In this document: positions 1-41,155 of the stretch, in pieces
Layout: each line of letters starts with the position of its first letter
Numbering within the stretch: position 1 is the stretch's first letter
From: Nitrospiria bacterium
Lineage (GTDB): Bacteria; Nitrospirota; Nitrospiria; SBBL01; JAADHI01
Direction: 5' to 3'
Length of the DNA stretch: 41,155 bases
NCBI GenBank assembly: GCA_945787655.1
Contig: CALZIJ010000011.1
Location: forward strand, 1,786-42,940
Notes under the pieces: model-generated
What the model was told of the DNA's origin: nothing
Databases searched by the model: none
The model's input: only the letters and a program-made list of their open reading frames with translations
Translations under genes and position numbers: made by a program

Positions 1-2
1 AT

Positions 3-686
3 GGCAGTGATGAAACCCTCGCGGCAATTCGGCCGTATATTCCCGCCGCGACCGAAACAATTTTTCACGGGCACAAATTGAGTTTGGGGATTATCGCGCG
101 GGAGTCTATCACTGCGGACATGGCCGAAAAAGCCGCAACGGATGTCGCACTTTACGATCAGCGCGGGTGTCTTTCCCCGCATGTGTACTATGTCGAGTCC
201 GGTGGCGAAACGACTCCGACAGATTTCGCCGGGCAGGTGGCGAAAGCCCTTCAGACGTTTTCGGTAAAATGGCCCAAACAGGTTGTAGATCCTGAAACAG
301 CAAGCCAAATACAACAGTTGCGCGGCGCACTTCCGCTCAAGGGCGGAACGGTGTTTAAAAGTGTTCAGGGTGTGGATTGGACTGTTCTGGTCGATCCCGA
401 GCCTGTGTTTCAGGTTTCTCCACTTTCTCGTACAATATGGATCAAGCCGGTGGACGATCTTGCCACTATCCCGCCCCTGCTTTTGCCGGTACGTGATATG
501 ATTCAAGCCATCGGGGCGGCTGTTTCGCCGGGACGTACTGAAGCCATTGTGAATGCTTTTGCAAAAATTGGGGGATGCCGAATTTGCGCTATTGGCGACA
601 TGCAGCGCCCGCCCTTAAACTGGCATCACGACGGGGCACTCCGGCTGTTGCCCCTGTTGCGGTTTGTGGATTGGGAAAACGCATGA
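3..686 (+). CDS. LuxC-type acyl-CoA reductase, C-terminal part
   Basis: The frame is open from the window edge, so the N-terminus lies outside. The visible 227 residues match the C-terminal half of the LuxC family, which reduces acyl-CoA or acyl-thioesters to aldehydes with NADPH. Family marks are an early GSDETLAAIR segment, GHKLSLGIIARES, and the closing block CRICAIGDMQRPPLNWHHDG followed by VDWE. The catalytic Cys region may lie in the visible part but I cannot assign it safely. The stop codon overlaps the start of the aminotransferase gene (ATGA), so the two are translationally coupled. The aldehyde product is a plausible substrate for that aminotransferase; this is inference. Confidence 0.85.
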   Translation, partial: GSDETLAAIRPYIPAATETIFHGHKLSLGIIARESITADMAEKAATDVALYDQRGCLSPHVYYVESGGETTPTDFAGQVAKALQTFSVKWPKQVVDPETASQIQQLRGALPLKGGTVFKSVQGVDWTVLVDPEPVFQVSPLSRTIWIKPVDDLATIPPLLLPVRDMIQAIGAAVSPGRTEAIVNAFAKIGGCRICAIGDMQRPPLNWHHDGALRLLPLLRFVDWENA

Positions 687-1888
687 TGAACAGAAAAGAA
701 GATTTTTTAAACTATGTCTGCCAAACGTCTTCCAGGCCGGTCGGCCTTGAAGTCGACCGCGCGGCGGGTTCATATCTTTATACCCGGGAGGGCAAAAAAT
801 ACCTCGATTTTATTTCCGGTATTGGCGTGAATAATTTGGGTTTTTCGCATCCTGCTGTGGTCGCGGCGGTTAAAGCGCAGGCGGAAAAATATCTGCATGT
901 CATGGTGTACGGGGAATATGTGCAAGCCCCGCAGGTCGATCTCGCCAAGAAACTGGTGTCGCTTTTGCCGGAGCGGCTGAATCAGGTTTACTTCACGAAC
1001 AGCGGCACGGAGGCAAACGAAGGGGCGCTGAAGCTCGCCAAAAAATATACGGGCCGAAAAAAACTGGTCAGTTTTGAGGGCAGTTTTCACGGCGATACGC
1101 AGGGGTCGTGTTCCGTGACGGGACGTGACATCTACAGAAAACCCTTTGAGCCCTTGCTGCCCGGTATCCAGTTTCTGCCTTTTAATGAGGTCGATGCCTT
1201 GGGGATGATCGATGAGAGCGTGGCGGCGGTTATTACTGAACCCATTCAGGGAGAGGGGGGAATGCGTGTGCCTGACGAGGGTTTTTTGAAGTCACTGCGG
1301 GCGCGCTGCGATAGCGTGGGTGCACTGCTGATTTTCGATGAAGTGCAAACGGGATTTGGCCGGACAGGAAAAATGTTTGCGATGGAACATTGGGGAATTA
1401 TACCGGATATTGTCACGATGGCGAAGGCCCTGGGCGGGGGGATGCCGCTGGGGGCCTTTGCGGCCTCACGCGAGATGATGCGCACGTTTTCGGAGAATCC
1501 TCCCTTGTCACATGTGACGACTTTTGGGGGTCATCCGGTGTCTTGTGCGGCAGGCTTGGCCGGGATAAATGTCATTTGCGATGAAGATTTGGTGGAAAAA
1601 GCGGAAGCGGATGGAGAATGGATACGCAGTTATTTGAGGGATTTGGCGCAAACCGGGTGCGGTATTCAGAGCGTGCGGGGTAAAGGGCTGATGATCGGGC
1701 TTGCACTTGACTCCACCGTATTGGCTGAGCATCTTGTGAAAGGGGCGTTTGATGCAGGTCTTATTTTAGGCTGGACACTTCATACCGAAAATGTCATTCG
1801 GGTGATGCCGCCCCTTACGATATCAAGAACAGAAAGACAAGAGGGGCTTGACGTCATCAGGCAGGTGTTGGCTTTGAATGTGTCCTAG
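683..1888 (+). CDS. Class III (PLP) aminotransferase
   Basis: This 401-residue fold-type I PLP enzyme belongs to the ornithine/acetylornithine/4-aminobutyrate aminotransferase group. It shows FTNSGTEANEGALKLA (phosphate binding), SFEGSFHGDT, the LLIFDEVQTGFGRTG block whose Asp contacts the PLP pyridine nitrogen, and MAKALGGGMPLGAF with the Schiff-base Lys. I chose the ATG at 683, which overlaps the upstream stop codon; the open frame runs 36 codons further up, but inside the LuxC-type gene. The length is normal for the family. The substrate cannot be read from sequence. Coupling to an acyl-CoA reductase suggests an aldehyde or keto substrate linked to lipid or amine metabolism rather than arginine synthesis. 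Confidence 0.85.
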   Translation: MMNRKEDFLNYVCQTSSRPVGLEVDRAAGSYLYTREGKKYLDFISGIGVNNLGFSHPAVVAAVKAQAEKYLHVMVYGEYVQAPQVDLAKKLVSLLPERLNQVYFTNSGTEANEGALKLAKKYTGRKKLVSFEGSFHGDTQGSCSVTGRDIYRKPFEPLLPGIQFLPFNEVDALGMIDESVAAVITEPIQGEGGMRVPDEGFLKSLRARCDSVGALLIFDEVQTGFGRTGKMFAMEHWGIIPDIVTMAKALGGGMPLGAFAASREMMRTFSENPPLSHVTTFGGHPVSCAAGLAGINVICDEDLVEKAEADGEWIRSYLRDLAQTGCGIQSVRGKGLMIGLALDSTVLAEHLVKGAFDAGLILGWTLHTENVIRVMPPLTISRTERQEGLDVIRQVLALNVS

Positions 1889-1939
1889 AAAATTCATTTA
1901 AAAACAGGCATGAAACAGGGTTTTGCTTCGTGTCCCTGA

Positions 1940-1968
1940 TTGAAATATCACAGGTCATATGGTATTTT
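1940..1968 (+). promoter_or_regulatory. Sigma70-like promoter of the DUF1844-tamB-bamA operon
   Basis: A TTGAAA box (1940-1945), a 17-base spacer and TATTTT (1963-1968) lie 35 bases before the DUF1844 start codon, which itself follows a GAAGGGAG ribosome site. It is the only well-placed promoter match I see in the 115-base gap after the aminotransferase. Confidence 0.5.
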
Positions 1969-2003
1969 TCACCTAGGGAGATCTTCAATAGAAGGGAGTT
2001 GAA

Positions 2004-2420
2004 ATGGATGAAGAATTATCTTCCACCATGAGAGACCGCCTGTCGGTTGATCCCGGAAAAATGGAAGAACAAGACGAAGCAAAATCAACGAGTGGAAGGT
2101 CACGCTCTGAAAGAAAAGCCGAATCGTATTATGAGGCTAATAAATTCAAAGATACGGGGGAATATATTCCGGCTGACTTTTCTTCTTTTCTTCTTTCTCT
2201 TGCGACTTCAGCACTGATTCATCTGGGGGAAGAAGCTGATCCCGGCACGGGGAAAAAAACAGTCGAGCTTTCGAATGCTCGCCAGGCCATTGACCTGGTT
2301 TCAATGCTGGAAGAAAAGACCCAGGGAAATTTGACCAGGGAGGAAGAAAATCTTGTGCGACGGCTCCTCTATACCCTAAGGATGAAGTATGTCGCACTGG
2401 AAAAACGTCACCACGCCTGA
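2004..2420 (+). CDS. DUF1844 family protein
   Basis: This 138-residue cytosolic protein has a charged, probably disordered first 45 residues followed by a DUF1844 domain. Family features are FSSFLLSLATSALIHLGE near residue 60, a DPGTG turn, ARQAIDLVSMLEEKTQGNLT, and a terminal helix with LLYTLRMKYV. The family is widespread in Gram-negative and related phyla and its function is unknown. It sits 88 bases before the TamB-like gene, which it probably precedes in one operon. A good ribosome site (GAAGGGAG) supports the start. Confidence 0.85.
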   Translation: MDEELSSTMRDRLSVDPGKMEEQDEAKSTSGRSRSERKAESYYEANKFKDTGEYIPADFSSFLLSLATSALIHLGEEADPGTGKKTVELSNARQAIDLVSMLEEKTQGNLTREEENLVRRLLYTLRMKYVALEKRHHA

Positions 2421-2507
2421 CTTCACTCTTGTGTGTGATTTTACCATCCCTTTTTTTCGCCATGATGTTGTGTTTCCTGTGAAATATGGTCTGAAAAGGA
2501 GCCCTAT

Positions 2508-5500
2508 TTGACGAAGAAGTGGGTCCTCTTTATTGTTATTCTTTTGATCGCCGTTGCCGTTTCTGCCCAGGCAATGCTTCAAAGCCAGTTTTATTCCAAT
2601 AAGATAAAACGCTTCGTAGAAGCTCAGCTTGAAGAGCTTGTCGGGGAATCCGTTTCAGTGGGAGGCGCGATGGTTAATCTTTTTTCGTCCTCTCTAATCC
2701 TTAAAGGCGTAAAGATCAGCCCCGCCGGTTTAACGCAATCTTCTTTTTTCACCGCGGAGCAAATTGAAATCAAAGTGAGCCCCGGTTCTATTTTTACGGA
2801 GGTCTTTCTTGTTCGAAGCGTGGAAATAGAAAAACCGGTTGTGAAATTCTCTGCCGAGGATGTTAAAACCGTATCGGCCCTCCGAAAAGACACACCAGAG
2901 GATGTTTCCAATACTGAGCCGAAATTGGCCTTTGTTATTCAGGAAATAAAGATACGGGACGGCGATTTGGCTTTGAGCGGCGAGGGGATGAAAGGGGATG
3001 TTTTTACGCTGTTCGGCGTCTCTTCAGAAATAAAACCGGATCTGAGTATGCGTCAATTTGGCGTGCAGCTTTCTGCCCAAAAGGGGCAGGTGATTTCGGA
3101 TACCCTGACCAAGGACCTGGATGCTCTGGAGGTCGAGGTTTTTATTCAACCTGAAGCGGTGGAAATAAAAAAAATATTCGCGTCTTCCGGAAAAATAACC
3201 TTGTTGGGCGATGGGCAGTTTCACTATGATTCTGAAGATCCACTGGATATTCATCTGGATTTAAATTTGCCGCTTGAGGACATCCCGCTTACGGGTTTAC
3301 ATCAAGATGTTCAGGATTATTTTAGTGAACAGCAAGTCACAGGATCTGCGGGCTTTATCGGGCGTTTAAGGGGATCTGCGGAAGAGGTTTCCCTTGCTGG
3401 AAAGCTTCATTTGCAGCGTTTGAACCTGGGAGGAGAAGAAGCGGCTTCCATCCAGGGGGATTTAGTCTATAAAGACCGCCATTTCAATTTTTCCGAATTG
3501 ACCGGGACATTGTTTTCAGGAGAATTTTCAGGAAACCTTGAGGCCGGGTGGCCGATGGTTCCAAAAGAGGAAACCGGTGTTGAAACACAGATGGTTTTCA
3601 ATGGCGAAATACAGTACAAAAATATCCCTCTGGACAAAGCGTTCTTGATCTCTCCTTTTCAGGAAGAAGTTGATCCTTTATTAACGAAAGGCCTTTTTGT
3701 TTCCGGTTATGCCGGGATAAAACGTTCGAAGGAAGCCGGGGCATTTGAAGGCGCAGGGCAGGTTCGGGTGATGCGGCTTCCCCTGTTTTCTCCTCCTGTT
3801 CGTCCCGCATCGAACAGTTTTCAAAAAGTGATGTTACTTTTGGAGACAGGTGGCGTGGATTGGGAGTTGTCCTCCGATCGTTTAACCTTGAAGGCGGGCA
3901 AGTTCACTTTTCCTGAAACAGACGCCTCTTTTCGGGGGGAATGGTCCCGGGAAGCGGGGCTTGTGCTGCATACAGAACTCAGTAGCCTGGAGATTGATGA
4001 AATTACTCGTGCCATTGATCTGCCGCTAAAAGGAAAACTTTATGCAAATGGTCTGTTGACCTATCATGAAGACCAGCCGGGTTTTCAAGGCGGGCTTTTG
4101 CTGGAATCGGGTACACTTCGCGGTCAGGCTTTTTCATCACTGATTTCCGAAGTACAATTTAAAGAAAAAACCGTGACGATTTCCAAAGCGGTTTTAAATG
4201 TCCCACCCAAAAAGCCGAAAGCGGGACCGGAAACGCCGGCGGGGTTCTACAGGGGAAAAGGCGAGCTTGACCTTTCGGATCAGCAAATGCCGCATTTTGA
4301 TTTTTCGGTGGACATTGAATCTGGAAACCCGCAAGAAGTATTTCATTTTCTGGACCTTGAAGTTCCCCTTTATTCACTGACAAATGGTTCTGTGGTGGTC
4401 AGAGGCACCCCCGGTTCTTTTATTGTGAAAGGTCCGCTTCATTTGGAAGCAGGCACTCTATATGGAGAAAAATTTGAAAAGGGACAGGTGGATCTCACTG
4501 TTTCCGAAAAAGAGGTGCTGCTGGAAAATGCCGTGTTGTCCTATGAAAAAAGCCTGATGACCGGACGGGGAGCGATTGGCTATGACGAGACATACAGAGT
4601 GGCCCTGAAAGGAGAAGGCTTACGTATCCAAAACACCACACTGCTGGACTGGATGCCGCCGACCTTGCGGGCGAGAATCGGCCTTGTAGTGAACGGTGAA
4701 GGCAGTTTTAACCGCCCGCAATTAGAATTTACGGCGGTCGTCAATGATGTTCAATACAGCGGTTTTTCTGCTAAGCGGGGTAGAATCAGGGCCGAATGGC
4801 AAAACAAGACCATTTTTTTTGAAGCGGAGTTCCCGGAAAAAAATATTGCGATCGATGGTGAAGTGAAGGTCAAACCAACATATCCGTATTCGTTTTCAGG
4901 CACATTTGAACAATTTCCTCTGGAGCCTTTTTTTAAAGAGAAACTTTCCGGGCCAGTGGCGGATGTGAAGGTTGTGGCATCGGGAAAACTTTCAGGCAGC
5001 GGAGAGCTATTCAATCCGGCTCTGGTCAACCTTACAGGGACGTTGACGGATGTGGTGGCGGATTTCGGCACATACCAACTTCAAAACGACGGGCCGATGC
5101 CGGTACATGCGGATCAGGGAACCTTTCGTTTTAACGAGGTGCGGCTTAAGGGAGAAAATACCAACCTGGTGGTCAATGGCAGCTTCACCTTGTTAAAACA
5201 ATGGGGACTGTTTTTTAAGGGGGAAACTGACCTGAATCTCATTACTTTTTTTTCAAAGAAAATTGCAACGGCCCAGGGGAAAGCCATTATGGACCTGGCC
5301 ATTTCTGATGCCTGGGCTGAACCCAGATTACGGGGTGAATTGTCTTTGAAAAACGGGAAAATCCGGGTTGTCCGTTTTTCTCAATCTATTGAAATTGTTT
5401 CATTGTCCGCATTGTTTAATGAGCAGCTGGTGGTACTGGATCACATGCAGGGGAAATTGGGTGGCGGCGATTTTCATGCAGCGGGCAAGGCGGCTATCTC

Positions 5501-6527
5501 CGGTTTTGGTGTGGGGGATTTCGGGTTTTTGCTTGAATTAAAAAAGGTTCGTATGGATTTGGCAAACAATTTGCCCGCGACGGTCCGCGGGGAGCTGTTT
5601 TTTCAAAAAGAAGGATTGGAGCAAACCCTGAAGGGAGAATTAAATGTTAAAAATCTTGTCTATGAAAAGAAGGTGGACCTTAAAAACCTTGTGACAGAAT
5701 TCATTAAGAAAAGACGCAATGCCCTTTCGGGGGAAACGCCGGTGATTGGGCGAACCCGGATTAACATCCACCTGTATGGGAAAGAAAATATCTGGATTTC
5801 AAACAACGTGGCCAAGCTGCCACTGATCATTGACTTGTTTGTAAGAGGGTCTTTCGATAAACCTCAGTTGCTTGGACGCATTGATGTGCCGGACGGTGAA
5901 ATCTATTTTAGAAACAACACCTTTAAAGTGGCCTCCGCCGCGGTCAGTTTTTTAAGCCTGGAAGAAATTAACCCGACTTTTGAATTGAATGCACGAACAG
6001 ATGTTCGTAACATCGTGACGGAAAGAAACTATGCGATTGATCTTTCATTAAGCGGGACTTTGTCTCAAATTACGCTCACCTGGAATTCTTTCCCGTCATT
6101 ACCCGAGGCGGATATCCTTGCGCTTTTGGCGGTTGGAAAAACGACGGCCGATTTTGCGAGAGAGGGCCTTGATGCCGGGACGGAAGCAACCCATTTTGTG
6201 GTTACTGAACTATTTGCTGATCCGGTTGAACAGGTGACGGAGATTGTCGGCACACCGGTTGAAAAGCTGACGGGCATTGATCACATTCGGGTTGAACCCT
6301 CGATTGACAATTCTGAGGCGAATGCGACTGTGGGAACAAGGCTGACGGCTGAAAAAAGATTGATGGAAGACCGGCTGGTTGTCATTTACACCACTACCCT
6401 GGATCCTTCCGAGGAAGAAGTGATTCGTATGGTCTACGAGGTCAGCAAGAATATTTCTCTCGTTGGAAAACGGGATAAAGACGGGCAAATAGGGGGGGAT
6501 ATCCGATTTCGTTTCGAATTCCGTTAA
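2508..6527 (+). CDS. tamB: TamB-like translocation/assembly protein (DUF490)
   Basis: At 1339 residues this is the size of TamB/AsmA-like periplasm-spanning proteins. The start codon is TTG (2508), preceded by an AAAAGGA ribosome site. An uncleaved N-terminal membrane anchor covers about residues 4-25. The middle is a long run of short beta-strand repeats, as expected for a hydrophobic-groove (bridge-like) protein. The C-terminal 300 residues contain the DUF490 signature, including FPSLPEADILALLAVGKTT near residue 1200. TamB works with TamA in outer-membrane protein or lipid traffic. The gene is followed directly, with the stop codon abutting the next ATG, by a BamA/TamA-type gene, the classical pairing. 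Confidence 0.88.
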   Translation: MTKKWVLFIVILLIAVAVSAQAMLQSQFYSNKIKRFVEAQLEELVGESVSVGGAMVNLFSSSLILKGVKISPAGLTQSSFFTAEQIEIKVSPGSIFTEVFLVRSVEIEKPVVKFSAEDVKTVSALRKDTPEDVSNTEPKLAFVIQEIKIRDGDLALSGEGMKGDVFTLFGVSSEIKPDLSMRQFGVQLSAQKGQVISDTLTKDLDALEVEVFIQPEAVEIKKIFASSGKITLLGDGQFHYDSEDPLDIHLDLNLPLEDIPLTGLHQDVQDYFSEQQVTGSAGFIGRLRGSAEEVSLAGKLHLQRLNLGGEEAASIQGDLVYKDRHFNFSELTGTLFSGEFSGNLEAGWPMVPKEETGVETQMVFNGEIQYKNIPLDKAFLISPFQEEVDPLLTKGLFVSGYAGIKRSKEAGAFEGAGQVRVMRLPLFSPPVRPASNSFQKVMLLLETGGVDWELSSDRLTLKAGKFTFPETDASFRGEWSREAGLVLHTELSSLEIDEITRAIDLPLKGKLYANGLLTYHEDQPGFQGGLLLESGTLRGQAFSSLISEVQFKEKTVTISKAVLNVPPKKPKAGPETPAGFYRGKGELDLSDQQMPHFDFSVDIESGNPQEVFHFLDLEVPLYSLTNGSVVVRGTPGSFIVKGPLHLEAGTLYGEKFEKGQVDLTVSEKEVLLENAVLSYEKSLMTGRGAIGYDETYRVALKGEGLRIQNTTLLDWMPPTLRARIGLVVNGEGSFNRPQLEFTAVVNDVQYSGFSAKRGRIRAEWQNKTIFFEAEFPEKNIAIDGEVKVKPTYPYSFSGTFEQFPLEPFFKEKLSGPVADVKVVASGKLSGSGELFNPALVNLTGTLTDVVADFGTYQLQNDGPMPVHADQGTFRFNEVRLKGENTNLVVNGSFTLLKQWGLFFKGETDLNLITFFSKKIATAQGKAIMDLAISDAWAEPRLRGELSLKNGKIRVVRFSQSIEIVSLSALFNEQLVVLDHMQGKLGGGDFHAAGKAAISGFGVGDFGFLLELKKVRMDLANNLPATVRGELFFQKEGLEQTLKGELNVKNLVYEKKVDLKNLVTEFIKKRRNALSGETPVIGRTRINIHLYGKENIWISNNVAKLPLIIDLFVRGSFDKPQLLGRIDVPDGEIYFRNNTFKVASAAVSFLSLEEINPTFELNARTDVRNIVTERNYAIDLSLSGTLSQITLTWNSFPSLPEADILALLAVGKTTADFAREGLDAGTEATHFVVTELFADPVEQVTEIVGTPVEKLTGIDHIRVEPSIDNSEANATVGTRLTAEKRLMEDRLVVIYTTTLDPSEEEVIRMVYEVSKNISLVGKRDKDGQIGGDIRFRFEFR

Positions 6528-6571
6528 ATGCCTTTAATAAAAGAATTGCTTGTCTTTTTACACTGCTTCCC

Positions 6572-9379
6572 ATGTTCTTTATTTGGATGGTTTTCCCTAT
6601 TCAAGCCAAAGCAGAAGTGGCGCCTCAGGCTTTTGGGGGCAATTGGGAAGGGCATGTCATTGACGATATTACGTTCGATGAGACTGGCCCCTATACCAAA
6701 AAAGAGCTGTTTGGACTCATTCAAATCGAGCCGGGGCAAACTTATCAGGCGCGTCTGATCCGTGAAGCGGTTAAAAGGCTGTATCAGACAGAGCAATTTA
6801 AATCCATATGGTTGACTGTTGTTCCCGGGAATGAACATAAAATTGTACTCAACATCCACTGGGAGAAGAATCTTTTACTGAAGACCCTGACATTTTCAGG
6901 CAACCGGCGTATTTCAGAAAAAGACCTGTTTCGCGTTATTGGGGTCAAACCGGGGGACTGGTTTAGTCAAAAATCTTTTGAAGAAGGAATGGGGCACCTA
7001 AGAACGCTTTACCGAAATAAAGGATATTTTCAGGCCGAAATTACTTTCGGCATGATTCTCTCTTCGGGGAAGCAGGCAGGTGTGGATGCCATGGTGAATA
7101 TTACCGAAGGCATGAGAACGAAAATACGGAAGGTGGCATTTTTAGGAGAACCCGTGTTTACTCCGTGGAGATTGAAACTTCGCATCTATTCTAAAAATGG
7201 GGAATATTATTTAATCAAGGAACTGAAGGAAGATTTGCTGCGCTTAAGGCAATTCTACGAAGAAGAAGGCTATTTTAAAGTACAAACCGGACCCGCAGGT
7301 GTTACCTATCATGAGAGAACGAATGAAGTGGATATTTCGATCTCTATTCAACCGGGCGAGCACCTTGAAATATTGTTTGAAGGGGACGCCCCGTATAGCC
7401 AAAAAATACTTGAAGATTTGGTTTTATTCAAAAAAGAAAGAAATGCTGACCTAAGCGTCATGGAAGCCAGTACCCGCCAGATTACCCAGTTTTACCACAG
7501 TGAGGGATATCCATTTGCCGAGACGACGGCAAAAATGAAACATGATCCTGAAAAAGGGCGCATCGAAGCAACCTTTACAATAGACAGCGGGCCGAGAACC
7601 CGAATTCAGCAGATTCGATTTTCAGGTCATTATGCCTTCTTGAGCAGGACTTTACAGGAGCAGACGGGACTGACTGAGTCGGGTTTTTTCCAAAAAAGTT
7701 ATTATTCCGAAGAAGCCATTGAGTTATCCACCGAGGCCCTGGCTTTATTCTATCAGAGGGAAGGGTTTCAACACGTCACGGTAACGCCGGAAGTCCAGTT
7801 TGAAAATGAAGGCCGGGCGGCCCATCTGCTGTATAAAATTGATGAAGGAATACGAACACGCTTTGAGCGTATTGACTTTATCGGAAACCAGGCCTTGGAT
7901 GCCGCCCAGCTGGAAATGGTCATCGGTTTTTCGGAACAGGAGCCTTATACGCGAGAAAAAATTAGACAAGGCCGGCGGTCGCTGGTATTGGCCTATGCAC
8001 GAGCCGGTTATTTAAGGGCAGATATAACTGCGGAAGTGCATCTGTCTCTTGACGAAACGGTCGCAGAGGTGACGTATCATATCACTGAAGGACAGCAAAC
8101 GCAGATTGGTGAAATTGTTCTGGAAGGGAATGAAACAACCCGTGATGAAGTGATTTTGAGAGAGCTGAAGATGGGTTCTGGAGAACCCTATAACCCGGAA
8201 GCGATTCTTGAAAGCCAAAAGCATATTTATAAAACGGGACATTTTTCTTCAGTGCGCTTTGACCCGATCGCTAAAGGAAGCAGTACCTCCACGATGGAAA
8301 CAAAAAAAGAGGAAGCTGATGGGGTTAAAACACAGGATATTCGGCTGAGTGTGGTGGAAAAGTCGAGGATTGCTCTTGATTTTGGATTTGGATACGGCGA
8401 CCGGGAACGTTTCCGTGGATTTGTCGGGCTTTCTCATCAAAACCTCTGGGGAACCGGACAGTCTCTCACCGCGAGAATGGAGCATAGCCGGGTCGAAGAA
8501 CGCTATTACCTCATCCACAGAAAACCGTGGTTTTTTGATGAAAGTCTCACGGCGAGGACGACCGCATCCTATTTTAAGGACGACGAAGTCGCCTTTGATC
8601 TTGAAACCTTCAGTCTGGTGACGGGGGTTGAAAAAATATTTACCGACCGGCTCACGGGGGCTTTTCTCTACCAGATTGAGCGCAAAAAAACCACCAATGT
8701 CCCATCGCAGGCGGCCTTGACTGCTGAAGATAGGGAAACCTATACCATTGGCACCTTAAACCCCTCCTTACTTTACGATACGCGGGATGATCCCTTTAAT
8801 CCGACCAAGGGATCAGTCACCAGCCTGGTTATCCGAAATGCCGCCCAAATCCTGGCCTCGGATATCCAGATGGTCAAGGTGACCGTACAAAGAAGATCAT
8901 ATTTCCCGATTTCTAAAAAACTGGTCTTTGCTTTTTCAGCGCGCATCGGGGTGGCTGAACGTTTTGGAGATACCGAGAATATTCCTATTCCCGAACGTTT
9001 TTTCCTGGGTGGAAGAAACACTGTGCGAGGCTATGATGAGGACGAGCTTGGCATTGATGGTGTGACCATGCGCCTCGATCCTGCACAACCGGGCAGCAAT
9101 GACCGCGTGCCCATCGGCGGGAATGCCATGGTGGTTTTTAATGAAGAACTGCGTTATACCTTCCCGAAAGCCTTTGGGTTCGTTTTATTTCTGGATCACG
9201 GCAACGTTTGGCCCCGATATCAAGATGCCCGTTTCTCTCAAATTAAATCAACTGCCGGTATCGGTTTGCGTTACAATACACCGATTGGCCCGTTTCGTTT
9301 AGATTGGGGATATAAGCTTGACCGGGAAGATTTTGAAAGTGCGTCTGCATTTCATTTCACCCTGGGCCATGCCTTTTAA
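6572..9379 (+). CDS. BamA/TamA-type outer-membrane insertase (Omp85)
   Basis: The 935-residue product has several POTRA domains (about residues 70-590), with recurring blocks such as FSGNRRISEKDLFRVIGVKPG, FIGNQALDAAQLEMVIG and LEGNETTRDEVILREL. A 16-strand Omp85 barrel follows, ending in Phe, with GGRNTVRGYDEDELG as the conserved VRGY/F loop-6 motif. It follows tamB directly, so TamA-like is likeliest, but five or more POTRAs is nearer BamA. From this ATG the signal peptide is abnormally short (FFIWMVFPIQAKA, no basic end). A normal one appears if one T is missing from the T5 run at 6555-6559: translation would then start at the ATG at 6528, which abuts the tamB stop codon. Confidence 0.9.
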   Translation: MFFIWMVFPIQAKAEVAPQAFGGNWEGHVIDDITFDETGPYTKKELFGLIQIEPGQTYQARLIREAVKRLYQTEQFKSIWLTVVPGNEHKIVLNIHWEKNLLLKTLTFSGNRRISEKDLFRVIGVKPGDWFSQKSFEEGMGHLRTLYRNKGYFQAEITFGMILSSGKQAGVDAMVNITEGMRTKIRKVAFLGEPVFTPWRLKLRIYSKNGEYYLIKELKEDLLRLRQFYEEEGYFKVQTGPAGVTYHERTNEVDISISIQPGEHLEILFEGDAPYSQKILEDLVLFKKERNADLSVMEASTRQITQFYHSEGYPFAETTAKMKHDPEKGRIEATFTIDSGPRTRIQQIRFSGHYAFLSRTLQEQTGLTESGFFQKSYYSEEAIELSTEALALFYQREGFQHVTVTPEVQFENEGRAAHLLYKIDEGIRTRFERIDFIGNQALDAAQLEMVIGFSEQEPYTREKIRQGRRSLVLAYARAGYLRADITAEVHLSLDETVAEVTYHITEGQQTQIGEIVLEGNETTRDEVILRELKMGSGEPYNPEAILESQKHIYKTGHFSSVRFDPIAKGSSTSTMETKKEEADGVKTQDIRLSVVEKSRIALDFGFGYGDRERFRGFVGLSHQNLWGTGQSLTARMEHSRVEERYYLIHRKPWFFDESLTARTTASYFKDDEVAFDLETFSLVTGVEKIFTDRLTGAFLYQIERKKTTNVPSQAALTAEDRETYTIGTLNPSLLYDTRDDPFNPTKGSVTSLVIRNAAQILASDIQMVKVTVQRRSYFPISKKLVFAFSARIGVAERFGDTENIPIPERFFLGGRNTVRGYDEDELGIDGVTMRLDPAQPGSNDRVPIGGNAMVVFNEELRYTFPKAFGFVLFLDHGNVWPRYQDARFSQIKSTAGIGLRYNTPIGPFRLDWGYKLDREDFESASAFHFTLGHAF

Positions 9380-9416
9380 TCCATTTCTTTGAGACTTTTT
9401 TGTAGAAGATCCTAAT

Positions 9417-10031
9417 TTAAAACCGAAGGAGGAGACCAGCAAGTGCAGAAACGCCTCCCAAATTTTCGAATTCAATGTCATCATCTCCGGGTCCGGTATC
9501 CAGTTCGACCATTTGAAAATCCGCAATAAACCGGCCTTCAATAAAAAATGAGACGGGATCGGAAAGCGGTACTTCCACACCCGCCAGTGCGACCACGCCA
9601 ATGCCTTGTCCCGTGTTACTCGTAATGATGATTCCAGGCCGTTGTTGCTGGACTCTTTTTGAATCGATTGTATTAAACGAAACGCCAAAACCGGCACCGA
9701 TATAAGGGGAAACTCCCGCAGGTTTTAAATAATATTTCACCAGCCCTCTGACAAAGAGCGACTGGATTTCAACATCGTCAACATCAAGGATCTCTCCTTC
9801 AAAATCACGGTACTCAATCTCTCCGCCAACGCGCATCTGATCATCTTTAAGAAACATGAACTGCAAGATTCCGGTGGAGCCTGTATTACCTTTAAACGGT
9901 GCAAATACTCCCCCGCCACCCGAAAGCGTCATGTTGATTTCAGGTGGTTCTGCCGCCGCATTGCTTGTGAAAACTGAAAAAAGTAGAAAACCGGAAACGA
10001 GGAAGTAGAAAGCCAAAGTACGCTTCTTCAT
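9417..10031 (-). CDS. Small outer-membrane beta-barrel protein
   Basis: This 204-residue protein has a clear signal peptide (MKKRTLAFYFLVSGFLLF, cleavage near NAAA-EPP). Alternating amphipathic strands follow, typical of 8-stranded OmpA/OmpX-like barrels, with a Gly-rich first strand (MTLSGGGGVFAPF), YYLKPAGVSPYIGAGFG in mid-barrel, and a final Phe. The start is backed by an AAGGAG site. It converges on the BamA-like gene with only 37 bases between. I see no enzyme motif; a structural or adhesion-type barrel is as far as the sequence goes. Confidence 0.75.
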   Translation of the reverse strand: MKKRTLAFYFLVSGFLLFSVFTSNAAAEPPEINMTLSGGGGVFAPFKGNTGSTGILQFMFLKDDQMRVGGEIEYRDFEGEILDVDDVEIQSLFVRGLVKYYLKPAGVSPYIGAGFGVSFNTIDSKRVQQQRPGIIITSNTGQGIGVVALAGVEVPLSDPVSFFIEGRFIADFQMVELDTGPGDDDIEFENLGGVSALAGLLLRF

Positions 10032-10084
10032 GCTGTGCTCCTTCAGGGTGCGGGGTTTGTTTCAGACCTCAATTTCGGGGGGCA

Positions 10085-10112
10085 ATTATAAGGGATCGTT
10101 TGATAAAAACAA
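10085..10112 (-). promoter_or_regulatory. Sigma70-like promoter of the small barrel gene
   Basis: Read on the minus strand: TTGTTT (10107-10112), a 16-base spacer, then a perfect TATAAT (10085-10090). It lies 53 bases before the start codon of the barrel gene. Confidence 0.6.
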
Positions 10113-10153
10113 AGAATATAACGATTTATCTTAATAGATTCAGGTTCACTTAT

Positions 10154-11179
10154 TTATTTCGGTTTGCGCGGAGTGGAGGTTGATTCTTTGTTTTGGGTGC
10201 TTTCTTTATTTTCCAAGGGGGATGTGGAGGAGGCTGTCGAGGCATCCGGGTCATGTGAATGTTCATGAACATGATAAAATCCGGTATGGGTTTCATCGTG
10301 GAGGTGAGTATGGGTTTGAACCGTTTCCTCAAGTTGTTCGGAAAGGGCCTCATTTTGCGGGGAATGTCTTTCAACAATGGCTTGATACAGATAAGCCAAC
10401 AGAAAGAAACTGGCTGAAACCAGGACGATTGTTGCCCCGGAGGAGACATCGGAATAAAAACTGACATACATCCCCAGTGTGCCGCAGAGCGTGCCGATCA
10501 GGATGGACAAAAAAACCATTTTATTAAAACTATCGGTGAGCACGCGCGCCGTGACTGCAGGCATGATAATACCGGCGGCGATCATCGTGACCCCCATGAC
10601 TTGCATGGAGACAATAATGACGGAAGCCAGAATCAGTGAGAAAAGGCGCTCCACCCAGTCAACGGGCACGCCGTAGATACGGGCCACTTCCGTATCAAAA
10701 GTGGTAAACAAAAACTGCCGGTAAAAAACAAAAATCAGGACGGATGACAGGACCACCACAATGGAAATAATCCAGAGATCTTCCGAAGTGACACCCAGAA
10801 TATTCCCAAACAGTGTGGCCTCGAAGCTTTTGGTGAATTTTCGGTATCGGCTGATAATGGCCACACCCACCGCAAAACTTGCTGTGGTAATCACTCCGAT
10901 TGCAGCATCCGCGCCCACTTTTTTCTTCCTGGCCACGGCATTAATGAGTAATACGGAAAGAAAGCCCCAGGCGCCCGCGCCCAGATAAAAGTTCCATTGC
11001 ATCACTGTACTGACCACGGCCCCGCCGAAAACGGCATGGGACAGGCCATGACCGATATAGCTCATGCGTCTTAAAACAATATAGACGCCGATGAGCGCGC
11101 AAATACCCCCAACCAAAGAGGCCGCGAGAATGCCGTGAACAAAAAATTCATACTTTAATGGGGCGGTAATCCAGTTCAA
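10154..11179 (-). CDS. Metal ABC transporter permease (ZnuB/TroC type) with His-rich tail
   Basis: This 341-residue cluster-9 (ABC-3) permease would carry a divalent metal across the inner membrane. It has about eight hydrophobic helices from residue 10 to 270, with SYIGHGLSHAVFGGAV near residue 40 and GVTMIAAGIIMPAVTARVLT near residue 200, both family hallmarks. After the last helix (residue 275 on) comes a hydrophilic tail holding HTHLHDETHTGFYHVHEHSHD, an extension beyond the usual family length that could bind metal in the cytosol. Its start overlaps the end of the ATPase gene by four bases. Co-transcription with nikR points to nickel or cobalt rather than zinc, but metal identity is not readable here. 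Confidence 0.88.
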   Translation of the reverse strand: MNWITAPLKYEFFVHGILAASLVGGICALIGVYIVLRRMSYIGHGLSHAVFGGAVVSTVMQWNFYLGAGAWGFLSVLLINAVARKKKVGADAAIGVITTASFAVGVAIISRYRKFTKSFEATLFGNILGVTSEDLWIISIVVVLSSVLIFVFYRQFLFTTFDTEVARIYGVPVDWVERLFSLILASVIIVSMQVMGVTMIAAGIIMPAVTARVLTDSFNKMVFLSILIGTLCGTLGMYVSFYSDVSSGATIVLVSASFFLLAYLYQAIVERHSPQNEALSEQLEETVQTHTHLHDETHTGFYHVHEHSHDPDASTASSTSPLENKESTQNKESTSTPRKPK

Positions 11180-12024
11180 TGTGGGTGCGGTGCTCCGTTA
11201 TTTTCATGAGAATGTTTGTCGAAGTGATGCCCGGCATGCGGGCTGTCATCCACCATCATGACTTCCCCCTGGCGAATAACCTTCATTTCCGAATCATAAG
11301 TCCGTGAGAGCACTTGTGAGGTGAACACTTCTTCGGGCGGGCCTTGGGCGACTATTTTCTGGTTGAAGCAAATCACCCAGGGCAAATGGCGCGCGACGGC
11401 GTTTAAGTCATGGGTGGTCAACAAAATTGTCACCCCTTTGCGGTTAATCTCTCCGAGCAGATGTAAAATAGCATGCTGCGTTTTGACATCGACCCCGGAG
11501 GTGGGTTCGTCCAAAATTAAAAGCTTGGGGTCCGCGATCAAGGCCCGCGCAAGAAATACCCGTTGCTGTTCCCCGCCGGAAAGCCGTTTAATTTGACGAT
11601 TGACATAATGGCCGATATTGAGGCGTTCGAGAAGTTCACGAATGAGGGTGCGCTCGGAGCGGGTCAACCAGGGCAGTCGCGTGGATTTACGATACAGCCC
11701 CATGGCGACCACTTGTTCGACCGTGACGGGAAAATCCCAGTCCACCGTTTCAATTTGAGGTACATATCCGACGTCTTCTGGAGGCTGACCATTCACCCGT
11801 TTTCCAGAGATAGAGATTGAGCCTGAACGCAATGGCGCCATACCGAGTATAGATTTTAACAGGGTTGATTTTCCCGCGCCGCTTGGACCCACCAATCCTG
11901 CAAACTGTTTTGGAAAAAGCTGTAAGGTCAACGCTTTAAAAACGGTTTTTTGTTTGTAGCCGCAGCTTGCTTTTGAAACATGGACCAGCGGACTGATTTT
12001 TAAATCGGTGGATTGTGCCGACAT
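11176..12024 (-). CDS. Metal ABC transporter ATPase with His-rich tail
   Basis: The 282-residue ATPase drives the adjacent permease. Walker A is GPSGAGKST (residues 46-54), the ABC signature LSGGEQQ is at 148-154, and Walker B ends in LDEP with Asp172 and Glu173; a switch His follows in LTTHDLN. The C-terminus ends with a His-rich stretch, HAGHHFDKHSHENNG then HPH. It resembles the tails of zinc/nickel-handling proteins and echoes the permease tail. Start and stop overlap neighbouring genes on both sides (ATGA), so nikR, ATPase and permease are tightly coupled. Confidence 0.9.
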   Translation of the reverse strand: MSAQSTDLKISPLVHVSKASCGYKQKTVFKALTLQLFPKQFAGLVGPSGAGKSTLLKSILGMAPLRSGSISISGKRVNGQPPEDVGYVPQIETVDWDFPVTVEQVVAMGLYRKSTRLPWLTRSERTLIRELLERLNIGHYVNRQIKRLSGGEQQRVFLARALIADPKLLILDEPTSGVDVKTQHAILHLLGEINRKGVTILLTTHDLNAVARHLPWVICFNQKIVAQGPPEEVFTSQVLSRTYDSEMKVIRQGEVMMVDDSPHAGHHFDKHSHENNGAPHPH

Positions 12025-12440
12025 CAGCTTAAATCTTTTCCGGTTGTTGTGGCGGTGAGCTTGCCGTGTTTGACCCCTTTTGTGGCAATCAATCCATTGG
12101 CGACTTCCTTGATTTCCCTGCTTCTGCCCCGCACGACCAACACCTCCAGACAGCGGTGGGCGTCGAGATGGATATGCAGGGTCGATTGTATCAGTTCGTT
12201 ATATTGATGCTGCAGGTCCGTCAAGCGTTCCATGAGTTCCGGTACGTGATGATCGTAAACAATGGTAATGGTTCCGACGGTTTCCTTATTGTCGTCCCAT
12301 TCTTCTTCAACCAGATGATTACGAATCAAATCCCGAAGGGCTTCCGAGCGATTGGTGTATCTTTTCCGTTCGATGTAAAGATCAAAGGTCTTTAACAACT
12401 CTTCATCAATCGAGACCCCGAAACGAATCAATTTTGACAT
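12024..12440 (-). CDS. nikR: NikR nickel-responsive regulator
   Basis: This 138-residue protein has a ribbon-helix-helix DNA-binding N-terminus (LIRFGVSIDEELLKTFD, then YTNRSEALRDLIRNHL) and a C-terminal ACT-like metal domain. All four planar nickel ligands of E. coli NikR (His76, His87, His89, Cys95) have counterparts at the same spacing: His78, His89, His91 and Cys97. It is therefore expected to bind Ni(II) and repress nickel uptake. It lies inside the operon, between the solute-binding protein and the ATPase, so it would regulate its own transporter. A strong ribosome site (AAGGAG) precedes it. Confidence 0.92.
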   Translation of the reverse strand: MSKLIRFGVSIDEELLKTFDLYIERKRYTNRSEALRDLIRNHLVEEEWDDNKETVGTITIVYDHHVPELMERLTDLQHQYNELIQSTLHIHLDAHRCLEVLVVRGRSREIKEVANGLIATKGVKHGKLTATTTGKDLS

Positions 12441-12497
12441 GTGTGACTCCTTATGCCGTTTCCATGGAAATCAGGGGAAGCACTTAATCAGTCTCCG

Positions 12498-13460
12498 CTA
12501 TTTTTGGTTGCTTGGGTCAATGCCTTTCAGCGCGCTGGCATTGCCGCCCAAAACTTTGGTCATGGTGCGAACATTTTCAAGCATCATCCCAATATAAGTG
12601 TTTTCTGGCGCACCGTCTTCTCCGGGTAGGTCGTCGTCTCTTAATGTGGAAATAAAGGTGACCCCGGCTTCTTTTCCAATTTGGTTCATAATTTTGCTCG
12701 GAAATACCTCCGATCCAAAAATGGCGGGCACCTTCGCCACCTTGAGCTGATCAATGAGCCGCGCCATTTCTCGTGGAGAAGGATCTGCAAAAGACGAAGG
12801 CTGGATGGCTCCGATCACTTCACAGCCGTATCGGGGACAAAAATAGGCCCAGGAATCGTGATAAGTCACCAGTTTTCTATTCTTTTCAGGAATCGTTGAC
12901 ATGGCGGTCATGATGGCTTTATCGAGTTGAACCAAGCGCATGAGGTAGGCGTTTGCGCGGCGTTCATAATCGGCTTTGTTGGCCGGATCACGTGAAACCA
13001 GCGCATCTCGAATTAATTCAGTGTATTTCATCGCGTGGGCCACATTCAACCATAAATGAGGATTGGGATGCCCTTCACTTTCCGGAAAGCTGAAATCAAA
13101 CTGCCACTCTTTTTTTGAAATGGTTTGATCGCCCAGTTTGACAAAAACCGCCCCCGGTTTTTTGTTGGCGTTCGCCAGTTTTTCGGTGGGAATTTCCAGG
13201 TGCAGACCATTGTAAATGAGCAGGTCGGCTGCCGCCAGGTATTTGATATCCGAAGGCGAAGGCTCGAAGGTATGGGAGTTTGTGCCTTCGGGGACGATGC
13301 CTTTAATACTGACCTGATCTCCGGCCACATTCCGGATGAGATTCGTGATGGGCGCCACGGTGGAAACGACCTTGAGTTTTTCGGACGCGGCATAACCGGT
13401 TGTATTCAAAGTCAGAAAAATAATAATGATCTGCATCCATAAAAGGCGAACGATTTTCAT
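12498..13460 (-). CDS. Periplasmic metal-binding protein (ZnuA/TroA family)
   Basis: The 320-residue cluster A-I solute-binding protein has a signal peptide ending near TTGYA-ASE. Likely metal ligands are His63 (NSHTFEPSPSD), His135 (HPNPHLWL), His201 (YHDSWAYF) and Asp275-277 (RDDDLPG), the three-His-plus-acid set of zinc/manganese-type proteins. The long His-rich loop of E. coli ZnuA is absent; a short GHPNPH stretch is all that remains. It lies between the porin and nikR genes and is the expected partner of the adjacent ABC pair. The start has an AAGGAGG ribosome site. Confidence 0.9.
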   Translation of the reverse strand: MKIVRLLWMQIIIIFLTLNTTGYAASEKLKVVSTVAPITNLIRNVAGDQVSIKGIVPEGTNSHTFEPSPSDIKYLAAADLLIYNGLHLEIPTEKLANANKKPGAVFVKLGDQTISKKEWQFDFSFPESEGHPNPHLWLNVAHAMKYTELIRDALVSRDPANKADYERRANAYLMRLVQLDKAIMTAMSTIPEKNRKLVTYHDSWAYFCPRYGCEVIGAIQPSSFADPSPREMARLIDQLKVAKVPAIFGSEVFPSKIMNQIGKEAGVTFISTLRDDDLPGEDGAPENTYIGMMLENVRTMTKVLGGNASALKGIDPSNQK

Positions 13461-13507
13461 GAAACCTCCTTCGTAATTATTTTTTCCGTTTCTGTGATGT
13501 TTTCATA

Positions 13508-14851
13508 TTAAAAGATGAGTTGGGCGCGAAGTCCGTATACAGTAATGGGGTCCACATTGCCGTCTCCGCCGGGATTGGAAATATACTGAACATCGGGCGA
13601 AAAATGAATGCCGTCCGTCGCTGCCAGATTGTAATAGGCTTCGATGGTATGTTCTTCTTTATCGAGACCGGTCGCCTGTTTATTCTCATCACTCACCCAG
13701 GTCGTGCCCAGGGCGATGCCGAAGGTGTCGTGGGAGCGCCCCATCAATCCTTTCACTTGCAGGCCCAGCGAGGCATGCCGGTCGAATTCGGACACCTTTC
13801 CGTCCTGAAGGCCGAAACGGGTCCACACGCCAAAGTGTTCGGTTAATGCCTGGTCGAAACTCAACGAAAAACCACGATTATGTGAGGCGTTCACGGACGG
13901 ATTGAGGATCTCCGGCCGGTTGGTTTCATTAGACCAGAAAATAAAACGGTAATGTCCTTCCAGGTCGCCCCGATAGTATTCCAGTTCGATTTCGGCGATG
14001 AGAAAGGGTTGGTCGAACATATCGGTGTAATTTCCATCGCCTTCAAAAAGCCCAAGATTAAATTCAAGGGCTTCGACTGGATGCATATGGAAAACAAAGC
14101 CCGGCCCGTAGCCGTTTTCATCGCCGCCCCAGCCGATGGCCGGATTGTTGCCGAAAAGGGGCGAGATAAATTGAAAGGTTTCACTGTTGGCGAATTCATT
14201 CTGGTCAAAATAAGAGGTGGTGTCGATTTGGCCAAAAGAGAAGCGCCAGCGTTCTTTGTCCCAGGTTTGCTCGTAGAGGGCTTCGATCAGGTGAAAACTG
14301 TCTGGGCCGTCGGTAAAAGATTCGATATCGGCGTTCACGCCTGCCGCGAGCGGCGGCAAATGGGTGAGTCCCTCACCCCGCATGAAATCCCCGCGGACAA
14401 TCAGGAGCCCGTTTTCGCGGAGTTCGCTTTCCAATATCAAATCGATAGAAAGGCTGCCGTCCGCCCGGTCGCCGCCGAATTGCGCGGCATTATTCAATGC
14501 GCCTTGCGCGATCATGGTCAAGCCGCCGCTGAGGCGGGTTTTAGTGGACGTTTGAACGGGATACATTGCTGCATCAGTCCGCTCTTCTTCGCTGATGATC
14601 GGCCGCCGTTCCGTGTCCCGCTCGATGGATTGCAGCCATCCCCTGATTTGCTGCAGTTCCTCGTGCAAATGAGGCCGCTTGGGGTGGGTGTGTTTGATCG
14701 GCGGGAGCGGTTCCTTTTTTTTCTTTTTCGTCTTTTCTTGAGATACGGGGGGGTGGGTGTGTCCCTCTTCCGCGCGGGTGAAGGCCGGGGCCGTAAAGTG
14801 GAGGAGGGTTAAGCAAAATATGATCAAGGCCAGAGGTGTTTTTTCAGTCAT
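13508..14851 (-). CDS. His-rich porin-like outer-membrane protein
   Basis: This ~447-residue protein begins with a signal peptide (about residues 1-27). It then has a His/Lys-rich periplasmic stretch with EEGHTHPP, a KTKKKKKE run, IKHTHPKRPHLHEE and a short helix, followed by a barrel of about 340 residues. The barrel resembles carbohydrate-selective/OprB-type porins and ends in LRAQLIF. I prefer the ATG at 14851: the GGAGG ribosome site lies immediately before it, whereas an in-frame ATG six codons upstream (14869) would include that GGAGG in its own coding sequence. As first gene of the nikR operon it may be the outer-membrane entry for the same metal. A sugar-porin role is the alternative. 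Confidence 0.75.
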   Translation of the reverse strand: MTEKTPLALIIFCLTLLHFTAPAFTRAEEGHTHPPVSQEKTKKKKKEPLPPIKHTHPKRPHLHEELQQIRGWLQSIERDTERRPIISEEERTDAAMYPVQTSTKTRLSGGLTMIAQGALNNAAQFGGDRADGSLSIDLILESELRENGLLIVRGDFMRGEGLTHLPPLAAGVNADIESFTDGPDSFHLIEALYEQTWDKERWRFSFGQIDTTSYFDQNEFANSETFQFISPLFGNNPAIGWGGDENGYGPGFVFHMHPVEALEFNLGLFEGDGNYTDMFDQPFLIAEIELEYYRGDLEGHYRFIFWSNETNRPEILNPSVNASHNRGFSLSFDQALTEHFGVWTRFGLQDGKVSEFDRHASLGLQVKGLMGRSHDTFGIALGTTWVSDENKQATGLDKEEHTIEAYYNLAATDGIHFSPDVQYISNPGGDGNVDPITVYGLRAQLIF

Positions 14852-14945
14852 AGCAAAAGATGCCTCCATTTTTAAAAATATGATTCTTATGATAGCAGTT
14901 GTCTTTCAAAATGGGTAACACATATTATTTAATCAAGTGTGATCT

Positions 14946-14972
14946 ATGTTACGATTTTTAAAATTGTAATAC
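14946..14972 (-). promoter_or_regulatory. Candidate NikR operator
   Basis: ATGTTAC (14946-14952), 13 bases, then GTAATAC (14966-14972) form a dyad. It resembles the GTGTTAC-N13/14-GTAACAC element described for Geobacter NikR, with one mismatch per half-site. Symmetry continues inward through the AT-rich spacer. A further GTAACAC half-site sits at 14915-14921. The site lies about 95 bases before the porin start and so would control the whole metal operon. The assignment rests on similarity and on the presence of nikR in the operon. Confidence 0.5.
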
Positions 14973-14984
14973 TAAGGTGTGGAT

Positions 14985-15021
14985 CTGTCAAGTCGAAGCA
15001 CACAAGACATCGACCTGACAG
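14985..15021 (-). terminator. Hairpin after the copper ATPase gene
   Basis: CTGTCA-A-GTCGA (14985-14996) pairs with TCGAC-C-TGACAG (15010-15021), an 11-pair stem with one mismatch and a 13-base loop, just past the ATPase stop codon. There is no U-run, so a factor-independent terminator is uncertain; it may be an RNA-stabilising end or another operator. Confidence 0.4.
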
Positions 15022-15038
15022 AGAGAGGAGACAAACGA

Positions 15039-17456
15039 TTAGAATTGGCTTCTTTTCAAACGCAAGGCGTTCATAATGACCGAGACGGAACTGAAACTCA
15101 TCGCGGCTGCGGCGATCATCGGGGAGAGCAATAAACCAAAGACCGGATAAAGCAGCCCCGCCGCAATCGTCACACCGGATGCGTTGTAAACAAACGCGAA
15201 GAACAGGTTTTGGCGGATGTTTCTCATCGTCGCGCGGCTAAGACGGCGGGCGCGGACGATGCCGCGCAAATCGCCTTTTACCAAGGTCACGCCCGCGCTT
15301 TCCATGGCGACATCCGTACCCGTGCCCATGGCGATGCCCACCTGGGCCTGCGCCAGCGCCGGGGCGTCGTTGATGCCGTCGCCGGCCATCGCGACAATTT
15401 TGCCCTGTGCCTGAAGCTGTTTTACTACTTGGGCTTTTTGCTCCGGCAGAACCTCCGCCTGGATTTGATCGATATCCAGTTTTGAGGCAACCGCTTCTGC
15501 GGTTTTAAGGCTGTCGCCGGTCAACATCACGACTTGAATGCCTTCCCCATGCAGGTCACGAATGGCTTCAGGGGTCGTGTTTTTAATCGGATCGGCCACA
15601 CCGATCAATGCGGCGGCTTTTCCGTCGATCGCCAGCAGCATGACCGTTTGACCTTCCGCGCGTCCGGCGTCGGCCTTCTGTGGCCAATCACCTGGATCGA
15701 TTCCGAGGTGTTGGAACAATTTGAGATTGCCAAGCGCAACATTAGTGCCTGCCACGTCCCCGGTCACCCCCATCCCGGTGTGAGATTTAAAATGTTCCGT
15801 TTTCTCTAAAACGATTCCTTTTTCTTCGGCCCCACGCACGATGGCTTCCGCCAAGGGGTGTTCGCTCGCTTTTTCCAGCGTCGCGGCCAGTTTGAGGGCC
15901 TCCGTTTCATCTATCCCGGACACAGTGGTCACGGCAACCAGCTTTGGCTTGCCTTCCGTCAGCGTGCCTGTTTTATCTACGACAAGGGTGTCGATCTTCT
16001 CCATAATTTCAAGGGCTTCTGCATTTTTGATCAGGATGCCCATCGTCGCCCCTTTGCCTGTGCCAACCATGATGGACATGGGTGTCGCCAAGCCAAGCGC
16101 GCAGGGGCAGGCGATGATGAGCACGGCCACGGCATTGATCATCGCGTAAGCGAGGGCGGGTTCCGGTCCGAAAAAGGCCCAGACAAAAAAAGTGAGAATG
16201 GAAATCACAACCACAGCAGGTACGAAGTAACTGGCGACAATATCGACCAGTTTTTGAATCGGCGCGCGGGAGCGCTGCGCCTCCGCGACCATGTGCACGA
16301 TTTGGGACAAGAGCGTGTCCGCGCCCACTTTCTCCGCCTTCATCAGCAGGCTGCCTGTGCCGTTGACTGTGGCTCCAATCAGTTTAGTCTCGGCGGTTTT
16401 GGCAACGGGGACGGGTTCTCCGGTCACCATGGATTCATCTATGTTACTTTCTCCTTCGACGACTATTCCGTCCACGGGCACTTTTTCACCGGGGCGCACG
16501 CGCAGGAGGTCACCGGGCTGTACGTGTTCCAGGGGGATGTCTTCCTCTGTCCCGTTTTCCCGAACGATGCGGGCGGTTTTGGGGGCGAGGCCGAGTAAAA
16601 GTTGAATCGCCGCATTGGTTTGACTACGGGCGCGCAGTTCAAGCACCTGCCCCAAAAGCACCAAGGCGGTAATTACCGCGGCCGCCTCAAAATACACCGG
16701 GATGATGCCGTGCGCATCAACAAGGGCTTCCGGGAATATTCCGGGCGTCATGACGGCGATAAGGCTGTAAATCCATGCGACCGACACACCGAGTGCAATG
16801 AGCGTAAACATGTTCAGGCTCCGGTGGACGATGGACTTCCATCCGCGCACAAAAAATGGCCAGCCGCCCCACCACACGACGGGGGTGGAAAGCAGGAGTT
16901 CCATCCATTGACGGGTCTGGGGGGCAATGACGCCGGAAAATACTTCAGGCCACATCTCCGCGCCCATCGCGGTAAAAAAAACAGGAAAGGCCAGGAGGCC
17001 GCTGAGCCAAAAACGACGGCTCATGTCTTTGAGTTCGGTATTGTCGTTTTCTCCTTCTCTCACAGTGCGCGGCTCCAGTGCCATGCCGCACTTGGGGCAG
17101 TCTCCGGGATGATCCTGCACGATTTCAGGATGCATCGGACAGGTGTATTCGGTTTTTTTAGGGACGAGCGGGACACCCTTCGGCTCCAGCGCCATGCCGC
17201 ATTTCGGGCAATCACCCGGACCGGCTTGCTCGATCTCCGGGTGCATCGGGCAAGTATAGATAAGCGCTTTTTGACCCTGTTTTTCAACAGGCTTTTTTTT
17301 GATTTCTTCCTTCGGAGTCAGATATTTTTCGGGTGATGTTTTAAACGTGGACCAACAATGGGCACTGCAAAAATAGAAAGTTTCCCCGGCATGCTCATGT
17401 GTGCCCGCCGCGTCTTCTTTTTTGATTTCCATCCCGCAAACGACATCTTTGACCAT
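15039..17456 (-). CDS. Copper-type P1B ATPase with YHS and two heavy-metal-binding domains
   Basis: The ~805-residue inner-membrane pump has, in order, a YHS domain (residues 1-47, [16 protein letters not shown]), two YTCPMHPE...[12 protein letters not shown] metal-binding domains (about 67-92 and 103-128) and a P-type ATPase core. The core shows TGEP, the metal-site CPC in [18 protein letters not shown] with the phosphorylated Asp, SEHPLAEA and [13 protein letters not shown] plus these N-terminal domains indicates Cu(I) efflux, though Ag or other soft metals are possible. I chose the ATG at 17456, preceded by AAGGAGG at ideal spacing, over an ATG eight codons upstream. It is the last gene of the metal/redox operon. 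Confidence 0.92.
17071..17258 (-). repeat. Duplicated 77-base segment in the copper ATPase gene
   Basis: Positions 17071-17147 and 17182-17258 encode the two near-identical heavy-metal-binding domains, 111 bases apart start to start. Differences are mainly at third codon positions plus a few replacements (EQAGPGD against QDHPGD), the pattern of an older tandem domain duplication kept under selection. Confidence 0.8.
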
Positions 17457-17544
17457 GTTGCACCTCCTTACGGCGAGCACCGTTTAATGTGGGTGTCCAT
17501 CATCTTTGTGTTTCTTTTGTTTTCTGGAAGTTCATCGGACCCGC

Positions 17545-17958
17545 TCATCTCTGCTTCGTCCCCGTGCCTGTCGTCGCCATGCCCGTCATGCGGATGCCGT
17601 TTTTAATCGACCAAAACAATTCTGCTTCAGACAGGTGCTCGGCGTATTTCGCCAAATCCGGCGGAGCGGGGTTGAGGCCCTGCGCGGTCGGGGAATCTGT
17701 ACCCCCCGGCGGGGTGTGGCAAATGGCGCACATTTCACGATAACTGCGAAAGCCTTCTTCGATTTGTTGTGCTTCACCCAAGGGCGGAACGTCGATACTT
17801 GCCGCGCGTTTCGCGACGGAACCTCCGTGTGTGGTGTTTAAAACCCAGTGCACCAAGGCTGGATCTTCCCATGCGGTAGCGACATTAAATAAACCAGAAT
17901 AGATAAAAACGAGTCCGCCGATGATGCTGATGACGGCTGCGGCGCCCAAGGTTTTCAA
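17545..17958 (-). CDS. Monoheme cytochrome c, C-terminally truncated
   Basis: This 137-residue periplasmic protein has an N-terminal signal/anchor helix (residues 4-28) and one heme site, Cys77-Cys80-His81 (CAICH). A GIRMTGM motif follows (Met124 or Met127 as axial ligand). In relatives this motif is followed by a final helix of about 30 residues and often a His-rich tail. Here the frame runs through ATTGTGTKQR and stops. A different frame reads HPHDGHGDDRHGDEAE through the same bases and on to a stop at 17468, as if the tail had been joined out of frame after a deletion. The protein may still fold, since both heme ligands remain, but it lacks its last helix. It lies between the MerR-type regulator and the copper ATPase. 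Confidence 0.75.
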   Translation of the reverse strand: MKTLGAAAVISIIGGLVFIYSGLFNVATAWEDPALVHWVLNTTHGGSVAKRAASIDVPPLGEAQQIEEGFRSYREMCAICHTPPGGTDSPTAQGLNPAPPDLAKYAEHLSEAELFWSIKNGIRMTGMATTGTGTKQR

Positions 17959-18025
17959 AGCGGTGTCCTCTTGTGATGGTTTTATTCTAAAACATGTGAG
18001 TTACTCATGGGTCAAGCGTTTTTTT

Positions 18026-18433
18026 TTAGAGGTCGTCCATGGCCTCAATAAGGTGGCAGACGGAGTGGCCGTCGGGGGTGCCGTCGGGCATCTCTTTCCA
18101 TTGGGCGAGTGCTTTTTCCATTCGGATTTGAAGCTCTGCTAATTGGTCCAGTTTTCTCCGGTTTTCTGTGATGTGGCGGGCAATGAGATCCCGCACCATT
18201 GGGCAGGGCGAATCGTGGCTCTGGGCGTGATTCAGGATTTGACCAATTTCAGTGAGGGTAAATCCTAAGCCTTTTGCCCGCAGGATGAACTTGAGTCGTT
18301 TTGCGTGTTCGATTGAAAAATGCCGGTATCCGTTATTCTGGTCCCGGCGCGGGTTTAAAAGGCCGATGCGGGTATAATACCGGATGATTTCCGGTGAAAC
18401 TTTGGCGCGTTTGGAGAGTTGTGTAACGGTCAT
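18026..18433 (-). CDS. MerR-family metal-responsive regulator
   Basis: The 135-residue regulator starts at the ATG at 18433, with GAGG upstream (an open frame extends 33 codons further). It has the MerR winged helix (MTVTQLSKRAKVSPEIIRYY, GLLNPRRDQNNGYRHFS), a dimerisation helix, and Cys residues in SPCPMVRDLI and HSVCHLIEAM, the positions used by ZntR/CadR/PbrR-type metal sensors. It lacks the CueR-type paired-Cys loop, so the inducer may not be copper. It sits mid-operon, between the diheme and monoheme cytochrome genes, and would control the operon including the ATPase. Confidence 0.88.
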   Translation of the reverse strand: MTVTQLSKRAKVSPEIIRYYTRIGLLNPRRDQNNGYRHFSIEHAKRLKFILRAKGLGFTLTEIGQILNHAQSHDSPCPMVRDLIARHITENRRKLDQLAELQIRMEKALAQWKEMPDGTPDGHSVCHLIEAMDDL

Positions 18434-18461
18434 GTTTTTCCTCTGAAATTTCAGGGTGGAT

Positions 18462-19319
18462 CTAGCGTCCCTGTAGTGAAAGAATGAAATGTACCAAGTC
18501 CCAGGCGCTGTCTTCTTCTCCTCTAAACGCATCGTTATATCCCGGCATGGGCGTGCCGTCGAGTCCGGTCATAATCGTGCGATAGATGTCTTCGTGGCGG
18601 GTGCCATTGCCAAAGGTTTCCTGCCGGGTCAGGTCGACCGGGTGGATCAAGATTTTGCGTTCGTCTTTCAAATCAGTTCTCCCGCCTTTCCCGTCCGCGC
18701 CGTGACATTCGTTGCACTTCATGATGTTGTATAAAATTCCGCCCCGCCAGGCGCTTTTGGCGGAATAGGTATAGGGGCCGACGTGTTTTACGTATTTGAT
18801 GGTTGTACTGGTGGGGAGTTCTTCCCGAATAAATGCTTTGGCGATATAGGATGCTACGGCATGAATCCCGTCTTCACCCAGATTGCGAAAGGAGGGCATG
18901 TAGCCTGGAATGCCTTCACGAATGGTGCGCATGAGGTCTTTGAGCATGGGCAGCTCACCCGATTCCGTTGAGCGGAATTTAAAAACCCCCGAAGTAAAAC
19001 GATTGGGCCGCGGATGGGAATAGGGCCCGATAAAGCGGGAAGCGGGCCCGTCGCCTTCGCCATTTTTACCGTGACATAAAAAGCAGCTCATTTTGTAAAT
19101 CATTTCACCACGCATGACGGCCATGTCATCGATGGGCTTGACCACTTCTCCATTGACGGGTGTTTCCATGAGTGGTTTTTTTTCACTGGGCGACGAACCG
19201 TGCTCTTCCATTGTGGAATGATCCATTTCTTGGGTTCGCCCATCAGTGGTCATGAATATACTGGCGGTAAGGATCAAGGCCAGACTGTAATCTATTTTTT
19301 TACTTTTAAAATTCATCAT
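18462..19319 (-). CDS. Diheme cytochrome c
   Basis: The protein of about 285 residues is exported (hydrophobic segment near residues 13-25) and has two class I cytochrome c domains. Numbered from a TTG one codon upstream of the ATG used here, the hemes are at Cys80-Cys83-His84 (CFLCH) and Cys203-Cys206-His207 (CNECH), with likely axial Met142 (GIPGYMPSF) and Met259 (DGTPMPGY). A short acidic His/Met linker (MDHSTMEEHG) follows the signal. The ATG at 19319 has AAAGGA five bases upstream. It is a periplasmic electron carrier, next to the cytochrome-porin gene, and could take electrons from it. Confidence 0.88.
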   Translation of the reverse strand: MMNFKSKKIDYSLALILTASIFMTTDGRTQEMDHSTMEEHGSSPSEKKPLMETPVNGEVVKPIDDMAVMRGEMIYKMSCFLCHGKNGEGDGPASRFIGPYSHPRPNRFTSGVFKFRSTESGELPMLKDLMRTIREGIPGYMPSFRNLGEDGIHAVASYIAKAFIREELPTSTTIKYVKHVGPYTYSAKSAWRGGILYNIMKCNECHGADGKGGRTDLKDERKILIHPVDLTRQETFGNGTRHEDIYRTIMTGLDGTPMPGYNDAFRGEEDSAWDLVHFILSLQGR

Positions 19320-19369
19320 CAATTCCTTTCACATGATGGATTTTGGTTGGGTGATGTCTGTGGCGGCCG

Positions 19370-20788
19370 CTAAAAATCAAAGTCGATTCCTGCGGCGATC
19401 AAGTGGCGGTAATTTTGTAAGGGGTTTCGGCTGACACGCCCTACGTTGATGCTGTCTTTCAGAAACAGGGCAAAATTGTCACGAAAATACCTGCGAAGCT
19501 GGAGGGTAATGACCCTCCCATCGGCCTTTTCATGACGGTATCCGCCAGCGTCCATGTGGTCATAACGAAGTGATATCAAATCGTAATCCGTCAGGAGAAA
19601 ATCGCCCTCAATGGTCAACCCCATTGCCGAATCATCAAATTGGGCCGCATCCGATGCGGATAGCCCGCTGAGGGTGTCCCAGATGATCGCGCCGTAAATA
19701 TCGAGCAATTTATACTTGATATTGCCTGCGAAGCCGTATCGAAACCAGTCAACCAATTGTGTCCCGACTCGGGCCGTATCGTTTCCCCAATTGACGAGGC
19801 CGGATACGCTGCCAGAAAAATAATGGGTTCCGCCAAAATTGATCCGCGCCATGAGATAAGGGTCTTTTTTTTCATTGACGTCGGAGCCGTTGGTTAAAAT
19901 GCCTTGCATCAGTCCTGCTTGTAGCATCAAGCCTCCGATCATGGCGTGGGAGTCAATTCCATAACTGCCGGTGGTGTTGTAAAGCACGGCTTTTGTGACT
20001 TCGATGGCTTTGCCTTCACCGGTCTGCACACCAAAAAATTTGGCGGAAAAGGCGTAGGGGCTGAGCGTAAATCGTTGCATTTGACCGGATTCCCGATTGA
20101 CCTGACCGGGGCTGTCCAGGATGAGTTGTCGATTGCTCGAATAGGAAAAATTGGTGGAAGGATCAATTTTTCCAACCATGATCATTGGGCCCATGACCAT
20201 GGGGCCTTTCATTTTTTTATGAGAAAATTCGGAGTCCGATGGGCGGAGATTAAACATGAGAAAAAATTCCTTTCCCAGCCCAAATTCTGATGTTTCTTCA
20301 AAATGACCATGATTGTGACCATCGGAAGCCAGCCCCGAAATCCTCCGGCTTTCGTGACTGAGGTTAAAAAAATAACTGATGTTGTTCGTAAAACTTCCGG
20401 CAAAATACAGCTCGATTTCCCTGGGAAAGGCGATATTGCTTTCAGGGGGTTTTCCACCAGACACGCTCTCGGCAATATTCCCGGTTGTTCTCATGGCAAA
20501 GATGTTCATTAATTCTGTTTCAGAGTGAATCCGGCCGATCTGCCTTTTCTTCCTCAATTCACCTTCTTGTGTTTGCGGGATTTGGTAGCCGGCCATATGA
20601 AAGGCTTCACCGAAAGCGTTCAGCCGGGGCGGTTTTGTATGGCAAGAAGTGCAGGACATATCATATTTCCGTGCAAAGGCCGGAATGGCTTCCACCGAGG
20701 CGGGTTGAAATACCGGGATGATAAAGCCCGTCATTATGAAAAAAATAAGGTGAATGGTGAGGGTGTTGACCTTTAGACCATTTTGCAT
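19370..20788 (-). CDS. Outer-membrane cytochrome-porin fusion (Cyc2-like layout)
   Basis: This 472-residue protein has a signal peptide (residues 5-34, EA-IPAF) and then a single heme site at Cys46-Cys49-His50 in AFARKYDMSCTSCHTKPPRL, followed by LNAFGEAFHMAGY. About 400 residues of beta-barrel sequence follow, ending in IDFDF. This order, one N-terminal heme in front of a porin-size barrel, is that of Cyc2, the iron-oxidising fused cytochrome-porin, and the heme context (AxPxFAR...CxxCH...FGxxF) is similar. Related families of unknown role share that N-terminus, so the function is a hypothesis: moving electrons from an extracellular donor to periplasmic cytochromes. The diheme cytochrome gene follows directly. 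Confidence 0.7.
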   Translation of the reverse strand: MQNGLKVNTLTIHLIFFIMTGFIIPVFQPASVEAIPAFARKYDMSCTSCHTKPPRLNAFGEAFHMAGYQIPQTQEGELRKKRQIGRIHSETELMNIFAMRTTGNIAESVSGGKPPESNIAFPREIELYFAGSFTNNISYFFNLSHESRRISGLASDGHNHGHFEETSEFGLGKEFFLMFNLRPSDSEFSHKKMKGPMVMGPMIMVGKIDPSTNFSYSSNRQLILDSPGQVNRESGQMQRFTLSPYAFSAKFFGVQTGEGKAIEVTKAVLYNTTGSYGIDSHAMIGGLMLQAGLMQGILTNGSDVNEKKDPYLMARINFGGTHYFSGSVSGLVNWGNDTARVGTQLVDWFRYGFAGNIKYKLLDIYGAIIWDTLSGLSASDAAQFDDSAMGLTIEGDFLLTDYDLISLRYDHMDAGGYRHEKADGRVITLQLRRYFRDNFALFLKDSINVGRVSRNPLQNYRHLIAAGIDFDF

Positions 20789-20862
20789 TTTAAGCTCCTT
20801 CAGGAATAAATCAAGACCGATTGATTTAGAACAAAGCGCGGGAACGCTTTAAAACTGAAGGA

Positions 20863-21219
20863 TCAAATTATCAGGACGGCATGAAGCTGATATAGCTGCG
20901 GCGGATTCTCGCGGCGCCGTTCTTTCCTGGAAAAAAGTGCGGTCGGTGCCGGAATCCGGAATGGATGGAATAATAATAGAAGCGGGATGAGCGTCAGGCT
21001 CATTGAGGAAAAAGTTCCCCCGGTGGTATCGGGGGAGGACACATTTTTAGAGATCAGCGTGCTGCAGGTATTGAGTGTGCAGGGGGTAACGGTGTTGTGG
21101 CTGTTTTCTTCATGCGCGTTAGCATGTTGGATATTGCCCACGCTGCACAAAGAAAAGGCCGTTACGAAAATAACAAGCCAGAAAAGAATCGATTGTAATG
21201 TGGATTGTGAAATCTTCAT
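20863..21219 (-). CDS. Small envelope protein of unknown function
   Basis: I do not recognise this 118-residue protein. It has a hydrophobic N-terminal helix (residues 10-33) that could be a signal peptide, then HANAHEENSHN and a CTLNTCSTLIS stretch with two cysteines. A second hydrophobic segment (residues 72-86) and a basic end with FSRKERRREN follow. The layout is that of small Cys/His-bearing membrane proteins often found beside metal-resistance genes, but no family can be named. It is the first gene of the metal/redox operon, with an AAAGG ribosome site. I found no convincing promoter in the bases upstream. Confidence 0.55.
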   Translation of the reverse strand: MKISQSTLQSILFWLVIFVTAFSLCSVGNIQHANAHEENSHNTVTPCTLNTCSTLISKNVSSPDTTGGTFSSMSLTLIPLLLLFHPFRIPAPTALFSRKERRRENPPQLYQLHAVLII

Positions 21220-21397
21220 GTTTACCTTTTTAGTTTAATCGGCAGGCTCTGTCAAGAGGGGAGCACACTCCTGGGTTTTTCTCCAAGGTTTTAAAGATAA
21301 TGAAAAAGGGCCTGTTATTGGTTTGTGTCCGCAGCATCTCACCGGGGCCGGACAATTTAAGAGGCTTCAGACGAGTTGTTGTTCTTTACTTATTTAA

Positions 21398-21635
21398 GTG
21401 ATTGGAGAGGTCAGCGGTGCCGTGTGTGCGGGAGAGGATTTTGTCCCTTCATCCGAAGGAACCATGGTTTACCTGAATGGCGGCGAAGGTCTCAGCGGCC
21501 CGCTATCGCGGGTCGAAGGCGCGGGCGGAAAGGTGTTCATCCCAAAAACCAAGGTTTCGGACGATGTCGGGTAAATTGCCGTGTTTCATGATACCGAAGG
21601 CAACAAGGTGGTATTTTATCACCACACTAAAAAAA
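21398..21635 (+). pseudogene. Remnant of a VOC/glyoxalase-family gene
   Basis: Read from 21398, the frame gives GAVCAGEDFVPSSEGTMVYL, then NGGEGLSGPLSRVEGAGGKV and FIPKTKVSDDVG. A TAA stop (21572-21574) comes where relatives have Gly-Tyr, after which IAVFHDTEGNKV continues in the same frame. This is the C-terminal half of a small VOC-superfamily domain (PhnB/glyoxalase-like). The N-terminal half is missing: an in-frame stop precedes the fragment and no upstream match is seen. One nonsense change plus loss of the start makes it non-functional. The rest of the 480-base gap (21220-21397) holds nothing else I can support. Confidence 0.7.
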
Positions 21636-21672
21636 TCAGGCTAAATCCTCATTTTCGGGGGATTCAGCCTGA
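21629..21672 (-). terminator. Rho-independent terminator of the MBL-rhodanese gene
   Basis: A stem of 13 positions with one mismatch (21636-21648 with 21660-21672; TCAGGCT arm pairing AGCCTGA) is followed on the minus strand by a seven-U run (A-run at 21629-21635). It lies 29 bases past the stop codon and overlaps the end of the VOC remnant. Confidence 0.85.
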
Positions 21673-21700
21673 ATAAAAGCATTTCAATCCAATGATCCTT

Positions 21701-23083
21701 TTATGCACGGTGTTGCTGATATTCCAACCAGGAATCATATCCCCCCTTTAAATTGTGGATTTTTTTCAGTCCGGATTTTTGGAGCAGACTGGCTGCAATC
21801 ATCGAGCGGTATCCACCCTGGCAATGCACAATCAGCGTGCCGTTGGCGGGAATCTCGTTTAACCGGGACGGTAAGCTGTTGAGCGGAATATTGAGGCTGC
21901 TTTGAATGTGCCCGCTTTCCCATTCGCTCTCGGTACGAATATCAATGACGGTATGGGGAGATTCAAGCCGATTTAATTCGTTCGCCTTCATTTGTTGGGT
22001 TTTACACAATAAATCCGGACGGTCTTTGATGCTGTCCATACCGCCCTGAAGGTAACCGGCGACGTTATGAAACCCAATCCGGCCAAGCCGAATCAGGGCT
22101 TCTTTTATGCGTGTGGGTTCTGCAATAAGGACGAGTTTATCTTCGGGTTTTAATATGGTGCCGACCCAGGTTTCGAGGCGGCCGTCAATGCCGATATTAA
22201 GGGCGCCGCAGAGATGGGATGTGGCAAAATCGTCGGCGGACCGAAGATCCAGGACCAAAGCGCCCGATTTTTGATGGGAAAGAACAGTCTCCCATTCCAG
22301 GCGTTTTAATGATTGGCGTATGGCGGTTTCAAGGCTTTGCCGTTCTTTTCGGTTGAGTGCTGCATTGTAAGAAAAATAGGCCGGGGCAGCGGGAAGGCCT
22401 TCCTGTACAAATTGGATAAATCGGGTTTTATCCATATCTTGGAGGGCTTTGTTTTCCTGCCGTTCCGTATCAACCGTCGAGAAGGGTTTGGAGCTTAAGG
22501 ATTTACCGCACATGGACCCGGCTCCGTGCGCGGGGTAAACGCGGGTGTTGGCGGGCAGGGTGAGTAATTTAGTGTGGAGCGAATCATAAAGCATGCCTCC
22601 CAGGTCACCTGCATCGAGACCCGCGGAGGCCATTAAATCGGGACGCCCCACATCACCGATAAAGAGTGTATCCCCGGTGAGTACGGCATAAGGATTTTTA
22701 AAGTTGGTCTCATCATCAAATACCAGTATGGAGATGCCTTCCGGCGTATGTCCCGGCGTTTCCAGTGTTTTGAGCCGAACCCTGCCCAGGTTGATTTCAT
22801 CCCCTTCATGCAAGGTTATGAAATCAAAGTCGGCTTTCGCTTTGGCGCCAAGATAAATTTTTGCTCCGACCGCATCACGCAACTCGATGTGTCCGGCAAC
22901 AAAGTCTGCATGATTGTGAGTGAGGACCACATACTTGATACTGAAGCTGTGTTTCCTTGCTTCAGTAAGGTAGATCTCGATATCGCGGCGGGGATCAATG
23001 ATGGCGGCATGTTTTGTTTCGTCATCAGCAACCATGTAGGAGGCCTGGGATAAGCTTTCAAGGTAATAGCGTTGGAAAAACAT
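21701..23083 (-). CDS. MBL-fold persulfide dioxygenase-like protein with two rhodanese domains
   Basis: The 460-residue cytosolic protein has a metallo-beta-lactamase domain (residues 1-240) of the ETHE1/CstB-like group. It shows THNHADFVAGH, in which the last metal-site His is Phe, ETPGHTPEG, and TGDTLFIGDVGRPDL. Two rhodanese domains follow. The first (about 255-355) has no Cys at the expected loop and looks inactive. The second (about 360-455) has VHCQGGYRS with the catalytic Cys. Such proteins oxidise or relay persulfide sulfur. It is a single-gene unit bounded by terminators on both sides, with a GGGAGG ribosome site. The exact substrate is not readable. Confidence 0.87.
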   Translation of the reverse strand: MFFQRYYLESLSQASYMVADDETKHAAIIDPRRDIEIYLTEARKHSFSIKYVVLTHNHADFVAGHIELRDAVGAKIYLGAKAKADFDFITLHEGDEINLGRVRLKTLETPGHTPEGISILVFDDETNFKNPYAVLTGDTLFIGDVGRPDLMASAGLDAGDLGGMLYDSLHTKLLTLPANTRVYPAHGAGSMCGKSLSSKPFSTVDTERQENKALQDMDKTRFIQFVQEGLPAAPAYFSYNAALNRKERQSLETAIRQSLKRLEWETVLSHQKSGALVLDLRSADDFATSHLCGALNIGIDGRLETWVGTILKPEDKLVLIAEPTRIKEALIRLGRIGFHNVAGYLQGGMDSIKDRPDLLCKTQQMKANELNRLESPHTVIDIRTESEWESGHIQSSLNIPLNSLPSRLNEIPANGTLIVHCQGGYRSMIAASLLQKSGLKKIHNLKGGYDSWLEYQQHRA

Positions 23084-23123
23084 TGTGCCTCCCTAATCTA
23101 TAAGGAGATACCAGAAAGGAGAT

Positions 23124-23153
23124 AAAAAAGGCAAGTTTCGAGTGCCTCTTGCC
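23124..23153 (-). terminator. Rho-independent terminator after tsaD
   Basis: On the minus strand GGCAAG pairs with CTTGCC (23148-23153 and 23130-23135) around a 12-base loop, followed by six U (A-run 23124-23129). It lies 12 bases past the tsaD stop codon and separates it from the MBL-rhodanese gene. Confidence 0.75.
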
Positions 23154-23165
23154 AGTGATTGACCG

Positions 23166-24176
23166 TTAATTGAGGGTGAGCTGCGGTTTTGGATTCAGGT
23201 TTAAGGATGCAAATCGGCCCCGTTCAAATTCCAGAAAACCGGCCATGGCGATCATGGCCCCGTTGTCGGTGCAATAGCGGGGAGACGGGATGTGAACCGA
23301 TATCCCGTGTTGTGCGGCCGCTGTTTCGATTCGGGTTCTCAGCAGACTGTTTGAGGCGACGCCGCCGCAAATAATAATACTGTTTACATGTTCTTTTTGT
23401 GCGGCCTGAAAGGTTTTTTCGACAAGACTGCCGATGATTGCTTCCTGAAAGCCCGCGGCGATGTCTTTTTGAAAAGCAGTTGTTTCTTTGATGGATTGTG
23501 GTATTTTCATCAGACATTGTCTTAAGGCCGTTTTCAGGCCGCTGAAACTAAAATCGGTATGTTCTGAAGAACGGTAAGGCCGGGTAAAAGGAAACTTCTC
23601 TGGGTCGCCTTTTCGGGCCAGACGGTCAATCACTGGCCCGCCCGGATACCCCAGTCCCAGCATACGGGCCCCTTTATCAAAGGCTTCGCCTGCGGCGTCA
23701 TCCACGGTTTTCCCGACCAGACGATAACGACCCTGCTCCGGCATCATATAGAGGTTGGTGTGGCCGCCAGACACCACGAGTGCAAGGGCGGGAAAAGCAA
23801 TTTTCCGGTGTTCAATGAAGGCGGCCTGGATGTGCCCTGCCAGATGATGTACCGCAATAAGCGGTTTCCCCAGCGCATAAGCCAGAGATTTGGCATAGGA
23901 GACGCCCACGAGCAAGGCACCGATAAGTCCCGGCCCGGCAGTAACGGCAACGGCATCCACCTTGCTGAGTCCGATTCCGGCTTTGGCAAGGGCTTCATTC
24001 ATGAGCGGCCCGATCGATTCGATGTGCCGCCGGCAGGCGAGTTCCGGCACAACTCCGCCGTATGTTTGGTGCAGGTCAATTTGGGAAGAAAGCAGGTCCG
24101 CTAAGATATATTCATTGTCTTTTACGAGGGAGACGGCGGTTTCATCACAGGATGTTTCAAGGGCAAGGATAATCAA
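23166..24176 (-). CDS. tsaD: tRNA N6-threonylcarbamoyladenosine transferase TsaD
   Basis: This 336-residue universal enzyme transfers the threonylcarbamoyl group to A37 of ANN-decoding tRNAs, working with TsaB/TsaE/TsaC. It shows LALETSCDETAVS at the start, GLIGALLVG, metal-binding His111 and His115 in VHHLAGHIQAAF, VSGGHTNLY, GEAFDKGARMLGLGYPGGP and CGGVASNSLLR, and the expected family length. The start codon is TTG (24176) with no good ribosome site visible. It follows yajQ by 26 bases and is probably co-transcribed with it. Confidence 0.97.
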   Translation of the reverse strand: MIILALETSCDETAVSLVKDNEYILADLLSSQIDLHQTYGGVVPELACRRHIESIGPLMNEALAKAGIGLSKVDAVAVTAGPGLIGALLVGVSYAKSLAYALGKPLIAVHHLAGHIQAAFIEHRKIAFPALALVVSGGHTNLYMMPEQGRYRLVGKTVDDAAGEAFDKGARMLGLGYPGGPVIDRLARKGDPEKFPFTRPYRSSEHTDFSFSGLKTALRQCLMKIPQSIKETTAFQKDIAAGFQEAIIGSLVEKTFQAAQKEHVNSIIICGGVASNSLLRTRIETAAAQHGISVHIPSPRYCTDNGAMIAMAGFLEFERGRFASLNLNPKPQLTLN

Positions 24177-24202
24177 TGAGAGACCGGGGAATAGGACACC
24201 GC

Positions 24203-24697
24203 TTATCGATAATTCACAAATTGAAGGTCAATGTCAAAATCTTTTGATTTAAGCAGCTGGATGACCTCTTGGAGTGTATCGCGGCTTTTACCCGTGATGC
24301 GAAGTTGGTCAGCCTGAATCTGGGCCTGTACTTTCAGTTTGCTATCCCGGATTTCCTTGCTGATTTTCTTGGCTTTTTCAGAGTCGATACCCTGTTGAAG
24401 GGTGATTTTTTGTCTTGCCGTGCCGCCTAAAGCCTGTTCTACTTTTTGATAAACGAGTGATTTGAGAGAAATACCCCGCTTGATCAGTTTGGACTGTAAA
24501 ATATCCAACACGGCTTTCATTTTATATTCATCGGCTGAACTGATGATAATTTCCTGGTCCTCTTGAAACTTTATGCTGCTGTTGGTGCCTTTTAAATCGT
24601 AACGCTGCGATAATTCTTTTGACGCGGTTTCAATGGCGTTTTTAACTTCCTGGATTTCGACCTTTGAAACGACATCAAACGAACAGGATGAAGCCAT
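24203..24697 (-). CDS. yajQ: YajQ family nucleotide/c-di-GMP-binding protein
   Basis: The 164-residue cytosolic protein fits YajQ/DUF520 over its full length. It shows [11 protein letters not shown] at the N-terminus, [12 protein letters not shown], the [12 protein letters not shown] block, and IKSKDFDI-like [18 protein letters not shown] at the end. Family members bind RNA or cyclic di-GMP and can act as co-regulators. The start follows an AAGGAG site and it is transcribed divergently from the rhomboid gene. The role here cannot be specified further. Confidence 0.95.
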
Positions 24698-24843
24698 AGG
24701 AAACTCCTTTCCTTATCAATGTTTTAGGCCGGAGTTTATTCCGGTTTTGATTGAGATCTGTGTATAGTGTCCTATATTCATCTTTTGGTTTCAAGACTTT
24801 CTTTGAAATTGCCGTATTGTAGGTTTTAAGCCGCCTATAGTGG

Positions 24844-24873
24844 TTGAGTTGATTGTTGCAGCGTGCCTATAAT
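24844..24873 (+). promoter_or_regulatory. Sigma70-like promoter of the rhomboid gene
   Basis: TTGAGT (24844-24849), an 18-base spacer and a perfect TATAAT (24868-24873) lie 29 bases before the rhomboid start codon, in the 205-base gap divergent from yajQ. Confidence 0.7.
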
Positions 24874-24902
24874 GACCCCTTTTTAATGATCAAGGCGGAT
24901 GT

Positions 24903-25583
24903 ATGATTCCTCTCAAGGCGGATTTACCCACACGTTCTGTGCCTTTCATTACAGTGGCCCTTATTTTAAGCAATGTCGTGATGTATCTGTTTTCAAAAGC
25001 AATCGGACCCAATGTGAATGCGATGTTTTTCAAGTATGGTGCGATCCCGCATCAACTCATTCACGATTTTGGCATGAACGGCCTGCCTGCGCCGGTGATT
25101 AAAAGCCTGTTTAGCTCGATGTTTCTCCACGTCGGTTTTTTACATGTTGGGGGAAATATGCTTTATCTCTGGATTTTTGGAAACAATGTCGAGGATGAAT
25201 TGGGCCATTCAAAATTTCTGATATTTTACTTGCTCTGCGGTGTGATCGCGGCGTATTCACATGCTTTTATCGAATCGGAATCCAAGGTGCCCATGGTGGG
25301 GGCGAGCGGTGCGGTTTCCGGTATTTTGGGTGCATACTTTCTGCTTTTTCCACGTGCTAAAATTTTAACCCTGATTCCGATCGGTTTTTTTATCACAACC
25401 ATTCGTATCCCTGCACTTGCAGTGATTGGTGTGTGGGTGCTTGGCCAATTGATGTATGCCGTGACGTCCGTAAAAGGCCAGGGAGGGATTGCCTGGTTTG
25501 CCCATATCGGCGGTTTTATTGCAGGCTTACTCTTACTTCGCTTTTTTAGAAAAAAGCGCCCCCGTTGGCGAAAAAGTTTTTGA
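24903..25583 (+). CDS. Rhomboid-family intramembrane serine protease
   Basis: This 226-residue protein has six or seven hydrophobic helices. The catalytic pair is Ser135 in VGASGAVSGILGAY and His201 in WFAHIGGFIAGLL, and HVGGNMLYLWIFGNNVED supplies the conserved Asn85 of the oxyanion region. It should cleave transmembrane segments within the inner membrane. The ATG at 24903 follows CAAGGCGG; another ATG four bases earlier is in a different frame. The C-terminus is basic (RKKRPRWRKSF). No neighbouring substrate is evident. Confidence 0.93.
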   Translation: MIPLKADLPTRSVPFITVALILSNVVMYLFSKAIGPNVNAMFFKYGAIPHQLIHDFGMNGLPAPVIKSLFSSMFLHVGFLHVGGNMLYLWIFGNNVEDELGHSKFLIFYLLCGVIAAYSHAFIESESKVPMVGASGAVSGILGAYFLLFPRAKILTLIPIGFFITTIRIPALAVIGVWVLGQLMYAVTSVKGQGGIAWFAHIGGFIAGLLLLRFFRKKRPRWRKSF

Positions 25584-25592
25584 TGTCATTGG

Positions 25593-25628
25593 AACACCCC
25601 AGTTGGATTCGGGGTGTTTTAGTTTTTT
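25593..25628 (+). terminator. Rho-independent terminator of the rhomboid gene
   Basis: AACACCCC (25593-25600) pairs with GGGGTGTT (25611-25618) around a 10-base loop, followed by TTAGTTTTTT. It begins 9 bases past the stop codon. Confidence 0.9.
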
Positions 25629-25631
25629 AGT

Positions 25632-25677
25632 AAAAAAAAAAGCCCGAAACCCAATAAGGTTCCGGGCTTTTTTTTTT
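25632..25677. terminator. Bidirectional terminator between rhomboid and icd genes
   Basis: GCCCGAAACC (25642-25651) and GGTTCCGGGC (25658-25667) form a 10-position stem with one mismatch, flanked by ten A on one side and ten T on the other. It works in both directions: mainly for the isocitrate dehydrogenase gene on the minus strand, and as a backup for the rhomboid gene. Confidence 0.93.
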
Positions 25678-25688
25678 ACGTTGTTCGG

Positions 25689-27929
<2,241 letters not shown>

Positions 27930-27979
27930 CTACGTTAATTTTAAAAAATTAAATTTCTAACGGGTTTAGTGAAAAATTT

Positions 27980-28050
27980 CTAGCACTTGCAAGTCGCTAG
28001 TAGGATATCTACTAAAGTATTGCTGGCATCCTTGTCAACTTTCTTGTCAA
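27980..28050 (-). promoter_or_regulatory. Dyad-rich promoter region of icd
   Basis: Two adjacent inverted repeats lie upstream of icd: CTAGC-ACTTGCAAGT-C-GCTAG (27980-28000), whose core is a perfect 10-base palindrome, and TAGTAG-GATATC-TACTA (27998-28014). Two TTGACA boxes on the minus strand (28033-28038 and 28045-28050) sit 12 bases apart upstream of them, with only weak -10 matches falling inside the second dyad. The layout suggests a factor that binds over the promoter. I cannot name it. Confidence 0.45.
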
Positions 28051-28075
28051 ATTTTTAGGCTCTGTTCTCCGCATT

Positions 28076-28816
28076 TTATGGATTATTCGTTGAAGTGCTT
28101 GATTGGTTTTGTTTCTGCGGAAGCTCTATAAAAAGGGTCATGCCCTGATCTTTATTTCTTTTAAAATAGATTTTCCCCCTGTGGCGCGTAATAATTTGTT
28201 GTGAAATGGCAAGCCCCAATCCGGTGCCGCCGCGTTTCGTGGAGAAATAGGGCTCGAAAATACGGTCCAGCTGCTCAGGAGGGATTCCGGGTCCGCTGTC
28301 CCTGATTTGTATGTTTAAATGGTTTTTGGAAAAGCGGGCTTGAATTTGAAGCACCCCTTTGCTGTTCATGGCCTGGGTCGCATTGTTGAATACATTTAAA
28401 AGCACCTGATGGAAAGCGGCCGGGTCGACCAGGACCGCTGGAATCGTGTCCGGAATATCGATTTGTACTTTAATTTTCGAATCTATGCCAGGATCGATTG
28501 AAAAGGTCAATGCATTTTCAATCAGTGTCCGTATGTTGATGGTTTTAAGGGTAAGTTCCGGTGTTTTTGAATATTGTAGAAATTCAGCGAGAAAATGATT
28601 AAGACGCTGTATTTCAGAAAGAATGGTCCGGGCGAGTTTTTTTTGTGCAGGATCGTCCATTCTTTTTTCCAGCAGTTGTATGAGGGAATCGATGGCGGTC
28701 AGCGGGTTTTTTATTTCGTGCACAACCCCGGCAGAAAGCCTGCGGAGCATGTCGTCCTGTTGTTTGGGGGGCTTTTTCTGAGGGTCAAGAGGTTTTGACA
28801 TGGGTCTGTCTGCCAT
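28076..28816 (-). CDS. Soluble histidine kinase without sensor domain
   Basis: The 246-residue protein consists almost only of the kinase core. The H-box GVVHEIKNPLTAI has His34, followed by an N-box (LLNVFNNATQAM), a G1 box (IRDSGPGIPPE), an F-box (IFEPYFSTKRGG) and a G2 box (GTGLGLAISQQI). It most resembles NtrB/AtoS-like kinases. There is no membrane segment or PAS domain; the 25-residue N-terminus is Lys/Pro/Gln-rich. No response regulator is nearby, so it is an orphan or is driven by a partner protein. A stop codon a few codons upstream excludes a longer N-terminus. An ATG five codons in (28801) is an alternative start. Confidence 0.88.
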   Translation of the reverse strand: MADRPMSKPLDPQKKPPKQQDDMLRRLSAGVVHEIKNPLTAIDSLIQLLEKRMDDPAQKKLARTILSEIQRLNHFLAEFLQYSKTPELTLKTINIRTLIENALTFSIDPGIDSKIKVQIDIPDTIPAVLVDPAAFHQVLLNVFNNATQAMNSKGVLQIQARFSKNHLNIQIRDSGPGIPPEQLDRIFEPYFSTKRGGTGLGLAISQQIITRHRGKIYFKRNKDQGMTLFIELPQKQNQSSTSTNNP

Positions 28817-29010
28817 TCTTTGGTGTTGAGATCAAGCGCTCTCGGTGGTCGCCTTGAGAGAAATCGTTCGCAGTTTTTAGCATAATACCCCTATTCGGGC
28901 AAGCCAGGGATCGCAGTCTTTCTCGAAGCCCTGTGATGAAAAATATTCGAATGGGTGATTCGTTATAACAATTTTGTACAAGAAGTGTCTTTTTTGTCAT
29001 AAAAATAAGG
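28817..29010. other. Intergenic stretch upstream of the acl promoter
   Basis: Part of the 354-base gap between the divergently oriented kinase and aclB genes. I see no RNA gene, repeat or supported ORF here; a short minus-strand open frame reaching to 29000 has no recognisable features. Confidence 0.5.
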
Positions 29011-29040
29011 TTGACAAGGAAGAAGGAACCTCTTTAGAAT
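29011..29040 (+). promoter_or_regulatory. Sigma70-type promoter of the reverse-TCA operon
   Basis: A perfect TTGACA (29011-29016), an 18-base spacer and TAGAAT (29035-29040) are followed by an untranslated leader of about 125 bases before aclB. This is the best promoter match in the window and heads the aclB-to-sucD run of genes. Confidence 0.75.
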
Positions 29041-29170
29041 TCCTAGATTTTGTAAGGCTATTTGTCTGTCCAATTTAAGCGGGATGAACTAAAATTAGTG
29101 TTTATTTTTAACAGGTTCGGTATTTTTTTCTATAAAATACGAATCAGAAGAACTGAGTGGAGGCGGTAAT

Positions 29171-30376
29171 ATGGCAAAGGTCTTGGAAGGACCAGGAATG
29201 GGGCTCCTGTCAAAATGGGGTATGGCAGTGCCACATTATGTGGTGATCACGGACGCGGCACAACTAGACAGCCTGTCGCAGGCGAATCCGTGGCTGCGGG
29301 AATCCAAACTCGTCGTCAAGGCACACGAGGCGATTGGCGGAAGAATGAAACTGGGCTTGGTCAAAGTGGGTTTGGATTTGGCCGCCGCAAGGAATGCTTC
29401 CGAAGAAATGATCGGCAAAGAAGTGGCCCAGGTCAATATTTCCCAAGTGATTATTTCTGAAATGGTGGATCACGAAGAAGAGTACTACATTGCAGTGAAA
29501 TCAACGCGATCCGGTGCGGAATTGTTACTCGCCGCGATGGGAGGGATTGAAGTTGAGGAAAATTGGGAAAAAGTAAAAAAACTGGATGTCCCCTTGGGAA
29601 GCGATCCGGAATTGACCGATGTGGAGGCCTTGGCAAAATCAGCGGGATTTGACGATGCCCTGGTCAAAAAGGTGGCGGAATTCGGAATCAAGCTTTTTCA
29701 ATGTTATGACCAGGAAGACGGAAACTATCTGGAGATCAATCCTCTGGTCGTTAGAAAATCCAACGGAGAGCTCACCGCGCTGGATGCCGTGACGATGGTG
29801 GATGGTGATGCGCGTTTCCGGCACCCCGATTGGAATTTTAGTTTCGCGTCAGAATTTGGCCGGCCCTATAGTGACAACGAAAAAACCATTATGGAAATCG
29901 ACAGCCGGGTTAAAGGTTCTGTCAAATTCATCGAAATCCCCGGAGGCGATACCGCGCTGCTTCCCGCGGGCGGCGGTGCTTCGGTGTATTATTCCGATGC
30001 CGTGCTGGCGATGGGCGGAACTCTGGCGAATTATTCCGAATATTCGGGTGATCCACCCGATTGGGCCGTGGAAGCCCTCACGGAAAAAGTCTGTTCACTT
30101 AAAGGGATTAAACGCATTATTGTCGGCGGCGCCATCGCCAATTTCACCAACGTCAAAAAAACCTTTTCGGGTATCATCAATGGATTTAGGAAAGCCAAGG
30201 CCGAAGGTAAACTCGAAGGCGTTGAAATCTGGGTGCGCCGAGGTGGTCCCTTTGAAAAAGAGGGTCTTGCGGCGATGAAGGCGCTGGAAAATGAGGGGTT
30301 CAATATCCATGTTTTTGACCGCTATACCCCTCTGACCGATATTGTGGACTATGCAATTAAAGGAGTTAAAGCATGA
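29171..30376 (+). CDS. aclB: ATP-citrate lyase, small (AclB) subunit
   Basis: The 401-residue protein matches the ATP-grasp, SucC-like subunit of bacterial two-gene ATP-citrate lyase (about 398 residues in Chlorobium). It corresponds to the N-terminal part of animal ACLY. Visible marks are KVLEGPGMGLLSKWG, LVVKAHEAIGGRMKLG, EEYYIAVKSTRSG, ATP-grasp metal region LEINPLVV, and GGGASVYYSDAVLAMGG. The complex splits citrate with ATP and CoA into acetyl-CoA and oxaloacetate, the committed step of the reverse TCA cycle. GGAGG lies 7 bases before the ATG. The stop overlaps the aclA start (ATGA), in the B-then-A order known from Chlorobium. Confidence 0.95.
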   Translation: MAKVLEGPGMGLLSKWGMAVPHYVVITDAAQLDSLSQANPWLRESKLVVKAHEAIGGRMKLGLVKVGLDLAAARNASEEMIGKEVAQVNISQVIISEMVDHEEEYYIAVKSTRSGAELLLAAMGGIEVEENWEKVKKLDVPLGSDPELTDVEALAKSAGFDDALVKKVAEFGIKLFQCYDQEDGNYLEINPLVVRKSNGELTALDAVTMVDGDARFRHPDWNFSFASEFGRPYSDNEKTIMEIDSRVKGSVKFIEIPGGDTALLPAGGGASVYYSDAVLAMGGTLANYSEYSGDPPDWAVEALTEKVCSLKGIKRIIVGGAIANFTNVKKTFSGIINGFRKAKAEGKLEGVEIWVRRGGPFEKEGLAAMKALENEGFNIHVFDRYTPLTDIVDYAIKGVKA

Positions 30377-32199
30377 GTATTCTTGCGAACAAAGAAACCC
30401 GGGTGCTCATTTCCGGAGGACCGGCAGGTGTCAATGCGGCCAAGCGGATGGCGGAATTTTGTCATTTAAGCCGACTGCCATATAATGTATCCGCGTTTGT
30501 TTTTCCCCCGGATGCCGGAAAAACAATCGAAGTGCCCTTTGGCAGTGAACTGGTTTCGGTGCCGGTGTTTAAAAGCGTCGCGGACGCCACAAAAGAGTTC
30601 CCTGAAATTAACGCCTCACTGATTTATATCGGCCCAAATCGCGCTTATGCGGGAACGATGGAAGCCTTGGCCGAGCCAAATATCAAACTGGTTTCCATGA
30701 TTACGGAAGGTGTTCCCGAAAAAGATGCCAAGAAACTCCGGATCGAAGCCGAAAGGCTGGGTAAAACATTTAACGGACCGTCGTCTATTGGTATTATTTC
30801 TGCGGGAGAATCCCGGCTGGGAGTCATCGGCGGCTCCTTTGACAACCTGGTGTTGTGTCGACTGCATCGTCAGGGTTCCTTTGGGGTCATCACCAAGTCG
30901 GGTGGACTTTCAAACGAAATTATGTGGATTTGCAGTCAGTTTGCGGATGGGATTACCACTGCAATCGGCATCGGTGGGGACACTTATCCTGGTTCGGATT
31001 TCGCGACCTACCTTGAAATGTTTGAAAAAGATCCGCAGACAAAGGCCGTGGTTATGGTGGGCGAAATGGGGGGAGACCTCGAAGAGCTGGCTGCCGCCTG
31101 GTATGCGAAAGCACCGCGACGGATCAAGTTAATCGCGGTCGTTTCGGGTTATTGTCAGGAACAATTGCCCAAAGGGATGAAGTTTGGGCATGCCGGTGCA
31201 AAAGAAGGTTTGCACGGGGAAGGCTCAGCAAGGAGCAAGGCAGAGGCCTTACGGTCCGCGGGCGCGATTGTTCCGGCGACTTTTGGCGGATTGGGCCCGG
31301 CCATTAAACAAACCTATGAAGATATACTCGCAAGCGGGGACATTAAACCCATTGATGAAGAAGCCCTGGCGCCGCGGCATCTGCCAAAACCCATTGAAAG
31401 TGCGATCAAGGACGGAGACGTTTTTGCAGAACCCTTGGTTAAATCGACGATTTGCGACGACCGGGGTGAAGAACCGCTGTACAGTGGTTATCCGGCTTCA
31501 GAGCTGATTAACAAAGGATATCAAATCCCGCACGTCATTGGTCTTTTGTGGGACAAGCGGCTGGTGTCTCCTGTTGAAGCGGAAATTATTAAACGCATAG
31601 TAATTTTATCTGCCGATCATGGACCTTGCGTTTCCGGCGCATTGGTGACCATTATTGCCGCGTGTGCCGGAATTCAAATGGCGCAAGCTGTCGCGGCGGG
31701 CATGATCATGATCGGGCCGCGGTTTGGCGGAGCAGTGACCGGCGCCGGAAAATGGTTTAGTCATGCTGTAAAAAACAATATGACCGTTGATGAATTTCTG
31801 GCGTACATGAAAGAAAATGTTGGTCCTGTGCCAGGAATCGGGCACCGCGTAAAATCGGTCCGGAATCCGGACAAACGTGTGAAAGAACTGATCAGTTATG
31901 TGAAATCCACGGGTATTCCCACGCCGCATCTTGATTTTGCACTGGCGGTCGAGGAGAAGACCACGGCTAAAAAAGATACGCTGATCTTGAATGTCGACGG
32001 CACCATGGCCGCTGTTTTGGTTGATCTTTCTTTTCCAGTCGAGTCGCTCAACGGTTTTTTCATTCTATCCCGAACCATCGGTTTGATCGGACACTGGATC
32101 GACCAAAACCGGCAGGGCAGTCGGCTTGTGCGTCTATTCAGGTATTTGGCCAATTACACAACCGGAAAGCGAAGAGAGGTGCCTCCGCTGGAATCTTAA
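30373..32199 (+). CDS. aclA: ATP-citrate lyase, large (AclA) subunit
   Basis: At 608 residues it has exactly the length of Chlorobium AclA. The first 300 residues are SucD-like, with the phosphorylated His273 in KFGHAGAKEG and GEMGGDLEE. The C-terminal 270 residues are the citryl-CoA lyase domain, related to citrate synthase, with CVSGALVTIIAACAG, GPRFGGAVTGAGKWF, PGIGHRVKSV and a final FILSRTIGLIGHWIDQ. It supplies the catalytic phosphohistidine and the C-C bond cleavage site, and assembles with AclB. Its first residues (MSIL-NK-TRVL) closely match those of SucD in the same operon, reflecting shared ancestry. Confidence 0.95.
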   Translation: MSILANKETRVLISGGPAGVNAAKRMAEFCHLSRLPYNVSAFVFPPDAGKTIEVPFGSELVSVPVFKSVADATKEFPEINASLIYIGPNRAYAGTMEALAEPNIKLVSMITEGVPEKDAKKLRIEAERLGKTFNGPSSIGIISAGESRLGVIGGSFDNLVLCRLHRQGSFGVITKSGGLSNEIMWICSQFADGITTAIGIGGDTYPGSDFATYLEMFEKDPQTKAVVMVGEMGGDLEELAAAWYAKAPRRIKLIAVVSGYCQEQLPKGMKFGHAGAKEGLHGEGSARSKAEALRSAGAIVPATFGGLGPAIKQTYEDILASGDIKPIDEEALAPRHLPKPIESAIKDGDVFAEPLVKSTICDDRGEEPLYSGYPASELINKGYQIPHVIGLLWDKRLVSPVEAEIIKRIVILSADHGPCVSGALVTIIAACAGIQMAQAVAAGMIMIGPRFGGAVTGAGKWFSHAVKNNMTVDEFLAYMKENVGPVPGIGHRVKSVRNPDKRVKELISYVKSTGIPTPHLDFALAVEEKTTAKKDTLILNVDGTMAAVLVDLSFPVESLNGFFILSRTIGLIGHWIDQNRQGSRLVRLFRYLANYTTGKRREVPPLES

Positions 32200-32268
32200 A
32201 TGTTATGCAATACATTACGGTGGCGGGGCGCGCTTGATCTGTTAGTGGCCCTCCGCTAAAATCAAACC

Positions 32269-32307
32269 GCTTCGCTCAGGCCGCGGATACACGGTCTGAG
32301 CTGAAGC
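32269..32307 (+). other. Stem-loop upstream of aconitase
   Basis: GCTTCGCTCAGGCC (32269-32282) can pair with GGTCTGAGCTGAAGC (32293-32307) around a 10-base loop, with one bulged base and one G-U pair. It lies between aclA and aconitase, 22 bases before the start codon, with no U-run. It may protect a processed mRNA or set relative expression; this is inference. Confidence 0.5.
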
Positions 32308-32328
32308 GCATGTTTGGAGGAATTAGAT

Positions 32329-34575
32329 ATGTCAGCTCAAGCGATAAAAAAACAGTATGAAGAAATGCAGGTTCGGATCGATGCCATGCGGAAGCGGCTG
32401 GGCCGCCCCCTGACACTGTCTGAGAAAATTCTTTTTTCACATTTGGACGACCCGGAAAAGCAGGCTTTAGAACGGGGCAAGGCACAGCTTGCGCTGAAGC
32501 CGGACCGGGTGGCCATGCAGGACGCGACGGCGCAGATGGCCATGTTGCAGTTTATCCAGGCCAATAAAAAAACATCGGCCGTGCCGAGTACCATTCATTG
32601 TGATCATCTCATTCGGGCCCAGAGCGGCGCCAAAGAAGATATTGACCGGGCGATTTCTGAAAACAGGGAAGTCTACGATTTTCTTGCCTCTGCAGCGGAA
32701 AAATATGGAATCGGTTTCTGGAAGCCGGGCGCCGGCATTATTCATCAGGTGGTGCTTGAAAATTACGCCTATCCGGGCGGCTTGATCATCGGCACCGATT
32801 CTCACACGCCGAATGGCGGTGGATTGGGCATGCTGGCCATTGGGGTCGGTGGCGCAGATGCCGGAGAAGTCATGGCCGGGCTGCCTTGGGAAGTGCTTCA
32901 GCCCAAGCTACTGGGTGTACGCCTCACGGGTTCGCTGAGCGGCTGGACGGCTGCGAAGGATGTCATTCTCTATCTTTGCGGACTGCTCACTACCAAAGGC
33001 GGTACGAACAAAATCATTGAATACTTTGGCCCGGGTGCCGAAACTATTAGCGCGACAGGGAAAGGGACGATTACCAACATGGGGGCCGAACTGGGTGCAA
33101 CGACGTCCGTTTTTCCGTACGACCAGAAAATGGCCGCCTACCTTAAAATCACCGACCGCGCTGACATTGCTGATCTGGCAGACGCGCACAAGGCGTTATT
33201 AACCGCTGATCCTGAAGTGCTGGCCGATCCTGAACAGTATTACGATGAAGTGGTTGAAATTAACCTTTCGGAGCTGGAGCCCCATGTGGTTGGGCCGCAC
33301 TCACCGGATCTGGCGCGCCCTGTATCAAAACTGGGCGAAGAAGCAAAAAAAGAAGGGTATCCTCTCACCGTTTCCGCCGCATTAATCGGAAGTTGCACGA
33401 ATTCTTCCTATGAAGACATTACCCGTGCCGCGCACATCGCCCGACAGGGGCTCAAAGCCGGGCTTAAAGCCAAGGGTGAATTTTTGGTCTCCCCTGGCTC
33501 GGAGCGCATTTACCATACGATGATCCGGGATGGATTTTTAAATACCTTTGAAGAAATGGGAGGAAAGGTCTTGGCGAATGCTTGCGGCCCGTGTATCGGC
33601 CAGTGGCAGCGGGAAGATAAAAAGAAAGGTGAGCCGAATTCGATTATCAGCTCATTTAATCGAAACTTCCGGGGGCGAAACGATGCAAACCCGGAAACCC
33701 TCTCTTTTCTGAGCAGTCCTGAAATCGTCACGGTCATGGCGTTCTCAGGGTCTTTGGACTTTAATCCACTGTCCGACAGCCTGACCGCAGCCGACGGAAC
33801 AAAAATACAGTTTGAACCGCCCGTTGGAGAAGAGCTTCCGCCCAACGGTTTTGCCCAGGGAGAGGAAGGTTACATCGCACCGGCCGAAAATGGTGAAGGC
33901 GTGTCCGTTATTGTTTCGGATGACAGTGAGCGGCTCCAGTTGCTTTCTCCCTTTCCAACATGGGACGGCAATGATTTTGAGGAACTGATTGTGTTGCTAA
34001 AAGTTCAGGGGAAATGTACGACAGACCATATTTCACCCGCCGGGCCCTGGCTGCGTTATCGCGGACACTTGGATCGGATTAGTGACAATATGTTCCTTGG
34101 GGCGAATAATATTTTTACAGATACCCCTGGCAAGGCCAATGATGTTTTAAGTGGTGAAAAAGACCTGACCCCTTCACAGGTCGCACGGCGTTACAAGTTA
34201 AAAGGCTTGGGCTCCATTGTTATTGGTGATGAAAATTACGGTGAAGGCAGCTCGAGAGAGCATGCCGCGATGTCGCCGCGTTTTCTTGGGGTGAAAGTGG
34301 TCATTACAAAAAGCTTTGCCCGGATTCATGAAACCAATCTGAAAAAACAGGGTGTATTGCCCTTGACTTTTGCCGATCCTTCGGACTGGGAAAAAATCGG
34401 GGAAACTGACCGCGTCAGCGTCGTTGGCTTGGCGGATTTGGCGCCGGGAAAACCCGTAGATGTCGTGATTCATAAAGGGGATGAAACAGTGCGGATTCAA
34501 ACAAACCACAGCCTGACAGAAAAGCAGTTGGCCTGGTTTAAAGCCGGTTCTGCACTGAATGCCTTGAACGCATAA
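32329..34575 (+). CDS. acn: Aconitate hydratase
   Basis: The 748-residue aconitase is of the mitochondrial-like monomer type. The [4Fe-4S] ligands are Cys356 (IGSCTNSS), Cys419 and Cys422 (ACGPCIGQW). Other blocks are [40 protein letters not shown] and [19 protein letters not shown]. It interconverts citrate and isocitrate; in this operon the direction is isocitrate to citrate, feeding ATP-citrate lyase. I chose the ATG at 32329 because GGAGG (32316-32320) sits just before it; a TTG five codons upstream overlaps that site. Confidence 0.96.
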
Positions 34576-34586
34576 GTGAGTTTTTG

Positions 34587-35276
34587 ATGTCCAGGACGTC
34601 CACTTCAGAAAAAACGCCGCCCATGATTTCTGTTGAGATTATGGGGAAGAAATATCAGGTTCCGGAAGGTTTGACAATGATTCAGGCCATGTGGCACACG
34701 GGTCATGAATTGACCCGTGGGGCCGGATGTCTGGGCGGGATTTGCGGCGCGTGCCCCACCAAGTACCGGACCAAGGATGAAACCAAAATCAAAACTGCCC
34801 TCGCCTGTCAAACACAGGTGGAAGACGGGATGTCCTTCTCGCTAATCGCCACCTACTACCCGAATCAAAAGGTGGTCTATCACTTTGAAGAAGTCAAGGA
34901 TGCAAAACAGGATCTGTTCCGTTATTATCCCGAAACGGCGCTCTGCAGGAATTGCGATGCGTGTACCCAGGCCTGTCCCAAAGGAATTGATGTCCGCACC
35001 GGTGTTTGGAAAGCCGCCTTTGGTGATTTTAAGGAAGGGGCAGAACTTTTTCTTTCCTGTGTGATGTGCAGCCTTTGTGTGCCGGTTTGCATTGCGGATA
35101 TTGCACCCAACCAGGTCGGGTTGTATATGCGGCGGGCCCAGGGAATCTACTATGATGAGAAGCTCCCTGATTTGGCCAACCGTGTTGAGGAAATTGATCA
35201 GGGAAAATATGATGCGGAATGGGAGCGGCTTTTAAGTCTTTCCGATGAAGCGATCAAGTCTGAGCAGATCTCTTGA
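34587..35276 (+). CDS. FrdB/SdhB-like iron-sulfur protein (first of two paralogues)
   Basis: The 229-residue protein carries an N-terminal [2Fe-2S] ferredoxin domain (Cys48, Cys53, Cys56, Cys74; GAGCLGGICGACP) and a C-terminal helical domain with two CxxCxxCxxxC motifs (Cys120/123/126/130 and Cys158/161/164/168). Classical SdhB/FrdB carries a 3Fe-4S cluster at the last position; here the motif is Cys-rich enough for [4Fe-4S], so the third cluster type may differ. It follows aconitase by 11 bases. The start is the ATG at 34587; an ATG at 34623 would still keep the whole domain. It probably passes electrons to the FrdA-like flavoprotein two genes on. Confidence 0.85.
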   Translation: MSRTSTSEKTPPMISVEIMGKKYQVPEGLTMIQAMWHTGHELTRGAGCLGGICGACPTKYRTKDETKIKTALACQTQVEDGMSFSLIATYYPNQKVVYHFEEVKDAKQDLFRYYPETALCRNCDACTQACPKGIDVRTGVWKAAFGDFKEGAELFLSCVMCSLCVPVCIADIAPNQVGLYMRRAQGIYYDEKLPDLANRVEEIDQGKYDAEWERLLSLSDEAIKSEQIS

Positions 35277-35315
35277 GCCGGGTGAAGGTCTTTATCACCG
35301 AAAGGGAGTGGTAAG

Positions 35316-35966
35316 ATTTCAAACGCTGTCAGTATTATAGTCGACAATTCCAAACACTCTGTCCCGAACGGGATTACCGTTGTTCAAGCGATGTGGCATT
35401 TGGGCCATACCCTGTTGGGAAAAGTCGGATGTCTCGGCGGGGTTTGCGGCGCCTGTACCGTAATGGCACGGCCTTCAGACCAGGCGCTTCCCAAGACCGC
35501 ACTGGCCTGTCAAACAATGGTATCTGAAGGCATGGAAATTAGCTTTTTGCCTTCGGATGCCTCGAAGAAAGCGCTTGCATTATTACCGGAAGCAGCGCCA
35601 AGTCGGGATACGCTTTTCCAGTACTATCCGGAAACCCGGCGCTGTGTGGCCTGTCAGGCCTGTTCCTCCATTTGCCCTCAGGAAATTGATGTAATGGCGG
35701 GGGTGCGTGATGTGTTAATGGGTGACCTTCCTGCGGTAGCAGAGCGTTTCGATTCCTGTGTGATGTGTGGACTTTGTGCAGCAGTCTGTGAATCCACTGT
35801 TCGTCCGCACCGTGTGGGCCTTTATGCACGCCGTTTACATGGCGCATTTTACCCCCAGACGCCATCTCATTTACTGGATCGAATTGATGAGATTAGTGCC
35901 GGTCGATATCAGGCCGAGTGGAGTGACCTTATGGAGGCGTCGTCCTCAGATAAAGGAAATGTTTAA
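35316..35966 (+). CDS. FrdB/SdhB-like iron-sulfur protein (second paralogue, apparent AUU start)
   Basis: This paralogue of the preceding gene has the same cluster pattern: numbered from 35316, Cys39/44/47/65 for [2Fe-2S], Cys110/113/116/120 and Cys148/151/154/158. The shared block reads YYPETRRCVACQACSSICP against YYPETALCRNCDACTQACP. The first ATG in frame (35391) would cut off the first beta-strands of the ferredoxin domain. The frame is open to 35286, and an ATT at 35316 lies 7 bases after GGGAG (35304-35308). Starting there aligns the N-terminus with the paralogue. No ATG, GTG or TTG exists between. AUU starts are rare, so a base error is the alternative. The stop overlaps the flavoprotein start (TAATG). 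Confidence 0.75.
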   Translation: MSNAVSIIVDNSKHSVPNGITVVQAMWHLGHTLLGKVGCLGGVCGACTVMARPSDQALPKTALACQTMVSEGMEISFLPSDASKKALALLPEAAPSRDTLFQYYPETRRCVACQACSSICPQEIDVMAGVRDVLMGDLPAVAERFDSCVMCGLCAAVCESTVRPHRVGLYARRLHGAFYPQTPSHLLDRIDEISAGRYQAEWSDLMEASSSDKGNV

Positions 35967-37552
35967 TGGGTAAGATGGAAACATCAAAGAAACGTGTGGA
36001 TGATTCACGCCTCAGCCGAAAAAATGAAGACATGCCGCGTCTTTCTCCGGAAGAAAAAGACGCGCTGGTCCATCGTTACCATCCGGACTATAAAGACGAG
36101 GCCTATGCGGAAATTCGCATCGGCGCGAACAAGGGTGAACGAACTGTACATGAAGTCGCCCGGCTTCTTGAGGGGGAGAGTCCCTTTTTTGAAAAATCTG
36201 TTCCATTGTCGCCGACACATCAGGTTGATGTATTGATTGTCGGGGGCGGGGGTGCGGGCGCGACGGCCGCACTGGCCGCGAAAGCTGCGGGTGCCAGTGT
36301 GCTGATGTCCACGAAACTGCGTTTGGGGGATTCCAATACCGTGATGGCCGAGGGCGGAATGCAGGTTGCTGTGGCCCCCGAAGATTCTCCTGTTCGGCAT
36401 TTTGTGGATTCACTAAAAGGCGGACAGATGGCCAATGACAGAACCCTGTTGAGGACATTGGTTGAGGAAGGTCCATCAGTCGCAAAGTGGCTCATCGATA
36501 TCGGTGTGCTTTTTGACCGGGAAGGGGATGGAAATCTCAGCTTACGGGCGGGGGGAGGCAGCAGTCTGCCGCGTTTACTTCGCTGTAAGGATTATACCGG
36601 CCTAGAATTGATGCGTGTTTTAAAAGACTGCGTGCTCAATGAAGAAATCAATGTGCTGGAATTTTCACCTGTACTTGAACTTTTGACAGATGGTGAAGGC
36701 ACCTGTACCGGAGCCATTTTAAAAAATCTCGATACAGGAAAATTGATTGTTGTACAGGCCAAAACCGTGATATTGGCCACTGGGGGTATCGGGCGATTGC
36801 ATATTCAGGGATTTCCGACAAGTAACCATTATGGTGCGACCGGGGATGCGCTTTCGATGTCTTATCGCGCGGGTGCGGTTTTAACCCTTCAGGATACGTT
36901 TCAATATCATCCGACAGGTTCTGTTTTTCCAGAAGCCATGGCCGGTTTGCTGGTGACTGAGGCCATTCGTTCGGCGGGCGCACATTTATTGAATATCCAC
37001 GGAGAGCGTTTTGTCTATGAGTTGGAGACGCGGGATGCAGTGGCTTCCGCAGTGATTCGGGAATGTCAGGAAGGGCGGGGAGTGGAAACCCCGGCGGGCA
37101 GGAAGGGTGTTTGGCTGGATATGCCGCTTGTTGATTTAATGAATGGTGAAGGCACACTGAAAAACCGTTTCCCAAACATGGTGCGTCAGTTTTCCCGTTA
37201 TGAAATTAATATCCAAAAAGAGCCGGTCTTAATCTATCCGACCCTGCATTATCAAAATGGGGGCGTCAAAATTAACGTGGACTGTGAATCAAGTATAAAA
37301 AACCTCTTTGTCGCTGGGGAGGCATCGGGTGGCATTCATGGGCGAAACCGCTTGATGGGGAACTCCTTGCTCGATATTGTTGTCTATGGGAAAAGGTCGG
37401 GAAATGCGGCTTCACGCCGTGCGGAGGAAGCGGCCCATGGCAAATTAACATTGGATCATCTTAAAATATTCCATGAAGCGCGAAAAGCAGCAGGAGTGAT
37501 GTCAGAAACAATATCTCCATTGCTTTTCCCGGACTATGTGAATAAAAACTAA
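35966..37552 (+). CDS. FrdA/SdhA/NadB-family flavoprotein (probable fumarate reductase)
   Basis: The 528-residue FAD protein has a GxGxxG fold at residues 88-105 (VDVLIVGGGGAGATAALAA), a YHPTG substrate loop near residue 312, YPTLHYQNGG, and HGRNRLMGNSLLDIVVYGKRSG near residue 455. The His that covalently holds FAD in E. coli FrdA (RSHTVAAEGG) is Asn124 here (GDSNTVMAEGG), so FAD should be bound non-covalently. An 85-residue N-terminal extension precedes the FAD fold. No membrane-anchor genes follow, so a soluble complex with the two Fe-S proteins is likely. Fumarate reductase fits the operon; aspartate oxidase-like activity is less likely given the Fe-S partners. Confidence 0.85.
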   Translation: MGKMETSKKRVDDSRLSRKNEDMPRLSPEEKDALVHRYHPDYKDEAYAEIRIGANKGERTVHEVARLLEGESPFFEKSVPLSPTHQVDVLIVGGGGAGATAALAAKAAGASVLMSTKLRLGDSNTVMAEGGMQVAVAPEDSPVRHFVDSLKGGQMANDRTLLRTLVEEGPSVAKWLIDIGVLFDREGDGNLSLRAGGGSSLPRLLRCKDYTGLELMRVLKDCVLNEEINVLEFSPVLELLTDGEGTCTGAILKNLDTGKLIVVQAKTVILATGGIGRLHIQGFPTSNHYGATGDALSMSYRAGAVLTLQDTFQYHPTGSVFPEAMAGLLVTEAIRSAGAHLLNIHGERFVYELETRDAVASAVIRECQEGRGVETPAGRKGVWLDMPLVDLMNGEGTLKNRFPNMVRQFSRYEINIQKEPVLIYPTLHYQNGGVKINVDCESSIKNLFVAGEASGGIHGRNRLMGNSLLDIVVYGKRSGNAASRRAEEAAHGKLTLDHLKIFHEARKAAGVMSETISPLLFPDYVNKN

Positions 37553-37599
37553 ATGTGGATGGGAGAAAGTAACGGAATGTCACGACGACAAGGGAGGGA

Positions 37600-38031
37600 A
37601 TGATGAACTTATTCAAGTTAGGTCTTATTGCGGGGATTTTATTTGTGTCCAATACGTTGATTACCAACGTATTGGCTAAAACGCCGTCACCGAAAGGGGC
37701 CGAAGTGTATATTATTTCGCCTCAGGATGGAGACACGGTAGGAAAAACAGTGACCGTCCGGTTTGGTCTGAAGGGCATGGGGGTTGCGCCTGCAGGCACA
37801 GATAAAGCCAACACGGGTCACCATCATTTAATGATTGATGGGAAGATGCTGCCGCCAATGGATCAACCCATGAACAAAGAAGTGGTGAAACACTTTGGCG
37901 GAGGTCAAACGGAAGCGGAAATTTCCCTTTCACCGGGCAAACATACTTTGCAGTTGATTTTAGGCGACAAAGCACATGTGCCACATGACCCGCCTGTCGT
38001 TTCAAAGCAGATTACGATTACCGTGAAATAA
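37600..38031 (+). CDS. DUF4399 exported protein
   Basis: The 143-residue protein has a signal peptide (residues 4-26, cleavage near VLA-KTP) and a DUF4399 domain: VYIISPQDGDTVGKTVTVRFGL, then GMGVAPAGTDK, TGHHHLMIDG and SPGKHTLQLILGDKAHVPHDPPV, ending ITITVK. The HHH and the later His residues suggest metal binding, but the function of the family is unknown. It sits within a cytosolic carbon-fixation operon, 47 bases after the flavoprotein gene and 12 before sucC, with a GGGAGGGA ribosome site. Confidence 0.87.
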   Translation: MMNLFKLGLIAGILFVSNTLITNVLAKTPSPKGAEVYIISPQDGDTVGKTVTVRFGLKGMGVAPAGTDKANTGHHHLMIDGKMLPPMDQPMNKEVVKHFGGGQTEAEISLSPGKHTLQLILGDKAHVPHDPPVVSKQITITVK

Positions 38032-38043
38032 GGAAAAAACCCA

Positions 38044-39204
38044 ATGAATATACATGAGTACCAGGCGAAGGCGCTCTTCGCTTCCTATCAGGTTCCCGTA
38101 CCCAAGGGCGGTGTTGCATTTTCCGCAGAAGAAGCAGTAAGTGTGGCCAAAACCCTGGAAACTCCAGTTTGTGTGGTGAAGGCCCAGATTCATGCGGGGG
38201 GCCGCGGAAAAGCCGGGGGAGTCAAATTGGCCAAGACGCGCGATGAGGTGGCGCCGCTTGCGAATGAAATTCTCGGAAAGATACTGGTCACACCTCAAAC
38301 CGGCCCCGAAGGCAAAGAAGTCAAAAAACTCCTTATTGAAGAAGGTGCGGACATTCGAAATGAACTTTACCTCAGTCTCGTAGCAGATCGGGCCAGCGGT
38401 TCTGTGGTGATCATTGCGAGTACCGAAGGCGGCATGGAGATTGAGGAAGTGGCGGAAGCGACGCCAGAAAAAATTATTCGGTGTTTGGTGGACCCCCTCT
38501 TTGGTTTTCAAGCGTATCAGGGGCGTTCTGTTGCTTTTCAAATGGGTTTGCCCAAGGAAGTGATTGGCCAGTTTGTAAAAATGCTCGACAATCTTTACCG
38601 TCTATTTATTGAAAAAAATGCCATGCAGATCGAGATTAATCCGTTGATTATTACCGGAGAGAACCGCTTGATTGCGCTGGATGCAAAAGTGGGATTTGAT
38701 GACAGCGCCCTCTTTAAACATCCAGACATTAATGAATTGCGTGACCTGGATGAGGAAGACCCTTTAGAGACACGGGCGGGACAGCATGGTCTGAATTATG
38801 TGAAACTCGACGGTAAAATCGGTTGTATGGTCAACGGCGCGGGCCTTGCGATGTCGACCATGGATGTGATCAAGCTTGCCGGTTCGGAACCGGCTAATTT
38901 TCTGGACGTTGGCGGCGGCGCCTCGAAAGAAACGGTGAAGCAAGCTTTTCAGATTTTACTTGATGACCCGAATGTTAAAGGCGTCTTTGTCAACATTTTT
39001 GGTGGTATCGTCCGCTGTGAGCGAATTGCAGGGGGGATTATTGAGGCGGCCAAAGAAGTATCCCTGAATGTCCCGATGGTTGTCCGTTTGGAAGGCACCA
39101 ACGCAAAAGAAGCGAAAGACATGTTGGCCGCTTCTGATATCGAATTGATCGTGGCGGATACGCTTTGGGACGGTGCCCAGAAAATTGTCGCGGCAGTCGG
39201 TTAA
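38044..39204 (+). CDS. sucC: Succinyl-CoA synthetase beta subunit
   Basis: The 386-residue ATP-grasp protein starts with [20 protein letters not shown]. It includes [20 protein letters not shown], the metal-binding IEINPLIIT region, [28 protein letters not shown] and [15 protein letters not shown]. The enzyme makes succinyl-CoA from succinate, CoA and ATP in the reverse direction. It has the usual length, pairs with sucD 31 bases downstream, and shares ancestry with AclB in the same operon. Confidence 0.97.
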
Positions 39205-39235
39205 TCAAGCAATGCGTAAAAAGTAAGGAGTTTTC

Positions 39236-40105
39236 ATGTCTATCTTGGTCAATAAAAATACACGGGTACTGGTCCAGGGAATTACAGGAAAAGAAGGTTC
39301 GTTTCATGCCTCGGCGTGCAAGGTCTATGGCACGCAGGTGGTTGCGGGTGTGACCCCTGGAAAGGGTGGAACAGATTTTGAGGGCATTCCGGTGTTTAAT
39401 ACGGTTGAAGCCGCCGTACAGGAAACCGGGGCGGATGTCGCCTTGATTTTTGTCCCGCCGCCGTTTGCCGCGGATGCCATCCTTGAATCAGCCGCCGCAG
39501 GCGTGCCTCTGATCATCTGTATTACCGAAGGTATTCCCGTTATGGATATGATGCGCGTCAAGCGCTTCATCACTGGAAAACCCGTACGGCTGATTGGCCC
39601 GAATTGCCCGGGCATCATCACACCGGATGAATGTAAAATTGGTATTATGCCGGGCTTTATTCATAAAAAAGGCAAGGTGGGTGTTGTCTCCCGAAGCGGG
39701 ACGCTCACTTACGAAGCCGTGTTGCAGTTGACGGAGTTGGGACTGGGACAATCGACCTGTATCGGCATTGGCGGCGACCCCGTAAACGGCACCAACTTTA
39801 TCGATGTGCTGGAAATGTTTGAAAAAGATGGTGAAACCGAAGCCATTGTCATGATCGGTGAAATCGGCGGTGACGCAGAAGAAGCTGCGGCGGAATACAT
39901 CAGTAAAAATGTGAGCAAGCCGGTTGTGGCTTTTATCGCGGGTATGACCGCGCCGCCCGGAAGAAGAATGGGCCATGCCGGCGCCATTATTTCAGGCGGA
40001 AAAGGGACGGCGGCGGATAAAATGTCCGCGCTCGAATCCGCGGGCGTGACCGTTGTGAAAAACCCGGCGTTGATTGGAGAAGCGATCGCAAATCGCCTCA
40101 AATAA
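39236..40105 (+). CDS. sucD: Succinyl-CoA synthetase alpha subunit
   Basis: The 289-residue CoA-binding subunit has [55 protein letters not shown] and the phosphorylated His247 in [16 protein letters not shown]. It makes succinyl-CoA with SucC. TAAGGAG precedes its ATG. It is probably the last metabolic gene of the operon; endonuclease V follows 17 bases on and may be co-transcribed, as no terminator is visible between them. Confidence 0.97.
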
Positions 40106-40122
40106 GGATTTTTTATACGGCG

Positions 40123-40839
40123 ATGGATGATCGGATCCACCACGACTGGGATGTTTCTGCCGCCGAAGCTGTCCAAATCCAACAGGGTCTCCGTGCCAAA
40201 TTGATTCTCGATCAGGCCCCTGAAACGGTCGAAACCTTGGCTGGCGTGGATGTCTCCTTTAGCCGGGGTTCTAAAATACTATACGCCGCTGTGGTGTTGC
40301 TGGATCTGACACGGCCGGTATTGACCCAAAACAGAAAACAAATCCAAACCTTTCCTGTATTGGAAACCGCAGTGGCTTCACTTGAAGTCAATTTTCCTTA
40401 TATTCCGGGTCTGCTCTCATTTCGTGAAATTCCTGTTATTCTAAAGGCATGGAAAAAACTCCAGCGCCAGCCTGATTGTCTGATCTGCGACGGGCAAGGT
40501 TTGGCCCACTCGCGTAGAATGGGGCTGGCGGCGCATTTGGGTTTAGTCCTGGATTTGCCAGCGATCGGCTGCGGCAAGTCACGTTTAATTGGCACATATT
40601 TGCCGCCAGGAGAAAACCGGGGGGATTTTTCCGATTTGTTTGATCAGGGAGAGGTACTAGGTATGGTGTTGAGAACACGCAAGGGGGTGAAACCGGTTTT
40701 TGTTTCGCAGGGGCACCGTATGACCCTGCCGCGCGCTGTGGAAATTGTCCTGTCGGCTTTGGGACGCTATCGGCTGCCGGAGTCCACACGCATTGCCCAT
40801 CATCAGGTGAATGCGGCCCGGCGGGAAGGAGTAAAGTGA
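40123..40839 (+). CDS. nfi: Endonuclease V
   Basis: This 238-residue DNA-repair nuclease cuts next to deaminated adenine (inosine). The active-site acids are Asp43 in AGVDVSF, Glu102 in [10 protein letters not shown], and Asp123 in [14 protein letters not shown]. The family lysine region and the conserved YIPG wedge (residues 93-96) are present. The length is near the E. coli protein. Its last codon overlaps the GTG start of uppP. Its link to the upstream metabolic operon is positional only. Confidence 0.93.
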
Positions 40840-41155
40840 CGGAATGGCTGCAGGCCGTCTTGTTGGGACTGGTTGAAGGATTGACGGAATTTATCCCGGT
40901 CTCCTCTACAGGGCATTTGATTGTCATTGGGGATTTGTTGCAATTTGAAGGGCCAAAGGCGGCGACCTTCGATGTGTTTATTCAGCTGGGCGCGATTCTT
41001 GCTGTTGTTTTTATCTATAAAGACAAATTTCTAGGCCTGCTTTCCTTTGAAAAAAAAGCCGGTTTTTCAGGAACCAACGGCATCCTCTTGCTTGCATTGA
41101 CCACGGCGCCCGCGCTGGTGATCGGTTTTTTAATCCATTCCTACATTAAAACCCA
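40836..41155 (+). CDS. uppP: Undecaprenyl-diphosphatase UppP, N-terminal part
   Basis: The gene starts with GTG at 40836, overlapping the nfi stop codon, after a GGAAGGAG ribosome site, and runs off the window edge. The visible ~106 residues include the family motif [20 protein letters not shown] (catalytic Glu and the SSTGH loop) and [20 protein letters not shown]. The enzyme recycles the lipid carrier for peptidoglycan synthesis in the inner membrane. The C-terminal arginine motif lies outside. Confidence 0.95.

Follow-up and report, generated by a model that had tools for sequence, protein, structure and literature searches.

Gene organization of the cyc2L locus

The window analysed here is a stretch of 41,155 nucleotides from a draft genome of a Nitrospiria bacterium (contig CALZIJ010000011.1). 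At its centre, on the reverse strand, lies a gene for a predicted Cyc2-like cytochrome-porin, designated cyc2L (Table 1). The genes that follow it encode a diheme cytochrome, a MerR-family regulator, a monoheme cytochrome and a copper-type P1B ATPase (copA). This is the order read in the first-pass annotation of the sequence and it was confirmed with two corrections: the copy of the monoheme cytochrome gene is truncated, and the MerR operator is situated downstream of cyc2L. Relatives of this cytochrome extend about 75 aa more and finish in a His/Asp-rich tail; since the open reading frame ends early by comparison, the copy may be decayed or frameshifted. The ATPase scored 594.6 bits against the TIGR01511 model (cut-off 397) and contains the CPC, YN and MxxSS motifs by which Cu(I) pumps of the P1B-1 type are recognised. 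Adjoining copA, between positions 9417 and 14869 of the same strand, are genes for an OprB-type porin, a ZnuA-like binding protein, NikR and an ABC-3 transporter, which we treat as a metal-uptake cluster in its own right. Genes of the reductive TCA type, among them that for ATP-citrate lyase, are found in the same window and support the earlier assumption that the organism is an autotroph.

Table 1. Coordinates of genes and sequence elements at the cyc2L locus (positions within the window).
Feature	Position	Strand	Basis
Cu(I)-type P1B ATPase (copA), YHS and two HMBD domains; real start probably 17456	15039..17480	-	TIGR01511, motifs
Membrane-anchored monoheme cytochrome c, shorter than relatives	17545..17958	-	Pfam, relatives
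MerR-type operator-promoter, TTGACC-N20-TAGAAT, imperfect dyad, before cytochrome-copA unit	17984..18015	-	Conserved in relatives
MerR-family regulator, Cys77, C-terminal HSVC; real start probably 18433	18026..18433	-	Pfam/NCBIfam, comparison
Diheme c-type cytochrome, two CXXCH, two PF13442 domains, MDHSTM-type N-terminus	18462..19322	-	Pfam, locus comparison
cyc2L, predicted Cyc2-like cytochrome-porin, 472 aa, one heme c site, 16-strand barrel	19370..20788	-	Motif, profile, model, tree
Met/His-rich segment of cyc2L, residues 190-204, HKKMKGPMVMGPMIM, strand 4-5 connection and start of strand 5	20177..20221	-	Alignment
Small conserved membrane or secreted protein, 118 aa, CxxxxC, C-terminal LY[QR]LxxxxLI	20863..21219	-	Homologs before cyc2L
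Predicted sigma-70-type promoter of small gene-cyc2L-diheme unit, TTGACA-N17-TAAAAA, no MerR dyad	21227..21255	-	Relatives

Anatomy of the cyc2L product

The published signature of Cyc2, written AXPXFAR[QK][TY]..CXXCH..PXL, is part of a definition that also comprises a single CXXCH, a minimum length of 365 aa, a signal peptide and a porin of 16 strands (PMC8406198). The N-terminal heme region of the cyc2L product reads AIPAFARKYDMSCTSCHTKPPRLNAFGEAF and holds the only CXXCH of the protein. Ahead of this site the sequence AIPAFARKYDMSCTSCH matches AXPXFAR[QK][TY], and PXL follows it within the stretch CHTKPPRL. The protein exceeds the minimal length by more than 100 residues and begins with what looks by eye like a hydrophobic leader, with a helix predicted at residues 9-27. 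AlphaFold2, supplied with a 19-row alignment, returned a porin of 16 strands (pTM 0.75) in a model that includes no heme and has low confidence at the N-terminus. A Foldseek search with this model retrieved OmpF/OmpC-type porins (E about 1e-11), and the Cyc2 protein of Sideroxydans, modelled identically, showed the same fold class. The heme would be located in the barrel or at its periplasmic mouth. No Pfam or NCBIfam model covers cyc2L, a sequence search of the PDB found no solved relative of the whole protein and a plasmid search for homologs gave no match.

Relationship to Cyc2

A hidden Markov model of Cyc2 Cluster 1 was built from 67 complete Gallionellaceae-type proteins, whose genes were taken from named genomes by means of a degenerate DNA pattern. 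The cyc2L product gave a significant match to this model, limited to residues 20-143 (40.9 bits; E 3e-13, calculated for a small test set). Its barrel alone gave an E value of 0.74; barrels of the Nitrospiraceae-type orthologs gave values down to 3e-7. Aligning the profile of the cyc2L family with that of Cluster 1 by hhalign yielded an E value of 5e-18 across 130 columns. Thus homology to Cyc2 proper, which the first-pass annotation had left unproven, holds against Cluster 1 for the heme domain and the first strands and does not extend to the rest of the barrel. The layout that it had proposed, a single N-terminal heme in front of a porin barrel, is supported by the motif, profile, profile-profile and fold tests alike. 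Because of this anatomy and of the heme-domain homology, we count cyc2L, on the strength of its sequence and model, among the predicted Cyc2-like cytochrome-porins.

A maximum-likelihood tree was calculated from 57 proteins, in which Cluster 1 represents the named Cyc2 clusters. The window protein fell inside a Nitrospirota clade of 14 members (100/100), which was joined to 13 Nitrospiraceae-type orthologs (100/100). Cluster 1 formed one side of a 100/100 branch and cyc2L lay on the other side, far away. The long branches of this tree make the position of the other motif proteins unsure. Membership of cyc2L in Cluster 1 is ruled out by the tree position together with the barrel-only score; the idea of placing the protein among known Cyc2 clades was realised for Cluster 1, with cyc2L outside it. 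For Cluster 3, function was rated as most uncertain by the authors who defined the clusters (PMC8406198). Within the class, orthologs about 53-76% identical to the window protein were found in 13 further genomes. In a sample of 246 genomes from the phylum, full-length orthologs were also found in a large family (f6), which appears to correspond to the Nitrospiraceae, and once in another class.

The diheme partner and the small upstream gene

At each of the 19 loci with both genes readable, the diheme cytochrome gene lies next to cyc2L, directly downstream. Because of this adjacency, and because orthologs exist in 13 other genomes, the cyc2L reading frame cannot be attributed to chance. The pairing was not seen at a more distant motif protein of genome G006. 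The partner is kept into Nitrospiraceae-type genomes, at 42% identity. Most of the window-clade partners have a Met/His-rich N-terminus (MDHSTM and similar sequences), absent in the Nitrospiraceae-type ones. The nearest solved relative is chain B of PDB entry 6h5l (E 5e-27).

In most of the nearer relatives of the window, cyc2L is preceded by a homolog of the small gene (G001, G002, G003, G019 and G034 and, by eye, G005 and G007). No confident Pfam or NCBIfam family was found for the 118-aa protein. At three Nitrospiraceae-type loci (L045, L046 and L049) the cyc2L-diheme pair lies beside a PAS/sCache-type sensor kinase and carboxypeptidase-regulatory or cupredoxin-like proteins. A diverged paralog of the pair (G001b) is present at a further locus of G001 (L034, contig C40); this copy is without the Met/His-rich segment and has no copper pump nearby.

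Predicted separate promoters for the cyc2L and copA units

The first-pass annotation had envisaged a single metal-regulated operon, made only when metal is sensed. The promoter regions do not bear this out. A MerR-type operator-promoter precedes the cytochrome-copA unit and recurs in G001, G003 and G007 at the corresponding place; shuffled sequence gave no comparable match. No second site was found in the genome with up to 3 mismatches, and no MerR operator with a 19-20 bp spacer and dyad was found before cyc2L, the only site lying downstream of that gene. The unit formed by the small gene, cyc2L and the diheme gene appears to have an ordinary promoter of its own, and similar TTGACA boxes occur in the same place in the relatives. 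MerR control of cyc2L was therefore rejected; from the position of the operator and the separate cyc2L promoter, such control most likely falls on the cytochrome-copA unit. Judging by the spacing, transcription from cyc2L is likely to read through into merR.

Copper genes in the vicinity of cyc2L

In 7 of the 14 window-clade genomes P1B ATPases, mostly of the Cu type, are encoded at most 6 kb away from cyc2L, against an expected 0.15 (p about 4e-11). Counted by family, such proximity occurs in four of six (p about 2e-6); these statistics presuppose that genes are placed at random and were calculated with rounded genome sizes. The TIGR01511 cut-off is passed by the pumps adjacent to cyc2L in the window and in G007, G019, G036 and G012, and the window's ATPase shares 71-81% identity with those of G001 and G003. 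All six pumps examined have CPC and YN; five also have MxxSS, and the sequence of the sixth is interrupted by the end of its locus. The pumps of G036 and G012 share no more than about 42-43% identity with that of the window, so pump and cyc2L seem to have become neighbours on more than one occasion. Other copper or metal genes near cyc2L include CusB/CusA in G001, a heavy-metal RND pump in G005 and, in G003, a CopZ-type Fe-S metallochaperone accompanied by another MerR.

The alignment also revealed a Met/His-rich segment in the connection between strands 4 and 5, which by the usual topology of porins should face the periplasm. Met and His residues number 6-10 per 28 aa in 13 of the 14 window-clade proteins, 0-2 in the Nitrospiraceae-type orthologs and 2 in the paralog G001b. 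Shuffling within the window protein gave a p of about 0.1, and the notion that the cluster is exceptional in this protein alone was rejected; for this reason the argument is drawn from positional conservation across the clade.

The multicopper oxidase domains PF07732 and PF07731 were not found in the genome that carries the window (a 98% complete draft). Most other genomes of the clade do have multicopper-oxidase-like domains, and the pair is thus no mere substitute for such enzymes. Searches of the same draft for a COX1 match or heme-copper oxidase were negative and no decaheme MtrA-type protein scored above its cut-off; three bd-like proteins were found. As the assembly is a draft, these negatives fall short of demonstrating absence. 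Searches of an open-licence literature collection listed no title or abstract that reports Cyc2 together with copper operons.

Discussion

The cyc2L product and its diheme partner probably constitute an outer-membrane electron conduit of the Cyc2 type. An electron-uptake conduit for a metal donor had been suggested from the outset; the conduit is plausible and is strengthened by the invariant diheme partner, and the neighbourhood suggests copper handling over an Fe or Mn energy donor. Because cyc2L is so often found among copper-export genes, the donor may be copper rather than iron; we hold this to be close to an even chance, though on the lower side of it. The same guarded standing applies to the proposal that a Cyc2-type conduit of the outer membrane was recruited to copper in this lineage. 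Under this proposal, a soluble metal ion would reach the heme through the pore, or would be bound at the Met/His-rich segment, and the heme would take single electrons from it. The next carrier would be the diheme cytochrome, from which the electrons would reach a bd-like oxidase or some other acceptor. For the window clade, the most likely metal would be Cu(I), oxidised to the less toxic Cu(II) beside a CopA-type pump that ejects cytoplasmic Cu(I), and the pair would be a heme-based stand-in for the cuprous oxidases PcoA and CueO. Direct transfer to O2 would not be required, and respiration could in principle make use of the electrons. Carried to this point, the scheme describes a heme-based cuprous oxidase conduit that would act on Cu(I) at the outer membrane, with no direct need for O2, and might supply respiration, which would make copper detoxification and electron uptake a single process; we put this forward tentatively and consider it rather unlikely in its full form. 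Besides the neighbouring genes, copper is favoured by the Met/His-rich segments of cyc2L and of most diheme partners in the clade, and by the failure to find multicopper oxidase domains in the genome of the window. Several observations count against copper. The cyc2L gene is outside MerR operator control, half of the clade loci are without a P1B pump within 6 kb, and the Nitrospiraceae-type pairs adjoin other kinds of genes instead, namely those for sensor kinases and carboxypeptidase-regulatory or cupredoxin-like proteins. In addition, MerR proteins that sense divalent metals have Cys at position 77 and those that sense Cu(I) have Ser; the window regulator has Cys.

Other readings were weighed against a copper-tuned conduit. 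The pair could serve energy metabolism by taking up electrons from Fe(II) or Mn(II), as in Cyc2 proper, with Fe(II) losing its electron at the heme, the diheme protein acting like Cyc1, electrons flowing to a bd-like oxidase and, by reverse electron flow, to the reductive TCA cycle, and the copper genes being mere neighbours. The signature and fold of cyc2L agree with this, as do the reductive-TCA-type genes of the window, the apparently unregulated promoter of the cyc2L unit and a gene order like that of the rus operon, cyc2-cyc1 (PMC10654088). Moreover, Cyc2 homologs have been proposed for Mn oxidation in the Manganitrophaceae and noted in most Troglogloeales (PMC9040806). We nevertheless regard it as doubtful: cyc2L is far from Cluster 1 in the tree, the copper-pump neighbours exceed chance in four families, the Met/His-rich segment is specific to the window clade, and orthologs also occur in Nitrospiraceae-type genomes, several of which presumably belong to nitrite oxidisers.

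It is improbable, in our estimation, that the protein is a porin that lets copper or another cation in or out, its heme being a structural plug or redox gate rather than part of a conduit. The general porin fold, the Met/His-rich segment and the OprB porin with the ZnuA/NikR/ABC metal-uptake cluster just downstream of copA would suit such a function, but the invariant diheme partner would be needless for a pure channel. Electrons could also run the other way, with the pair discharging them onto a metal ion or mineral outside the cell, either for respiration or to dispose of a surplus. The direction of flow cannot be told from the anatomy, and no heme-copper oxidase was found in the genome; yet characterised Cyc2 proteins work inward (PMC8406198) and the three bd-like proteins could be terminal oxidases, and we judge outward flow to be very unlikely.

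A Cyc2-type conduit tuned to copper would bear on how such genes are read. Cyc2-like genes are widely taken as markers of iron oxidation, and most Cyc2 homologs are untested (PMC8406198). A clade that points to copper, through both its neighbours and an added Met/His segment, would caution against this shortcut in the Nitrospirota and offer a concrete alternative substrate. If true, a heme-based Cu(I) oxidase would fill a gap for organisms without multicopper oxidases.

Comparison with known systems

With the Cyc2 proteins of Clusters 1-3 (Mariprofundus PV-1, Acidithiobacillus and Cyt572 of Leptospirillum) cyc2L shares the leader, the single N-terminal heme c, the AXPXFAR[QK][TY] and PXL motifs, a length of more than 365 aa and the 16-strand porin. 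It differs from them in forming a separate Nitrospirota clade in the tree, where Cluster 1 was the reference, in a barrel that the Cluster 1 profile does not recognise, in the clade-specific Met/His-rich strand 4-5 connection and in having copper genes rather than an oxidase operon as neighbours. The diheme partner is a relative of the Kustc0458-type cytochrome (PDB 6h5l chain B), whose own partner we take to be an HAO-like protein; here it is paired with a cytochrome-porin. In Acidithiobacillus, cyc2 is likewise followed by a gene for a diheme cytochrome, Cyc1. The Cyc2 homologs of Ca. Manganitrophaceae and other Troglogloeales are also fused monoheme cytochrome-porins, probably from the same order (PMC9040806), whereas the motif proteins of family f5, which seems to represent the Manganitrophaceae, fall outside the window clade in the tree. 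No sequence relation was found to PcoA/PcoB (CopA/CopB) or CueO, and heme cytochromes take the place of the multicopper oxidase. The arrangement is nonetheless alike: an outer-membrane barrel and a periplasmic redox protein beside copper-export genes, with Met/His-rich segments. For PcoAB itself, a role as a pair of porin and oxidase that links copper resistance with the oxidation of Fe(II) has been discussed (PMC5566968).
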